The notes beneath the pieces are model-generated. The model was given only the letters and a program-made list of their open reading frames with translations. It searched no databases and was not told where the DNA came from. Shown one piece after another: positions 1 to 64,000 of a stretch of 64,000 bases of DNA (the first letter of the stretch is position 1; every line of letters starts with the position of its first letter). This DNA comes from Actinomycetota bacterium. Lineage in GTDB: Bacteria; Actinomycetota; Thermoleophilia; Solirubrobacterales; Solirubrobacteraceae. The stretch covers positions 62,001-126,000 of the forward strand of contig WLOQ01000005.1 of assembly GCA_009699245.1 (NCBI GenBank), read 5' to 3'. A program made the translations under genes and the position numbers.

Positions 1-942
1 GGCCGCGTAGGCCGCGAGCGCCGCATCGCGCTCGACGTGGCCCTCGACCACGCTTCGCAGCTGCCGCCCGGCGGCGCAGCCGAAGTAGAACGCCGTGCGG
101 ATCCCCTCCGCGGACAGCGGGAAGCAGTGGCCCGCGCTGTCGCCCGCGAAGAACACCCCGTCCTCGACCGCCGCACGCAGGCGGTGCGGCACCCAGTTGC
201 CCTGGAATCCGACGGGCTCGCCGCCGAGGCGTGCGACGTGCTCGCCGACCGGGGCCCGCACGTGCTCGGACGGGTCATAGGAGGCGACGCCGATGCGCGC
301 CTCGCGGCCCGCGGGCACGCGCCAGGCGTAGCCGCGACGGACCGTGGGCCGCTCGATCCAGAGATCCAGGGCGTCGCCCGTGCCGTCGTGCGGCGGGTGC
401 ACTTCGAGCGCACGCGTGAGCGGCGCCGCAGGCGGCTGGACGCCAGAGCCGGCGAGCACGCGGCGCCACCCCAGGGCATCGAGCACGAGGGGCGCCCGCA
501 CCACGCCGCGATCCGTCGGGACGGCGAGGTCGCCGTGCGGATCGCGCTCCGCGGGCCCCGCGACGGTCGCCGTCTCGAAGCGCACGCCGTCGCACTGGGC
601 CCAGAGCAGGTCGCACAGCTCGCGGTAGTCAAAGGCGGACCACGTCCATGGAAGCCGGTAGCGCGCGGTCCCGTGCGGGGTCGTGAAGCTCATGAACGGG
701 AGCTCCTGGCGGATGGACGCCTCGACCCCCATCTCCTCCATCCAGGGGCGCGGACAGGCGCATGCGGAGGTCTGGCGCTCGCCGATCGCATAGCGGTCGA
801 GCAGCAGCACCTCTGCCCCGCTGCCCGCCAGTTCGCGCGCCGCCGCCAGGCCGGCGAAGCTCGCACCACAGATCAGCACGTCGACGCGCGTCCCGTCGAG
901 CGACGTGCGCTCGGCGCCGCGCTTGGTGGCGCGCACGGTCAT
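1..942 (-). CDS. FAD-dependent oxidoreductase, geranylgeranyl-reductase-like (3' end cut by window)
   Basis: This reading frame starts at ATG 942 and is still open at base 1, so 314 codons are visible and the C-terminus is missing. The N-terminus has a Rossmann FAD-binding stretch (VDVLICGASFAGLAAARE, about residues 19-36) followed by an acidic strand end (LLLDR). A second FAD motif (FFAGDSAGHCFPLSAEGIR) lies near residue 275. Both are typical of the geranylgeranyl reductase/lycopene-modifying flavoprotein group, which reduces or modifies isoprenoid chains. The start overlaps the crtB stop by four bases (ATGA), so the two are almost certainly co-translated, which supports an isoprenoid or carotenoid role. 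The exact substrate cannot be told from sequence. Confidence 0.75.
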   Translation of the reverse strand, partial: MTVRATKRGAERTSLDGTRVDVLICGASFAGLAAARELAGSGAEVLLLDRYAIGERQTSACACPRPWMEEMGVEASIRQELPFMSFTTPHGTARYRLPWTWSAFDYRELCDLLWAQCDGVRFETATVAGPAERDPHGDLAVPTDRGVVRAPLVLDALGWRRVLAGSGVQPPAAPLTRALEVHPPHDGTGDALDLWIERPTVRRGYAWRVPAGREARIGVASYDPSEHVRAPVGEHVARLGGEPVGFQGNWVPHRLRAAVEDGVFFAGDSAGHCFPLSAEGIRTAFYFGCAAGRQLRSVVEGHVERDAALAAYAA

Positions 943-1775
943 CCGCGCAGCGCCCCCGCGACCGCGACCGCCGACTCCCAGGGCCGCAGCGCCGTCGATC
1001 GGGTGAGCACGTCGCAGCCCTGCCGCTCGATCCGGTCGAGCACGGCGCTGTAGACGGCGACCGCCATCCGCACACCGCGGCGCACCCGCACCGGCAGCGC
1101 CTGCGTGAGGAGCTCGGTCTCGGCGAAGAGCCCGCGGGCACGGTCGATCTGCCAGGCGATGTGCTCGCGCAGGCGCGCGGTGGCGAGACCGCGCAGGAGA
1201 TCTTCCTCCTCGAGCCCGGGGAGATAGACGCGCCCGAGCGCCCAGTCGGGGCCGACATCGCGAATGAGATTCGCCAGCTGGAACGCGACTCCCAGGCGCT
1301 GGAGCCGTGCCTCCTGGGCCGCCGGGGCGCCGAGGAGCGGGGCGACGACGGGGCCGACGGTCGCCGTGCCGTCCATGTAGGCGTCCAGCTGCTCCTGCGT
1401 GCGCATCCGCACGGGCTCATCGCAGTCGGACCGCATCGAGTCCATGTAGCCCCCGAGCAGGTGCAGGGGCAGCGCGTGGCGCGGACCGGCGTCCACGAGC
1501 GCCGCGATCACCGGGTGCGCGGATGCCCCGGATGCGAGCCCCGTCTCGAGCTCGTGCTGCCAGGCGTCGAGGGCGGCGCGGCGATCGGCACACGGGACGC
1601 GAGCGTCGGCGATATCGTCCGCGCCGCGCACGAATCCATAGAGCGCATGGAGTCCGGGACGGCGGTCCGCCGGCAGGCACCGGACGGCCCACCAGTAGGT
1701 CGGATCACGCCGGAGCTGCATCCGCGCGCAGCGCCGGTAGGCCTGCTCGACGTCGGTGTCGGGACGGTGGGCCAT
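939..1775 (-). CDS. crtB: Squalene/phytoene synthase family protein
   Basis: 278 residues, the usual size for the family. It condenses two prenyl diphosphates head to head (two GGPP to phytoene, or two FPP to squalene-type products). The first aspartate-rich motif is GADDIAD (about residues 51-57). The second region reads QLANLIRDVG followed by GRVYLP, matching the family signature QLTNILRDVGED...GRIYLP; the second motif ends DVGPD. It lies 32 bp downstream of era and overlaps the FAD reductase by four bases. Phytoene synthase is preferred because of that reductase neighbour, but a squalene-type HpnC/HpnD enzyme is not excluded. Confidence 0.82.
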   Translation of the reverse strand: MAHRPDTDVEQAYRRCARMQLRRDPTYWWAVRCLPADRRPGLHALYGFVRGADDIADARVPCADRRAALDAWQHELETGLASGASAHPVIAALVDAGPRHALPLHLLGGYMDSMRSDCDEPVRMRTQEQLDAYMDGTATVGPVVAPLLGAPAAQEARLQRLGVAFQLANLIRDVGPDWALGRVYLPGLEEEDLLRGLATARLREHIAWQIDRARGLFAETELLTQALPVRVRRGVRMAVAVYSAVLDRIERQGCDVLTRSTALRPWESAVAVAGALRG

Positions 1776-1807
1776 CGCCGTCGTACGGTACGTGATTGAG
1801 CGCCCGG

Positions 1808-2689
1808 CTACTGGATCCCGAGGCGGTCGAGGAGGCGCTCGTCGCCCCGCCAGCCGCGCCGTGTGCGGACCGACAGCTCAAGGTGCACGCGGGTCCCGAG
1901 CTCGCGCTCGAGCTCCTTGCGCGCGGTCTCACCGATCTTCTTGATCATCGAGCCGCCCGCACCGATGAGGATGCCCTTCTGCGACTCGGTCTCGACCCAG
2001 ACGCGGGCGCGCACCGTCGTCAGATCCTCGCGTGACTCGTCGATCTCCTCCACCTGGACCTCGACGGCGTGCGGGACCTCCTCAAAGGTCCGGCGCAGGA
2101 CCTGCTCGCGCACGAGCTCGGCGAGGACCACCTCGCGGCGCTGGTCGGAACTCTCGTCCGGCGGGAAGAACATCTCACCCTCAGGGACGAGGGTGCGCAG
2201 ATGCGCGATGAGCTCGTCGGTCCCCTCGCCGCGACGCGCGCTGATCGGGAAGATGTCGTCCCCGACCCCCAGTGCCGCCGCCTCGATGAGACGCTCAGCG
2301 ATCTGCCCGGGCTTCAGGCGATCGATCTTGTTGACGGCGAGCACGACCGGCACACCGGCCTGTTCGAGTTGGCTGGCGATCCAGCGGTCGCCCGGGCCGA
2401 TGCCCTCCGACCCGCTGAGCAGCATGAGGACCGCGTCGGCGTCGGACAGCTCGAGTTCGACGCGGCGCTGCATCCGGCGGGTCAGCGCGTCGCGCGGGCG
2501 CTGCACACCGGGAAGGTCGACGAGCACGAGCTGCGTGTCGCCGTGCGTCGCGACACCGCGGATCGCGCGGCGCGTCGTCTGCGGCTTGTCGGAGACGATC
2601 GCGACCTTCGTGCCGACGATCGCGTTGACGAGCGTCGACTTGCCGACGTTCGGCCGTCCCGCGAGGGCGATGAAGCCGGCGCGGGTCAT
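1808..2689 (-). CDS. era: GTPase Era
   Basis: 293 residues, the normal Era length. Era is a GTPase that binds the 3' end of 16S rRNA during 30S assembly. Visible motifs are G1 GRPNVGKST (residues 11-19), G3 DLPG (58-61), G4 NKID (120-123) and a SAR G5, followed by a C-terminal KH RNA-binding domain containing GAGGSMIKKIG. The ATG overlaps the ybeY stop by four bases (ATGA). The order phoH-ybeY-era is a classic conserved ribosome-maturation cluster, so the assignment is secure. Confidence 0.97.
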   Translation of the reverse strand: MTRAGFIALAGRPNVGKSTLVNAIVGTKVAIVSDKPQTTRRAIRGVATHGDTQLVLVDLPGVQRPRDALTRRMQRRVELELSDADAVLMLLSGSEGIGPGDRWIASQLEQAGVPVVLAVNKIDRLKPGQIAERLIEAAALGVGDDIFPISARRGEGTDELIAHLRTLVPEGEMFFPPDESSDQRREVVLAELVREQVLRRTFEEVPHAVEVQVEEIDESREDLTTVRARVWVETESQKGILIGAGGSMIKKIGETARKELERELGTRVHLELSVRTRRGWRGDERLLDRLGIQ

Positions 2690-3084
2690 CCCCAGCTCAG
2701 GATCTCGGCCTGGACGGCGAGCATCTCGCCCTCGTCGGTCTCGTGGTCCATCCCGACGAGGTGCAGGCCACCGTGGACGATCGCCTCGCGCAGGTCGGCC
2801 GTGTGGGCGACGCAGATGATGATGTCGCCGAGCTCGCGGGCCTCCGGCGGCTCGCCCAGGACGCCCGTCTCATCGAGCGGGAACGAGAGGACGTCGGTGG
2901 GCCCCTCCTTCCCGCGGTACTCCTCATTGAGCTCGGCGATGCGTTGCGCATCGACGTACTCGAGGGCGACGTGACCGGCGTCGATGCCGGCCGTCGCGAA
3001 CGCGAAGGCGAGCAGGCGCTCGACCTCTGCTGCAAGCGGTGCGCCGGCGACGCCCGGCGTCCCGATGATCTCGACCTCGAGCAC
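2686..3084 (-). CDS. ybeY: Endoribonuclease YbeY (rRNA maturation factor)
   Basis: 132 residues starting at a GTG (3084), nine bases after the phoH stop. The same frame stays open far upstream into phoH, but that extension is only an out-of-frame shadow. The metal-binding signature HGGLHLVGMDHETDEGEM near the C-terminus supplies the three zinc-ligand histidines of the UPF0054 family. GPTDVLSFPLDE and LGDIIIC are also family hallmarks. It functions in 16S rRNA 3'-end processing and ribosome quality control. It overlaps era by four bases. Confidence 0.94.
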   Translation of the reverse strand: MLEVEIIGTPGVAGAPLAAEVERLLAFAFATAGIDAGHVALEYVDAQRIAELNEEYRGKEGPTDVLSFPLDETGVLGEPPEARELGDIIICVAHTADLREAIVHGGLHLVGMDHETDEGEMLAVQAEILSWG

Positions 3085-3092
3085 GGCGACGA

Positions 3093-4076
3093 TCAGGCCC
3101 TGCGGCGATCGCGCTCGGTCGAGCGCAGGTCGGGAGCCATACGCTCGGCGTGGACGCCGTACGCCTCGACGATGCGCTGGACGAGCCGGTGGCGGACGAC
3201 GTCCTCCCCCCCGAAGCGCACGAAGTCGATGTCGTCGAGGCCGGCCAGGATCTCGCCGACGACGATCAGGCCGGACGACTGATCGCGCGGCAGATCGACC
3301 TGCGTGATGTCGCCGGTGATGACCATCTTCGAGTTGAACCCGAGCCGCGTCAGGAACATCTTCATCTGCTCGGGCGTCGTGTTCTGCGCCTCGTCGAGGA
3401 TCACGAACGAGTCGTTGAGGGTGCGCCCGCGCATGAAGGCGAGCGGTGCGACCTCGATCACGCCCTTCTCGAGATGCGAGGCGACCTTCTCGGGGTCGAG
3501 CATGTCGTTGAGCGCATCGAAGAGCGGGCGCAGGTACGGATCGATCTTCGCCATCAGGTCGCCCGGCAGGAACCCGAGCCGCTCGCCCGCCTCGACGGCG
3601 GGCCGCGTGAGGATGATGCGGTTGACTTCGCGCCGGGACAGCGCGGCCGCGGCCGCGGCGACGGCGAGGAAGGTCTTGCCGGTGCCCGCGGGACCGATCC
3701 CGAAGGTCACGGTGTTGCGGCGGATCGAATCGACGTAGCGCTTCTGATTGACCGTCTTGGGAGCGATCCGGCGGCCACGATGGCGCCACACGACGTCGTC
3801 GAGGATCTCCGCCGGGTCGGCGTGCCGGTCGAGCGCGCCGGTGACCGCGGTGATCGTCCCCTCCGCGATCTCGTGCCCCTGCTCGGCGAGGTCGGCGAGC
3901 TCGCCGATGATCCGCGCCGCGGCCTCGACCGCGGCCGACTCGCCGTCGAGCGTCACGACGTTGCCGCGCAGAAAGAGGCCGCACTCGCAGTGCTCCTCCA
4001 GGCGCCGCAGGACCTCGTCATGGGCGCCGGCGAGTGCGGCGGCCGCCTCGTTGGTGAGCTCGATCGTGCTGCGCAT
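3093..4076 (-). CDS. phoH: PhoH-family ATPase
   Basis: 327 residues. An N-terminal KH-like segment is followed by a P-loop ATPase with Walker A GPAGTGKT (residues 128-135), the ILTRPAVEAGERLGFLPGD stretch, Walker B FVILDEAQN and MVITGDITQVDLP. These are diagnostic of PhoH/YbeZ proteins, which work with YbeY in RNA metabolism. The ATG shares one base with the yqeY stop (TGATG), and ybeY follows nine bases later, so yqeY-phoH-ybeY-era form one transcription unit. Confidence 0.95.
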   Translation of the reverse strand: MRSTIELTNEAAAALAGAHDEVLRRLEEHCECGLFLRGNVVTLDGESAAVEAAARIIGELADLAEQGHEIAEGTITAVTGALDRHADPAEILDDVVWRHRGRRIAPKTVNQKRYVDSIRRNTVTFGIGPAGTGKTFLAVAAAAAALSRREVNRIILTRPAVEAGERLGFLPGDLMAKIDPYLRPLFDALNDMLDPEKVASHLEKGVIEVAPLAFMRGRTLNDSFVILDEAQNTTPEQMKMFLTRLGFNSKMVITGDITQVDLPRDQSSGLIVVGEILAGLDDIDFVRFGGEDVVRHRLVQRIVEAYGVHAERMAPDLRSTERDRRRA

Positions 4077-4507
4077 CAGCCGCGAAGCGCCTCTTGCGCG
4101 AGGGCGGAGACCCGCTTGCCGTCCGCGCGTCCGGCGACCTGCGCCATCGCGAGCTTCATGACCTGCCCCGCGTCCTTGGGCGATGTGGCCCCCGACTCGG
4201 TGATCGCGGCGGCGACGATCGCGCGCAGCTCATCGTCGCTGAGTTCGGCGGGCAGGTAGCCCTCGATGATCGCGGCCTCGGCCTCCTCGGCGTCGGCGAG
4301 ATCGGGGCGCCCACCGTCGCGGAAGGCGGTCGCGGCCTCGTTGCGCCGCTTGCGCTCGCGGCGCAGCACAGCGACTTCGTCCCCGGGCCCCTCCTTGGCG
4401 TCCTTCTGCAGCTCGGAGAGGATCAGGCGCAGTGCTCCGACGCGGTCCTTCGCCCCGGCCTTCATGGCCTGGGTGAGATCCTGCTTGACCCTGTCCGTCA
4501 GCGACAT
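4076..4507 (-). CDS. GatB/YqeY domain protein
   Basis: 143 residues from the MSLTDRV start. The frame extends ten codons further to 4537, but that extension is proline-rich and has no family match. The family hallmarks are KAGAKDRVGALRLILSELQ near the N-terminus, AEEAEAAIIEGYLPAELSDDE in the middle and GKRVSALAQEAL at the end. YqeY resembles the tRNA-binding tail domain of GatB. Its job is not settled, though it is thought to bind tRNA or aid aminoacyl-tRNA handling. It heads the phoH-ybeY-era run and shares one base with phoH. Confidence 0.9.
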   Translation of the reverse strand: MSLTDRVKQDLTQAMKAGAKDRVGALRLILSELQKDAKEGPGDEVAVLRRERKRRNEAATAFRDGGRPDLADAEEAEAAIIEGYLPAELSDDELRAIVAAAITESGATSPKDAGQVMKLAMAQVAGRADGKRVSALAQEALRG

Positions 4508-4553
4508 CCGCAGCCCATCATAGGGCTGCGGACCCACGCCACGCCAGCGGTGC

Positions 4554-5027
4554 TCAGGCCGCGCCGTGCGCGTTCTCGTCGATGAGCTCGGCGAGCGCCT
4601 TGATCTCCTCCGCGCTGAGCGTCTTGCCGAAGTCCACCGGCATGATGCCCGCCTTGTAGCCCTTCACGATCTCCTTGTTGGGCTCCACGATCATCTCCGT
4701 GATCGCGTCGACGCCATCGCTCGCGGCGAGCGACGTGTCGAGGTTCGGCCCGATGTTGCCGTTGGTCCCGGCCGCCTTGAGCGTGTGGCAGGACCCGCAG
4801 TTCGTGGTGAAGATGGACTTCGCGTCGATCGCGGCCACCTGGTCGCCCTCGGGCTCCGCGGGCGCCTGCGAGATCGTGCGGGTCGGCGCGTTGCCGGTCG
4901 CCTCGGACACGTCCTGCTGGCTCGGGCCGGTGGCGTTGTCGCTCGTGCAGGCGGCGAGTGCACCGGCGGCGAGGGCAGCCGTGGCGAGGAGGGTGATCAG
5001 GCGGGGGGAGATCGTCATCTTGCTCAT
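4554..5027 (-). CDS. c-type cytochrome lipoprotein
   Basis: 157 residues from the ATG at 5027, chosen because AGGA sits five bases upstream; an ATG at 5045 is also in frame. A signal sequence ends in a lipobox (ALAAC, Cys27), predicting a lipid anchor on the outer face of the membrane. A low-complexity linker leads to one heme c site, CGSCH (77-81), with Met129 in GIMPVDFG as the likely sixth iron ligand. It is a small monoheme electron carrier. It stands alone here; cytochrome oxidase genes lie 57 kb away. It is transcribed toward yqeY and divergently from the SDR at 5142. Confidence 0.88.
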   Translation of the reverse strand: MSKMTISPRLITLLATAALAAGALAACTSDNATGPSQQDVSEATGNAPTRTISQAPAEPEGDQVAAIDAKSIFTTNCGSCHTLKAAGTNGNIGPNLDTSLAASDGVDAITEMIVEPNKEIVKGYKAGIMPVDFGKTLSAEEIKALAELIDENAHGAA

Positions 5028-5141
5028 CAGCGTCCTGTTCGACATCGGGGAGCGGCGGTCCTGCGCGGTGAAGTATCACCCTCGGGACGGAACTCATGCC
5101 TGGCGCTGAGCCGCGGGCACCGCGAAAGCGTATCGAGGGGC

Positions 5142-5786
5142 ATGGGTCTTTCCTCCAGCGTCGTCCTCATCACCGGCGCCTCGTCCGGCATCGGCGCGGC
5201 GCTCGCCCGTGAGCTCAGCGCCCGCGGAGCGGTCGTGGCCGCCGCTGCACGGCGCACAGCGCCCATGGACGGCTTGGGGGTCGCGTCCGTGCATGAGGTC
5301 GATCTGTCCGACCCGGTGCACGCCCTCGCCCTCGCCGATGCGGTCGTGGCGGCGCACGGGCGCGTCGACATCCTTGTCAACAACGCCGGCGTGCGCATCG
5401 ACGGGGCGGTGACCGACGTGTCGCTCGAGGATCTCGATCGGTCCTTCCAGGTGAACGTCCTCAGCCCGTTCGTCCTCGCCGGCGCCCTCCTCCCCGGGAT
5501 GCGTGAGCGTGGCGCCGGGGTGATCGCGAACGTCGTCGCGCCGCAGGTCAGCGGCGGGCGGCGCGGCATGGGCGCCTACGCGGCATCGAAGGCGGCGCTC
5601 GAGTCGCTCACGCAGACGCTGCGCCAGGAGGCCGGGGGCGCGAGCGGCGTCGCGGTGTTCGCGTTCGATCCGGGCTGGGTGCGAACGGAGCTCGCGCCGG
5701 ACGGTCCCGAGGATCCGCAGGCGGCCGCTCTGCGGCTCGCCGATCACCTCGAAGCGGGGCGCGGGAGTCGCGAGATCCTCGCCTAG
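5142..5786 (+). CDS. Short-chain dehydrogenase/reductase (atypical active site)
   Basis: 214 residues from ATG 5142; the same frame is open much further upstream, but only as antisense to the cytochrome gene. The NAD(P) motif TGASSGIG (11-18), NNAG (80-83) and YAASK (Tyr146, Lys150) define a classical SDR. The position that normally holds the catalytic serine, thirteen residues before Tyr146, is Ala133 (NVVAPQVS), with Ser137 nearby. It is shorter than the usual 250 residues and ends soon after DPGWVRTEL. Substrate unknown. It converges on prmA with stop codons overlapping in a CTAG. Confidence 0.85.
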   Translation: MGLSSSVVLITGASSGIGAALARELSARGAVVAAAARRTAPMDGLGVASVHEVDLSDPVHALALADAVVAAHGRVDILVNNAGVRIDGAVTDVSLEDLDRSFQVNVLSPFVLAGALLPGMRERGAGVIANVVAPQVSGGRRGMGAYAASKAALESLTQTLRQEAGGASGVAVFAFDPGWVRTELAPDGPEDPQAAALRLADHLEAGRGSREILA

Positions 5787-6618
5787 CGCACGAGCAGCAG
5801 GGCGGCCCACTCGCCGCCGTGGACCCGGCGCGCCTCGCGCAGACCCATCGCGGTGGAGAACGCGTCGGCGATCTCGTCGGCTTCGTGAGCCAGCAGTCCG
5901 CTCGCAATCAACGTCTCGGGGACGAGTCCGTCGCGAAACCCGGTGCGGGCGACCGCGAGCAGCAGCGGACGGACGAGGTTCGCAAGCACCGTCGGAGCTG
6001 CGGGCGCGGTGCCGTCGAGTAGCAGGTCGAAGCGCAGCGAGTCCATTTCGACGCCGTTGACCGCGGCGTTCTGCCGGGTCGCGTCGACCGACTCCTGCTC
6101 GTGGTCGAGCCCGAAGACCGGGCCGAAGCCGAGCCGCGCCGCGGCGATGCCCAGGACGCCGGACCCGCAGCCGATGTCGGCGACCGGTCCGCCCGGCTCG
6201 ATCCCCAAGAGGAGCTCCAGGCACAGGCGCGTCGTGTCATGGGCCCCCGTCCCGAATGCGCGGCCCGGGTCGATGACGAGATCCTCCATGCCGTCGTCGA
6301 GCGGCGGCTCCCACGGCGGGCGAACGCGCAGCCCCGGCCCGCCCGGACGTACGGCGGGGATCGCGACGGGGCGGTGGAAGGCCTTCCAGCGCTCGTGCCA
6401 GTCGTCCGCGATCTCCTCGGTCGTGATCTCGACGAGCGCATTCCCGGCGACCGCCTGCAGGTCGGGGAGCGCCGGTAGCTCACCGGGTGCGCCGTAGACG
6501 GCGTATTCGACGACGTCGCCCGGGAGCTCGCGCTCTTCAACGCCGGACGGCGCGAGCTCCAGCAGCTCGGCGAGGACGAGCTCCGCGTCGGCGCGATGCA
6601 CGCGCAGCGCGAGCCGGA

Positions 6619-6622
<4 letters not shown>
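5783..6622 (-). CDS. prmA: Ribosomal protein L11 methyltransferase
   Basis: 279 residues with a GTG start that overlaps the dnaJ stop by four bases. The SAM-binding motif I is VADIGCGSGVLGIAAARLG. It is preceded by DPGRAFGTGAHDTTRLCLELL, the PrmA-specific loop, and followed by LANLVRPLLL in place of the NPPY-type motif. PrmA methylates ribosomal protein L11. The placement directly after dnaJ (hrcA-dnaJ-prmA) is common in Gram-positive bacteria and supports the call. Confidence 0.93.
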
Positions 6623-7746
<1,124 letters not shown>

Positions 7747-7758
7747 CGCGGGGCGAGG

Positions 7759-8772
7759 CTAGCGCTCGTAGACGTCTTCGACGTAGCGCGAGAGCTGATG
7801 CGCAGCCTCACGCACCGTCGCGATCGTCGCGGCGTAGTCCATCCGCAGTGGTCCGATCACGGACACCGTGCCGAGGTTGCGTTGGGGCAGGCCGTATCCC
7901 GCAGCGACCACGCTGAGCGAGCGCAGCGCCGGGAGCTCGTTCTCGCTGCCGATGCGCACGAGGACGTCGCGCTGACCGAGCGCCACGCGCAGGACGCCGA
8001 GCAGCGTCACGCGGCGTTCGAGCGCCGTGAGCAGCTCGTTGATCTGCGCGAGATCCTGGAGCCGATCGACGCCGAGCAGGCGTGCCGCGCCGTCCATGTA
8101 GAGCGTGTCCTCCTGCATCGCCCCCAGCTCGCCGAAGGCGGGGATGAGCGCCTGCAGGAAGCGCTCCTCCGATGGCCCGAGCGACGGATCCTGCAGGCGC
8201 GAGTGCAGCATCCGCGCGCCGAGGCCCAGCCCCGCGAGTCGCTCGTTGAGGTACTCGCCCGCCCATGTGACGAGGCCCGGATCGACGACGTCGCCGAAGG
8301 TCACGAGGCGCTTGGAGACTCCGCCGGTCGAGGTGATGACAACGACCATCACGACCTGCGGCTGGAGCAGGAGCACCTCAACGCGATGGATCGTCGCCGT
8401 GTCGGGCGGCGGGGCGCTGACGATCGCCAGCAGGTTCGTGACCTGCGCGAGCGTCGCAGTCGTCATGCGCATCGCCTCGTCGAGCTCGCGCCGCACGATC
8501 GGCAGATCGAGCTGCGCCCTGCGACTGGACTCGGGAAGCAGCCGATCGACATAGAAGCGGCGGCCGGCATCGGTCGGGACGCGGCCGGCGGAGGTGTGCG
8601 GGTGGGTGATGAACCCGTGCTCCTCGAGGACCGCGAGCTCGGCGCGGACAGTCGACGGGCCGAAGGTGATCTCCACGTCGGCCGCGAGGGTCTTCGAGCC
8701 GACGGGCTGCCCGGTCGTCTGATTGACATCGACCACCTTGCGCAGCAGGAGCTCCTGGCGGGCGCTCAGCAC
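7759..8772 (-). CDS. hrcA: Heat-inducible transcription repressor HrcA
   Basis: 337 residues with a GTG start. The N-terminal winged helix contains VVDVNQTTGQPVGSKTL and FGPSTVRAELAVLEEHG, diagnostic of HrcA, followed by HTSAGRVPTDAGRRFYVD and a GAF-like middle domain. HrcA normally represses chaperone genes by binding the CIRCE inverted repeat. I looked for CIRCE (TTAGCACTC-N9-GAGTGCTAA) in the 55 bp upstream and did not find it. Either the operator diverges or HrcA's targets lie elsewhere. It is the first gene of hrcA-dnaJ-prmA. Confidence 0.95.
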   Translation of the reverse strand: MLSARQELLLRKVVDVNQTTGQPVGSKTLAADVEITFGPSTVRAELAVLEEHGFITHPHTSAGRVPTDAGRRFYVDRLLPESSRRAQLDLPIVRRELDEAMRMTTATLAQVTNLLAIVSAPPPDTATIHRVEVLLLQPQVVMVVVITSTGGVSKRLVTFGDVVDPGLVTWAGEYLNERLAGLGLGARMLHSRLQDPSLGPSEERFLQALIPAFGELGAMQEDTLYMDGAARLLGVDRLQDLAQINELLTALERRVTLLGVLRVALGQRDVLVRIGSENELPALRSLSVVAAGYGLPQRNLGTVSVIGPLRMDYAATIATVREAAHQLSRYVEDVYER

Positions 8773-8827
8773 ACGGGGAATGGTAGGCGGAGCATCAGCG
8801 ACTGCGAACCGGCCCGCAGGCCCGGGG

Positions 8828-9052
8828 CTAGCGCCACCAGTCGTTGGCCGCGGCGACCGTCTGGAAGTTCACCGCGACGACGTGCGAGGCGGCCGTCACG
8901 ATTGCTGGATCCTCTGCGTACTCGGGACGCATCGCGGCCCGTGCCTCGTCGGACGGCTGGGTGTACTTGACGCCCATCCGCGAGAGCTTTATCGCGAGTT
9001 CGAAACCCTCCTGCGGCGTCTGCGTCCTGAGACTTGTGAGCCACTGATCCAT
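8828..9052 (-). CDS. Small hypothetical protein, 74 residues
   Basis: ATG 9052 is preceded by a strong Shine-Dalgarno-like AGGGGG about eight bases upstream, which fixes the start against the longer Arg-rich extension to 9130. The product is soluble, with no signal or membrane segment. It includes KLSRMGVKYTQPSDEARAAM and ends NDWWR. I do not recognise a family. It lies between the broken SDR (upstream in its direction) and hrcA. Normal codon use and a good ribosome site argue that it is real. Confidence 0.6.
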   Translation of the reverse strand: MDQWLTSLRTQTPQEGFELAIKLSRMGVKYTQPSDEARAAMRPEYAEDPAIVTAASHVVAVNFQTVAAANDWWR

Positions 9053-9090
9053 CGTCGTTCCCCCTGATCGTCGTGCGCCCGTGCAGGACG

Positions 9091-9880
9091 CTAGAAGATG
9101 ATCGCGACGGCGCCGCCGTCGGCCGACCACGCCGCTCCCGCGACCGTACTCGAACGCTCGGAGCAGAGGAAGAGGATCACGTCGGCCATCTCCCCGGGCT
9201 GCGCGAAGCGCCCGAGCGGAATGTTGTCGGCCGTCGCGGCGAGCGCCTCGGCGCCGGTCATCCCGCGCGCAGCGCCCATCTGGTCGCCGAGCGCGCCGGG
9301 CGCGAGCACATCTGCGAGGTGGTCGGCCCAGGAGTGACGGCGTTGACGAGGACCCCAGCGCGGGCCCAGCGGTCGGCGGACGTGCGCGACAGGAAAAGCT
9401 GCGCCGCCTTGGTCACGCTGTAGGCCGGGTTCAGGGATGTCGGGCGTTTGCCGCCCGACGAGGAGACGTTGACGATCCGGCCACCGCCGCGCAGCGCCAT
9501 CTGCGGCGCCAGCGCGCGCATCAGCCGCATGGGCGCCATCACATCGAGCTCCCACTGGGCGTGCCAGTCATCGTCGCTGAGCTCATCGATCGTGCGCACG
9601 GCGACGCCCCGGCACTGTTGACGAGCACGTCCACGTCGCCGAAGCGCCCGGCTGCGGCGGCGGCGACGATGCGTGCGTCAGCCTCCACGTCAGTGACATC
9701 GCAGGCGAGCCACGCGGCGTGCTCACCGCACGCAGCCGCCGCCTCACGGAGTGCAGCCTCGCCGCGCGCGACCAGGAGCACGCTCGCGCCCTCGGCTGCC
9801 AGGCGCTGGGCCGTCTCGCGCCCGATGCCGCTGCTGGCGCCGGTGACGATGCAGACCTTCCCGGCGAGCCCGAGATCCAT
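9091..9880 (-). pseudogene. SDR-family oxidoreductase interrupted by two single-base deletions
   Basis: The protein is spread over three frames. Frame A (from ATG 9880) gives TGASSGIG, the N-terminal half and DVLVNSAGA. Frame B carries VRTIDELSDDDWHAQWELDV, the SSSGGK active-site region and AYSVTKAAQ (Tyr/Lys). Frame C carries NIPLGRFAQPGEMADVILFL and the end, ADGGAVAIIF. Both shifts are explained by one missing base each, near 9605-9615 (a G run) and near 9320-9330. Restoring two bases gives 792 nt, exactly 264 codons, the normal SDR size. No residue looks lost, so either two sequencing errors or a very recent pseudogene. It lies seven bases upstream of the lepA stop, on the same strand side. 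Confidence 0.85.
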
Positions 9881-9886
9881 CGCCGC

Positions 9887-11698
<1,812 letters not shown>

Positions 11699-11739
11699 GC
11701 GCGGTCCCCAGGGTACGCGGCGCGATTGCGGCGGGCCGC

Positions 11740-13650
11740 TCAGCGCGCCAGACGCGCGCCGATGAAGCGCCGGATCTGCAGCGCCTCGGGGATGCGCATC
11801 GCGAGCACGACGGCGATGTAGGTCGCCGTGCCGGCAACGATCGCAGGCAACACCGCGAAGAGTCGTGCCAGCGGGCCGCCGTCCCCGAGCACCGAGTCGA
11901 GGCCCTTCCAGACGAGCCAGGTGACGATGCCGAGCATCACTGCGGCGGCGAGGATCTTCAGCGCCGCGACGAGCGTCTCGCGCCCCTCGATCGTGCCGCC
12001 GAGTTCGCGCCGCAGCCAGTGCGCCTGCGCGAACGTCATCCCGGCACTTGCGACGGCCGTGCCGATCACGGGGCCCGCGATGCCGAGCGGCTTGTAGAGG
12101 AGGAGCGACAGGATGAGGTTGACGACGAGATTGGCTCCCGCGAGTGCCGTCGGGATCCACGGGCGCTGGAGCGAGAAGAACGTGCGGGTCAGCAGGAGGT
12201 TGACGCCGGCGAACGGCAGCGAGAACGAGAACCAGAAGAGCGCCTTCGCGACCTCATCGGTCGAGTCGCTGTTGAACGATCCGTACTGATAGATCAGCTC
12301 GACGATCGGGGCGGCGAGCGCCATCGTGACGGCAGCAGCAGGGACGAGGAGCAGGAGGTTCTGCCGCGTGCCGGTCCCGAGCAGCCCGCGGAGTGCCGGT
12401 ATGTCGTGGCGCGCGACGAGCCGGCTGAGCGACGGGAAGAGGACCGTCGCCAGTGCGACGCTGAACATGCCCTGGGGGAGCATGTAGACGCGGAAGGCCG
12501 CGTCGATCGCCCGCGGAGCGCTCTCCGAGATGAGCGCGCCGATCATCGAGTTGATCAGCAGGTCCATGTTGATCACGCCGAGGCCGATCGTCACCGGCAG
12601 CATGAGCTTGAAGACCCGCGACACCCCGGGGTCACGCCAGTTCAGGTGCACCTTCAGCCGGAAGTCGATCCGCCCGAGGACCGGAATGACCATGAGCAGC
12701 TGCACGACAGTCCCGATCAGCACGCCGATCGCGTAGGCGTAGATCTGCTTGTCGGCATCGAACTGGCCGTGGAGGGCCACGAGCGCGCCGATGATCACGA
12801 CGTTCCAGACGAACGGCGCGATCGCCGGGATCGTGAAGTGGTGATAGGCGTTGACGATCCCGACGAGCAGGCCGTTGAGTCCGAGGAGGACGACCACCGG
12901 GAACAGCACCTGCGCGAGGCCGACCGTGAGGTCGACCAGCGCCGGCGTGAACTGCGTCCCCGGGATGAACACCGGCATGATCACGCCGGCGGCGAGGATG
13001 AAGAACGCCGTCAGCGCCCCGAGGACGAGCAGGATGATCCAGAAGAGCGTCGAGGCGAGCAGCATCGCCTCGCGGCGCTTGCCGCGCTCGAGATATTCGG
13101 TGAAGACCGGCACGAACGCCGCGCTGAGGGCGGCGTCGGCGAAGAGGCCGCGCACAAGGTTCGGCACCTGGAAGGCCAGCGTGAAGGCCGACGCCGGACC
13201 GGTCGTGCCGAAGTAGCTCGCGGCGACGATCTCGCGGGCGAGGCCCGCGATGCGCGATGCGCCGGTCGCCACGGAGAAGATGACGGTGTTCCGGGCCAGG
13301 CCGGACCGCGGAGCCTGCGACTCGGGCGGCGCGATCTCGTGGTGATCCTCGAGGGGCGCAGCGGGAAGCGGAGCGGCGCGCTCACGCTCGCGCTGGCGGG
13401 GCGGCCGGCGCGAGCGTCGCGCAGGACGCCGGGGCGCCTGTCCGTCGGCGTCGCGCCGGCGCTGACGCTCCTCCCATCGCGCCCGACGTTCGGCCGCGCG
13501 ACGTGCGAGCTCATCGGCCTCCTGCGGGCCGACTCCGCGAGGCGCGGAACCCGTGTAGAACGGGTCGAAGTCGTCGTCCGAACCGACGGGCGGCACGGAC
13601 GGGTCGACCTCGGCCCCGTCGTCGGGCGGGATGGCAGAGCTGGAGCCCAC
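11740..13650 (-). CDS. murJ: Lipid II flippase MurJ with charged N-terminal extension
   Basis: 636 residues. Residues about 1-115 form a hydrophilic, Arg/Pro/Asp-rich cytoplasmic extension with no recognisable domain. The MurJ core then begins ([25 protein letters not shown]) and runs through about 14 membrane helices, including [24 protein letters not shown], a hallmark of the family. MurJ flips lipid II for peptidoglycan synthesis. Many actinobacterial MurJ proteins carry a C-terminal pseudokinase, but this one ends shortly after the last helix ([11 protein letters not shown]). It is divergent from rpsT. Confidence 0.93.
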
Positions 13651-13696
13651 GGCCGTCTAAGGCTAGGGATGAGTGCGGCCACTGCCGCCGTCCCGC

Positions 13697-13702
13697 TACA
13701 CT
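13697..13702 (+). promoter_or_regulatory. Candidate -10 box for rpsT
   Basis: TACACT in the context CGCTACACT lies 12 bases before the rpsT start codon, which would give a very short leader. The same nonamer occurs before mreB. No good -35 hexamer is visible, so this is a weak call. Confidence 0.3.
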
Positions 13703-13714
13703 GCGCCGTCGGTC

Positions 13715-13981
13715 ATGGCCAACATTCATTCGCAGAAGAAGCGCATCGTGCGCGCCGAGCGGGAGCGACTTGAGAATCGTCGCTACATCTCCTCGATCCG
13801 CACCTATTTCCGTCGCCTTGGGGCAGCGGTCGGCGGCGGCGACGACGCCACCGCCGACGCGGAGCATCGCCTCCTCATCTCGACGATCGACAAGGCCGTG
13901 AAGCGCGGCGCGCTCCACAAGAACACCGGTGCGCGCAAGAAGTCCCGTGCCGCCCGCGTTCGCGCCGGCGCTGACTCCTGA
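13715..13981 (+). CDS. rpsT: 30S ribosomal protein S20
   Basis: 88 residues starting MANIHSQKKRIVRAERERLENR, the standard S20 start; the 14 codons upstream in frame are dropped because they do not match the family. It is highly basic and ends HKNTGARKKSRAARVRAG, the S20 C-terminal signature. It binds 16S rRNA early in 30S assembly. It is convergent with holA, an arrangement also conserved in Firmicutes, with a hairpin between the two genes. Confidence 0.96.
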   Translation: MANIHSQKKRIVRAERERLENRRYISSIRTYFRRLGAAVGGGDDATADAEHRLLISTIDKAVKRGALHKNTGARKKSRAARVRAGADS

Positions 13982-13985
13982 GCCC

Positions 13986-14003
13986 CGCGGCCGTCAGGCC
14001 GCG
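13986..14003. terminator. Hairpin between convergent rpsT and holA
   Basis: A seven-base perfect stem (CGCGGCC / GGCCGCG) with a GTCA loop sits at the meeting point of the two genes and contains the holA stop codon. Its symmetry suits a bidirectional terminator, but there is no T run on either side. Confidence 0.5.
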
Positions 14004-14968
14004 ATTCGCAGCAGCGCCCGCGTCATCTCCGTATCCGGCTGCAGTTCGCTGCCGCCGCGGGTCGCTCGTTCGAGCGCGGCGAGCGCCATCACGGCGCGTC
14101 GCAAGCTCTGCAGGTCCGTCGCACGGGCCTCTTTAATCCGCTGTCCGATCCGCCACTGTTGTGCATCGGGCACGGACCCCTTCACGTCGGCCGGCGTCTC
14201 ACCCGCCTCGAGCCGCTCGGCGACGATCAGCACCTCGCGCACACGCAGTGCCATCGACGAGAGCAGCCGCTGGACGTCCTCACCTTGGGCGCGTAGTTCG
14301 GCGTAGAGCTGGAACATCCGGCGCCGGTCGCGCGCGATCGCAGCATCGACGAGCCGCCAGACCTCACGCTCGGCGACGCCGCCGACCGCCTCTTCGACCT
14401 CTTGGACGCCGACCTCGGCGCCAGCGCCGTGCATGAGCGCGAGCTTCTCGAGTTCGCGCAGGAGCCGCTGCCGGCTCGCGCCGACGCATTCGACCAGCGC
14501 CTGAGATCCGGCGCCATCGAGCCGGATCCCGAGCCGGGATGCCTGCCCGCGTGCCCAGGCCGGGTTGTCCTTCGCCTTGGCGAGCTTCTCCTCGGCGATG
14601 CTGCCCCCGGCCGCCTTGACCGCGTCGTGGAGTTCCTTCGGCGCCTTTGCGCGCCCTTCCTCACGAGCGAACAGCGCGACCGTCGTCTCCGGCGGCATCG
14701 CCTTCAGCACCGCGGCAAGCTGCGTCTTGACGTCGTCGGCCTTCCAGCGCTCGACCCCATCGACGATCAGCACACGCCAGCCGATCGCAAAGGTCATCGC
14801 GTTCAGCGCGAGCGCCACAGCCTCGGGCGTTGCGGCGTCGCCTTCGAAGAGCTCGATCCCACTCGGTCCCGAGCGCTCCTCCGCGATCCTCCGTAGGGTC
14901 GCGCGCCGCTCCCCGATCCGGCCGTGGTCATCGCCGTGGATGAGATAGACGGCGTTGAGATCGGCCAC
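13994..14968 (-). CDS. holA: DNA polymerase III subunit delta
   Basis: 324 residues with a GTG start. The N-terminus VYLIHGDDHGRIGER is typical of the delta subunit's P-loop-like start. VLIVDGVERWK, LRELEKLAL and AEREVWRLVDAAIARDRRRM follow the HolA pattern of a AAA+-like clamp-loader fold ending in a helical collar. Delta opens the beta sliding clamp. Its place next to rpsT and the com genes is widely conserved. Confidence 0.92.
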   Translation of the reverse strand: MADLNAVYLIHGDDHGRIGERRATLRRIAEERSGPSGIELFEGDAATPEAVALALNAMTFAIGWRVLIVDGVERWKADDVKTQLAAVLKAMPPETTVALFAREEGRAKAPKELHDAVKAAGGSIAEEKLAKAKDNPAWARGQASRLGIRLDGAGSQALVECVGASRQRLLRELEKLALMHGAGAEVGVQEVEEAVGGVAEREVWRLVDAAIARDRRRMFQLYAELRAQGEDVQRLLSSMALRVREVLIVAERLEAGETPADVKGSVPDAQQWRIGQRIKEARATDLQSLRRAVMALAALERATRGGSELQPDTEMTRALLRIAA

Positions 14969-14995
14969 GCGAGCGAGTCTAGGCGCGGGCTCGGA

Positions 14996-17233
14996 TCACC
15001 TGATCACGCGCAGCCCGGACGCTCCCGACCCTTCGACGCGCACCGTGCCATCCAGGTCGGTGCGACGAACGGGGACCCGGGCCCGGGCGAGGGTGCGCAG
15101 CGTCGACGGGGTCGGATGCCCGTAGGTGTTGTGGCGCCCGACCTCGATCACGGCGAGTCGCGGGCGCAGGCGCTCGAGCAGGGCTGCGAGACCCGGATCG
15201 TCGCTGCCGTGATGGCTCACCTTGAGAATGTCGATCGGCGGCAGCTCGAGCCGAGCGAGAACATCAGATTCGGCGTCGGCGGCGAGGAGCAGCCGCAGCC
15301 CTGCCGCTTCGACGAGCAGGACGACGGCGCGGTCGTTCGGATCGGCTCCCGGCGGCGCCGGCCCGGCCGGCGGCCAGAGGACCCGGGCGCGGATGCCGCC
15401 AGCGAGCAGCACCTCCCCTGCCTCGGCGGCGATCAGCCGAACCCCGCGGCCTCGAGCCGACGCCGCCATCTCCGCGCCCTGGCGCTCCCGCACCCCGCCG
15501 CGCCCGTCGAGCACCATCCCGACCGGCATGGCGCGCAGGACATCGTCCGCCCCCCCGATGTGATCGGCCTGCGCATGGGTCCCGACGAGCGCATCGAGCC
15601 GCGTCACCCCAGCAGCGCCGAGCTCACGCAGCAGCGGTGCGCCCGGCGGCCCCGCGTCGACGAGCAGCGCGTGAGTGCCGACTTGGACGACCGTCGCATC
15701 CCCTTGGCCGATGTCGAGGAAGCTGACCCGCACGACCCCCGGCGCGGGGGCCGAGAGTCCGCGTGGGCGCAGTGCCGTCGGCAGGATGAGCACACAGATG
15801 ACCGCAGCGCACGCCACCGCGAGCCCGAGTCGCGGACGCCGACGAAGCGCGAGCGCCAGTGCGCTGACGAGGAGCAGTGCGCCGAGGACACTCCACCACG
15901 GTGCCGCGATCTGCGCGAGCGGGCGCGCACCCCACCAGCGCCCGATGATGAGGATCCCGTGCGCTGGAATGGCGGCGAGCGCGATCGGCACCGCCGCGAG
16001 GCGACCATCGACCTGTGCAGCGAGTGCGCCGACCATGCCCAACCAGGTCGCGGGCGGTACGAGTGGTGCTGCGAGGACGTTTGCGGGCAGGCTGGCGAGC
16101 GACACCGTCCCGAAGGCCGCCGCGGCGACCGGCGCCGTGCCAAGGCCGGCCGCGGCGCTGAGCGCCACGCCGCCGGCCACCGGTCGCGGCGTGCCACGGG
16201 CGCCCAGGCCGCGCGCGATCGGCGGCGCAAGCAGGGCGATCGCCGCGACGGCCGCGAAGCTCATCTGCCATCCAGGGTCCCCGGCTGAGCGCGGGTCGGC
16301 GATGAGCGTCAGCGCGGCGGCGAGCAGCAGCGCGTGGCGGCGCGCCACGGGGCGCGACGACCACGCGGCGACGGTCGCGGCCCCGCCCATGATCGCCGCG
16401 CGGCGGATCGACGGCCCGGACCCCGCCAATGGGACGTAGAGCGCGGTGAGGACGAGTACGAGCGCCAGGCGTGTCCGGCGCCCGGCCCCCACCGCCGACG
16501 CCATCGCGCTCGCGAGCACTGCGAGGAGTGCGACGTTCGCCCCGCTCGCTGCGACGAGGTGCCCGAGACCCGCTCGGCGCAGGAGGTCGCGGTCCGTGCT
16601 GCTCAGGCGGGCATCGTCGCCGAGCACCATGCCGCGCAGGAGCGCACCGCTCGCCGCATCACGGGTGCGGCCGAGTGCGGCCTGCGCGCGGCGGCGTACG
16701 CCGTCGAGCGCGCCCACCGCGCCGCCGCGACGCCCGAGCGCGCGCACCCACGCCACGTCGAGGACCGCGGCCGCACCCCGCGCCTCGACCCAGCGTTCGG
16801 TCGCCCGCGGCTCGCGCAGGACGCCGTGAGCCTGGAGGACGTCGCCTGCGGCGCGCGCCGCAGGCGGAGGACCACGCCCGCTCAACAGGATCCGCGCACC
16901 CTCCGTGGCGGCGAATGCGCGCCAGCGCCCACCGCTCGTCGCGCGTGGCGCCTCGGTCAGCAGCGCCCGCAGGCTCGCGACATGACCGAGCGGCGCGCGC
17001 GGCCGCGCCGGAGGGCTGGACCGCAGGCGCGCCCAGACGGCACCTGCAAGCAGCGCTGCGCCCGCACCCGCGGCGACGGCGGGCTGCGCGCAGGCCACGA
17101 CCAGCGGCACGCCGGCCACCGGCAGCAGCACCGGTGCCCGCGGCCCGAGCAGCAACCCTGCGACGAGCGCGGCGATCAGCAGCTCGGCTGCGCGCGGACG
17201 CTGCCACGCCGTCCACGCGCGGGCCAGCGTCAC
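14996..17233 (-). CDS. comEC: ComEC/Rec2 competence channel protein
   Basis: 745 residues with a GTG start overlapping the comEA stop by four bases. An N-terminal soluble part is followed by the multi-helix competence domain (GDDARLSSTDRDLLRRAGLGHLVAASGANVAL), then a C-terminal metallo-beta-lactamase-like domain with FLDIGQGDATVVQVG, LLVDAGPPG and THAQADHIGG (about residues 549-558). The nuclease motif is H-x3-D-H, with Gln where many hydrolases have a second His; ComEC proteins tolerate this. It forms the inner-membrane channel for single-stranded DNA uptake. With comEA it suggests natural competence, although the pilus genes are not in view. Confidence 0.92.
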   Translation of the reverse strand: MTLARAWTAWQRPRAAELLIAALVAGLLLGPRAPVLLPVAGVPLVVACAQPAVAAGAGAALLAGAVWARLRSSPPARPRAPLGHVASLRALLTEAPRATSGGRWRAFAATEGARILLSGRGPPPAARAAGDVLQAHGVLREPRATERWVEARGAAAVLDVAWVRALGRRGGAVGALDGVRRRAQAALGRTRDAASGALLRGMVLGDDARLSSTDRDLLRRAGLGHLVAASGANVALLAVLASAMASAVGAGRRTRLALVLVLTALYVPLAGSGPSIRRAAIMGGAATVAAWSSRPVARRHALLLAAALTLIADPRSAGDPGWQMSFAAVAAIALLAPPIARGLGARGTPRPVAGGVALSAAAGLGTAPVAAAAFGTVSLASLPANVLAAPLVPPATWLGMVGALAAQVDGRLAAVPIALAAIPAHGILIIGRWWGARPLAQIAAPWWSVLGALLLVSALALALRRRPRLGLAVACAAVICVLILPTALRPRGLSAPAPGVVRVSFLDIGQGDATVVQVGTHALLVDAGPPGAPLLRELGAAGVTRLDALVGTHAQADHIGGADDVLRAMPVGMVLDGRGGVRERQGAEMAASARGRGVRLIAAEAGEVLLAGGIRARVLWPPAGPAPPGADPNDRAVVLLVEAAGLRLLLAADAESDVLARLELPPIDILKVSHHGSDDPGLAALLERLRPRLAVIEVGRHNTYGHPTPSTLRTLARARVPVRRTDLDGTVRVEGSGASGLRVIR

Positions 17234-17868
17234 GGGGCGACCTGGGTGCGCAGCGCCTCGAGTCGTCGCGGCCCGATCCCCGGCACCTGACCGAGATCGT
17301 CCACCGACGAGAAGCCTCCGTGCGCCTGACGCCAGGCGATGATCTTCTGCGCGATCACCGGGCCGATGCCGTCGAGCGTGTCGAGCTGCTCAGCGGTGGC
17401 CGTGCTCAGGCTGATCGGGCCCGAGCGACCCGCGCCCGCGCCCGCGCCCGCCGGAGACCCCGCCGGAGGCACTACCGAACCGCCCGCGGACGCCGTGCCG
17501 ACCCGGGCTGGGATGAGGATCTGCTGCCCGTCGGCGGCCTTCGCCGCGAGGTTGACGGCATTCGCGTCGCCCCCGGCGCTGACCCCTCCCGCCCGCCGCA
17601 CCGCGTCGGCGACCCGCGCCCCGGCACGCAGGCGGTAGACGCCCGGGTGGCGCACCGCGCCGGCGACGTGGACGACGGGGCCCGGGGCCGCAGCGCGACG
17701 CACCACGGGCGCCGGCGCCGCAGCGTCGCCTGCCGTCGCGCGCGTGACGACCGCGCGGCCCTGCGCGGCCGCAGGCGCCTTGGGGCGGGTCCACCACCAC
17801 GCCGCGAGGAGCGTCAGCACCAGCACGGTGACCCCGGCGGCGAGCGTGGATCGGCGTGGATCGGTCAC
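17230..17868 (-). CDS. comEA: ComEA-type DNA-binding protein (SLBB plus helix-hairpin-helix)
   Basis: 212 residues with a GTG start. One membrane helix near residues 9-27 is followed by an Ala/Pro-rich linker, an SLBB domain (VHVAGAVRHPGVYRLRAG) and a C-terminal helix-hairpin-helix DNA-binding repeat (ATAEQLDTLDGIGPVIAQKI, VDDLGQVPGIGPRRL). ComEA captures incoming DNA outside the membrane and hands it to ComEC. It overlaps comEC by four bases, so they form one unit. Confidence 0.93.
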   Translation of the reverse strand: MTDPRRSTLAAGVTVLVLTLLAAWWWTRPKAPAAAQGRAVVTRATAGDAAAPAPVVRRAAAPGPVVHVAGAVRHPGVYRLRAGARVADAVRRAGGVSAGGDANAVNLAAKAADGQQILIPARVGTASAGGSVVPPAGSPAGAGAGAGRSGPISLSTATAEQLDTLDGIGPVIAQKIIAWRQAHGGFSSVDDLGQVPGIGPRRLEALRTQVAP

Positions 17869-17931
17869 GCCACGATGATCGGCGTCGCCGCGTCACAGCG
17901 GGATGCGGCGACTGTGACGACTTGGGGCCGC

Positions 17932-20388
17932 TCAGCGCACGACGATGTTCACGAGCTTGCCCGGCACGACGATGAGCTTCACGACCGTCTGGCCGTCGAG
18001 GTGCGCCTGGACGTTGGGCGCCGCGAGCGCCAGCGCCTCGAGCTCCTCGCGCCCGGCGTCGGACGGGGCGCTCACCCGGTCACGCAGCTTGCCGTTGACC
18101 TGGCAGACGAGCTCATAGGTATCGGTCGCGAGGAATGCCGCGTCGGCCTGCGCCCAGGGCGTCTCCCAGACCCGCGCGCCGGTCAGGCGCTCGTACCCGT
18201 CGGATGCCACATGCGGCGCGAACGGGAAGAGCAACGAGTTCGCCGTTTCGAGCGCGAAGCGCATCGCGCCGGTGCCGGCCTCGTCGCGCAGGCGGGAGAT
18301 CTCGTTCGTGAGCTCCATGATCGCCGCGATCGCCGTGTTGAAGGCGAAGCGACCGGAAAGGTCGGCTGTGACCTTGTCGATCGCCCAGTGCGCCTTGCGC
18401 ACGAGCACCTCATCCGGCCCCTGCGGCGACTGCGGCACCTGCTCGGCGGGTCGGTCGGCGATGTCCGCGGAGAGGCGCCAGACGCGGCCCAGAAAGCGGT
18501 GGACGCCCTCAAGCCCCTCATCCGACCAGTCGGCGTCCTGGTCGGGGGGCCCGATGAAGAGGATGTAGGCGCGCGCGGTGTCGGCGCCGTAGCGGCTGAC
18601 GATGTCACGCGGCGAGACGACATTGCCGCGCGACTTGGACATCTTCGCGCCGTCCTTCGTGATCATCCCCTGCGTGAAGAGCCGCGCGAACGGCTCCTGG
18701 ACGTCGAGATGCCCGAGATCGTGCAGCGCCTTCACGAAGAAGCGCGCGTACATGAGGTGCAGAATCGCGTGCTCGACGCCGCCGATGTACTGGTCGACGG
18801 GCATCCACTCGCGCAGGACCTTCGGGTCCCAAGCGGCCGTGTCGTTCCCCGCATCGCAGTACCGCAGGAAGTACCACGACGAGTCGACGAACGTGTCCAT
18901 CGTGTCGGTCTCGCGCTCGGCCGGACCGCCGCAGCTCGGGCACTCGGTGTGCAGCCACTCGGTGGCCGCAGCCAGCGGGGAGCGCCCCTGCGGGGCGTAG
19001 TCCTCGACGTCGGGGAGCACGACCGGAAGTTGATCCTCGGGCACGGGGACGATCCCGCAGGACGGGCAGCGGACCACCGGGATCGGACAGCCCCAATAGC
19101 GCTGGCGGGAGAGCAGCCAGTCGCGCAGGCGGTAGTTGACCGACGCGTGGCCCTTGCCCTCGCGATCGAGCCAGGCGACGATCGCCTCGAGCGCGTCGCG
19201 ATTGGGCATGCCGTCGAACTCGGGCGCCGAGTTCACCAGGGGACCGTCGCCCGCGTAGGGCAGACCTTCGGCGTCCCCCTCGGGATTGATGCCGTCGATG
19301 ACGCGCCGCACCGGGAGCCCGAAGACGCGGGCGAACTCGTGGTCGCGCTCGTCGTGCGCCGGAACGGCCATGATCGCGCCGGTCCCGTACTCCATGAGGA
19401 CGTAGTCGGCGACGTACATCGGAATCGCCTCACCGCTGACCGGGTTGATCACGTGCCGACCGAGGAAGACGCCGGTCTTCTCGCGCTCAGCCGACCCGCG
19501 CGTCTCCTTCTCCTGCGTGAGCGCGGTCTTGACGTACTCGTGGACGGCCTCCTCCTGCCCCGTCCCGGCGGCGAGGCGCTCGACGTCGGGGTGCTCGGGC
19601 GCCATGACGAAGAACGTCGCGCCGAAGAGCGTGTCGGGGCGGGTCGTGAAGACGGGGTAGTCGATCCCGACCTCCTCGCAGCGGAACGTGACCTCGGCGC
19701 CCTCAGAGCGGCCGATCCAGTTGCGCTGCATCGTCTTGACGTGCTCGGGCCACTCGATGCCGTCGAGGTCGTCGAGCAGGCGATCCGCGTAATCGGTGAT
19801 CCGGAAGAACCACTGCTCGAGCTGCTTGACCTCGACCTCGGCGCCACAGCGCTCGCAGGCGCCGTCGACGACCTGCTCGTTGGCGAGCACCGTCTGGTCG
19901 CTCGGGCACCAGTTGACGGCGGCCTCGCGCCGGTACGCGAGCCCCTCCTTCAGGAGCTGCAGGAAGATCCACTGCGTCCAGCGGTAGTAGCGCGGCTCGT
20001 GCGTGCCGAACTCGCGCGACCAGTCGATCGAGATCCCCCAGGCGCGGAACTGGCGCTGGAATTCGGCGATCGCCGCGTCGGTCGAGTCCCGCGGGTGCTG
20101 GCCGGTGCGGATCGCGTGGTTCTCGGCCGGCAGGCCGAATGCGTCGTAACCCATCGGGTGAAGGACGCGCCGCCCGGTGCGCCGGTGGAAGTGCGCGACC
20201 GCGTCGCCGACCGAGTAGACCTTCAGATGGCCGATGTGCGGCTCCCCGCTCGGGTACGGGAGCATCTCGAGCACGTAGGACTTCTCGCGGTCGTCGGGCT
20301 CGTTCGACACCTCCCAGGTGTGCTCATCGGCCCAGACGCGCTGCCAGCGCGGCTCGATCTCCTGCGGGTCGTAGCGGAGCTCCGTCAT
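17932..20388 (-). CDS. leuS: Leucyl-tRNA synthetase
   Basis: 818 residues. Class I signatures are PSGEPHIGHLKVYS (HIGH box) and KMSKSRGN. The editing domain is present (FTTRPDTLFGATFFV, YGTGAIMAVPAHDERD), as are the tRNA-facing zinc-type Cys pairs CERCG, CPSCG and CPSCGG. DWLLSRQRYWGCPIPVVRC and VDSSWYFLRYCD are LeuS-specific. It charges tRNA-Leu. It is divergent from the tRNA-Ala gene. I see no T-box leader in the 90 bp upstream. Confidence 0.97.
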   Translation of the reverse strand: MTELRYDPQEIEPRWQRVWADEHTWEVSNEPDDREKSYVLEMLPYPSGEPHIGHLKVYSVGDAVAHFHRRTGRRVLHPMGYDAFGLPAENHAIRTGQHPRDSTDAAIAEFQRQFRAWGISIDWSREFGTHEPRYYRWTQWIFLQLLKEGLAYRREAAVNWCPSDQTVLANEQVVDGACERCGAEVEVKQLEQWFFRITDYADRLLDDLDGIEWPEHVKTMQRNWIGRSEGAEVTFRCEEVGIDYPVFTTRPDTLFGATFFVMAPEHPDVERLAAGTGQEEAVHEYVKTALTQEKETRGSAEREKTGVFLGRHVINPVSGEAIPMYVADYVLMEYGTGAIMAVPAHDERDHEFARVFGLPVRRVIDGINPEGDAEGLPYAGDGPLVNSAPEFDGMPNRDALEAIVAWLDREGKGHASVNYRLRDWLLSRQRYWGCPIPVVRCPSCGIVPVPEDQLPVVLPDVEDYAPQGRSPLAAATEWLHTECPSCGGPAERETDTMDTFVDSSWYFLRYCDAGNDTAAWDPKVLREWMPVDQYIGGVEHAILHLMYARFFVKALHDLGHLDVQEPFARLFTQGMITKDGAKMSKSRGNVVSPRDIVSRYGADTARAYILFIGPPDQDADWSDEGLEGVHRFLGRVWRLSADIADRPAEQVPQSPQGPDEVLVRKAHWAIDKVTADLSGRFAFNTAIAAIMELTNEISRLRDEAGTGAMRFALETANSLLFPFAPHVASDGYERLTGARVWETPWAQADAAFLATDTYELVCQVNGKLRDRVSAPSDAGREELEALALAAPNVQAHLDGQTVVKLIVVPGKLVNIVVR

Positions 20389-20479
20389 GTGTGGCCGAGG
20401 ATAGTCGGCGTTCCGGGACGCGCGGCGCGACGGAGCCGCCGCGCGCAGCGTTGTACCATGTGGCCCGCACCAGCAGCGA

Positions 20480-20555
<76 letters not shown>

Positions 20556-20560
20556 GATCG

Positions 20561-20584
20561 AAGGCCGTCCGCGAGGGCGGCCTT
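20561..20584 (+). terminator. Hairpin terminator after tRNA-Ala
   Basis: A ten-base stem (AAGGCCGTCC / GGGCGGCCTT, one G-T pair) closes a GCGA tetraloop eight bases after the tRNA. The trailing T run is weak (CGCGCTTTG), which is common for terminators in GC-rich actinobacteria. Confidence 0.75.
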
Positions 20585-20635
20585 CGCGCTTTGCGGCATC
20601 CGACCGCCGCCGCGCAGCGCGCAATGATCTGGTTC

Positions 20636-21214
20636 ATGACGATCGATCCCGCCTCGCGTGAGCTGCTCTTCGACGCGCACACCGCGTTCACGTTCGACCA
20701 GGAGCCGCTCCAGGACGACATCGTCGAGCACCTCTACGAGCTGATCCGGTTCGCTCCGACCGCCGTCAACTCGCAGCCGCTGCGCCTGGTGATCGTCGAC
20801 CGCGATGCGCGGCCCCGGCTGCTCCCCTACATGGCCGGCGGCAATCAGGCGAAGACGGAGTCGGCGCCGCTGACGCTCATCGCCGCCGCCGACACCGGCT
20901 TCCACGACCACCTGCCAACCGTGTTCCCGCACAACCCGGGCATGCGCGACGCCTTCCTCGAGGATGAGGCGCGGGCCGCCTTCGCGCGCGCCCAAGGGTG
21001 GCTCCAGGTCGGCTACGTCATCCTCGGCATCCGCGCGCTGGGCCTCGCCGCCGGCCCGATGACCGGGTTCGACGCTGCGGGAGTGACAGCAGACCTCCTC
21101 ACAGACACGGGACTCGAAGCGCTCTGCGTCATCAACGTCGGGCGCCCCGGTCCGGATGCCTTCTTCCCGCGCAGCCCCCGCCTCGCGGCGGATCAGGTGA
21201 TCAGGCGGCTCTAG
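20636..21214 (+). CDS. RutE/HadB-like nitroreductase (malonic-semialdehyde reductase type)
   Basis: 192 residues from ATG 20636; ATG 20624 is an in-frame alternative. The FMN-binding signature is RFAPTAVNSQPLRLVIV. It is followed by AGGNQAKTESAPLTLIAA and FHDHLPTVFPHNPGMRD, which match the RutE branch of the nitroreductase family. RutE reduces toxic malonic semialdehyde in pyrimidine breakdown in E. coli. No other rut gene is visible, so the role here is probably general aldehyde or quinone reduction with NADPH. It converges on rsfS with overlapping stops (CTAG). Confidence 0.8.
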   Translation: MTIDPASRELLFDAHTAFTFDQEPLQDDIVEHLYELIRFAPTAVNSQPLRLVIVDRDARPRLLPYMAGGNQAKTESAPLTLIAAADTGFHDHLPTVFPHNPGMRDAFLEDEARAAFARAQGWLQVGYVILGIRALGLAAGPMTGFDAAGVTADLLTDTGLEALCVINVGRPGPDAFFPRSPRLAADQVIRRL

Positions 21215-21675
21215 GCGTCGTCGGAGTCGGCGTCGAGGTCGAGCTCCATCTCGTCCTCGCCGTCATCCGCGATGGGCGCCTCGAGCTCGGGCTCCGGCCC
21301 GCTCTCGTAGCGGCGCTTGGGGACCTCGCCCCACAGCTGCTCAAGGCGGTAGAACTCACGCGTCTCCGGTGTGAAGACGTGCACGACGACGTCGATGTAG
21401 TCGAGCAGCACCCAGTGCGCCTCCGGCAGTCCCTCGACGCGACGCGGGAAGATGCCGTGGACATCCTTCATCGTCTGGTAGATCCCGTCGTGGATCGCCT
21501 TGGCCTGACGATCGCTCGTGCCGGAGCAGACGACGAAGGCGTCGGTGAAGGCGGCGACGCTGCGCAGGTCGATCGCGACGACGTCGCGAGCCTTCTTGTC
21601 GAGGGCGTATTCGACGATCGCCTCGATGAGTTCATCGGAGGTCAGGTCCTGGGGCTTGCGCTCAGTCGTGCTCAT
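21211..21675 (-). CDS. rsfS: Ribosomal silencing factor RsfS
   Basis: 154 residues from MSTTERK at ATG 21675; the frame opens 15 codons earlier inside nadD. The DUF143 core is clear: DVVAIDLRSVAAFTDAFVVC, GTSDRQAKAIHDGI, WVLLDYIDVVVHVFTPETRE and FYRLEQLWGE. The last ~35 residues are an acidic tail, longer than usual. RsfS binds L14 and blocks subunit joining when nutrients are low. It overlaps nadD by 14 bases and ends the rng-obg-pro operon run. Confidence 0.95.
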   Translation of the reverse strand: MSTTERKPQDLTSDELIEAIVEYALDKKARDVVAIDLRSVAAFTDAFVVCSGTSDRQAKAIHDGIYQTMKDVHGIFPRRVEGLPEAHWVLLDYIDVVVHVFTPETREFYRLEQLWGEVPKRRYESGPEPELEAPIADDGEDEMELDLDADSDDA

Positions 21676-22279
21676 GCGTCCCCCCACGGTAGAGGTCGAA
21701 CTCCGCGATGCGGGCGGCAACCGGCCCGGGGACGAATCCGTCGAGCGTCTCCCCCGCCGCCGCGCGCCGTCGCACGAGCGACGACGACACGTCGACCGGC
21801 GGCATCCCGAAGAAGCAGATGCGCGTCCCGTCGTGCAGGTCGGCGAGGCGCTCGCGCAGCGTTTCGGCGGCTACCCCGTCGCGATCCGCGACGGCGAGCC
21901 GCGCAAGGCGCAGGACCTCCTCGGGCTCGTGCCAGTCGTGCAATCCGGCGGCGACGTCGGCGCCGACGATGAAGGTCCATTCGTCCTCTGGGTGCTGCTC
22001 GTGGAGGGCGCGCAACGTGTCGACGGTGTACGACGGCCCAGGGCGCAGCACCTCGAGGTCGAGGACTCCGAGCGCGCGGTCGCGCTCGGTGGCGAGGCGG
22101 CACAGCTCAAGACGAACCTGTGCTCCCGGGTCGCCCTCGAGCGGCTTGTGCGGCGGAGTCCCGACCGGGACGAGGTCGACCCGGTCGAGGACGAGGCCGT
22201 CTCGCGCCGAGCGGGCGATCGCGAGGTGCCCGAGATGCGGCGGGTTGAAGGTGCCGCCGAGCAGCCCGCGGCGCAGCAC
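21662..22279 (-). CDS. nadD: Nicotinate-nucleotide adenylyltransferase
   Basis: 205 residues from a GTG (22279), two bases after the proA stop. The N-terminal nucleotidyltransferase motif GGTFNPPHLGHLAIA gives the GxFxPxHxGH signature. VPVGTPPHKP, FIVGADVAAGLHDWHEPEE and the ISSS-like VSSSLVRRR complete the NadD pattern. It makes deamido-NAD from nicotinate mononucleotide and ATP. The order proA-nadD-rsfS is a conserved actinobacterial arrangement. Confidence 0.95.
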   Translation of the reverse strand: MLRRGLLGGTFNPPHLGHLAIARSARDGLVLDRVDLVPVGTPPHKPLEGDPGAQVRLELCRLATERDRALGVLDLEVLRPGPSYTVDTLRALHEQHPEDEWTFIVGADVAAGLHDWHEPEEVLRLARLAVADRDGVAAETLRERLADLHDGTRICFFGMPPVDVSSSLVRRRAAAGETLDGFVPGPVAARIAEFDLYRGGTHEHD

Positions 22280-22281
22280 GC

Positions 22282-23556
22282 TCAACCGCGCACGTGGCCG
22301 TCGCCGGTGACGACGTACTTGAAGGTGCAGAGCTCGCGCAGCCCGATCGGACCGCGCGCGTGGAGCTTCTGTGTCGAGTTGCCGATCTCGGCCCCCATGC
22401 CGAACTCGCCGCCGTCGGTGAAGCGCGTCGAGGCATTGACGTAGACGCATGCCGCATCGACGGCGCGCTCGAACGTCAGCGCGGCGGTGAGGTCCTCGGT
22501 GATGATCGCCTCGCTGTGGCCGGAGCCGTGCGCGCCGATGTGCTCGATCGCCTCGTCGAGCGAATCGACGATCCCGACCGCCAGCGTGAGCGCGAGGAAC
22601 TCGGTGTCCCAGTCCTCATCGGTGGCCGCGACGAGGCGCGAGGCGACGTCCCCGCTGACCAGCGAGCGGGTGCGACCATCGACGCGCAGCTCGACGCCCT
22701 GCGCGTCGAGCGCCGCGAGCACCGCTGGGATGAAGTCCGCGGCGACCTCACGGTGCACCAGCAGCGTCTCCGCCGCATTACAGACGCCTGGGCGCTGGAC
22801 CTTGGCGTTGAGCGTCACGGCGAGGGCCTTGTCGAGGTCCGCCGCCGCGTCGACGTAGACGTGGCAGTTGCCCGAGGCGGCGTAGATCACCGGGACTGTG
22901 GCGACCCCGGTGAGCGCCGCCTTCAGTCCCTCGCCCCCGCGGGGGATGATCAGGTCAACCGTCCGATCCTGTGTGGCGAGCTCCGCGAGCTCCGCGCGGC
23001 CGCCACCCGCGACGAGCGCCACCGCATCGCGCGGAAGGCCGGCCGACGCGGCGGCGTCCGCGGCGATCTGCGCGAGCACCGCGTTGGAATGCGTCGCCGA
23101 CGACGAGCCGCGCAGCACGCAGGCGTTGCCGGACTTCAGGCAGAGGGCGGCCGCGTCGATCGTCACGTTCGGGCGTGCCTCGTAGACGATCGCGATCACG
23201 CCGAGCGGCACGCGGACCTTCTTGAGCTCGAGGCCGTTCTCCAGCCGTCCGCCGCCGAGGAGCTCGCCCACGGGATCGGGGAGCGCCGCGACCTGACGGG
23301 TGCCCGCTGCCATGCCGCGCACCCGCTCCGGGGTCAGCAGCAGACGGTCGAGCAGCGCGTCGCTCAGGCCCGCCTCGCGGCCGGCCTCGAGGTCCAGCGC
23401 ATTCGCCTCGAGAATCTCGTCCATCTGCGTCTCGAGCCCCGTCGCAATCGTCTCGAGGGCGCGGTCGCGCGTGGCGCTGTCACTGGCCGCAAGTGTGCGC
23501 GCTGCGCTACGCGCGGCGCGACAGATGTCCCCGACGGACTGGGCGGTGGTGGCCAT
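22282..23556 (-). CDS. proA: Gamma-glutamyl phosphate reductase
   Basis: 424 residues, the usual ProA length. It belongs to the aldehyde dehydrogenase superfamily and includes VPLGVIAIVYEARPNVTIDA, LKSGNACVLRGSS, the catalytic-cysteine stretch KVQRPGVCNAAETLLVH and a conserved C-terminal VNASTRFTDGGEFGMGAEIG. It makes glutamate semialdehyde, the second step of proline synthesis. It lies 17 bases after proB and two bases before nadD. Confidence 0.97.
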   Translation of the reverse strand: MATTAQSVGDICRAARSAARTLAASDSATRDRALETIATGLETQMDEILEANALDLEAGREAGLSDALLDRLLLTPERVRGMAAGTRQVAALPDPVGELLGGGRLENGLELKKVRVPLGVIAIVYEARPNVTIDAAALCLKSGNACVLRGSSSATHSNAVLAQIAADAAASAGLPRDAVALVAGGGRAELAELATQDRTVDLIIPRGGEGLKAALTGVATVPVIYAASGNCHVYVDAAADLDKALAVTLNAKVQRPGVCNAAETLLVHREVAADFIPAVLAALDAQGVELRVDGRTRSLVSGDVASRLVAATDEDWDTEFLALTLAVGIVDSLDEAIEHIGAHGSGHSEAIITEDLTAALTFERAVDAACVYVNASTRFTDGGEFGMGAEIGNSTQKLHARGPIGLRELCTFKYVVTGDGHVRG

Positions 23557-23573
23557 GCACGGGAGGGTAGTCC

Positions 23574-24665
23574 TCAGGCGAGGACGAGGTGATCGCGATG
23601 GATCGCCTCATCCGCGGCCCGCGGAAGGGTCGCGCGCACCTGGTCGGTCTGCATCCCCGCGACCTTGCGCAGATCATCCGCATCGAAGCCCACGATGCCC
23701 TTGGCGATCAGTCCGCTCGCGTCGTGGACCTCGACGGCATCGCCGGGCTGGAACGCGCCCTCGACCACCGAGATGCCGACCGGCAGCAGCGACGCTCCGT
23801 CCTCTCGCAGCGCCCGCGCGGCTCCCGAATCGACAGTGAGCGTTCCGCGGGCCGGCTTCGCATAGCGCAGCCACAGCTCGAACGACGAGTAGCGCGCCTC
23901 CTGCGGCGTGAACCGCGTCCCCTCCTGCTCACCGGCGAGCACGCGACCGAGCACGCCCTCGCGCAGACCGCTGCAGATGGTCGTCGTGATGCCGGCTGCC
24001 GTGGCCATCTCGGCGGCGACGACCTTGGAGCGCATGCCGCCGGAGCCGAGCGCTGACGGGCTCTGACCGATCTGCAGCTCGGCGAGCTGCGCCGGATCGG
24101 TGATCTCACGGATCAGGGGCGCATCGGGTCGGGTGCGCGGGTCCGCGGCGTGCAGGCCGTGCTGATTGGTGAGCAGCACCAGGTGATCGGCGCCGACGAG
24201 GATCGCGACCTGGGCGGCGAGGAAGTCGTTGTCGCCGAAGGTGATCTCCTCGGTGGCGGTCGTGTCGTTCTCGTTCACGATCGGCACGACGCGCCAGTCG
24301 AGCAGGCGCCCGAGTGTGCGGCGCGCATTGAGGTAGTGCTCGCGACGGCCGATGTCGAGGAACGTCAACAGGACCTGCGCGCTGCGTACCCCGTGCTCCC
24401 CGAGACGCGTGACGTAGGCGCGATGGAGATCGCCCTGCCCGACGGCGCTCGCCGCCTGCAGATCGGCCATCTCCTGCGGGCGGGAAGCGATGCCCATGAT
24501 GTCCATGCCGCGGGCGATCGCCCCGGACGTCACGATGACGACGTCGTCACCGGCGGCGTGCCGGGCGGCGACCTCGTTGCAGATCTGCGCGAGGACGTCC
24601 TCGCGCAGGGCACCGTCGTCGTGCGCGACGATGTTCGAACCGAGCTTGACGACGTAGCGGCTCAC
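23574..24665 (-). CDS. proB: Glutamate 5-kinase with PUA domain
   Basis: 363 residues with a GTG start. The amino-acid kinase domain has VVKLGSNIV, VIVTSGAIARGMDIMG, NENDTTATEEITFGDND and GSGGMRSKVVAAEMA. A C-terminal PUA domain (LLPVGISVVEGAFQPGDAVEV) explains the length. It catalyses the first, proline-inhibited step of proline synthesis. It lies 24 bases after obg and 17 bases before proA. Confidence 0.97.
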   Translation of the reverse strand: MSRYVVKLGSNIVAHDDGALREDVLAQICNEVAARHAAGDDVVIVTSGAIARGMDIMGIASRPQEMADLQAASAVGQGDLHRAYVTRLGEHGVRSAQVLLTFLDIGRREHYLNARRTLGRLLDWRVVPIVNENDTTATEEITFGDNDFLAAQVAILVGADHLVLLTNQHGLHAADPRTRPDAPLIREITDPAQLAELQIGQSPSALGSGGMRSKVVAAEMATAAGITTTICSGLREGVLGRVLAGEQEGTRFTPQEARYSSFELWLRYAKPARGTLTVDSGAARALREDGASLLPVGISVVEGAFQPGDAVEVHDASGLIAKGIVGFDADDLRKVAGMQTDQVRATLPRAADEAIHRDHLVLA

Positions 24666-24689
24666 GGCGCGAGGGACGATAGCCCCGGG

Positions 24690-25982
24690 CTAGGAGGGGT
24701 CGAGCTCGAAGATGGTGCCGGCGATCTCGACATCGTCGCCGGGCTGGAATCCCGCGGCCTCGAGCGCCTGCATGACGCCCATGCGCTTGAGACGGCGCTC
24801 GATGTGCGCGAGCGCCTCCTCGTTCTCGATGTCAAAGCGCGCGAAGAGGCGCTCGATCGGCTCACCGCTGACGCGGAAGGCGCCGTCCTCGAGCTGCTCG
24901 ATCTCCCAGGAGCGACCGGCGGCGGGGCGGAAGACCTGGTGCTCCGCGAGCTGCGCCTCGTCCGCGAGCTCCTGCGGATCGTGGGGCGCCTCGATGGGGA
25001 TGTGCTCGAAGAGCGTCTTCGCCAGCTCCACAAGGCCTTCGCGGGTCGCGCTCGAGGTGATCACGACCGGCACGTCCCTCCCGAGTCGCTCGCGCCACTG
25101 TGCCGCCGCCTCACGGGCGCTCTCGGCGGGAACGAGGTCGGCCTTCGAGAGCGCGAGGATCCGCGGGAGGCGCGCAAGGCGCTGGTCGTGCGCCGCGAGC
25201 TCATGCTCGATCACGGCGTGGTTCTCCGCCGGGTCCGACCCGTCCATCGGAGCGAGGTCGAGGACGTGGACGAGCACGCGCGTGCGCTCGACATGCGCGA
25301 GAAAGTCATGGCCGAGGCCGGCGCCGTCGCTGGCACCCTCGATGAGCCCCGGGATGTCCGCGATGATGAGCTGGCGCTCGTCGTTGTCGAGGACGCCGAG
25401 GACCGGCTCGAGCGTCGTGAAGGGGTAGTCGGCGATCTTCGGCGCGGCGCGCGTGATCACCGAGATCAGCGACGACTTGCCCGCATTGGGCAGCCCGACG
25501 AGGCCGACGTCGGCGAGCAGCTTCAGCTGGAGGTCGATCCAGTACTCCTGCCCCTCGAGCCCCTGCTCGGCGAAGCGCGGCGTCTGACGCGTCGCGGTCG
25601 TGAACCGCTTGTTCCCGCGCCCACCCGCGCCGCCGCCGGCGACGACGACGCGCCGCCCGGGGATGACGAGGTCGTGGACCGTGCCGTCGGGGAGTTCGAC
25701 CTGGGTGCCCGGGGGCACGCGGACGACGAGATCCTCACCATCGGCACCGGTGCGCAGCGCCCCTTGCCCGTGTCGGGCGCGACCGGCCTTGTAGTGCGCC
25801 TTGCGCTTGAAGTACTGCAGGTCGCGCAGCGAGTCGTCGCAGAGCAGGACGACATCGCCGCCACGGCCGCCGTCCCCACCGTCCGGACCGCCACGTGGAA
25901 CTCGGGCTTCGCGGCGGAACGACATCGAGCCGTTGCCACCGCTGCCGCCCTGGACGAAGATGCGCGCCTTGTCGTAGAGCAT
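24690..25982 (-). CDS. obg: GTPase Obg/CgtA
   Basis: 430 residues from MLYDKARIFVQGGSGGNGS at ATG 25982; four more in-frame codons lie upstream. The order is the glycine-rich Obg fold (GGPDGGDGGRGGDVVLL), a G domain with GLPNAGKSSL, DIPGLIEGA and SKAD (G4 with Ser for Asn), then a C-terminal OCT domain (FRVSGEPIERLFARFD...GDDVEIAGTIFEL). Obg works in 50S assembly and stress control. It follows rpmA after two hairpins that may tune its expression. Confidence 0.96.
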   Translation of the reverse strand: MLYDKARIFVQGGSGGNGSMSFRREARVPRGGPDGGDGGRGGDVVLLCDDSLRDLQYFKRKAHYKAGRARHGQGALRTGADGEDLVVRVPPGTQVELPDGTVHDLVIPGRRVVVAGGGAGGRGNKRFTTATRQTPRFAEQGLEGQEYWIDLQLKLLADVGLVGLPNAGKSSLISVITRAAPKIADYPFTTLEPVLGVLDNDERQLIIADIPGLIEGASDGAGLGHDFLAHVERTRVLVHVLDLAPMDGSDPAENHAVIEHELAAHDQRLARLPRILALSKADLVPAESAREAAAQWRERLGRDVPVVITSSATREGLVELAKTLFEHIPIEAPHDPQELADEAQLAEHQVFRPAAGRSWEIEQLEDGAFRVSGEPIERLFARFDIENEEALAHIERRLKRMGVMQALEAAGFQPGDDVEIAGTIFELDPS

Positions 25983-25990
25983 GGCGCCTA

Positions 25991-26011
25991 CCACCGCCTC
26001 ACGGGCGGTGG
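25991..26011 (-). promoter_or_regulatory. Hairpin in the rpmA-obg spacer
   Basis: An eight-base perfect stem (CCACCGCC / GGCGGTGG) with a five-base loop lies between rpmA and obg. It is just 9 bases before the obg start codon, so on the minus-strand mRNA it could act as a partial terminator or a translation-limiting structure. Confidence 0.5.
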
Positions 26012-26018
26012 ATGCGAG

Positions 26019-26041
26019 CCGGGACCGCTATTCGGTCCCGG
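26019..26041 (-). terminator. Hairpin enclosing the rpmA stop codon
   Basis: A nine-base perfect stem (CCGGGACCG / CGGTCCCGG) with loop CTATT. The rpmA stop codon lies in the loop. Together with the hairpin at 25991-26011 it forms a tandem structure that could reduce read-through from ribosomal protein genes into obg. There is no T run. Confidence 0.5.
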
Positions 26042-26288
26042 CGGGCTGGACGTTCACGACGCGGCCCTTGCGGCCACGTGTGAACTCGATGGTGCCGGCC
26101 GCCTTCGCGAAGAGCGTGTGATCGCGGCCGATGCCGACGCCCTCACCGGGCTTGAACACGGTGCCGCGCTGGCGCACGATGATTTCGCCGCCGGTCACGG
26201 TCTCACCGGCGAAGACCTTCACGCCGAGCATCTTCGGGTTTGAGTCGCGGCCGTTGCGGGAGGAGCCGAGCCCCTTCTTATGTGCCAT
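26028..26288 (-). CDS. rpmA: 50S ribosomal protein L27
   Basis: 86 residues starting [19 protein letters not shown], the conserved L27 N-terminus. There is no cleavable Firmicutes-type N-terminal extension. [24 protein letters not shown] is the family signature. The N-terminal tail reaches the peptidyl-transferase centre. It lies four bases after rplU. Confidence 0.97.
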
Positions 26289-26292
26289 GGAT

Positions 26293-26655
26293 CTACGCCT
26301 CCTCGGCCGGGGACTCAGCCGCGGCCGGCTTTGCAGCGGCCTTGGCGCCGCTCATCGAGATGTCGGTGACCTTCAGGCGGGTGAGCTCCTGACGGTGACC
26401 CGCCGTGCGCTTGTACCCGCTCTTGGGCTTGTACTTGAACACGCGGATCTTGGGGCCGCGGATGTGCTCGACGACCGTGGCGGCGACCTTGACCTTCGCC
26501 AGCCCTGCAGCGTCGAGGACCACCTCGTCGGAGCGGAACATGATGGGCTCGAGGGCGACGGTGGCCCCTTCGTCCGCAGGCAGACGCTCGACGAGCAGGG
26601 ACATCCCCGTCTCGACGCGGTACTGCTTGCCGCCGGTCTTCACGATCGCGTACAT
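26293..26655 (-). CDS. rplU: 50S ribosomal protein L21
   Basis: 120 residues. [37 protein letters not shown] and TRLKVTDI are the L21 hallmarks. The last ~20 residues are an Ala/Glu/Pro-rich extension absent from the core family. It lies 14 bases after rng and four bases before rpmA. Confidence 0.96.
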
Positions 26656-26669
26656 CTGCTCTTCCGTTC

Positions 26670-28568
26670 CTACTCCGTGGTGGTGTCCGCCGCCGAGGCA
26701 GCGGAACGACGCCGTCCGCCTCTGCGGCCGCGGCGCCGAGGTCCTGAGTCTAGGACATCGTTGCCGGAACCGTCCTCGGGACCGTCATCAAGGCCCTCTT
26801 GGCCCTCGACGAGGACGGCACGCGCCGAATTGCGGCCGGCCTCCTCGATGCGCACAAGGCGCTTGCGGCCGAGGTGGCGACCGCCGCCGGTGACCGAGAC
26901 CACGTAGCCGTCGATCTTCGCGACGGCATCGTCGACGTTGTACATGTGCGGCTCGACGATCGAGACGAGCACCTCCTCGCCGGCCTGGAACGGTACGGCG
27001 CGCTCGTGCACCTCCGCGGCCGTGCCCTCCATCACGACCTCGAAGTGGTGCAGCGGGAGGCTGTCGGTGCCCTCGAAGTGGAAGAGCTTGCCGGTCGCCG
27101 TCTCCAGCTCGTGGAGCATGCGTGCGCCCTGTCCGATGAACTCGACGGACACGTCGGGGTTCATCTGGATGAGGAACGCCTCGGTCTCGCGCGGGGCCCG
27201 CGACGCGAGTTCGCGCAGTCGGCGATCGAAGTCGATCGCGACGGTCTCCTCGCTGAGGACGACGCCGTCACCGTCACAGGTCGGGCAGGCGCGCGAGATG
27301 ATCTCGCGCACGCCCTCGGTGACGTTCTGGCGGGTCATCTCAACGAGACCGAGCTTGCTGATCTCCGCGGTGAAGGTCTTCGTGCGGTCCTGATCGAGCG
27401 CCCCGCGGAGCGTCTTCATGACCGTGTCCCGGTTGCGCGCCTTCGCCATGTCGATGAAGTCGATGACGATGATCCCGCCGATGTCGCGCAGCCGCAGCTG
27501 ACGGACGACCTCCTCGGCCGCCTCGAGATTCGTGCGGGTGATCGTGTCCTCGAGTCGCGCCTGCTTGCCGCGCCCGACGAACGACCCGGAGTTCACGTCG
27601 AAGACGGTCAGCGCCTCGGCGTAGTCGATCATGAGGTAGCCGCCGCTCGGGAGATCCACACGGCCGGACGTGAGGCCCTGGACCACCTGCTCGACGTCGT
27701 ACTCCTCGAAGAGCGGCTTCGAGCCCTGATGGAGTTCGACGCGCTCGACGAGCTCGGGCGCCGTGCGGGTGAAGAAGGAGACGAGGCGCTGATACTGCTT
27801 CTCGTCGTCGACCACCGCGCGCTCGAAGTCGGCGCTGAAGATGTCGCGCACGACGCGGACCGAAAGGTCGGCCTCCTGGAAGACCAGCGAGGGCGCTTCC
27901 TGCTGCGCGGCGCGCTGCTGCAGGACCTCGTGGAGCTTGAAGAGGTACGGCAGCTCGCGCTCGAAGTCGGCCCGCGTGGCGCCGTGCGCGGCGGTCCGCA
28001 CGATGGCGCCGCCGCCCTCCAGTGCGAGGCCCTTGATCTGGCGACGCAGGCGCTCGCGCTCGCGGTCCTCCAGGCGCTTGGAGACGCCGATCCCCTCGCC
28101 CGTGGGCGTGTAGACGAGATAGCGGCCGGCGATCGTGAGGTCCATCGACACGCGCGCGCCCTTCGACTTGAGCGGGTCCTTCACGACCTGGACGATGACC
28201 TCCTGGCCGGGCTTGAGCAGCTCGGAGATGCGCTTGCCGCCCTCCTGTCCGCGCCCGCGGCGGGCGATCTCGACGCCGGGAAGCACGATCTCGTCGATGT
28301 GGAGAAACCCGTTCTTCTCCAGTCCGATGTCGATGAACGCGGCCTCGAGGCCGTCGAGGACGTTGTCGACCTTGCCCTTGTAGATGTTGCCGACGATCGA
28401 GCGGCTGCCGCGCCGTTCGAGGTACAGCTCGGCGACGCGGTACCCGGACGGGGCTCCGCCGCCGCCCGCGCGGCCACGGCCCTCGGCCTGGCCGGGGGTT
28501 CCTGCGCTCTCAAGGAGAGCGACCCGGGTCTCCCACGGGTCGACGCTGACGATGACTTGCTTTTTCAC
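26670..28568 (-). CDS. rng: Ribonuclease E/G family endoribonuclease
   Basis: 632 residues with a GTG start. An S1-type RNA-binding segment (GNIYKGKVDNVLDGLEAAFIDIG) is followed by the RNase H-like and DNase I-like catalytic parts (VFDVNSGSFVG, DIGGIIVIDFIDMAKARNRD) and the zinc-link CPTCDGDG. The family cleaves single-stranded 5'-monophosphate RNA in rRNA processing and mRNA decay. C-terminal to the core is a shorter, Arg/Gly-rich tail (RRGRRGGRRRS), not the long scaffold of E. coli RNase E. It connects the rod-shape operon upstream (rodA ends 19 bases before it) to rplU-rpmA-obg. Confidence 0.93.
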   Translation of the reverse strand: MKKQVIVSVDPWETRVALLESAGTPGQAEGRGRAGGGGAPSGYRVAELYLERRGSRSIVGNIYKGKVDNVLDGLEAAFIDIGLEKNGFLHIDEIVLPGVEIARRGRGQEGGKRISELLKPGQEVIVQVVKDPLKSKGARVSMDLTIAGRYLVYTPTGEGIGVSKRLEDRERERLRRQIKGLALEGGGAIVRTAAHGATRADFERELPYLFKLHEVLQQRAAQQEAPSLVFQEADLSVRVVRDIFSADFERAVVDDEKQYQRLVSFFTRTAPELVERVELHQGSKPLFEEYDVEQVVQGLTSGRVDLPSGGYLMIDYAEALTVFDVNSGSFVGRGKQARLEDTITRTNLEAAEEVVRQLRLRDIGGIIVIDFIDMAKARNRDTVMKTLRGALDQDRTKTFTAEISKLGLVEMTRQNVTEGVREIISRACPTCDGDGVVLSEETVAIDFDRRLRELASRAPRETEAFLIQMNPDVSVEFIGQGARMLHELETATGKLFHFEGTDSLPLHHFEVVMEGTAAEVHERAVPFQAGEEVLVSIVEPHMYNVDDAVAKIDGYVVSVTGGGRHLGRKRLVRIEEAGRNSARAVLVEGQEGLDDGPEDGSGNDVLDSGPRRRGRRGGRRRSAASAADTTTE

Positions 28569-28587
28569 GATGTGTTGTCTCTCTTCC

Positions 28588-29784
28588 TCAGAAGGTGAGT
28601 ACCCGCCCCTTCGACGCCGCTGCCACCCTGCCCTGCGCGTAGATCGACTGCAGGAGTCCGACGGCGATCATCGTCGAGATGATCGATGAGCCGCCGTAGC
28701 TCATCAGCGGCAAGGGAATGCCGGTGATGGGCATGATTCCGACATTCATCCCCGCATTGACGAACACCTGGAAGAGCAGCATCGCAACGATGCCGCCGGC
28801 CACGAGTGACCCGTACAGGTTTTTCGCGAACGTGAGGATGCGCAATCCGCGCCAGATCAGCAGAGCGTAGAGCGAGAGAACCGTCGCCGCGCCCATGAAG
28901 CCCCAGCGCTCCCCGACCACGGCGAACACGAAGTCCGTGTGGTGCTCGGGGAGGAAATTGAGCTTCGTCTGGGTCGCGCGATCGCCACGGCCGGTCTTTT
29001 CTCCGGCGCCGATGGCGATGCGTGACTGGTTCTGCTGGTAGCCCTCCTTGGAGGCGGTGTCTGATGGGTGCAGGAACGCCGTCAGGCGATCCTTCTGATA
29101 GCTGTGAAGCGCATTCACGCCCGCCGCCGGAAACACGACAAGTGTCAGTGTCACGACGAGGACGCCGATTGCGCCGATCGCGGCGAAGTGCCGCAGTGAT
29201 GTCCCCGCCACGAAGAGCGTGGCGAGGCCGATGACGATGTAGACGAGCGCGGACCCAAGGTCCGGCTGGAGCATGACGAGCCCCGCCGGGATCAGGGCGA
29301 ACATCATGATGCGCGCTGTGGTCCGGCCCTCCTGGAGGCGGCGGGCCCTGTCGGTCATGAAGGCCGACAGGGACACCACCAGCAGAATCTTGCCGAGCTC
29401 GGAGGCTTGGAAGCTGAAGAACGGCAGGTCGATCGCGCGGCGGGACCCGCGCGCGACGCTGCCGAAGGCCGTGATGGCCAGGATCGAGACGATGAGCGCC
29501 CCATAGATCAGGTGCCGGATCTCGCGCAGGCGCGAGTAGTCGAGCCGCCAGATCGTGAGGGCGAGGGCGCCACCGACGAGGAAGTAGATGAGCTGCCGCT
29601 TGAGGAAGTACGTCGGGTCCCCTGCGACGTCATCGGCCGTCCCCTGGCCGACGGCCACGAGCGAGCACGTCGCGAGTCCGAGCACCGCGAGGACGAGCAC
29701 CGGGTCGAAGACCGCGACGAGCGACCGCAGGCGCGCGCCCACGGTCGGGGCATCGGGAAGATGCAGGCCGCCGTGCGTGCTCAT
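28588..29784 (-). CDS. rodA: Rod-shape SEDS peptidoglycan polymerase RodA
   Basis: 398 residues from ATG 29784, overlapping the mrdA stop by four bases (ATGA); the longer open frame into mrdA is a shadow. It is a polytopic SEDS protein with WRLDYSRLREIRHLIYG, FQASELGKILLVVSLSAFM, MLQPDLGSALVYIVIGLATLF, FLPEHHTDFVFAVVGERWGF and the C-terminal MPITGIPLPLMSYGGSSI. It polymerises glycan strands with its partner PBP2, encoded immediately upstream. Confidence 0.95.
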   Translation of the reverse strand: MSTHGGLHLPDAPTVGARLRSLVAVFDPVLVLAVLGLATCSLVAVGQGTADDVAGDPTYFLKRQLIYFLVGGALALTIWRLDYSRLREIRHLIYGALIVSILAITAFGSVARGSRRAIDLPFFSFQASELGKILLVVSLSAFMTDRARRLQEGRTTARIMMFALIPAGLVMLQPDLGSALVYIVIGLATLFVAGTSLRHFAAIGAIGVLVVTLTLVVFPAAGVNALHSYQKDRLTAFLHPSDTASKEGYQQNQSRIAIGAGEKTGRGDRATQTKLNFLPEHHTDFVFAVVGERWGFMGAATVLSLYALLIWRGLRILTFAKNLYGSLVAGGIVAMLLFQVFVNAGMNVGIMPITGIPLPLMSYGGSSIISTMIAVGLLQSIYAQGRVAAASKGRVLTF

Positions 29785-31832
29785 CGCGTCTGCGACTTCC
29801 CGGGCGTGCACGATGCGGACTGCTCGTACCACTGGTTGAGCATCCGGCAGACGATCGGGGCCGCCGCCTCGGCACCGAAGCCACCCTCCTCGATCGTCGC
29901 CACGATCAGGATCGGCCGATCGGGATCCTGGACGAAGCCCACGAACCACGACTGGTCGGCCTTCGACTGGCGCTCGGCGGTCCCCGTCTTGCCGTAGACC
30001 GGGAGCCGACGCTGGTCCCAGTCGCGAAAGACGTCGGCCGAGGTGCCGTCGTCGCGGGTCGAGAGCTTCAGACCCTCAAGGATCGCCTGGCGGCTGCCGG
30101 CGTCGAGTGCGACCTTGCGTCCCGCCGACACCTGGATCCGCTGGAGTTCGCCGCCGGCGCTGTTCTCGACCGCAAGGCCGACATGCGGGCGCACGATGCG
30201 TCCGCCGTTGGCGAGCGCCGAGTACGCGACCGCCATCTGCAGCGGGGACACCTGCACGTCGCCCTGGCCGACGGCGAGGTTGACGTTGTCGCCGACCGAC
30301 CACGGGCGCATGTCGGAGATGCCGCACGAGGGCTTGCCCGTGCGCTTGCGGCAGGCGGCCTCCGCCTTCCCCACGCGCATCCGCCACGCCCGGTCGGGAA
30401 CGGTGCCGGCGCCCTCGCCGGTCAGGTCCACGCCGGTCGGGCGACCGAGCCCGAGGCGCCGCGCCCAGCCCTGGAGCACCTGCCCCGGCAGGGCGTTGAG
30501 CCGCGCGCCGAGCCGATAGAAGAAGACGTCCGACGACACCTGGAGCGCTCGCGGCAGCGCGATCGGCCCGTAGGCCTCCTTCTTGGGATTCGTGAAGTCG
30601 CGGTCCGCGATCGTGATGAAGCCCTCGTCGTTGACCTTTGTAGAAGGTGTGATGAGCTGCTTGTCGAGCGCGGCGAAGGCCGTGATCGGCTTGAAGATCG
30701 AGCCGCTCGGATAGAAGCCCGCGATCGCGCGGTTGAGGCGTGGCGCGCTGGCCTTCTCCCCGAAGAGGGCGTCGTAGCGCTCCTGCGAGATCGGAGCCGC
30801 GAGGACGGATGGGTCGAAGGTCGGGGCCGATCCCATCGCGAGGATCTGACCGTTGCGCGGGTCGATCGCGACGAAGGCCCCGGCTGTCCCCGTGCCACCG
30901 GCGATGGTCCGCGCGAGCCACTTCTCACCCGACTGCTGCAGCGGCAGATCCAGCGTCGTGCGCAGCGACAGCCCGGACTGCGGCGCACGCGCCACACGCT
31001 GGCTCTTGGGGCGCCCCGCCGCGTCGACGGTGATGCTCTGCACGCCGGCCGTGCCGCGCAGGTACTGGTCGTACGTGCGCTCGATGCCCTCCTGTCCGAC
31101 GATCGTCCCCGGGCGGACGCCGCGGAAGGCGTCGGTGCCGAGCTCCTTCGCGCTGACCTCGCCGGTCGTGCCGACGAGCTGCGCCGCCGTCGACCCTTCG
31201 GGATACCGACGCAGGTAGACCTGCTCGACCGAGATACCCGGGAAGCTGCGGCGGTTCTCGAGCAGGTAGTCGCGCTTGGACGCGGGGACGTCGACCTTGA
31301 GCCGCACGTTGGCGTAGGGCAGCGCGGCGAGCTGCTGGACCACCCGCTCGTTGAGCGTCGCCGCCGGAATGCCGAGGACGCGCGCCAGGGCGTCGAAGCG
31401 CAGGCGCAGCTCGTCGGTCGCCGGCGCAGGGATCGGGACGAGTGGGCCGCGGCTCCCCTCCGGCCGCAGTGCGCGCAGCCCCATCTGGCGCCCCCACTCC
31501 GCGGCTGCGGCGCGCTGCTGCTGCGGCAGACGCCGTGGATCGAGCTGGACGACCGTCGCGACGCGATTCTCGACGAGCGTCGTCCCGTTGCGGTCGACGA
31601 CGTTGCCGCGCGCCGCGGGGAGCACCATCGTCCGCACTCGGTTCCCCAGGGCCTGTTGCCGGTAGTCGTCGCCGGTGAGGATCTGCAGGAACCAGAGCCG
31701 CAGGAAGAGCACGGCGAAGAGCGCCAGCGCGATGATCCCGAGCACGGCGACGCGGATCGGCAGGCCGGGCGACGCCTGCGCGGGGCCGCCCCCGCTCCCG
31801 ATCCCACGCCGCGTGTCGAGCGATTCGAACAT
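29781..31832 (-). CDS. mrdA: Penicillin-binding protein 2 (transpeptidase)
   Basis: 683 residues. A single N-terminal membrane helix (VAVLGIIALALFAVLFLRLW) is followed by a pedestal domain and a transpeptidase domain with SIFK (catalytic Ser near residue 378), SSD in the SxN position as in other PBP2 proteins, and KTGTAE near residue 614. It crosslinks peptidoglycan for elongation. It shares one base with the mreD stop and overlaps rodA by four bases. Confidence 0.95.
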   Translation of the reverse strand: MFESLDTRRGIGSGGGPAQASPGLPIRVAVLGIIALALFAVLFLRLWFLQILTGDDYRQQALGNRVRTMVLPAARGNVVDRNGTTLVENRVATVVQLDPRRLPQQQRAAAAEWGRQMGLRALRPEGSRGPLVPIPAPATDELRLRFDALARVLGIPAATLNERVVQQLAALPYANVRLKVDVPASKRDYLLENRRSFPGISVEQVYLRRYPEGSTAAQLVGTTGEVSAKELGTDAFRGVRPGTIVGQEGIERTYDQYLRGTAGVQSITVDAAGRPKSQRVARAPQSGLSLRTTLDLPLQQSGEKWLARTIAGGTGTAGAFVAIDPRNGQILAMGSAPTFDPSVLAAPISQERYDALFGEKASAPRLNRAIAGFYPSGSIFKPITAFAALDKQLITPSTKVNDEGFITIADRDFTNPKKEAYGPIALPRALQVSSDVFFYRLGARLNALPGQVLQGWARRLGLGRPTGVDLTGEGAGTVPDRAWRMRVGKAEAACRKRTGKPSCGISDMRPWSVGDNVNLAVGQGDVQVSPLQMAVAYSALANGGRIVRPHVGLAVENSAGGELQRIQVSAGRKVALDAGSRQAILEGLKLSTRDDGTSADVFRDWDQRRLPVYGKTGTAERQSKADQSWFVGFVQDPDRPILIVATIEEGGFGAEAAAPIVCRMLNQWYEQSASCTPGKSQTR

Positions 31833-32401
31833 CAGGGGCGCGAAAGCGGGGAGAGCCCGCCGGTCGTGTAGGCCCGGCGCCGACGGCGCCGCGGGTCTTC
31901 AGGGAGTGCGCGGCTGAGCCAGCGGCGCACGACGCCGTGCACGGGGATGGCGACGGCGGCGTTCAGCAGGATCGTGACGACGATCTCCCCGAGCAGGTCG
32001 AAGCCGACGGGCGCGTCCCGGCCGAGCAGAAAGCTCATGACCGAGAAGCCGATCTCGGCGCCCGCGGTCGCGGCGGCAGCGACCGCCACCGGCACGACGG
32101 CGGACTGCGGATCGCGCAGTTCGCGCAGGCGTCCGGCGGCATATCCGAGCGCGAGGAAGAGGAGCGCGGTCATCCCGACCGGCTGCACGAGCGCGAGGTC
32201 GAGGAAGAGGCCGACGCCGAAGCCGAAGACGGCTCCGGCGAGCGATCCGCAGAGCAGCCCCGCGAAGGCGACGACGATCGGCGTGAGGTCGACGTGCGCC
32301 CCGAAGATCGTCACCTGGGAGATCGCCGCGATCTGGACGATGACGCACGCACCGCCGAGGAGGATCATGCGCCACGCGAGCTGCCGAACGTCGAGGATCA
32401 T
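31832..32401 (-). CDS. mreD: Rod shape-determining membrane protein MreD
   Basis: 189 residues from ATG 32401, overlapping the mreC stop by four bases. About five membrane helices are visible, with VDLTPIVVAFAGLLCGSLAGAVFGFGVG and FLDLALVQPVGMTALLFLALGYAAG typical of MreD. It links MreC to the elongation machinery. The product ends in an Arg-rich cytoplasmic tail. Confidence 0.92.
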   Translation of the reverse strand: MILDVRQLAWRMILLGGACVIVQIAAISQVTIFGAHVDLTPIVVAFAGLLCGSLAGAVFGFGVGLFLDLALVQPVGMTALLFLALGYAAGRLRELRDPQSAVVPVAVAAAATAGAEIGFSVMSFLLGRDAPVGFDLLGEIVVTILLNAAVAIPVHGVVRRWLSRALPEDPRRRRRRAYTTGGLSPLSRP

Positions 32402-33267
32402 GGCCGGTTGCCGTTCACCCGCTGCGTGAGGACCTGGACGATCTCGAGGCGGCGCAGATCGGCGAACGGACGCACGTGCACCTTCTGGCTGTCCGTCCCG
32501 GGGTCCTCGACCCGCGTGACGCGGCCGATGGGGATGCCCGGCGGATACGCGGAGAGCAGGCGGTCGGACGTCGACATCGTGCCGGCTGTGACGATGTTCA
32601 TGCCGCGCTCGAGGCGATCGCGGCGCGTCGTGTAGTCGAGGAGAAGATCGTCGGATCCGGCAGCCGCGACCTGAATCACGCCGGGGACGCCCGTCGTGCT
32701 CGTGCGCGCCGGCACGGCGATCTCGGGGTCGGTGACGAGCGTGACGACCGCCGAGTTGGCTGCGGCTGTCGTGACCTGCCCGATCAGCCCGTCGCCCGTC
32801 ACCACCGGCTGGCCCACGCGGATGCCGGCCCCGGTGCCCTTGTCGATGAAGATCCGCGAGTACCACACCGTCGGCGACTGCCCGATGACACGAGCCGCTA
32901 CGGGCGCCGCGGCCGCGAGGCCGACAGCCTGATCGAGCGCGAGGAGCTTGCGCAGTTCCTGGTTCTGCCGCACGGCGTCCGTGCCCGAGATCGCCTGCCT
33001 GCGCAGCGCGGCGTTCTCTCTGCGCAGATCCTGCACATCGCCCTTGGCGCGGAACGTATCGCCCACCCACCCGGCGAGGTCGCGCACGGGCTTCAGCGCC
33101 CGGCTCGCACCCTCCTGGATCGGGGACAAGACGGTCATCACCCCACGCTGGACACCGTGCAGCCCGCCGCTGGACGACTCACCGAAGTAGACGGTGAGCA
33201 GCACCAGGGCCGAGGCCACCAGCAACGCGAGGGTTACCCGCCGGCGTCGGAGCGACCTGTCGAGCAC
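32398..33267 (-). CDS. mreC: Rod shape-determining protein MreC
   Basis: 289 residues with a GTG start. One N-terminal membrane helix (VTLALLVASALVLLTVYFG) is followed by a coiled-coil region (DVQDLRRENAALRRQA) and the two beta domains (RVIGQSPTVWYSRIFIDKGTGAGI, GDGLIGQV, LLSAYPPGIPIGRV). MreC is the extracytoplasmic scaffold of the elongasome. It sits between mreB and mreD. Confidence 0.95.
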   Translation of the reverse strand: MLDRSLRRRRVTLALLVASALVLLTVYFGESSSGGLHGVQRGVMTVLSPIQEGASRALKPVRDLAGWVGDTFRAKGDVQDLRRENAALRRQAISGTDAVRQNQELRKLLALDQAVGLAAAAPVAARVIGQSPTVWYSRIFIDKGTGAGIRVGQPVVTGDGLIGQVTTAAANSAVVTLVTDPEIAVPARTSTTGVPGVIQVAAAGSDDLLLDYTTRRDRLERGMNIVTAGTMSTSDRLLSAYPPGIPIGRVTRVEDPGTDSQKVHVRPFADLRRLEIVQVLTQRVNGNRP

Positions 33268-33318
33268 GTCGGAAGGCTGTTAGTGGAATGCGTCATCGGA
33301 TCGCGCCGGGCGGCCACG

Positions 33319-34461
<1,143 letters not shown>

Positions 34462-35070
34462 TCAGAAGCCGCGCACGAGGCCTTGCACGAGGCCTCGCAG
34501 TGCGGGCACGGGGAGTCCGACCACGTTGAGGTAGTCGCCCTCGATGCACTCGACGAGCACGGCGCCGAGGCCTTGGATGGCATACCCGCCCGCGCGCCCC
34601 GCCCACTCCTGCGTCTCGACGTAGGCCTCGATCTGGCCTGCGCTGAGCGCCGCGAAGGTCACGCGCGTGCGCTGCGTGCGCTCGCGCAGCACCCCATCCG
34701 GTGCGGCGATCGCGAGCGCGCCGAGCACCTCATGGGTCCTGCCGGCCAGCGCCCCCAGGATCCGCTGCGCGTCGGCGGCGTCTTGCGGCTTGCCGTACAC
34801 GACACCGTCGAGTGCGACGACCGTGTCGCACGCGAGGACCACGGCAGACGCGTCGTGCGTCGGATGGAGCGCGGCGCGCGCGGCCTGCGCCTTGCGCCGC
34901 GCGTTCTCCTGCGCCACGGCGGCGGGCTCCCCCGCCTCGAGCTCGGCGACGTGCGTCGGGCGCACGTCGAAGGCGATCCCGAGCTGCTGAAGGATCGCCC
35001 GGCGCTGCGGGCTGGCGGACGCGAGGACGAGCGTCGACGCGTCCGACCAGACCAGCGGCGTCGTACTCAG
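34462..35070 (-). CDS. maf: Maf-like nucleotide pyrophosphatase, apparent CTG start
   Basis: 202 residues if started at CTG 35070. Maf proteins begin with (V/I)LASASPRR, and this frame encodes [21 protein letters not shown] upstream of the first ATG/GTG/TTG candidate (GTG 34965). Starting at the GTG would delete that catalytic N-terminus. Between the upstream gene and the motif the frame has no ATG, GTG or TTG; CTG 35070 overlaps the ndk stop (CTGA), the usual coupling geometry. Later motifs are [11 protein letters not shown] (catalytic Asp region) and [26 protein letters not shown]. The family hydrolyses non-canonical or pyrimidine nucleoside triphosphates. Confidence 0.87.
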
Positions 35071-35477
35071 GCGCCCAGCTCCGGGAAGAAGAGGGCTGCC
35101 TCGCGGGCTGCCGACTCGTTCGAATCGCTGCCGTGAACCATGTTGCGACCGACTTCGACGGCGTAGTCGCCGCGGATCGAGCCGGTGGCGGCCTCGAGCG
35201 GGTTCGTCGCGCCGATCACCTGACGCGCGGCGACGACGGCCTCGTGGCCCTCGAGCACCATGGCGACCAGCGGTCCGCTGGTGATGAAGTCGACGAGCTC
35301 ACCGAAGAAGGGGCGCTCGGCATGCTCGGCGTAGTGCTGCTCGGCGAGCGCACGGTCGGCGGTCATGTGCTTGAGCGCGACGAGCTTGAGGCCCTTGCGC
35401 TCGAAGCGGGCGATGATCTCACCGGTGAGATTGCGTGCGAACGCATCCGGCTTGACCAGGATGAGGGTCCGGTCCAT
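35067..35477 (-). CDS. ndk: Nucleoside diphosphate kinase
   Basis: 136 residues, the normal size. [20 protein letters not shown] starts it, the phosphohistidine sits in [12 protein letters not shown], and the AAREAALFF tail matches. It equalises NTP pools. It overlaps the apparent maf start by three or four bases, so the pair probably works as a nucleotide-pool unit. Confidence 0.97.
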
Positions 35478-35498
35478 GGGGTCTTTCCGTTCGGGGGA

Positions 35499-36137
35499 TC
35501 AGTACTGCGTCTCGGGCGACCGGGGGTCCGGCTCGCCTCCGCGCCCGTCATCGTACGGCCCGGGCGTGAACGGGTCGTCCTGACCCGGGAAGCCCTCGTT
35601 GACGGCGTCAACGGTCAGGGGCTGCTCGTTGGTGACGCTCCGCCGGCGCCGCGGTGGCGCGGCGGGCTCGGCGTACTGGGTCACGCCGGGAATCTCCGCC
35701 TCGCAATACGGGCAGACGAACCAGTCGGGGTCGAGCGGCCGCGCGCAGGCGCCGCAGCGGTCGCGCAGCTTCTGCAGACAGTGCGGGCAGCGCAGGAAGT
35801 CCGGTCCGGCGACGTGCTCGCAGTGCGGACAGAGCTGATGATCGCTGGAACGCAGCCGCGCCTCGGCGGCCTGCATCTCGAGGTCCCGCTCACGCACATC
35901 TTCGAGAAACTCAGGCGGGCGCACGATGAGGTAGATCATTGTCCCGAGAAAGGGGAAGATCACCGCTGCGAGGACGGCCGACGCGATCACCAGCGGGTCG
36001 GCGATCCGCCGCCGGGCGTCGGTGAAGGTGAACCAGACGAGGGCCAGCCAGATCACCGCGACGGCGAGGGCGCCAAGGCCCACGGCGGTGCTCAGGGTGC
36101 CGTTGTCGATCCCGAAGATGGCGAAGGTGGGAGTCAT
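35499..36137 (-). CDS. Membrane protein with double zinc ribbon
   Basis: 212 residues. Two membrane helices (about 15-38 and 48-72) are followed by a short charged helix and two zinc-ribbon modules with paired cysteines at 103/106, 117/120, 128/131 and 142/145 (CPHC, CPHC, CGAC, CPYC). A disordered Arg/Pro/Asp-rich tail ends the protein. DZANK-type zinc ribbons are usually protein-protein binding modules. No function can be assigned. It lies 21 bases upstream of ndk. Confidence 0.85.
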   Translation of the reverse strand: MTPTFAIFGIDNGTLSTAVGLGALAVAVIWLALVWFTFTDARRRIADPLVIASAVLAAVIFPFLGTMIYLIVRPPEFLEDVRERDLEMQAAEARLRSSDHQLCPHCEHVAGPDFLRCPHCLQKLRDRCGACARPLDPDWFVCPYCEAEIPGVTQYAEPAAPPRRRRSVTNEQPLTVDAVNEGFPGQDDPFTPGPYDDGRGGEPDPRSPETQY

Positions 36138-36213
36138 GGCAGCTCGGGGAGAGAGTAGGTCACGGTGTGGTTCGGCGCCATTCGGACATGCCCTGCCCGC
36201 GATGATCCGAGAC

Positions 36214-36336
36214 CTAGAGAATTGTGCGACCCGCGACGTACCCGACGGCGAAGAAGAGCAGGATCACGAGCGCCACGACGAGTGCGACCGCGAGCACCAT
36301 CGCGAGGACCGAGGGGCCGTGACGGTCGGGCCTCAC
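36214..36336 (-). CDS. 40-residue single-pass membrane protein
   Basis: Below common gene-calling length limits. The GTG at 36336 overlaps the folC stop by four bases (GTGA). The product is a short polar head (RPDRHGPS), a continuous hydrophobic span (SVLAMVLAVALVVALVILLF) and a short tail (GYVAGRTIL), stopping at TAG 36214. The overlap and coherent membrane span argue for a real translated gene coupled to folC. It has no recognisable family. Confidence 0.6.
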   Translation of the reverse strand: MRPDRHGPSVLAMVLAVALVVALVILLFFAVGYVAGRTIL

Positions 36337-37610
36337 AGCGTCGACCCCGGTGCCCCGATCGGCCGCAGCAGATCGGCGAGCAGATAGAGGGAGCCGGCCG
36401 CCACGGCGATGCCGTCCGGGCCCGCGAGGTCACGGGCCGCTGCGAGCGCCGCGTGCGGCTCGGGCACGACCAGCGGCTCACCCTCCCACCCCACCTGACG
36501 TGCGAGCGACGCGAGCGTCGAGGGGGACAGGGCGCGGGGCGTCGTCGCCGCGGTGAGCACGAGCCCGGCTGCCTGCGGCGTGAGCTCGCGCAGCATGGTG
36601 GCGGCGTCCTTGTCCTCCAGGATCGACAGGCACAGGACGATCGGGCGGCCGTCCGCGACGGCGGCGAGCGCCTGCGCCAGATGGTGGGCGCCATCCGCGT
36701 TGTGGGCGCCGTCGATGATCGTCAGCGGCGCTTGGTCGATGACCTCGAAGCGTCCCGGGACGGTCGTGTGGGCGGCGACGAACGCGACGGCGGCGGGATC
36801 GAGGTCGCCGAGCAGCGCTGCTGCCGCGGCCCGCGCGACGGCGAGATTGTGGCGCTGATAGGGCACCGCGCCCGGAATGCTCGGCAGGTCATCGGTCGTC
36901 GCGGTGATCAGCTGCGCGCCGCGCCCGGCGCAGACCTCCTGCGCGACGGCGACAGCGTCCGGGTGGAGCTCCGGCCCGACGACGAGCGTCGAGCCCGCAC
37001 GGACCACATCGACCTTCTCGGCGGCGATGTCGGCGATCGTCGGACCGAGCCAGCGCGTGTGCTCGAGCGAGATGTTCGTGAGCACCGCGACCTCCGACGG
37101 CAGAACATTGGTCGCGTCGAAGCGTCCCCCGAGCCCAGCCTCCACGACGGCCACATCCACCTGCGCCCGTGCGAGCTCGTCGTATGCCGCCGCGGTGAGG
37201 GCCTCGAACTGGGTCACGACCTGCCCATCGGGCAGCGTGCGGTTGACCGCGGCGGCGGCGCGGGCCGCGCGGCGCATGGCCTCGGCGAAGTCCTGCGCCG
37301 GGACGTCCTCCCCATCGACCCGCACGCGCTCGTTGAACGCTACGAGATGCGGGGAGAGGTAGGCGCCGCAGCGCAGCCCGTGGCGCTGCAGGATCGCCGC
37401 GATCATCCGCACCGTCGAGGACTTGCCGTTCGATCCGACGACGTGGATCGACCGGAATCGCTCCTGCGGCGCGTCGAGAGCGGTCATCAGGCGCCGCATG
37501 CGCTCGAGCCCGAAGGTCATGCCGAAGAGCTCGAGGGAGCGCAGCCAGTCCTCGGCGTCCGCGAGCGTCCAGAGGCGGTCGGTCGACGGCTGTGGGACGG
37601 AAGCGGTCAT
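36333..37610 (-). CDS. folC: Folylpolyglutamate/dihydrofolate synthase
   Basis: 425 residues. The Mur-ligase-type ATP loop is VVGSNGKSSTVRMIAAIL, followed by GAYLSPHLVAFNERVRVDGE, VVEAGLGGRFDATNVL and ISLEHTRWLG, then the C-terminal domain with IIDGAHNADGAHHL. It adds glutamate to folates. It lies 18 bases after valS, a common gene order. Confidence 0.95.
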   Translation of the reverse strand: MTASVPQPSTDRLWTLADAEDWLRSLELFGMTFGLERMRRLMTALDAPQERFRSIHVVGSNGKSSTVRMIAAILQRHGLRCGAYLSPHLVAFNERVRVDGEDVPAQDFAEAMRRAARAAAAVNRTLPDGQVVTQFEALTAAAYDELARAQVDVAVVEAGLGGRFDATNVLPSEVAVLTNISLEHTRWLGPTIADIAAEKVDVVRAGSTLVVGPELHPDAVAVAQEVCAGRGAQLITATTDDLPSIPGAVPYQRHNLAVARAAAAALLGDLDPAAVAFVAAHTTVPGRFEVIDQAPLTIIDGAHNADGAHHLAQALAAVADGRPIVLCLSILEDKDAATMLRELTPQAAGLVLTAATTPRALSPSTLASLARQVGWEGEPLVVPEPHAALAAARDLAGPDGIAVAAGSLYLLADLLRPIGAPGSTL

Positions 37611-37627
37611 GGGCGGCAGCCGGCGGG

Positions 37628-40174
37628 TCAGAGCGCGTCGAGCTCGGCCCGCAGACGCGCGAGCTTCTCACGCTCGGCGGCCACGAGCTCCGCAGGAGCC
37701 TTGGCGGTGAAGCCGTCGTTTGCGAGGCGACTTTCGGCGCGCGCGATCTCCCCACGCAGCTCCTCGGCGCGCGCCTCGCGCTTGCGCAGCTCGGCCTGCG
37801 GATCGACCGCCCCCGATGCCAGCAGGACGATCGTCCCGCCGGGAACGGGGACGGAGGCTGCGTCCTCGCCACCCGCGGCGGCGTCCAAATCGAGCCGCGC
37901 GAGGCGCGCGACGAGCGCTGTCGTGTCCTCGTAGCCCGCGGCTTCCAGACGCGCTGGGAGCGGCGTTCCGGGTGCGACACCGGCACCGTTGCGCCACGAC
38001 CGCACCGCGGTGACGGCGGCGATGACGTCGCCGATGCGCGCCTCGGCCTCATCGTCGAGCGCACCTGCGTCGACCGGGTCGATGACGGTCCCCGCGAGCA
38101 GCCCGGATGTTCCGGGCACGAGCGCCCAGAGGTCCTCCGTCACGAACGGGATGATCGGGTGCGCGAGCGCGAGCGTCCTGCGCAGGACGTGCAGGAGCGT
38201 GGCCGACAGGTCGGCGTCGAAGTCGCGGCCCTTGACGAGCTCGAGGTACCAGTCGCAGAGCTCGCCGTAGACGAAGTCGTAGAGCCCCAGCGCGGCCTTC
38301 GCGAAGTCGAACTCCTCGATCCGACGGGTCGTCTCGAGCTCAGCTCGGGCGAGGCGCGAGAGGATCCAGCGATCCTCCGGGGTGGTCGGCCGCGGCGCGT
38401 CACCGGCGTCGGGCTGCACGTTGAGGAGCACGAAGCGCGAAGCGTTGTAGAGCTTGTTCGCGAGCGCCTGCCCCTGCTCGACCTTCTCGGCCGAGTAGCG
38501 CACATCCTGCGTCGATGACATCGCAAGCAGCCCGAAGCGCACCGCATCCGCCCCGTGGCGCTCGATCTCCTCGAGCGGATCGATGCCGGTGCCGAGCGAC
38601 TTGCTCATCCGCCGCCCGTCGGGAGCCTGGATCACGGAGTGGACGTACACATCGCGGAACGGCACGTCGCCGGCGAAGCGCAGCCCCATCATCACCATGC
38701 GGGCGACCCAGAGGAAGAGGATGTCGCGGGCCGTCGAGAGCACGGCCGTCGGGTAGAAGGCGCGCAGCTCCGGCGTCTGCTGCGGCCAGCCGAGCGTGGC
38801 GAACGGCCAGAGCGCCGAGCTGAACCACGTGTCGAGGACGTCCTCGTCCTGCACCCAGCCGTCACCGTCGGGCGCCTGCGCGCCGACGTACGTCTCGTCG
38901 CCGCGGTACCAGACCGGGAGCTGGTGTCCCCACCAAAGCTGGCGGCTGATGCACCACGGGCGGATGTTCTCGAGCCAGTCGACGTAGCGGCGCGACTGGC
39001 TCTCCGGATGGATCCGCACGCGGCCGCCAGTGACCGCTTCGATCGCGGGGCCCGCGAGCTCGTCCATGCGCATGAACCACTGGAGCGAGATCAGCGGCTC
39101 GATGCGCTCCCCCGAGCGGTGCGAAAACGGCACGGTGTGCGTGTAGGGGTCCTCGGCGCGCAGCAGGCCCTGGCTGCGCAGCTCCTCGACGATCGCCCGC
39201 TGCGCCTCGGCGACCGGCAGGCCCTCCCACGCGCCGGCGAGCGCGTTCATCCGGCCATCCTCGCCGATGACGCTGAGCTCCTCAAGGCCGTGGCGGCGCC
39301 CGATCTCGAAGTCGTTGGGGTCGTGGGCGGGGGTGATCTTCAGACAGCCGGTGCCGAAGTCCGTCTTCACGTAGTCGTCGCCGATGATCGGCACTTCGCG
39401 CCCGGTGAGCGGCAGGACGACGCTCCCGCCGATGAGGTGCGCGTACCGCTCGTCCTGGGGATTGACGGCGACGGCGGTGTCGCCGAGCATCGTCTCGGGG
39501 CGGACCGTTGCGACGACGACCTCGCCGGAGCCGTCGGCGAGTGGATAGGCGATCGAGAAGAGCGTGTCGGTCAGCTCGCGGTCCTCGACCTCGAGATCGG
39601 AGATCGCAGAGCGGCTGCCCGGATCCCAGTTGACCATGTAGTGATCGCGGTAGATCAGGCCCTGTTCGTAGAGCTCGCAGAAGACCGTGACGACGGCCTC
39701 GTGGTAGCCGGCGTCGAGCGTGAAGCGCTCGCGCTCGTAGTCGCAGGACGCGCCGAGCCGCTTGAACTGCCCGATGATCGTGCCGCCGAACTCCGCGCGC
39801 CAGTCCCAGACGCGCTCGACGAAGGCCTCGCGCCCCAGCGCCTCGCGCGAGGTGCCCTCCTCGATCAGGCGCTTCTCGACCTGCTTCTGCGTGGCGATGC
39901 CCGCGTGGTCCGTGCCGAGCACCCACTCGGTCCGCAGGCCCCGCATCCGGTGATGGCGGATCAGGACGTCCTGGATTGAGCCGTTGAGCGCGTGCCCCAT
40001 GTGCAGTGCGCCCGTGACGTTCGGCGGCGGGATCGCGATCGAGTAGGCCTCGCCCGCACCCTCCGCCGAGCCGGAGAAGAGTCCCGACCCGAGCCACTGC
40101 TCCATGATGCGCGGCTCGACCTCACCCGGCTCATAGCGGGTCCTGGCGGCGAGCTGGGCTGCGGCGTCGGTCAT
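37628..40174 (-). CDS. valS: Valyl-tRNA synthetase
   Basis: 848 residues. Class I motifs are PPPNVTGALHMGHALNGSI (HMGH) and RRMSKSLGTGIDP. The editing-domain stretches are ATVRPETMLGDTAVAVNP and ITPAHDPNDFEIG, and the C-terminal coiled-coil arm ends the protein. WCISRQLWWGHQLPVWY and DVLDTWFSSALWPF are ValS-specific. It charges tRNA-Val. Confidence 0.97.
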   Translation of the reverse strand: MTDAAAQLAARTRYEPGEVEPRIMEQWLGSGLFSGSAEGAGEAYSIAIPPPNVTGALHMGHALNGSIQDVLIRHHRMRGLRTEWVLGTDHAGIATQKQVEKRLIEEGTSREALGREAFVERVWDWRAEFGGTIIGQFKRLGASCDYERERFTLDAGYHEAVVTVFCELYEQGLIYRDHYMVNWDPGSRSAISDLEVEDRELTDTLFSIAYPLADGSGEVVVATVRPETMLGDTAVAVNPQDERYAHLIGGSVVLPLTGREVPIIGDDYVKTDFGTGCLKITPAHDPNDFEIGRRHGLEELSVIGEDGRMNALAGAWEGLPVAEAQRAIVEELRSQGLLRAEDPYTHTVPFSHRSGERIEPLISLQWFMRMDELAGPAIEAVTGGRVRIHPESQSRRYVDWLENIRPWCISRQLWWGHQLPVWYRGDETYVGAQAPDGDGWVQDEDVLDTWFSSALWPFATLGWPQQTPELRAFYPTAVLSTARDILFLWVARMVMMGLRFAGDVPFRDVYVHSVIQAPDGRRMSKSLGTGIDPLEEIERHGADAVRFGLLAMSSTQDVRYSAEKVEQGQALANKLYNASRFVLLNVQPDAGDAPRPTTPEDRWILSRLARAELETTRRIEEFDFAKAALGLYDFVYGELCDWYLELVKGRDFDADLSATLLHVLRRTLALAHPIIPFVTEDLWALVPGTSGLLAGTVIDPVDAGALDDEAEARIGDVIAAVTAVRSWRNGAGVAPGTPLPARLEAAGYEDTTALVARLARLDLDAAAGGEDAASVPVPGGTIVLLASGAVDPQAELRKREARAEELRGEIARAESRLANDGFTAKAPAELVAAEREKLARLRAELDAL

Positions 40175-40220
40175 GCGCCGCGGAGTCTAGGGCGCGACCG
40201 CCCAAGCGACGCGTGCGGGC

Positions 40221-40502
40221 TCAGCCGCGGCGCGGCGGCTTCGACCGCAGCCCGGGGATGCGAAACGGCATTCCCGCATCGGCCAGGTCGCGCCCGAGCG
40301 AGAGCGGATCAAGTCGCCGCGCGATGTCGACGATGTCGCGCCGCGCGCGGTAGTCCATACGGTTCGGAAACCCGCGCGAGGAGCGCAGGATCGCGGCGAC
40401 GCGGCGGCGGTCCTGCTCCTCGAGGCGCTGCCAATGGTCGTAGAGGACCCGCAGCGCAGCGAGGACGAGGATCCAGGGGACGGCGCGCAGGCCACGGAAC
40501 AT
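40221..40502 (-). CDS. Small basic hypothetical protein, 93 residues
   Basis: Starts at ATG 40502 (MFRGLRAVPWILVLAALRVL), eleven bases after the clpX stop; the longer frame to 40619 lies within clpX and is Arg-rich noise. One hydrophobic N-terminal segment is followed by a positively charged soluble part (EEQDRRRVAAILRSSRG). No family is recognised. It lies between clpX and valS on the same strand and is probably cotranscribed with them. Confidence 0.65.
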   Translation of the reverse strand: MFRGLRAVPWILVLAALRVLYDHWQRLEEQDRRRVAAILRSSRGFPNRMDYRARRDIVDIARRLDPLSLGRDLADAGMPFRIPGLRSKPPRRG

Positions 40503-40513
40503 CCCGCCCCGCC

Positions 40514-41791
<1,278 letters not shown>

Positions 41792-41824
41792 TGCGTTGCC
41801 TCCCGGGAGCGGCGCGCCTTCGCC

Positions 41825-42409
41825 CTAGTGCTTGGCGATGACGCGATCGATGATGCCGTACTCCTGAGCTTCCTCAGCGGACATGAAGTAGTCGCGCTCC
41901 GTGTCGCTGCGGACCTTCTCGTAGTCCTGACCGGTGTGGTCGGCGAGAATGTGGTCCAGCCGCTGACGTACGTCGATGATCTCGCGGGCGTGGATCTCGA
42001 TGTCGGTCGCCTGACCCTGGAAGCCGGAGCTCACCTGGTGGATCAGGATCTTGGCGTTGGGCAGCGCCATGCGCTTGCCCTTCGCGCCACCGGACAGCAG
42101 CAGCGCGCCCATCGACATCGCGATGCCGACGCAGATCGTCTGCACATCGGGCTTGACGAACTGCATCGTGTCGTAGATCGCCAGGCCCGCATACACGGAC
42201 CCGCCGGGGGAGTTGATGTAGATCGAGATGTCCTTGTCGGGGTCCTGCGACTCCAGATGGAGCAGCTGGGCCACGATGAGATTGGCCATCTGGTCATCCA
42301 CGGGGGTCCCGAGGAAGATGATCCGCTCGTTGAGCAGGCGCGAGTAGATGTCAAAGGCACGCTCGCCTCGGGACGTCTGCTCCACAACCATCGGGACTAG
42401 GGGGCTCAT
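41825..42409 (-). CDS. clpP: ATP-dependent Clp protease proteolytic subunit
   Basis: 194 residues from ATG 42409; the open frame continues upstream to 42907 as a shadow. The catalytic serine lies in [12 protein letters not shown] (usually QAASMGA), the histidine in NAKILIHQ, and the aspartate follows in the helix after [20 protein letters not shown] and [20 protein letters not shown] are standard. It forms the barrel protease driven by ClpX. It is 175 bases downstream of tig. Confidence 0.95.
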
Positions 42410-42562
42410 GGTCCTCGCTCTGTTTCGGCCCGGGGCCGGGTTTCCTTCCGGCTGCAACGTCGCAACCGGCCAATGCCCGCAAGCGTAGCAACGGGGACGG
42501 GCCGCAGTGACGGGTCTGCGGAGGCCAGAAGGCCCCCGTTTCCACGGGTATTTCGATGGGTA

Positions 42563-42580
42563 CGCAGCAGCGACGCTGCG
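42563..42580 (-). terminator. Hairpin between tig and clpP
   Basis: CGCAGC-(6)-GCTGCG is a perfect six-base stem five bases after the tig stop codon. A second short stem, CCCGT-GGAA-ACGGG, follows at about 42534-42547. Together they could limit read-through from tig into clpP. There is no T run. Confidence 0.4.
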
Positions 42581-42584
42581 CGGC

Positions 42585-44132
42585 TCAGGCGTCGTCGCCC
42601 GCGGCGTCAGCCTTCGGCTTCGCGGCCTTCGGCTTGGCTGCCTTGGGCTTCGCTGCCTTCGGCGCGGCCTCGGCGTCGGCCTTGGGCTTCGCCGCAGCCT
42701 TCGGCTTGGCCTCCGCCTTGGGCTTCGGCTTCGGCTTCGGCTTCGGCTTCGGCTTCGGCTTGGTCGCCTGCTCCTCCGATGCTGCTGCGGCCTTCTGCGG
42801 CTTCGCGGGCGGCGCGTCGGTGGCGGTGGCGTGCTCGACGAGCAGGTCGAGTGCCGCACGCTGGGCGAGGTCGTCGAGCAGATCGTCGAGTCGACCGGCC
42901 TTCTCAAGGCGCTCGCGGAGCTTCTCCGGCTGGAGGCCCTCGCGCGCTGCGGACGCCTGGAGGGCGTCGAGCACGTCGCCGTCGGACGGGACGATCTGCT
43001 CGGCCTCGATGATGGCGGCGAGGACGGCCTCTCGGCGCAGGGTGCGCTCAGAGTCCTCCGCGCTCTCCTCGAGCAGCTCGTCCTCGGTCTTGCCAGAGAG
43101 CTGGAAGTACATCTCGCGGTTGATGCCCTGGTGCTCGAGGTTGTGCAGCATCCGCTCGAGAAGCTCGCCGGAGCGACCGCGGATGAGCGCCTCAGGGACG
43201 TTCACCGTGGCCTGCTCGACGGCGGCGTCGAGGACGGCCTCACGGAACTCGGCCTCGGTGCGCTGCTCGTCCATGTCCTTGATGCGCGTCGCAATGTCCT
43301 CGCGCAGCTCGGCGAGCGTGTCGAACCCTGCGGCATCGGAGGCGAAGTCGTCGTCGAGCTCGGGCAAGATCCGGCGGCGCACGTCCGTCACGGTGACGGC
43401 GAAGGTCGCGGGCTTCCCGGCAAGGTGCTCAGCCTGGTAGTCATCGGGGAAGTTCACGGTGACTGTGACCTCGTCGCCGGCCTTCGCGCCGGTGAGCTGC
43501 TCCTCGAAGCCCGGGATCAAGCGTCCCGATCCGAGTTCGATCAGCTGGTCGGAGCCGGTGCCCCCGTCGAAGGGCTCGTCCTCTCCGTCGACCTTCCCGA
43601 CGTAATCCATCGTCACGAAGTCGCCCGCGGCCGCGGCCGCGGCCTCGTCAACCGTCTCGAGCTTCGAGGTGCGCTCCCGCAGCTCGGCGAGCTGGGTCTC
43701 GACCATCTCGGGATCGGCCACCGGAGCACGACGGGGCGCCTCAAGGCCCTTATACGTCCCGAGCGTCGCGACCGGCCGTACGCCGATCTCAAAGGTGAAC
43801 GTCCAGTCCTCGCCGGCCTGCGGCATCTCGCCGAGCTTGAGGTCGGGATCGCCGACCGTGCGAATCCCCGTGACCTCAACCGCTTGGACGTACCAGCGCC
43901 CGATCGCCGCGCGGATCGCCTCATCGACGACGGTCTCGCGGCCGAGGCGCTGGATGACGACCTGCTGCGGGATCTTGCCCTTGCGGAAGCCGGGCATCTT
44001 CATGTCCCGGCCGAGGGAGCGGGCGACCTGCCCGACGCGCTCTTCGAGCGTGGCGGCGGGCACCGTCGCCTCGACGCGCACGCGCGACTCTTCGAGCTCG
44101 GTGGCAGTGGCAGTGAGGGCTGGGGACGGCAT
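42585..44132 (-). CDS. tig: Trigger factor chaperone with repetitive charged tail
   Basis: 515 residues from ATG 44132; a GTG seven codons earlier is an alternative. The order is an N-terminal ribosome-binding domain with the signature GFRKGKIP, a FKBP-type prolyl isomerase domain ([20 protein letters not shown] through FPDDY), and a helical C-domain. About 60 further residues are almost only Lys, Pro and Ala (KPKPKP repeats, then AAKPKA units). Such tails lie outside the core family and are likely disordered. Trigger factor binds nascent chains at the ribosome. Confidence 0.94.
42721..42756. repeat. Hexanucleotide tandem repeat within tig (GGCTTC x 6)
   Basis: Six perfect adjacent copies of GGCTTC on the plus strand (encoding Lys-Pro on the minus strand) sit in a larger degenerate repeat region from about 42603 to 42762. 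The unit is six bases, so slippage would change tail length without shifting the frame. Confidence 0.9.
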
Positions 44133-44155
44133 CGGCGGCACGATAGCGTCCACTC

Positions 44156-44308
44156 GTGGCCCGCCATCGCCTCCCTCTCGCGACCCGCCTTGCGGCGTGG
44201 ATCGTCACAGGCCCCCTGGGCCACCTCTACGGCGGCGTCGCCGACTGGCTCGGGCTGGCGGCGAAGGTCACGCGCGCACGAGCGCGCGGACGCGACCCGT
44301 GGGCCTGA
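44156..44308 (+). CDS. 50-residue conserved-looking small protein
   Basis: Below common length limits. It starts at GTG 44156, two dozen bases from the divergent tig start, and stops at TGA 44308, just before tRNA-His. The product is basic and has one moderately hydrophobic stretch: LATRLAAWIVTGPLGHLYGG, then VADWLGL and a RARARGRDPW tail. The TGPLGHL(Y/V)GG core followed by a W-rich, Arg-rich end matches my recollection of small uncharacterised actinobacterial proteins, but no search was run. The role is unknown. Confidence 0.65.
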   Translation: MARHRLPLATRLAAWIVTGPLGHLYGGVADWLGLAAKVTRARARGRDPWA

Positions 44309-44320
44309 CATCGCGCGGAG

Positions 44321-44394
44321 GGTGAGCGACGGGACTCGAACCCGCGACCGCCTGGACCACAACCAGGAGCTCTACCAACTGAGCTACGCCCACC
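44321..44394 (-). tRNA. tRNA-His (anticodon GTG)
   Basis: Read on the minus strand, a cloverleaf with acceptor GTGGGCG/CGCTCAC, D stem GCTC/GAGC, anticodon stem CCTGG/CCAGG with loop TTGTGGT (anticodon GTG), and T arm GCGGG-TTCGAGT-CCCGT. A G precedes position 1 and faces a discriminator C, the G-1:C73 pair that marks tRNA-His. No CCA is encoded. Confidence 0.96.
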
Positions 44395-44440
44395 GCGCGG
44401 CCGCTCAGTGTACGCGGCGGCGGCGCAGCAAGGCGCGCGC

Positions 44441-46705
44441 TCAGGCCCCGGACGGCGCGCGGCGGCTTTCAAAGCGCCGCAGTCGCAGCGCGTTGGTGAC
44501 GACCGAGACACTCGAAAGTGCCATCGCCGCGCCTGCGATCACGGGATTGAGCAGCCCGGCTGCCGCCAATGGAATCGCTGCGACGTTGTAGCCAAAGGCC
44601 CACCCGAGGTTCTGGCGGATGATGCGCAGCGTCGCGCGACTGAGGCGGATCGCATCACCCGCCGCACGCAGGTCACCGCTGACGAGCGTGAGATCGCTCG
44701 CCTGGATCGCCACATCGGTCCCGGTCCCGATGGCCAGTCCGAGGTCGGCCGTCGCGAGCGCCGGCGCATCGTTGACCCCATCTCCGACCATCGCCACGAC
44801 GTGCCCGGCAGCCTGGAGGCCACCCACCACGTCGACCTTCTCGGCCGGCAGCACCTCGGCGATGACGTCCTCGATGCCCACGCTCCGCGCCACGGCCTGT
44901 GCGGCGCTCGCGTTGTCCCCGGTGAGGAGTACGGGGCGCAGTCCGAGCGCCCGCAGATCCGCGATCGCCGCAGCGGAGGTCGGCTTGATCGTGTCCGCCA
45001 CGACGAGAATGGCGCGCGCTGCGCCGTCCCACCCGACCCCAACGGCGGTGTTGCCGGCCGCCTGTGCAGCCAGCTGCGCCTCCCGGAGATCCTCGCCGAT
45101 CGGCATCCCCTCGGCTGCGAGCAGCGCGGCCCGGCCGACCACGACACGCCGCCCCTCGACCACGCCGACGGCCCCGAGGCCCTCGCGATTCTCGAACCCT
45201 TCGACCGCGGTGCGATCGCCGTCCGCCGCCCGCGCGGCGCGGGTGATCGCGGCGGCGATCGGGTGCTCAGAGGCGTCCTCGAGAGCCCCGGCGATCCGCA
45301 GGGCCTGCGCTGGATCGACGCCCGCCCCGGGGTGCGTCCCGACAAGGCTCATCCTCCCGGCGGTGATCGTCCCGGTCTTGTCGAGCACGATCGTGTCGAC
45401 GGTGCGCGTGGACTCGAGGACTTCCGGGCCGCGGATCAAGATCCCCAGCTGCGCGCCTCGGCCCGTTCCGGCCATGAGGGCGGTGGGCGTCGCCAGACCG
45501 AGTGCGCACGGGCAGGCGATGATGAGCACCGCGACGGCCGCCGTGAGCGCGAACGACGCGCCCTCGCCGGCGAGCAGCCATCCGACGAGCGTTCCTGCGG
45601 CGAGCACGAGCACGATGGGGACGAACACCGCCGACACGCGGTCCGCGAGACGTTGGACGGGAGCCTTTCCGGTCTGTGCCTGCTCGACGAGGCGGGCGAT
45701 CTGCGCGAGGGCGGTGTCCTCCCCGACCCGCGTCGCGCGGGCCACGAGGCGCCCACCCGCGTTGACGGTCGCACCGGCGACCGGGGACCCCGGCTCCACC
45801 TCGACCGGAACGGGCTCACCGGTGAGCAGGCTCATGTCCACAGCGGAGCGTCCGTCCTCGATGATGCCGTCGGTCGCCACCTGCTCGCCGGGTCGCACGA
45901 TGAAGCGCATGCCGACGGCGAGCTGCTCGAGCGGGACGCGCCGCTCGACGCCGTCCTCACCGAGGAGCGCGACATCCTTGGCGCCGAGCGCGAGCAGCGC
46001 GCGGATCGCTGCGCCCGCGCTGCGCCGCGCGCGTGCCTCGAGCCAGCGCCCGAGGAGGATCAGCGTCGTGACGGCCGCCGCGACCTCGAAGTAGATGGCA
46101 TCCGACCCCGCACCGCGCTCCGGGACGAGCTCGAAGCGCATGCGCATGCCGTCCATCCCCGCGTCACCGATGAACAGCGCATACATGGACCAGGCCCAGG
46201 CGGCGAGCACCCCGAGCGACACGAGCGTGTCCATCGTCGCCGTGCCGTGGCGCAGGTTCGCCCACGTCGCACGGTGGAACGGCCAGGCGCCCCAGAGCAC
46301 GACCGGGGTCGCGAGCAGCATGCTCATCCACTGCCAGCGATCGAACTGCAGTGCCGGAATCATCGCCAGCAGGACCACCGGCACCGTGAGCGCCGCGCAT
46401 ATGATCAGCCGCTCGCGCAGCGCGAGCGCGGCGAGCGCCGCGGCGTCCAGGTGCTCGTCCCCCGGTCGCTCGTCGGCGGCGGTAGCCGGAAGCTGCGCGC
46501 TGTAGCCCGCGGCCGCGACCGCATCGAGCAGGTCGCCGGGGTCTGCGAGCTCCGGGTCGAAGTCCACCGCGGCCCGCTCGGTCGCGTAGTTCACGCTCGC
46601 CGTCACGCCCTCGAGCCGGTTGAGCCGGCGCTCGATGCGGGTCGCGCACGAGGCGCAGGTCATCCCGGCGAGTTCGAGGTCGAGATGTTCGGTCGGTGCT
46701 CCCAT
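44441..46705 (-). CDS. copA: Copper-translocating P-type ATPase
   Basis: 754 residues. One N-terminal heavy-metal-associated domain has GMTCASC (Cys17 and Cys20). The membrane part carries the CPC metal-transport motif (about residue 396, IIACPCALGLATPTAL). Cytoplasmic motifs are SLLTGEPVPVE (actuator), DKTGTIT (phosphorylation Asp near 441), EDASEHPIAAAI (the HP motif of P1B enzymes) and MVGDGVNDAPALATADLGLAIG. CPC with that HP region points to Cu(I) export (P1B-1). It lies nine bases after copZ, with tRNA-His downstream. Confidence 0.95.
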   Translation of the reverse strand: MGAPTEHLDLELAGMTCASCATRIERRLNRLEGVTASVNYATERAAVDFDPELADPGDLLDAVAAAGYSAQLPATAADERPGDEHLDAAALAALALRERLIICAALTVPVVLLAMIPALQFDRWQWMSMLLATPVVLWGAWPFHRATWANLRHGTATMDTLVSLGVLAAWAWSMYALFIGDAGMDGMRMRFELVPERGAGSDAIYFEVAAAVTTLILLGRWLEARARRSAGAAIRALLALGAKDVALLGEDGVERRVPLEQLAVGMRFIVRPGEQVATDGIIEDGRSAVDMSLLTGEPVPVEVEPGSPVAGATVNAGGRLVARATRVGEDTALAQIARLVEQAQTGKAPVQRLADRVSAVFVPIVLVLAAGTLVGWLLAGEGASFALTAAVAVLIIACPCALGLATPTALMAGTGRGAQLGILIRGPEVLESTRTVDTIVLDKTGTITAGRMSLVGTHPGAGVDPAQALRIAGALEDASEHPIAAAITRAARAADGDRTAVEGFENREGLGAVGVVEGRRVVVGRAALLAAEGMPIGEDLREAQLAAQAAGNTAVGVGWDGAARAILVVADTIKPTSAAAIADLRALGLRPVLLTGDNASAAQAVARSVGIEDVIAEVLPAEKVDVVGGLQAAGHVVAMVGDGVNDAPALATADLGLAIGTGTDVAIQASDLTLVSGDLRAAGDAIRLSRATLRIIRQNLGWAFGYNVAAIPLAAAGLLNPVIAGAAMALSSVSVVTNALRLRRFESRRAPSGA

Positions 46706-46714
46706 GACGGCCCG

Positions 46715-46927
46715 TCAGGCGATGTCGTACCCGGCTTCGTCGATCGCGGCGCGCACCTGCGCGTCGTCGAGGTCTGTTCCGTGGACATCGACGCGGTGGG
46801 CATCGAGATCGGCCTCGACGCGCTCGACGCCGGGGACCTTCGTGACCTCGTCGGTGATCGCCGCTCGGCAGTGGCCGCAGCTCACGCCGGGTACGGCATA
46901 GGAGAGGTGCTGCGCTGAATCCGACAT
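46715..46927 (-). CDS. copZ: Copper chaperone, heavy-metal-associated domain protein
   Basis: 70 residues forming a single HMA domain. VPGVSCGHCRAAITDEVTKVPGV carries the metal-binding CxxC (Cys17 and Cys20). It delivers Cu(I) to CopA, which is encoded nine bases downstream. No CueR/CsoR-type regulator gene is visible nearby, so copper control, if any, is by a gene elsewhere. Confidence 0.93.
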   Translation of the reverse strand: MSDSAQHLSYAVPGVSCGHCRAAITDEVTKVPGVERVEADLDAHRVDVHGTDLDDAQVRAAIDEAGYDIA

Positions 46928-46953
46928 GTGCTCACAGGCTACGCTGCCGCCCG

Positions 46954-47397
46954 ATGCTGGCGGGTGAGAAGACGGTCGTGATCGACGCGCAGACCGCGGA
47001 TGTGTGGGCCACCATTGCGGACGTCGCGGCCTACCCGCAGTGGCATCCCTTCTTCACCGCCGTCGAGGTGACGCAGCGCGACGCGAGCGACTGCCCCATG
47101 CGGGCGCGGTGTGAGCACCCCACGCCCGTCGGCGTCCTGCGTACCGAGATGGGCTTCACCTACGACGGGACGACGTCGCTGCGCGCGACGCGCCACGCGG
47201 GGGACCTCAAGGCGATGGTCGGAGCCTTCGCCCTTGAGCCCGCGGATCAGGGCACCGCCGTCACCCACCGCATCGAGATCGAGCCGGGCATGCGGCTCGG
47301 AATGCTGCTGCGCGGCCCGGTGGAGGATCGGGTGCGCGCGAGCATTCTCGACGGGGCGCTCGACGGGCTCGCGGCGCACCTGCGCATTCGCAGCTGA
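46954..47397 (+). CDS. SRPBCC-fold (START-like) protein
   Basis: 147 residues from ATG 46954, divergent from copZ with only 26 bases between start codons. The N-terminal VVIDAQTADVWATIADVAAYPQWHPFF is the polyketide cyclase/dehydrase (SRPBCC) signature; the fold is a hydrophobic ligand-binding pocket. ATRHAGDLKAMVGAFALEP and VTHRIEIEPGM follow the strand pattern. The ligand is unknown. The spacing from copZ suggests a shared promoter region. Confidence 0.85.
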   Translation: MLAGEKTVVIDAQTADVWATIADVAAYPQWHPFFTAVEVTQRDASDCPMRARCEHPTPVGVLRTEMGFTYDGTTSLRATRHAGDLKAMVGAFALEPADQGTAVTHRIEIEPGMRLGMLLRGPVEDRVRASILDGALDGLAAHLRIRS

Positions 47398-47426
47398 CGC
47401 GTCCACCTGCGACGATCCGCGCGCAC

Positions 47427-47500
47427 GCCCTCGTAGCTCAACTGGATAGAGCGGCCGGTTTCTACCCGGCAGGTTCGGGGTTCGAGTCCTCGCGGGGGCA
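47427..47500 (+). tRNA. tRNA-Arg (anticodon TCT)
   Basis: Acceptor GCCCTCG/CGGGGGC (with one wobble pair), D arm GCTC...GAGC, anticodon stem GCCGG/CCGGC with loop TTTCTAC (anticodon TCT, reading AGA/AGG codons), T arm around GTTCGAG. It has a discriminator A and no encoded CCA. It reads codons that are rare in a GC-rich genome. Confidence 0.95.
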
Positions 47501-47575
47501 TGCCGAGTTCTCAGAGAGCTCTCACGTCGCACCGGCATCCTGGTCACAGTCCCATCCCCCACACCAGGAGTCTCC

Positions 47576-47950
47576 ATGTCACTCATTCCACTCGCCCAGG
47601 GCGGCATGCACGCCGCACAGGGCATGCAGGACCGCTTCGGCGGGCCGGGCGGGCCGCCGCAGGGCGGCGGACGGCCGGGCGGCTTTGACCACATGGGTGG
47701 TCACGGCGTCGACGAGGCGTCCTTCTGGATCGTCTCGTCGGTCGCGCTCGCACTCCTGATCGCACTCGTCGTCCTCGCCGTCCTGCTGCTGCGCGAGCTG
47801 CGCCGCCAGGGATCGATCCTCGCGCCTCGGCCCGCCGCCCCCGCAGCCGTCGCAGTGGAGCCGTCGCCCACGACCGCTGACGCCGACGTCGCAGCAGCAA
47901 GCGCCTCCGAGGCGCCGACGGTCGCGCAGCCGCCGCAGCCCGGGAGCTAA
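47576..47950 (+). CDS. Gly/Pro-rich single-pass membrane protein
   Basis: 124 residues with AGGAG seven bases before the ATG. The N-terminus is Gly/Pro/Met-rich and low in complexity (FGGPGGPPQGGGRPGG). One membrane helix follows (SSVALALLIALVVLAVLLLR), and then an Ala/Pro-rich tail. It is probably a small membrane anchor; no family recognised. It converges on the RDD gene with stop codons overlapping in CTA/TAA. Confidence 0.7.
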   Translation: MSLIPLAQGGMHAAQGMQDRFGGPGGPPQGGGRPGGFDHMGGHGVDEASFWIVSSVALALLIALVVLAVLLLRELRRQGSILAPRPAAPAAVAVEPSPTTADADVAAASASEAPTVAQPPQPGS

Positions 47951-48519
47951 TCCTGGGAGGCGTCTTCCGGGAGCCCCCGCCAGCCCTCGCGGCGGCGGGC
48001 TCCCGCCAGCGCCAGCGTGCGCAGGCGCGCGGTCTCCGCATCCCAGTCGTAGACAACTGCGGTGTCGGCGAGGTGGTCGTACAGCGCCTGGCGCGTACGG
48101 CCGACCACGATGCCCGCGAAGCCGATCCCGAGCGTGAGGAAACCGAGCGGGAAGCAGAAGAGTCGGCGCAGGGCATGCCGGCGGTCGAGTGGCGCCCCGT
48201 CCGAGCGCACGATGCGCAGGCCCATCAGGGACATGCCGGGTGACCGTCCGACGACGACCCACGAGTTGCCGAGATAGACCCCGGCCCAGATGAAGCTCCC
48301 CAGCGCCGACCAGCCGTCGTGGTCTGCGAACGTGACCCTGAGCGGGGTCGCCGCGTCGATGCCGAACTGCAGGAGGGCGAGTGCGGCCGTGTAGACGACG
48401 CCGATGATCAGCAGGTCCGCGCCCCACGCGAGCAGCCGACTGATCGGGCCGGCGTAGTGCCCCTGGATGTTCCGCTCGCCGGTGCGCCCGCGCCGTGGAC
48501 GCTCGTCGGCGACCCTCAT
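47947..48519 (-). CDS. RDD-family membrane protein
   Basis: 190 residues. An N-terminal polar part is followed by GPISRLLAWGADLLIIGVVYTAAL, the RDD start, and LGNSWVVVGRSPGMSLMGLRIV, the central RDD loop, then two more hydrophobic segments and a Tyr-Asp motif (RQALYDHLADTAVVYDWD). RDD proteins are polytopic and of mostly unknown function. The ATG overlaps the stop of the upstream nonapeptide-repeat gene (ATGA), so the two are co-expressed. Confidence 0.88.
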   Translation of the reverse strand: MRVADERPRRGRTGERNIQGHYAGPISRLLAWGADLLIIGVVYTAALALLQFGIDAATPLRVTFADHDGWSALGSFIWAGVYLGNSWVVVGRSPGMSLMGLRIVRSDGAPLDRRHALRRLFCFPLGFLTLGIGFAGIVVGRTRQALYDHLADTAVVYDWDAETARLRTLALAGARRREGWRGLPEDASQD

Positions 48520-49274
48520 GCGCCCGCGTCCGCTGGGCTTACAGGCTCATCGTCGCCGACGAGCAGCGGCGGGCCGACGGGCAGATCGGCGGCATCGCGG
48601 CGCAGCAGGCGGTTCACGACGCGCGCGGTGAGACCGTCGACGTTTGCGGTCTGTTCACGCGCCACATCGAGCGCCTCGCTCGCAAAGCCGCTGGTGGAGC
48701 GCGCCACGATCGTGCCGATGCGGGTCTCCTCGATGATCGCCTCGATATCCACCCGATCGACGATCTCGTTCACGTCGATCCGGTCGACAATCGCATCGAC
48801 GTCCACACGGCCGATGAGCTCATCCACATCGATCCGCTCGAGGATCCGCTCGATGTCGATTCGATCGACGATGGCGTCGACGTCGATCCGGCGCACGATC
48901 GCGTCGATGTCCGCGGCGCGCACCACTCGTGCGACGACGAGTTCGAGCACGGCCTGCAGGGCGTCGGTCGCCGCTGCCGGCGCAAGCGCGCGGACGCGGC
49001 GCCCATCGCGCGTCAGCGGCTCGAGTGCGGCTTCACCCATGCGACCGACGGCCGAAGCTCCGGGCAGCGCCCGCAGCATGCGACCCGCGGACTCCGCTGC
49101 GCGCCAGCTCGCGAGACTCGCAGCGATGCCGAGTCGCGCCACGCCTGCGGCAGCGCCGAGCGATGCGTCTGCGGCCACAGCGACCGGGTGCGGGACACGG
49201 CTCGACGCCGGCCCGGGCTCGAGCTGGACGATCTCAACCCAGATCGCGCCGGGCTCGCCACGCACGTCGGTCAT
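48516..49274 (-). CDS. Acidic nonapeptide-repeat protein
   Basis: 252 residues. There is no signal peptide and no membrane helix. Residues 129-182 contain six consecutive nine-residue units R(I/V)D(V/I)(D/E/N)xI(V/L/I)x (for example RIDVDAIVD). A degenerate copy precedes them. After the repeats comes a conserved-looking tail (TSGFASEALDVAREQTANVD, then a basic RVVNRLLRRD). A periodic acidic, aliphatic repeat could form a solenoid or long amphipathic surface. It overlaps the RDD gene, and such repeats next to RDD proteins may define a functional pair. The function is unknown. Confidence 0.8.
   Translation of the reverse strand: MTDVRGEPGAIWVEIVQLEPGPASSRVPHPVAVAADASLGAAAGVARLGIAASLASWRAAESAGRMLRALPGASAVGRMGEAALEPLTRDGRRVRALAPAAATDALQAVLELVVARVVRAADIDAIVRRIDVDAIVDRIDIERILERIDVDELIGRVDVDAIVDRIDVNEIVDRVDIEAIIEETRIGTIVARSTSGFASEALDVAREQTANVDGLTARVVNRLLRRDAADLPVGPPLLVGDDEPVSPADAGA
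48729..48890 (-). repeat. Six 27-bp coding repeats (nonapeptide units)
   Basis: The 162 bases encode six tandem copies of the R-I/V-D motif. Copies are degenerate at DNA level (GATCCG/GATCGA variants) but in phase, so they diverged under protein-level constraint. Confidence 0.85.
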
Positions 49275-49302
49275 CGTCGGGCGACTGTACCCGTCCAGGC
49301 GC

Positions 49303-49878
49303 TCAGAGCGCTGCGGGTGCGAGCGGCACGCTGACCATGAAGGCCACCGCCTGTTCGCGCGTCCAACCGGAGATGCTGATCTGCGAGAGCACGAACGGCA
49401 GCGTCACGCCCCAGAGCCCGGCGACGGCTTCGGCGTCGAGGTCGGTGCGGAAGACCCCCCGTTCTTGGCCGTGGCGCAGCAGGGCGACCACGGGAGCGCG
49501 GCGCGCGCGTCGACGCTCCGCATCCTCCACCGGGAAGAGCGGTGCGTAGCCGTACGGGCTGAAGCGCAGGCCGATCTCGAGCGACCGCTTGGAAAAGGAG
49601 CGCAGCTCGCCGACGGGGTCGGAAGCCTCTGAGTCGACCTCCATGCTCGCCTCGCGCATCTGCTCGACGAACCGCTCGTGGATCGCCCGGATGAGGTTCT
49701 CGCGGTTCTCGAAGTGCCGATAGACCGTCGCGCGATGGAGGCCGCTCGCAGCAGCGATCCGCTGGAGGCTCGCGCCCGGATCGGCGGCGAGCGCGGCACG
49801 CGCCGTGTCGAGAATGTGCTCGACATTGCGCTGGGCGTCTGCGCGGCGAGGGGCGGTGATAGGCCTACTGGTTTTCAT
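49303..49878 (-). CDS. TetR-family transcriptional regulator
   Basis: 191 residues from ATG 49878; the longer frame to 50004 covers the intergenic operator and is rejected. The N-terminal helix-turn-helix is [45 protein letters not shown] in short segments, with [11 protein letters not shown] the recognition part. The C-terminal ligand domain is unlike any group I recognise. A palindrome just upstream is the likely operator, and the divergent yjdM/phnA-like gene the probable target along with its own gene. Confidence 0.9.
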
Positions 49879-49884
49879 GTAGTC

Positions 49885-49911
49885 GGTTCCGGGGATTGGT
49901 TCCCGGGAACC
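49885..49911. promoter_or_regulatory. Palindromic operator between tetR-type gene and phnA
   Basis: A perfect 14-base palindrome GGTTCCCGGGAACC (49898-49911) is preceded by a second GGTTCC half-site 13 bases upstream (49885-49890). It lies 7-33 bases before the TetR-type start codon and 60-86 before the phnA-like start, a typical spot for autoregulation. Confidence 0.7.
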
Positions 49912-49970
49912 GCCCTGTACGCAAGCTAGCACCGGACGCACGGGAAGTGAGCCGGATACGCTCCGCGTCC

Positions 49971-50315
49971 ATGAGCGATGCCGTCGTCTGTCCCGAGTGC
50001 GCAAGCGAACATCACTACGAACTCGGCGGGATGCTCGTCTGTTCGATGTGTGCGCATGAGTGGTCTCCCGGGGGCGACGCGCAGGCCGACGCCGCCCCGG
50101 TGATCCGCGACGCGGTCGGGAACGTCCTCGCCGACGGGGACACCGTGACGGTCATCAAGGACCTCAAGGTCAAGGGCGGTTCCGGCCCGATCAAGGTCGG
50201 CACGAAGGTGCGCAACATCCGCCTCGTCCAGGGCGTCGGCGATCACGACATCGACTGCAAGGTCGATGGATTCGGCCCGATGCAGCTGAAGTCGAGCGTC
50301 GTCAAGAAGGTCTGA
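49971..50315 (+). CDS. YjdM/PhnA-type zinc-ribbon protein
   Basis: 114 residues from ATG 49971. An N-terminal zinc ribbon ([25 protein letters not shown]) is followed by a PhnA/YjdM C-terminal domain ([54 protein letters not shown]). The family is widespread and linked by name to alkylphosphonate genes, but its biochemical role is unclear. It is divergent from the TetR-type gene. Confidence 0.9.
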
Positions 50316-50343
50316 GGACGCCGCGCCTCGGTGGGCGCGGCGA

Positions 50344-50417
50344 TCGGGGCGGCCGGATTCGAACCGGCGACCCCCTGCTCCCAAAGCAGGTGCGCTACCA
50401 GGCTGCGCCACGCCCCG
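50344..50417 (-). tRNA. tRNA-Pro (anticodon TGG)
   Basis: On the minus strand the acceptor is CGGGGCG/CGCCCCG, the anticodon stem CCTGC/GCAGG with loop TTTGGGA (anticodon TGG), and the T arm GCCGG-TTCGAAT-CCGGC. The D arm is GCGC/GCGC, discriminator A, and no CCA is encoded. Confidence 0.95.
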
Positions 50418-50487
50418 AAGGCCCGTGATGGTACGCGCCCGGACGAGCGGCCCCGAAACCCGGGTGCCGCCGCGGTGTTCCACGGGT

Positions 50488-51123
50488 ATGTCCCCGCGCA
50501 TGCGCTTCCTCGCTCCGCTGCTCCTCGCCGGAGCGCTCCTCGCCGTCCCTGTCGCACCCGCGAGCGCCACCCTGAGCACCGGCGCCGTCCGTGTGCGCAT
50601 CAAGCAGGACACCACGGTCGTCGGGTTCCCGTCGCTCACTTACCACGCGAGCATCTCGGTGCTCATCCCGAACTCGTGGCGGCGCACGTCATCCACCTCC
50701 CTCGCTTGGGGCGCCGGGACCGGCAGCTGCCGCTACCGCGTCACCATCTCGACGCGCGCGCTCGCCGGGCCGGTCACTCCCGGGGCCGTCGAGCGGCTCG
50801 CCGCTGAGCTGCCGCAGACGGGGGCGCGGGTCCTCGACTCGGGGGTGCGCGACAGCCGCGGCTCTGCCCAGGGCGAATCGGCGTGGCGCGTCACCCGCCC
50901 CTCATCCATCGGCTCGACCCTGCGCGTCTCCGGCGCGCGCACCCGGCGCATCTGGACCGCTGCGGGCGTTCTCCCCACGGGCCAGGTCGTGTGGAGCGAA
51001 ATCCGCCTGCAGGCGCGGCAGCTCCCCGGCACCGAATGCCACTCGGGCACCTGGCGCGAGGGGATCGGCCCGCAGATGGGCGACATCTTCGCCACGGCGG
51101 GTCAGCGGGCATATGTGAGCTGA
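50488..51123 (+). CDS. Secreted protein of unknown function
   Basis: 211 residues from ATG 50488. The N-terminus (MRFLAPLLLAGALLAVPVAPASA) is a clear Sec signal peptide with an Ala-x-Ala cleavage site. The mature part is rich in Ser, Arg and Thr and has two cysteines. No domain is recognised. It starts about 70 bases after the tRNA-Pro and is followed by the OsmC gene. Confidence 0.75.
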   Translation: MSPRMRFLAPLLLAGALLAVPVAPASATLSTGAVRVRIKQDTTVVGFPSLTYHASISVLIPNSWRRTSSTSLAWGAGTGSCRYRVTISTRALAGPVTPGAVERLAAELPQTGARVLDSGVRDSRGSAQGESAWRVTRPSSIGSTLRVSGARTRRIWTAAGVLPTGQVVWSEIRLQARQLPGTECHSGTWREGIGPQMGDIFATAGQRAYVS

Positions 51124-51161
51124 GCGACCGGCGGGCGCACGCTTGCCATACTCGGAGGACG

Positions 51162-51569
51162 ATGATGAAGGCCACCGTCACCAGGCAGGACGCCTACCGC
51201 CACGCGGTCCGCATCCGCAACCACGAGCTCACGCTCGACGAGCCCATCGATGAGGGCGGGACCGATACCGGTCCCAGCCCGCTCGAGATGCTCGCAGGGA
51301 GCCTCGCCGGCTGCGTCGCCGTCACGATCGAGATGTACGCGTCGCGCAAGGGCTGGGACATCGGCGGGGTCGAGGTCCAGTGCGACTTCACCCCGGCTGA
51401 GCGCGGCACGCCGACGACCTTTGACCTCGTGCTGCGGTTGCCCGAGGGCCTCTCCGACGAACAGGTCGAGCGCCTCACGGTGATCGCGGCGAAGTGCCCG
51501 GTCCACCGCACGCTTGAGGGCGAGGTCATGTTCCGCGAGCGTGTCGAGCGGGTCTCGCTCGCGGGCTGA
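51162..51569 (+). CDS. OsmC-family peroxiredoxin-like protein
   Basis: 135 residues. CGGAGG lies five bases before ATG 51162. The family's two redox cysteines are in LAGSLAGCVAVTIEMYASRKG and AAKCPVHRTLEG. DTGPSPLEMLAGSLAGC is the family core. OsmC/Ohr proteins reduce organic hydroperoxides with a thiol partner. The next gene overlaps it by about 29 bases. Confidence 0.9.
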   Translation: MMKATVTRQDAYRHAVRIRNHELTLDEPIDEGGTDTGPSPLEMLAGSLAGCVAVTIEMYASRKGWDIGGVEVQCDFTPAERGTPTTFDLVLRLPEGLSDEQVERLTVIAAKCPVHRTLEGEVMFRERVERVSLAG

Positions 51570-52170
51570 GCTCGCGGCGGCGCTGAACGGGGTCCTCCTG
51601 GACCCCGAAGCGGCGGCGGCCCTCGACGTCCACGGCCGCACCGATGCGGCCGTCCTCGTCGCGCTCTTTGATCGCGGGCGTGAACTCCACGTCGTGCTCA
51701 CGAAGCGCCGCGACGATCTGCGCCGCCATGCCGGGGAGATCTCATTCCCCGGGGGCCGGCGCGACCCGGGCGAGGACGATCTGCGCCAGACCGCGCTGCG
51801 CGAGGCGCTCGAGGAGATCGGCCTGCCCCGCGAAGCGGTCCTCCTCGCCGGGGCGCTGCAGCCGACGCCGACGATCGCCACCGACTACGCGGTCTACCCC
51901 TTCGTCGGGCTGATCGAGGACGGCCACCGCTGGCACCCGTCGGCCTTCGAGGTCGACGAGGTGTTCGAGTTCTCCCTCGCGGTGCTGCGCGCTGGAGCCG
52001 GGCGGCGGCGCGTCGAGCGCCGCGGGATCCGGTTTCTCACCGACACGTACCTCGTCGATGGGCACATCGTCTGGGGTGCGACGGCGCGGATCCTCGCCGA
52101 ACTGCTGGAACGCGTCGTCGCGGCCGGGCTGCTGGCGCCCGACCGCGGCGATGCGCGTCAGGCGTCCTAG
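51541..52170 (+). CDS. NudL-type Nudix hydrolase (probable CoA pyrophosphatase)
   Basis: 209 residues from GTG 51541; a TTG at 51514 is another in-frame choice. LTKRRDDLRRHAGEISFPGG matches the UPF0035/NudL signature that precedes the Nudix box of CoA diphosphatases, and the box itself continues REALEEIGLP. These enzymes cleave CoA to 3',5'-ADP and phosphopantetheine. It starts inside the osmC end (29-base overlap) and converges on the rhodanese gene with overlapping CTAG stops. Confidence 0.87.
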   Translation: MSSGSRSRAELAAALNGVLLDPEAAAALDVHGRTDAAVLVALFDRGRELHVVLTKRRDDLRRHAGEISFPGGRRDPGEDDLRQTALREALEEIGLPREAVLLAGALQPTPTIATDYAVYPFVGLIEDGHRWHPSAFEVDEVFEFSLAVLRAGAGRRRVERRGIRFLTDTYLVDGHIVWGATARILAELLERVVAAGLLAPDRGDARQAS

Positions 52171-53009
52171 ACGTCCTTCTCGACGGGCACGTCGACGAGG
52201 TTGCCCCACTCGGTCCACGAACCGTCGTAGTTGCGCACGTCCTCGACGCCGAGGAGCTCGTGCAGCACGAACCACGTGTGCGCCGAACGCTCACCGATGC
52301 GGCAGTACGCGATGATCGGACGACCGTCGAGCACGCCCTTGCCGCCGTAGAGCTCCTGGAGCTCGTCGGCGCTCTTGAACGTGCCGTCCTCGGTCACGGC
52401 CTGCGCCCACGGCACCGATGCCGCGCCGGGGATGTGACCGCCGCGCTGGGCGCCCTCCTGTTCGTAGCCGGCCATCGCGATCAGCTCGCCGGAGAACTCC
52501 TGCGGTGAGCGGACGTCGACGAGCGCCGTGGCGCCGTCGAGCGCGCCGAGCACCTCGTCGCGCTTGGCGCGAATCGCGTCGTTCCCGGGCTTCGCCGTGA
52601 ACGTCGTCGGCTCGTAGGCGGGAATGTCGGTCGACGTCGGACGCCCTTCGCCGAGCCACTTCTCGCGCGGACCGTTGACGAGCTTCACGTCGTTGTGGCC
52701 GTAATAGCGCAGGTACCAGTACGTGTACGCGGCGAACCAGTTGTTGCGGTCGCCGTAGAGCACGATGGTGTGGTCGTTCGAGATGCCGCGCGAACCGAGC
52801 AGCGCGCCGAACTCCTCGGCACCGAGGAAGTCACGACGCACCTGGTCCTGCAGGTCGCGCTGCCAGTCGAAGCCGACCGCGCCGGGGATGTGCGCCTCGG
52901 CGTACAGCGCGGGGTTCTCGTCCACCTCGACGATGCGGATCGACGGGTCGTTCAGGTGCTCCTCGACCCATTCGGTCGAGACGAGCACGTCCTTGGCGTA
53001 GTCGGCCAT
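52167..53009 (-). CDS. sseA: Rhodanese-type thiosulfate/3-mercaptopyruvate sulfurtransferase
   Basis: 280 residues containing two rhodanese domains. The N-terminal one (HIPGAVGFDWQRDLQD) is inactive, and the C-terminal one carries the catalytic Cys in IIAYCRIGERSAHTWF (about residue 233). DGSWTEWGN near the end is the actinobacterial CysA/SseA signature. It moves sulfane sulfur to acceptors such as cyanide or thiols. Upstream lies an AT-rich pocket with a weak dyad (AAACCTGACCGGATTT), possibly its promoter or operator. Confidence 0.9.
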   Translation of the reverse strand: MADYAKDVLVSTEWVEEHLNDPSIRIVEVDENPALYAEAHIPGAVGFDWQRDLQDQVRRDFLGAEEFGALLGSRGISNDHTIVLYGDRNNWFAAYTYWYLRYYGHNDVKLVNGPREKWLGEGRPTSTDIPAYEPTTFTAKPGNDAIRAKRDEVLGALDGATALVDVRSPQEFSGELIAMAGYEQEGAQRGGHIPGAASVPWAQAVTEDGTFKSADELQELYGGKGVLDGRPIIAYCRIGERSAHTWFVLHELLGVEDVRNYDGSWTEWGNLVDVPVEKDV

Positions 53010-53084
53010 GGCTGGCTCCTTCTGGCTAAATCCGGTCAGGTTTTGGGTATTTCCTCGCCGGAGCCTAGCACCAACTGCCGAGTC

Positions 53085-53606
53085 TCAGGGAGCGACTGGG
53101 TCAGCCACGCGGCGCGGACCGGCGAGCAGGCCATCCATCGCGCCGCGCACCTCGGCGAGCCACAGCGCGCGGTCGCCGCGCGGGTCCGTGTGGAGGAGCG
53201 CAAACGGGATCTCGTTCGTGCGCCGTGCGTGCTCGACCTCGCCGACGCCCGCGGCGAGGATCTCCGGCGCGACGGTGCCCGCGGCTTCATAGAGGACGCC
53301 GCGAACGGTCGTGTCGGTCGTCTTCTCGAGCATCATCCGCAGGCGGGTGCCATGGACGGCGGCGACCTTCTCTGCATCGCCCGTGGCCGTACCGAGCAGC
53401 CACAGCAGCAGCGTCACGTTCTCGAGCGCGTAGCGCAGCGTCCCGATGATGTCGGGCGTCCCGATCCAGCACTCGCCACCCGCCTCCTCGATCGCGGCGC
53501 GTCCGGCCTCGGTCCGCGTCACGACCCGTGCCGCGTGCCCTTCGGCGACGAGCGACCGCGTGAGGTCGAGCCCGCGGCAGCCTCCACCGACGATCAGCGC
53601 CCTCAT
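53085..53606 (-). CDS. Rossmann-type NAD(P)-binding protein, uncharacterised
   Basis: 173 residues. MRALIVGGGCRGLDLTRSL carries a glycine-rich dinucleotide motif, but the rest matches no family I recognise beyond an NAD(P)-binding fold (RVVTRTEAGRAAIEEAGGE is the adenosine-side strand). The GGGCRG motif replaces the usual GxGxxG. The ATG overlaps the stop of the small membrane-protein gene (ATGA), so the two are cotranslated. Confidence 0.8.
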   Translation of the reverse strand: MRALIVGGGCRGLDLTRSLVAEGHAARVVTRTEAGRAAIEEAGGECWIGTPDIIGTLRYALENVTLLLWLLGTATGDAEKVAAVHGTRLRMMLEKTTDTTVRGVLYEAAGTVAPEILAAGVGEVEHARRTNEIPFALLHTDPRGDRALWLAEVRGAMDGLLAGPRRVADPVAP

Positions 53607-53872
53607 CGCAGCGCCTCCCGTCGGGCGGACTCGTCCGCGAACGCGGCGAGGTCGGATGCGGTTAGTGCCTGCGCGCCGCGCGCGCGGCGCTTGGCGTTCA
53701 CCGCAGCGTGGAGCTGCTCAAGATCGTCGAGGTCGTCATGCACCGGGCTGCCCGATGGGGCGGCGTCGAGGCGGCTGTGCGCCGCACCCGCAGGGCGCAT
53801 CGCCCCGGCGATCAGCACGACGATGAAGACAGCGGCCACGAGCAGGGCGAGGACGGTGATCACAAGGTCCAC
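53603..53872 (-). CDS. Small single-pass membrane protein, 89 residues
   Basis: GTG start at 53872. A membrane helix (VITVLALLVAAVFIVVLIAG) begins three residues in. After it comes a soluble, acidic then basic region (DDLDDLEQLHAAVNAKRRARG). No family recognised. It is divergent from the Ogt gene and overlaps the Rossmann-protein start by four bases. Confidence 0.72.
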   Translation of the reverse strand: MDLVITVLALLVAAVFIVVLIAGAMRPAGAAHSRLDAAPSGSPVHDDLDDLEQLHAAVNAKRRARGAQALTASDLAAFADESARREALR

Positions 53873-53939
53873 ACGGCGATCCTACGCGCGGTAGCCTCGG
53901 ACTGTGTCCGCGACCACGAAGCGCGGCGCCCCCGACGCG

Positions 53940-54566
53940 ATGAGCTCGCCGCGCATCACCACGCATTGGAGCCGGATCGAGTCGCCCTTCGGTCCGCTGC
54001 TCGCGGCGGCCGGCGACGACGGTCTGCTCGCGCTGACCTTCCTCGCGGGCGCGCAGGCGCAGGCCGTCGCCGCGCAGCTCGCCCTGCGCCTCGGCACCAC
54101 CATGGTTGAGGACCCACCCGCCCTGCTGGGGGTCGCGGCGCAGGTCGCCGAGTATCGGGCCGGGGATCGTCGGAGGTTCGACCTCGACCTCGACCCGCGC
54201 CTCATGCCCGAGGGCTTCGGGCGGCGGGTGCTCGACGCGACGCGGCAGCTCCCCCACGGCGCCGTCACGACCTACGCCGACGTCGCCATGCGTGCCGGCG
54301 CGCCGCAGGGCGCCCGGGCTGCCGGCAGCGCGCTCGCGCGCAATCCGCTCCAGCTCGTGATCCCGTGTCATCGCGTCGTGCGCAGCGACGGATCGCCAGG
54401 CGGGTACGCCGGCGGCGCGGACTGCAAGGCGGCGCTGCTCGCCCACGAGTCGCAGCCCCATAAACGGCGATCTGGTCGCCGTCACGCTGGCCGAATGATT
54501 GAGCACCACAAACCGGAGTGCCACACTGCGCGCAGGAGCATCGCTGTCCCCCACGATCGGAGCTGA
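53940..54566 (+). CDS. Methylated-DNA-protein cysteine methyltransferase
   Basis: 208 residues from ATG 53940; GTG 53904 is an in-frame alternative start. The active-site Cys is in LVIPCHRVV (PCHRV), with the upstream recognition helix GAVTTYADVA and YAGGADCKAALLAHE downstream. It repairs O6-alkylguanine by transferring the alkyl group to its cysteine, which inactivates the protein. After the normal end of the fold, about 35 residues form a His/Arg-rich tail that is unusual for the family. The stop lies one base before the PAS-LuxR GTG start. Confidence 0.88.
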   Translation: MSSPRITTHWSRIESPFGPLLAAAGDDGLLALTFLAGAQAQAVAAQLALRLGTTMVEDPPALLGVAAQVAEYRAGDRRRFDLDLDPRLMPEGFGRRVLDATRQLPHGAVTTYADVAMRAGAPQGARAAGSALARNPLQLVIPCHRVVRSDGSPGGYAGGADCKAALLAHESQPHKRRSGRRHAGRMIEHHKPECHTARRSIAVPHDRS

Positions 54567-54567
54567 C

Positions 54568-55227
54568 GTGTCGACGGCATCGGTCCCCACAGGTCCCACC
54601 GCAGCGCACCCCGCCTCCGCAGAGCGCGCCTTCTGGGCGATCTTCAACCGCGCCGGCAACCCGATGCTCGTGACCAACAGCGAGCGGCGATACGTCACCG
54701 TCAATGAGACGGCGCTCGCGTTTCTCGGGCGCACTCGCGAGGAGCTCCTCGCGATGCGGATCGATGACATCACGGCTCCCGAGGAGCTCGAGGGGCTCCC
54801 CGGGACCTGGGATGCGTTCCTCCAGAGCGGCACGCTGAACGGCAGCTGGGAGATCGTCGACGGCAACGGCCACCACCTGCGCGTGGACTACAACGCGACC
54901 GCGAATGTCCTCCCTGGCCGACACCTCTCGATCTTCGTCGTCACCCCGACCGACAAGGGGGCCGCCAGCACGGTCGCCGACCGGGCGCCGCTCGTCGTCA
55001 CCAACGCCCCGCGCCGGACCGGCAATGCGCTCTCCCCGCGCGAACGCCAGGTCCTCCAGCTCCTCGCCGAGGGACTCACGAGCGGCCAGCTCGCCGAGGC
55101 GCTCGGGATCTCGGAGGAGACAGTCAAGACCCACGTGACGAACGCCAAGCGCAAGCTCGGCGCGCACACCCGGGCGCAGGCGATCGCCCTCGCCCTGCGG
55201 GACGGAGACCTCGCCTTCGGGTCCTAA
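54568..55227 (+). CDS. PAS-LuxR-type response regulator without receiver domain
   Basis: 219 residues from GTG 54568, with GGAG upstream and only one base after the alkyltransferase stop; a TTG 69 bases earlier is also in frame. A PAS-like region (about residues 25-120) with NETALAFLGRTREELLAMRID and a short linker precede the C-terminal LuxR helix-turn-helix (SPRERQVLQLLAEGLTSGQLAEALGISEETVKTHV). There is no receiver domain, so the PAS sensor likely gates DNA binding directly. Target genes are unknown. Confidence 0.85.
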   Translation: MSTASVPTGPTAAHPASAERAFWAIFNRAGNPMLVTNSERRYVTVNETALAFLGRTREELLAMRIDDITAPEELEGLPGTWDAFLQSGTLNGSWEIVDGNGHHLRVDYNATANVLPGRHLSIFVVTPTDKGAASTVADRAPLVVTNAPRRTGNALSPRERQVLQLLAEGLTSGQLAEALGISEETVKTHVTNAKRKLGAHTRAQAIALALRDGDLAFGS

Positions 55228-55233
55228 CCCAGG

Positions 55234-55992
55234 TCAGCGGGCGGGGCAGGCGATCGTCGCCGCCGCGGGCAGCGTCGCGCCGGTGGTGCGCACGAGCTCC
55301 TCGAACGTCACCGGCAGGCCGGCCTTCGGGCAGCTCTTCGGTGCCTCGACGTAGCTGAGGCGCTTGCCGCGCACACGGCGCTGCGCACCGAGCTTGATGT
55401 TGAAGAGCTGGAGCGCCGCGAGCTCGTTGTCGATCACGGGGATCTCGGGCACGCCGAAGGAGAGCCTCCACCCGTACTTGCCGCCCTTCAGCGGCTTCAG
55501 CAGGCCGCGCAACGCGAGACTCTGCTCGACGGTGCGCGTGATCGTGAGAAGGAGCAGCTCGCGGCCCTTCGCGGTCTTCCGCCCGTTGTAGATGTACACG
55601 TCGGCGTCGATGCCCAGTGTGCGCAGCGCCCAGACGCGCGCGGAGCCGACGCCCACGCGTGACGCCGCCGGGCAGGCGGCAGCCCCGTCCTTGACGAGCT
55701 GGTTGTCGTTCGCCGTGCAGACGGGGAACTTCGCAGTGTTCAGCCGCAGCTTCGGGAAGCGGAACGTGAAGCGCTCGGGAATCGGCACGAAGCCCGGCCC
55801 GGCAGGGTCGCTGATCTGCGCATTGACGAGGAGATTGACCGGGCGCATCCCGCCGACGACCGGTCCGCGCGAGGTCATCGAGGCGGTCAGCGAGGCGGTG
55901 GAGTCCGCCTGCGCGGCCGGGACGGCACCCGCGGCGCCGACGGCCGTCAGAGCGAGGCTGAGAACTGCGAACCGGCGGGCGGTGACGAGCAT
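55234..55992 (-). CDS. Secreted protein, partner of the neighbouring MCE gene
   Basis: 252 residues. ARRFAVLSLALTAVGAAGAVPAAQA is a Sec signal peptide ending in an Ala-rich cleavage site. The mature protein has four cysteines (VCTAND, ACPAAS, SCPKAG, and the penultimate Cys of IACPAR) that could make two disulfides. It includes PERFTFRFPKLRLNT and DADVYIYNGRKTAKG. I recognise no domain. The stop of the MCE gene lies 15 bases upstream of its ATG, which suggests an operon with the MCE protein. Confidence 0.7.
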   Translation of the reverse strand: MLVTARRFAVLSLALTAVGAAGAVPAAQADSTASLTASMTSRGPVVGGMRPVNLLVNAQISDPAGPGFVPIPERFTFRFPKLRLNTAKFPVCTANDNQLVKDGAAACPAASRVGVGSARVWALRTLGIDADVYIYNGRKTAKGRELLLLTITRTVEQSLALRGLLKPLKGGKYGWRLSFGVPEIPVIDNELAALQLFNIKLGAQRRVRGKRLSYVEAPKSCPKAGLPVTFEELVRTTGATLPAAATIACPAR

Positions 55993-56007
55993 CGGGGCGG
56001 GTCCCTC

Positions 56008-57480
56008 CTAGGGGAGATCAGGCACGGCGCCCGGGATCAGCTGGGGGAAGCTCTTCCCGTCGAACAGCTCGGCCGGTCGACAGGTGGGCGCAACCGGGAC
56101 CGTACCGAAGCGCTCGCGGATGAGCGTCACATCCTTGGCGGGGACGCCCGGCCCGTACAGCGCCGTCGGCCAGCTGCGGCTGTCGCACTGCGACGTCGCG
56201 TACGTGGGCAGGCCACGCGACTGCGAGATCATCAGCCCGGGCTTGGCGTAGGGCGCGTTGCGACTCGACGGCGGCCGCACCTGGTAGTCCGCCAGCTGAT
56301 CGGGGCCGAAGACCTCGAGTCCGCGCAGGTAGTGCCGGTTGATGTCGCCCAGCGAGCCGCGGCCGGAGGCCTCGGTCACCGCCACGAAGTTCCCCACGAA
56401 GGCCGTGATCTCGTTGCGGAAGTTTCCGGCGTAGCCGACGACCGGATTGAGCTGTGTGAGCGTGCTCGGCAGCTCGCGCGCAAGCGGCGTCAGGTCGGTG
56501 AGAAACGTGCTCGTCGCGGGGAGGCCGGTGCTGCCGCTCTCGTAGAGCGGTCCGAGACCCTTCGTGAGAGATGCCAGCTGCGGCGCGAGATCCGCCGTCG
56601 CCTCGAGGGTCGGGCTGAGCTCCCGCGCCGCCGGCTGGAGGCTGCGCACGAGAGGGTCGGTCTCCCGCGAGAAGCGGTCAAGCCGCGAGAGCGTCGTGCG
56701 CGCCTCGCGCTGGAACGCGGGGAGCGCCTCGACCGAGGCGGCGAGCGCTCGATCCCAGCTCGCCGTCGTCCCGAAGACGGTGTTCGCGCTCGTGACGAGA
56801 TCGCGTAGCTGCGTCCCGCGGGCGCTGAGCGCAGACGACACGACGCCCGTGTCGTGGACGAGCGTGCTCAGCCCCGGGTCCTGCGCGCGCACGAGCGCGG
56901 CGAGGGCCGTCGCCTGTTCCTCGAGCGGCGCGAGCTGGGCGAGCGTGTCGTTGAGGCCGCGCCCCTGCCCCGCGAGCGTGATCGCCTGCTGCTGGATCCA
57001 GGTATCGAAGGCGGCCCGCGTGCGCCGGTCGAACGTGCCGAGGATGTCGTCGAGCTGGGCGGTCGGCTCGACGCTGCCGCGCCCGAGGCGCCCGCCGTCG
57101 GGGAGCGCGGCCGCCGTGGTGGTGCCGGAGGAGAGCTCCACGTACGTCTCCCCCGCGAGCGACTTGGAGCGCAGCATGGCGCGCGTGTCCGCCCGCGCGG
57201 GGACGTAGGCGGAGCGCAGCTGAATCGTCGCGCGAGTCAGGCCGGACGGCGTGCGCTCAAGGCCGACGACCCGGCCCACGGGCACCCCGCTGCGGCGCAC
57301 CTCCGCCTGGACCGCGAGCATCGTGGCCTCGTCGAAGTCGACGGTGAAGCGGTACCCCTGCGCGCGCAGCGGGACCGGCCCGCCGAAGGCGCTCCAGAAG
57401 AAGATCAGCAGGCCGAAGCACGACAGCGCGAAGACGACGACCACCACGGACCTGCGCAGCAGTTGTGTCTGTGGGAGCAC
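56008..57480 (-). CDS. Orphan MCE-domain (MlaD-like) protein
   Basis: 490 residues with a GTG start. The N-terminal single membrane helix (VVVVVFALSCFGLLIFFWSAF) anchors it. One MCE/MlaD domain follows (YRFTVDFDEATMLAVQAEVRRSGVPVGRVVGL ... AGETYVELSSG, read in segments), then a long helical/coiled-coil region typical of actinobacterial MCE proteins. MCE complexes carry lipids across the envelope, normally with YrbE permeases and an Mkl ATPase; none is here. It stands between trxB and the secreted protein, likely cotranscribed with the latter. Confidence 0.88.
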   Translation of the reverse strand: MLPQTQLLRRSVVVVVFALSCFGLLIFFWSAFGGPVPLRAQGYRFTVDFDEATMLAVQAEVRRSGVPVGRVVGLERTPSGLTRATIQLRSAYVPARADTRAMLRSKSLAGETYVELSSGTTTAAALPDGGRLGRGSVEPTAQLDDILGTFDRRTRAAFDTWIQQQAITLAGQGRGLNDTLAQLAPLEEQATALAALVRAQDPGLSTLVHDTGVVSSALSARGTQLRDLVTSANTVFGTTASWDRALAASVEALPAFQREARTTLSRLDRFSRETDPLVRSLQPAARELSPTLEATADLAPQLASLTKGLGPLYESGSTGLPATSTFLTDLTPLARELPSTLTQLNPVVGYAGNFRNEITAFVGNFVAVTEASGRGSLGDINRHYLRGLEVFGPDQLADYQVRPPSSRNAPYAKPGLMISQSRGLPTYATSQCDSRSWPTALYGPGVPAKDVTLIRERFGTVPVAPTCRPAELFDGKSFPQLIPGAVPDLP

Positions 57481-57507
57481 CGGTCAGCCCCGCCTCACGC
57501 CGAATGC

Positions 57508-58461
57508 TCAGCTGGCGAGCGGCGTGTCGCGCAGGTACCACTCGGCGTCGAGTGCTGCCTGACAGCCGGAGCCCGCCGCGGTGATCGCCTGGCGATAGGT
57601 GTTGTCGACGAGGTCGCCGGCGGCGAAGACCCCCGGAACGGCGGTGCGGGTCGAGCGCCCGTCGACGAGCACATGGCCCTCGTGATCGAGGGAGACACCC
57701 TGACCGACGACGATCTCGGACTGCGGCACGTGCCCGATCGCGATGAACGCCCCGCCGACCGGGAGTTCGCGGGCCTCCCCGGTCTCTGCATGGCGCAGGA
57801 GCGCGCGCTCGAGGGCACCGTTCTCCCCCGCCGCGAAGTCCTCGACGACGTACGGCGTGAGCCACTCGATGTTCTCGACCGTGCGCGCACGCTCGAGCAT
57901 GATCTTCGACGCGCGGAACTCGTCGCGCCGGTGGACGATCGTGACCTTCGAGGCGAACTTCGCGAGGAACATCGCCTCCTCCATGGCCGAGTCGCCGCCG
58001 CCGACGATAAGCGTGTCACGACCGCCGAAGAACGCCGCGTCACACGTCGCGCAGTAGCTCACCCCACGGCCGCTCAGCAGCTCCTCGCCGGGGACGCCGA
58101 CCTTGCGGTGCTCGGCGCCCATCGCGAGCACGACGGCGCGGGTCTGGAGGATCTCACCGCCGACGTGCACCCGGTGCACCCCACCGGGCTCGTCGGCGAG
58201 CTCGAGCGCGGTCGCCTGGTCGGTGATGAACCGGCTCCCGAACCGCTCGGCCTGATCGCGCATCTGCTGCATGAGCTCCGGGCCCATCACGCCGGCCGGA
58301 AAGCCGGGGAAGTTCTCGACGTCGGTCGTCTCCTGCAGCAGACCGCCCCACATGAACCCCTCGACCACGACGGGCCGCAGCTCGGCACGGGCCGTGTAGA
58401 GCGCCGCGGTGTAGCCGGCAGGGCCGCTGCCGACGATGACGACGTTTTCGATCTCACTCAT
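57508..58461 (-). CDS. trxB: Thioredoxin reductase
   Basis: 317 residues, the usual low-molecular-weight TrxB size. The FAD motif is VVIVGSGPAGYTAALYTARA, the redox pair lies in YCATCDAAFF (about Cys138 and Cys141), the NADPH motif is LIVGGGDSAMEEAMFLA, and the end carries VFAAGDLVDN. It reduces thioredoxin with NADPH. Its ATG overlaps the UPF0104 stop by eight bases. Confidence 0.95.
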   Translation of the reverse strand: MSEIENVVIVGSGPAGYTAALYTARAELRPVVVEGFMWGGLLQETTDVENFPGFPAGVMGPELMQQMRDQAERFGSRFITDQATALELADEPGGVHRVHVGGEILQTRAVVLAMGAEHRKVGVPGEELLSGRGVSYCATCDAAFFGGRDTLIVGGGDSAMEEAMFLAKFASKVTIVHRRDEFRASKIMLERARTVENIEWLTPYVVEDFAAGENGALERALLRHAETGEARELPVGGAFIAIGHVPQSEIVVGQGVSLDHEGHVLVDGRSTRTAVPGVFAAGDLVDNTYRQAITAAGSGCQAALDAEWYLRDTPLAS

Positions 58462-59632
58462 GGGGTTCGGTCCTCTGGGGCGTTGGAGCAGACGGCTGAG
58501 GTTCTAGCGCACCGCCGACGAGCGGCAGTTCGCCCGCGTCGAGCGCGGCGAGCTCGGCGGTATCGAGCGCGCCCTCGTCGCGCCAACGATCCACCGTCTT
58601 GCGCAGCTGGAGGTAGGCGATGATCCCGGGCACCGTCGGAAGCCAGAAGGCGAATGCCCGGTAGGTGAGCACGCTGACGACGGCGAGGCTGCTGTCGACG
58701 TTGAAGGCGATCAGCGCACCGATCATGCCGCCGTCGACGCCGCCGATGCCACCGGGGAGCGGCAGGAGGTTCGCGAGCATGCCGATGAAGTACGCCATCA
58801 CGATGACGGCGAACGCCGGCGGCTCCCCGAAGGCGTGGAACGCCGCCCAGAGCGTGAGGATGTCGAAGAGCCACCAGAGGCCTGCGCCGCTGATGCCCCA
58901 CTCCCGCTCGCGCACGAGGCGCAGCGCCTCGCGGACGCCGTCCCCGATCGCCGCCGGGACCTTCGCGAGGTGCGCGAGGAATTGCGCGAAGCGACCCGAG
59001 CCGTGCGCCCAGGCGGCCAGGTGGCGGTCGATCTGCTCGGGAATCAGTGCGCAGCTCGCACCGAGCGCGAGGACGATCAGCCCGAAGATCGCCGGGGCCA
59101 TCGTGATGGCGAAATCTGAGCTGCCGCGGAAGACCCCGACGAACATCCCGACGCCGACGATGACCATCGACAGCATGTAGAAGCTGTAGAGGAGGACGTA
59201 CTGCGCGACCATGCGCGAGGCGACCGTGCGCGTGCGCATCCCAGACCGGCGCAACGCCCAGACCGTGAGCGCCGCGCCCCCAGCGCCTGCCGCGGCGAAG
59301 ATCCGTGTGGCTGCAAGTCCGGCCATGGTGATCTGGTAGCTCGCGCGCCACCCGATGCGGTCGCTCCCGTGGACGAACACCGCCCGGAAGAGCCAGATGT
59401 AGCCGCCGAACGATGCGAGCTCGAAGAGCGCGCAGACGAGCAGCCACCACGGGTCGCCTTCGCGTACACGCTGAAGCGTCTCGTCGATGCCGGCAAGGCG
59501 CGGAAGCCCGAGGTAGAGGAAGGCGACGGTCAGGACGACGAAGACGCCGAGGATCACGGCGCGCTGGCGCGTCAGCCGGATGCGCGGCATGGCGCCGCCG
59601 CCCTGGAGATCGTCTTCGACCGGCTCCATCAT
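58454..59632 (-). CDS. UPF0104 family (YbhN/AglD-type) integral membrane protein
   Basis: 392 residues from ATG 59632, which overlaps the PAP2 stop by four bases; the longer frame upstream is a PAP2 shadow. About eight membrane helices are visible. FAAAGAGGAALTVWALRRSGM and MLANLLPLPGGIGGVDGGMIG are signatures of this lysylphosphatidylglycerol synthase transmembrane-like family. Family members act in lipid or glycan export or modification. It lies between the PAP2 gene and trxB. Confidence 0.87.
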   Translation of the reverse strand: MMEPVEDDLQGGGAMPRIRLTRQRAVILGVFVVLTVAFLYLGLPRLAGIDETLQRVREGDPWWLLVCALFELASFGGYIWLFRAVFVHGSDRIGWRASYQITMAGLAATRIFAAAGAGGAALTVWALRRSGMRTRTVASRMVAQYVLLYSFYMLSMVIVGVGMFVGVFRGSSDFAITMAPAIFGLIVLALGASCALIPEQIDRHLAAWAHGSGRFAQFLAHLAKVPAAIGDGVREALRLVREREWGISGAGLWWLFDILTLWAAFHAFGEPPAFAVIVMAYFIGMLANLLPLPGGIGGVDGGMIGALIAFNVDSSLAVVSVLTYRAFAFWLPTVPGIIAYLQLRKTVDRWRDEGALDTAELAALDAGELPLVGGALEPQPSAPTPQRTEPHE

Positions 59633-60576
59633 GCCGGGTGGGCGCGGCGCTCGATGGCCTGGACAGCGCGAGCGACACGGCGCAGCGCCGGTGTCGCCAC
59701 GGGCGCAGCGGCGCGTACGCCTTCGGCGAGCGCAAGGCCTGCGACCAGATCGGTGACGTAATGCTCGCCGAGGTACACCAGCGCCACGCCGAGCGTCCCC
59801 GCATAGGTCCAGCCGATCACGCCCGGCACACGGCCGACGTCGGAGAGGACGTGGGCGGCGGTCACCGAGGTTGCGAAGTGCAGCGAAGGCATAGCGGCCA
59901 GGGGGTTGCCGGCGAGCCCATCGTAAAGGCCGTCCCAGCGGTCCTTCCAGAACTCGCGGCCGTAGTCGAGCATCATGCGCCGCAGGGGGATCTCGGTCTC
60001 GGTCTCGACCGCGGTCAGCCGGCCCACCTTGGCGGCGTACCACGGCGGCGCGGTCGGGACGAGCCAGTAACACAGCACCCCGAGGTCGAACGTCGCGTAG
60101 ACCATCATCGCCGAGCGCGGGAACTTCTCGCGGTGGCGCAGCAGCGTGTAGAGGACCGTGGCGTGGGGCACCGCGAACCACACCCAATGCGTCCAGACGA
60201 GCAGCTTCTCCGGTGCGCGGATGTGCCCATCGGGGTGCCGGAAGAGCCGCTGGAGCCGCACGCCGGGGAGTTCGCCCATCCCGATCGCCCGGTCGATGCG
60301 GACCGGGTAATCGACGTGCACCCGGGCCTCGAGCGACTCGGGATCGTCGTTGGGCATCTCGTACATCGCCACATACGCCCACATCTGCAGCAGGCAGACC
60401 GCGGCGTCACGACCGCGGCTGCGCGGCAGCGCGACGGACAGGGCGACCGGAGCCGTCCAGGCGGCGGCTGCGACGGCGGGCTTGGGCAGGCGCAGGCGAC
60501 GTCGAACTGCAGGAGCGGCGACCCCGGCGGCGACGAGCGCCCAGGCCGTGCACCGTAGAGCACGGGACCGGGTCAC
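59629..60576 (-). CDS. PAP2-superfamily (inositolphosphotransferase-type) membrane enzyme
   Basis: 315 residues with a GTG start. Several hydrophobic segments lead to the PAP2 motifs AMPSLHFATSVTAAHV (PSLH) and GEHYVTDLVAG (HxxxD), the phosphatase/transferase catalytic pair. PTAPPWY precedes them, as in the Aur1/Ipt1 subgroup. It may dephosphorylate or transfer a lipid-linked phosphate at the membrane. It overlaps the UPF0104 gene by four bases, so the two are likely one functional unit in lipid handling. Confidence 0.85.
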   Translation of the reverse strand: MTRSRALRCTAWALVAAGVAAPAVRRRLRLPKPAVAAAAWTAPVALSVALPRSRGRDAAVCLLQMWAYVAMYEMPNDDPESLEARVHVDYPVRIDRAIGMGELPGVRLQRLFRHPDGHIRAPEKLLVWTHWVWFAVPHATVLYTLLRHREKFPRSAMMVYATFDLGVLCYWLVPTAPPWYAAKVGRLTAVETETEIPLRRMMLDYGREFWKDRWDGLYDGLAGNPLAAMPSLHFATSVTAAHVLSDVGRVPGVIGWTYAGTLGVALVYLGEHYVTDLVAGLALAEGVRAAAPVATPALRRVARAVQAIERRAHPA

Positions 60577-60606
60577 GAGGTCAGCGAGTATAGGTTGCGC
60601 ATCGGC

Positions 60607-61320
60607 CTACGCGGCGCCCGCGCAGGCCGCGACGAAGCTCGCGATGACCCGGCTCGCGGGGTCCACCTCGGGATGCCATTGTACCCCGAGCACGAAGGGC
60701 TTCTCGGGCGCCTCGATCGCCTCGGGGAGGTCGTCAATCACCGACCACCCGGTGACGCGCAGGCCGCCGCCGATCCGATCGACTCCCTGATGGTGGTGGT
60801 GCCGGGTCGGGTGCAGCGTCGCTCCTGCGGCGCGCGCCGCCAGCGACCCCTCCTCCAGCCGCACGTCGTGCTCGGCCCCGTCGAAGGACCCCAGCGCGGG
60901 GCGATGGCGCTCGTGCCCCGCGTGCTCGGGAAGGTGCTGGATCAGCGTCCCCCCGCAGGCGACGTTGAGGAGCTGCATGCCGCGGCAGATGCCGAGCACG
61001 GGGATCCCCATGTCGAGGGCCACGGTCGTGAGCGCGATCTCCGCAGCGTCCTGGACGGCCTCGACGCCGCGCGTCGCCGGATGCGGGGATGCGCCGTACG
61101 CGCCAGGATCGATGTCCGACCCACCGGCGAGGAGCAGCCCGTCGAGGAGCGCGAGCGTCTGCTCGGGCGGGCCTCCCGGGTCCGGCGGGAGGATCATTGC
61201 CAGCCCCCCTGCGGCCTGGACCGCCTCGATGTACGGCAGCGGGGTTAGGACCGCCGGGCCCGACCAGACGCCCCATGTGGCGCGTTCGAGTCCGCCGCAG
61301 ATTCCGATCACCGGGCGCAT
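60607..61320 (-). CDS. Class I glutamine amidotransferase (PuuD-like gamma-glutamyl hydrolase)
   Basis: 237 residues. The catalytic triad is visible: Cys112 in LGICRGMQLLNV, His216 and Glu218 in GVQWHPEVD. LLLAGGSDIDPGAYG is the PuuD-type substrate loop. This family cleaves gamma-glutamyl bonds such as gamma-glutamyl-GABA. No putrescine genes are nearby. It is divergent from the crotonase gene and lies 30 bases upstream of the PAP2 gene on the same strand. Confidence 0.87.
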   Translation of the reverse strand: MRPVIGICGGLERATWGVWSGPAVLTPLPYIEAVQAAGGLAMILPPDPGGPPEQTLALLDGLLLAGGSDIDPGAYGASPHPATRGVEAVQDAAEIALTTVALDMGIPVLGICRGMQLLNVACGGTLIQHLPEHAGHERHRPALGSFDGAEHDVRLEEGSLAARAAGATLHPTRHHHHQGVDRIGGGLRVTGWSVIDDLPEAIEAPEKPFVLGVQWHPEVDPASRVIASFVAACAGAA

Positions 61321-61370
61321 CGGCGGGCGAGCCTACCTGGCGGCCCCGGGCCGTCATAGGATGCCCCGCC

Positions 61371-62189
61371 ATGACCGAGTACGAGTTGCAGCACGGATAC
61401 GGGACCGCGAACCTCTGGCGGTCGGGCGGCGTCGCGAAGATCGAACTTGCTCGCCCGGAGTCGCTGAACTCCTGGGGTGCGAGCCTCAGCGCGGATCTCT
61501 GGAGCGCGTTCGAGACGGTCCGCGACGACGACGACATCCGCGCCGTGGTGGTCACCGGCGCCGGGCGAGCGTTCTGCTCGGGCGCCGACCTCAAGGATGA
61601 GGACGAGCCGTTCCACACCGAGTCCGGCCACCCGGACCTCGAGCGCAAGCTCCAGAAGAACTACCACCCGCTGCTCACCGGCCTGCGCCGACTCCCCAAG
61701 CCCGTGGTCGCGGCCGTCAACGGCCCCGCGGTCGGGGTCGGCGTCTCGCTCGCCCTCTCGGCGGATCTCGTCTACGCGCGCCGCTCCGCGTACTTCCTGC
61801 TCGCCTTCGTGAACATCGGTCTCGTGCCGGACGGCGGGGCCTCGGCGCTGCTCTCCTCGCGCATCGGCGTCGCGCGCGCCAGCGAGCTCGCGATGCTCGG
61901 TGAACGGCTCCCCGCAGAGCGCGCGCTTGAGTGGGGACTCCTCAACGGCGTGTTCGATGACGACGCCTTCGAGGCCGAGGTCGATGCGATCGCAGCCAAG
62001 CTCGCCGCCGGCCCGACCCGCTCCTACGCGGGGATCAAGGCGCAGCTCAACGCGTGGAACTACACGGGCCACGAGGCGCAGCTCGCACTCGAGGCATCGC
62101 TGCAGCAGGAGATGTCCGAGACCGCCGACTTCGCCGAAGGCGTCCTCGCGTTCATCGAGAAGCGTCCCGCGAACTACACCGGCCGATGA
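61371..62189 (+). CDS. Enoyl-CoA hydratase/isomerase family protein (crotonase fold)
   Basis: 272 residues from ATG 61371. The oxyanion motifs GAGRAFCSGADLKDE and AVNGPAVGVGVSLAL are typical. The active-site region reads FVNIGLVPDGGAS, with Asn and Asp where hydratases have two Glu. This pattern is known in PaaG-like isomerases, so an isomerase or ring-opening step is more likely than hydration. The substrate is unknown. It is followed by ctaC, with 35 bases between them. Confidence 0.87.
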   Translation: MTEYELQHGYGTANLWRSGGVAKIELARPESLNSWGASLSADLWSAFETVRDDDDIRAVVVTGAGRAFCSGADLKDEDEPFHTESGHPDLERKLQKNYHPLLTGLRRLPKPVVAAVNGPAVGVGVSLALSADLVYARRSAYFLLAFVNIGLVPDGGASALLSSRIGVARASELAMLGERLPAERALEWGLLNGVFDDDAFEAEVDAIAAKLAAGPTRSYAGIKAQLNAWNYTGHEAQLALEASLQQEMSETADFAEGVLAFIEKRPANYTGR

Positions 62190-62224
62190 TGGCCGGGCAC
62201 CATCCGCCGCCACTCCGCGATAGC

Positions 62225-63139
62225 ATGCGAATCGCCTTGCGAGCTCCAGTGCGTTCCTCCCTCGCCCGCGCCTTTATGGCCCTCGGGCTTCTGTCGATCC
62301 TCATCCTGGCGACGGCCCCTGCCGCGTTCGCAGACTTCATTGCCCCGGACGCCGGCAGCGGATCACCAAATGCCGAGGGCATCAGGTCGCTGTACCTGAT
62401 CATCTATGTCCTCGCCGTGATCATCTTCGTCGGCGTCGGCGGGCTGCTGCTCTTCACGCTGCGGCGCTTCAGCGCGAAGCGTCATCCGGTCGCCGAGCAG
62501 ATCCACGGCAACAACAAGCTTGAGATCGGCTGGACGCTCGGCGCCGCGCTGCTGCTCGTCGTGATCTCCATCGTGACGTTCGCCAAGCTCGACGGGATCG
62601 ACAACCCGCCGAACAGCGGAGCCGAGGGCGCGCCCGTCACCGAGCAGGGCTCGTTCATCGCTGATGGCGCCCGGCGCCCGATGCCGCCCAACGGCAAGTC
62701 GCTCAACATCCAGGTCAACGGCCAGCAGTACATGTGGCGCTACGTCTACGCGGATGGCGACAAGGACCTGCTGAACAATGTGTTCGCGTACGAGACGATG
62801 GTCGTCCCGGTCAACACGACGGTGACGCTCACCATCCGCTCGAACGATGTCCAGCACTCCTGGTGGGTGCCGGACCTCGGCGGCAAGTTCGACGCCGTCC
62901 CCGGTTACACGAACTACACCTGGTTCAAGGCGACGAAGACCGGGACGTTCCGCGGTCAGTGCGCCGAACTCTGTGGGCGCAATCACGCCAACATGGTCGC
63001 TCAGGTCAAGGTCGTTGAGCCCGCGGCCTTCGAGGCCTGGTACGCACGTCAGAAGCAGAACATCGAGGGCGCGAACAAGCTCGCGGCCGCCGGCCGCCAG
63101 GCGCTCGCAGCGCAGGCAGCCCAGACCTCGGCGAAGTAG
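62225..63139 (+). CDS. ctaC: Cytochrome c oxidase subunit II
   Basis: 304 residues from ATG 62225, chosen because a signal-like helix follows; an in-frame ATG at 62186 overlaps the crotonase stop. Two membrane segments precede the CuA domain, whose ligands are in NDVQHSWWVPDL and FRGQCAELCGRNHANM (C-x3-C plus His and Met). The Ala-rich tail has no fused cytochrome c. It accepts electrons from cytochrome c and passes them to subunit I. ctaD follows 24 bases later. Confidence 0.95.
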   Translation: MRIALRAPVRSSLARAFMALGLLSILILATAPAAFADFIAPDAGSGSPNAEGIRSLYLIIYVLAVIIFVGVGGLLLFTLRRFSAKRHPVAEQIHGNNKLEIGWTLGAALLLVVISIVTFAKLDGIDNPPNSGAEGAPVTEQGSFIADGARRPMPPNGKSLNIQVNGQQYMWRYVYADGDKDLLNNVFAYETMVVPVNTTVTLTIRSNDVQHSWWVPDLGGKFDAVPGYTNYTWFKATKTGTFRGQCAELCGRNHANMVAQVKVVEPAAFEAWYARQKQNIEGANKLAAAGRQALAAQAAQTSAK

Positions 63140-63163
63140 CCGCAACCCAGCGACACACGGATC

Positions 63164-64000
63164 ATGGCCACTACTCCTCAAATCGCCACTTCCCTCACCC
63201 CGGTCCCCGAGATCGCAGCCCACGAGGTTCAGCGTCCGCAGCGCGGGTGGATCTCCTGGCTCACGACCACCGACCACAAGCGCATCGGGATCATGTATCT
63301 CGTCGCCTCCTGGGTCTTCTTCATGGTCGGTGGCGTCGAGGCGCTGATCATGCGCCTCCAGCTCGCGCAGGCCGACAACACGCTCGTCACGCCGCAGACG
63401 TACAACGCGCTCGTGACCATGCACGGCACGACGATGATCTTCCTGTTCCTGATCCCGATGATCGCCGGGTTCTCGAACTACATCGTCCCGCTGATGATCG
63501 GCGCGCGCGACATGGCGTTCCCCCGCCTGAACGCGCTCTCCTTCTGGCTCTTCCTCGCGGGCGGCGCGGCCTTCTACGGCTCGCTGCTCTGGTCCCCGCC
63601 CGAGTGCGGTTGGACGTGTTACGCGCCGCTCTCGGAAGCCACCTATTCGCCGACCGCCGGCGTCGACTCGTGGATCTTCCTCGTCCACCTCACCGGCATC
63701 TCGTCATTCGTCGGTGCGCTGAACCTCTTCGTCACGATCACGAACATGCGCGCTCCCGGCATGGGCTGGGGCCGGTTGCCCCTCTTCTGCTGGGCGATCC
63801 TGACGCAGTCGATCCTGCTGCTCCTCGCGCTTCCGGTCATCGCCGCGGCCGTCACGCTGCTGCTGACCGATCGTCACTTCGGGACGCACTTCTACGACGC
63901 CACGAACGGCGGCTCGCCGCTGCTCTGGCAGCACCTGTTCTGGTTCTTCGGCCACCCCGAGGTGTACATCCTCGTGCTGCCGGCCTTCGGCGTCATCTCC
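63164..64000 (+). CDS. ctaD: Cytochrome c oxidase subunit I (3' end cut by window)
   Basis: 279 codons are visible from ATG 63164 and the frame is open at the end of the window. [14 protein letters not shown] starts the fold, [15 protein letters not shown] gives the low-spin heme histidine, and [16 protein letters not shown] carries CuB histidine, the H-Y crosslink and the HPEVY glutamate, the signature of A1-type oxidases. [15 protein letters not shown] belongs to the D proton channel. It reduces oxygen and pumps protons. Confidence 0.97.

Follow-up and report, generated by a model that had tools for sequence, protein, structure and literature searches.

A nonapeptide-repeat protein family encoded with RDD membrane proteins in Actinomycetota

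The RDD family (PF06271) is a very common membrane protein domain whose function is little known. An RDD protein of Halobacillus has been reported to carry out Na+(Li+,K+)/H+ antiport that depends on conserved Arg and Asp residues (PMC5996927), and the RDD protein SppI has been reported to inhibit the SppA protease, with salt and alkali resistance unchanged on SppI overexpression or deletion (PMC7568657). An earlier, sequence-only reading of the DNA studied here held that neither partner of the gene pair described below has an assigned function; for RDD these two activities make it not entirely correct, although neither is obviously transferable to our protein. Fusions of RDD to VanZ are also reported to be common, and RDD is described as having a conserved site within the membrane that faces the cytoplasm (PMC12419801). 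A second point of comparison is the alpha-solenoids (HEAT, TPR, PPR, ARM), whose units span about 31–42 residues according to the available part of a review (PMC11514114).

Here we analyze a 64,000-nucleotide window from an actinobacterial genome, in which an RDD protein is encoded together with a repeat protein. Coupling of RDD to another domain or protein is shared with the VanZ-RDD and SppI-type systems, whereas a repeat solenoid is not mentioned for either in the available text of their descriptions (PMC12419801, PMC7568657). Our literature search, which left most subscription journals and preprints outside its range, returned no description of a repeat-RDD pair, nor any account of the partner family, its two unit lengths or its constant coupling to RDD. 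RDD itself is already known. An always-adjacent partner in two repeat flavours offers a direct handle on this domain, and natural repeat-RDD fusions can be purified, solved and mutated.

An overlapping repeat-RDD gene pair

The pair and its parts lie in the window as follows.

48516..49274, minus strand: nonapeptide-repeat protein gene, 252 aa; an open reading frame with homologues phylum-wide and no Pfam or NCBIfam family
48915..49187, minus strand: Ala-rich helical N-terminal region, residues 30–120 (AlphaFold2 helices 30–68 and 73–120)
48723..48911, minus strand: seven 9-residue units, residues 122–184, every unit predicted to form a 7-residue amphipathic helix and a 2-residue turn
48597..48719, minus strand: conserved C-terminal module, residues 186–226, mostly a single long AlphaFold2 helix (186–223)
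48516..48519, minus strand: ATGA overlap of four bases between the repeat-gene stop and the RDD start
47947..48519, minus strand: RDD family membrane protein, 190 aa, with three hydrophobic segments; PF06271 E=2.2e-18; signature R28, D35, D148

The in-phase units read DIDAIVRRI (residue 122), DVDAIVDRI (131), DIERILERI (140), DVDELIGRV (149), DVDAIVDRI (158), DVNEIVDRV (167) and DIEAIIEET (176), directly followed by a decayed eighth unit, RIGTIVARS. Arg precedes six of the seven D-units, which confirms the six strict R(I/V)D nonapeptides recognized in the sequence-only reading. The best 72-residue stretch gave 29 lag-9 self-identities against at most 18 in 5000 shuffles, and autocorrelation at lag 9 was 0.42. 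That reading had also called the repeats degenerate in DNA and strict in protein. The protein half of this statement stands and the DNA half does so in part, as Tandem Repeats Finder still detects the array (period 27, 5.7 copies, 68% matches). Long open reading frames also occur on the opposite strand of the repeat gene, and codon-position GC fails to separate the strands; relatives conserve the minus-strand protein, ruling out a high-GC antisense artefact.

Searches with the repeat protein found no Pfam or NCBIfam family at E values up to 1 and no plasmid match, and its relatives matched no family over cut-off except RDD in the fused forms. The downstream protein clearly shares the features of the RDD family, scoring 67.3 bits against the PF06271 gathering cut-off of 24.1, and is the only PF06271 protein in its genome among the matches found. 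R28 at the start of the first transmembrane segment (TM1), D35 inside it and the later D148 make up the R-D-D signature, which is invariant in 74 of 74 aligned RDDs of the collected loci, and hydropathy peaks near residues 36, 72 and 121 mark three hydrophobic membrane segments. It has 7 basic residues ahead of TM1, a single one in the first loop and 7 in the second. This positive-inside pattern would place the RDD N-terminus, and therefore the repeats of fused forms, in the cytosol. The repeat protein contains no segment of transmembrane strength (hydropathy maximum 1.55 over a 19-residue window).

Two further genes flank the pair. A TetR-family regulator gene (49303–50004, minus strand) lies upstream of the repeat gene, ending about 28 bp from it, and is possibly co-transcribed with it; in the closest relative, G015 (L040), the TetR gene does not adjoin the pair. 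On the other side, convergent with the RDD gene, is a gene for a small single-span membrane protein (47576–47950, plus strand), which is conserved in G015 (L004:2738–3145, minus strand) and matched no family above cut-off.

Constant pairing with RDD across Actinomycetota

An initial search, using a profile made from four repeat proteins, gave matches in 30 of 396 genomes of the phylum, and a second one, within the family of genome G302, in 43 of 121. Both searches together with a Rhodococcus opacus locus yielded 61 distinct nonapeptide loci, a count made without some weaker second-search matches and without L042, a contig-edge fragment that is the broken end of the array in G006. The RDD neighbour seen in the window recurred at every one of these 61 loci, directly downstream in 51 and fused in frame in 10, and a 4-bp NTGA overlap joins the two genes in 48 of the 51 unfused pairs. 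The four-base overlap noted in the sequence-only reading is real and typical of the unfused pairs, and the pairing itself is strongly supported. Locus L071, counted among the 61, has just one strict unit.

The sole search match lacking RDD, in G043 (one of the 30 genomes of the first search), proved to be antisense to an RTX nonapeptide gene and was excluded. At L072:6989–9445 (plus strand) lies a Ca-binding nonapeptide gene of the RTX type whose antisense frame mimics the repeat profile. In high-GC genomes such a frame is a trap for repeat searches.

Strict units number about 3 to 31 per protein (median 8) and change by whole units. G015 is exactly 27 residues, or three units, shorter than the window protein, and the remainder aligns. 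In G006, a second relative in the window's genus, one contig carries at least 12 units and a second contig 9, each breaking off within an array. Comparing the window with G015, we estimated dN of ~0.22, dS of ~0.81 and dN/dS of ~0.27 for the repeat gene, and ~0.16, ~0.77 and ~0.21 for RDD. These values indicate purifying selection on both genes and, with the exact 27-residue length difference, bear out the suggestion that the repeats are selected.

No third gene was found in more than five neighbourhoods, which gives the pair the look of a self-contained module. The neighbourhoods show no functional theme. One conceivable role is the sensing of lipids or lipid carriers, in which RDD would bind the head group of a lipid at a site exposed to the cytosol, with the solenoid relaying or blocking this binding. 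RDD is reported to be often fused to VanZ and its conserved intramembrane site to face the cytoplasm (PMC12419801), but no lipid or cell-wall gene recurs beside the pair, and we regard such a role as rather doubtful.

A 13-residue flavour and the clade of partnered RDDs

Other members of the window's genus first matched the repeat protein in the C-terminal module alone. Simple loss of the repeats was ruled out, as on inspection these seemingly repeat-less relatives carry 13-residue repeats. Such repeats, for example DSPGMERIVTRAV, are present in relatives from the window's genus, family and order, with lag-13 autocorrelation of 0.32–0.36 in the three tested proteins. In this flavour, too, RDD adjoins the repeat gene or is fused to it, and the C-terminal module is common to both flavours (hhalign E=8e-6, probability 84%), with R206, D213 and R226 near-invariant. 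The N-terminal region varies between relatives.

Genomes encode 1–6 RDDs each (30 genomes checked). In a midpoint-rooted tree with a small sample of unpaired RDDs, a single clade (support 96/87) takes in the partnered RDDs of both flavours, the window RDD included, apart from the other RDDs that these genomes encode. Of the 16 RDDs scored as unpaired, 15 lie outside this clade; the one inside it belongs to G027, where the repeat gene and its likely RDD each sit at the end of a separate contig (L126, L141), so that the pair has probably been split by assembly. The 13-residue clade adjoins the window's own group (91/85). As 13 minus 9 residues is about one helical turn, the simplest reading would be that the partnership arose once and that unit length then changed by about one turn.

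We also noted that loci L118–L123, from the same genus, carry the 13-residue flavour and RDD elsewhere in the genome, with no neighbours detected in common with the window. Within this genus the pair may thus have changed its position or been replaced.

Predicted fold and role of the repeats

AlphaFold2 modelled the repeat region as ordered, with one short helix per repeat (123–129, 132–138, 141–147, 150–156, 159–165, 168–174 and 177–183) leading into the long helix 186–223, at block pLDDT of ~80–87 across most repeats. Neither disorder of the repeats nor missing RDD neighbours, the two outcomes that would have told against the sequence-only reading, was thus seen. These are monomer models, and that of the window protein was built on a shallow alignment of 29 sequences; its pTM of 0.28 makes the relative placement of its parts uncertain. 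AlphaFold2 can also force regular solenoids onto repetitive sequence. In a naturally fused relative the repeats gave the same 7-residue helices (pLDDT ~79–81), and the RDD part was confidently predicted, with two long membrane helices and a third that is broken.

The unit consensus, D[LVI][DN]A[IVL][ALVI]xR[VI], fits short capped helices: Asp occupies position 1 in 96% of units, Asp, Asn or Glu position 3 in 84% and Arg position 8 in 62%, with aliphatic residues at positions 2, 5, 6 and 9, and for the 9-mer the hydrophobic moment is greatest at 100 degrees, as for a helix. We consider the repeats a predicted string of short helices. The acidic Dx(D/N) ladder might instead be a cytosolic cation or pH sensor that regulates the partnered RDD as a Na+(K+)/H+ antiporter, given the dependence of the one reported antiport on conserved Arg and Asp (PMC5996927). 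Helix capping demands the same acidic positions, however, and manipulating the related SppI left salt and alkali resistance unchanged (PMC7568657), making this quite improbable.

RTX repeats are Gly-rich, secreted and fold into a Ca-binding beta-roll. They share with our units a nine-residue period with Asp, but the unit consensus lacks the Gly pattern and does not match the GGxGxDxUx motif (GGxGxDxxx in its simpler form), and the repeat protein is predicted to be helical and cytosolic. Tandem helical units in variable number and an extended predicted shape instead recall alpha-solenoids, from which the repeats differ in having one two-turn helix per 9 (or 13) residues against the 31–42-residue units given in the available part of PMC11514114. 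The repeat protein matched no described repeat profile and no solved solenoid of the classical class, Foldseek returned no fold neighbour in the PDB or BFVD, and the PDB held no sequence match. We tentatively suggest a solenoid class unmatched in the solved-structure library, with one two-turn helix per 9-residue unit, extendable by a turn to 13, forming an adjustable cytosolic arm dedicated to one RDD clade; we put this somewhat short of even odds. Should such a solenoid prove real, its unit would be much shorter than in the helical solenoid families compared, and nature has run an experiment on repeat length and geometry across 9 to 13 residues and about 3 to 31 units.

The amphipathic units could also lie on lipid with no solenoid formed, making the protein a multivalent, phasin-like binder of membranes or lipid droplets anchored by RDD. 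The purely aliphatic hydrophobic stripe and the Ala-rich N-terminal helices are consistent with this, as is a weak, sub-threshold match of one relative (L045) to the Pfam Senescence domain (E=0.0037). Against it, Asp and Arg alternate on the charged face and Asp predominates, unlike basic membrane-binding helices, and AlphaFold2 sets the helices in a regular series with moderate confidence; we consider it unlikely.

Our preferred reading, to which we assign a probability of roughly 0.5, sees in the repeat protein a partner subunit in the cytosol, dedicated to a specialized RDD clade, its length-tolerant helical solenoid serving as an arm or as a regulatory or binding platform. The constant presence of RDD, the 4-bp overlap, the single partnered clade, the shared module and RDD of the 13-residue flavour and the lack of a third recurrent gene support it, as do the equal predicted helices, the moment at 100 degrees, the three-unit indel, the low dN/dS, the positive-inside charges and the absence of a transmembrane-strength segment. 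Counting against this reading are the low pTM, the 29-row alignment, the lack of a fold neighbour in PDB or BFVD and the missing neighbourhood theme, and the Ala-rich N-terminal region could contact membrane rather than protein.

We infer that the repeat protein and RDD very probably form one physical membrane complex, in which the solenoid has a regulatory or platform role. Two-turn amphipathic helices would pack with the Val, Ile and Leu residues at unit positions 2, 5, 6 and 9 on the inner face, Asp capping each helix start and Arg near its end. The C-terminal helix module, nearest RDD, would connect the solenoid to it, and translational coupling or gene fusion would yield a 1:1 ratio of the two proteins. 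Most likely a length-tolerant arm or binding platform, the cytosolic solenoid would then regulate RDD or deliver a ligand to its membrane site. The membrane-associated scaffold imagined in the sequence-only reading is plausible in this light; the polymer it offered as an option found no support, with no sign of self-assembly from the monomer models.

At one locus (L062:7195–10872) the pair sits among small membrane proteins and apparently stress-type proteins, and relatives of these neighbours also occur near L051, L054, L055 and L060, a possible functional hint for one set of actinobacteria.
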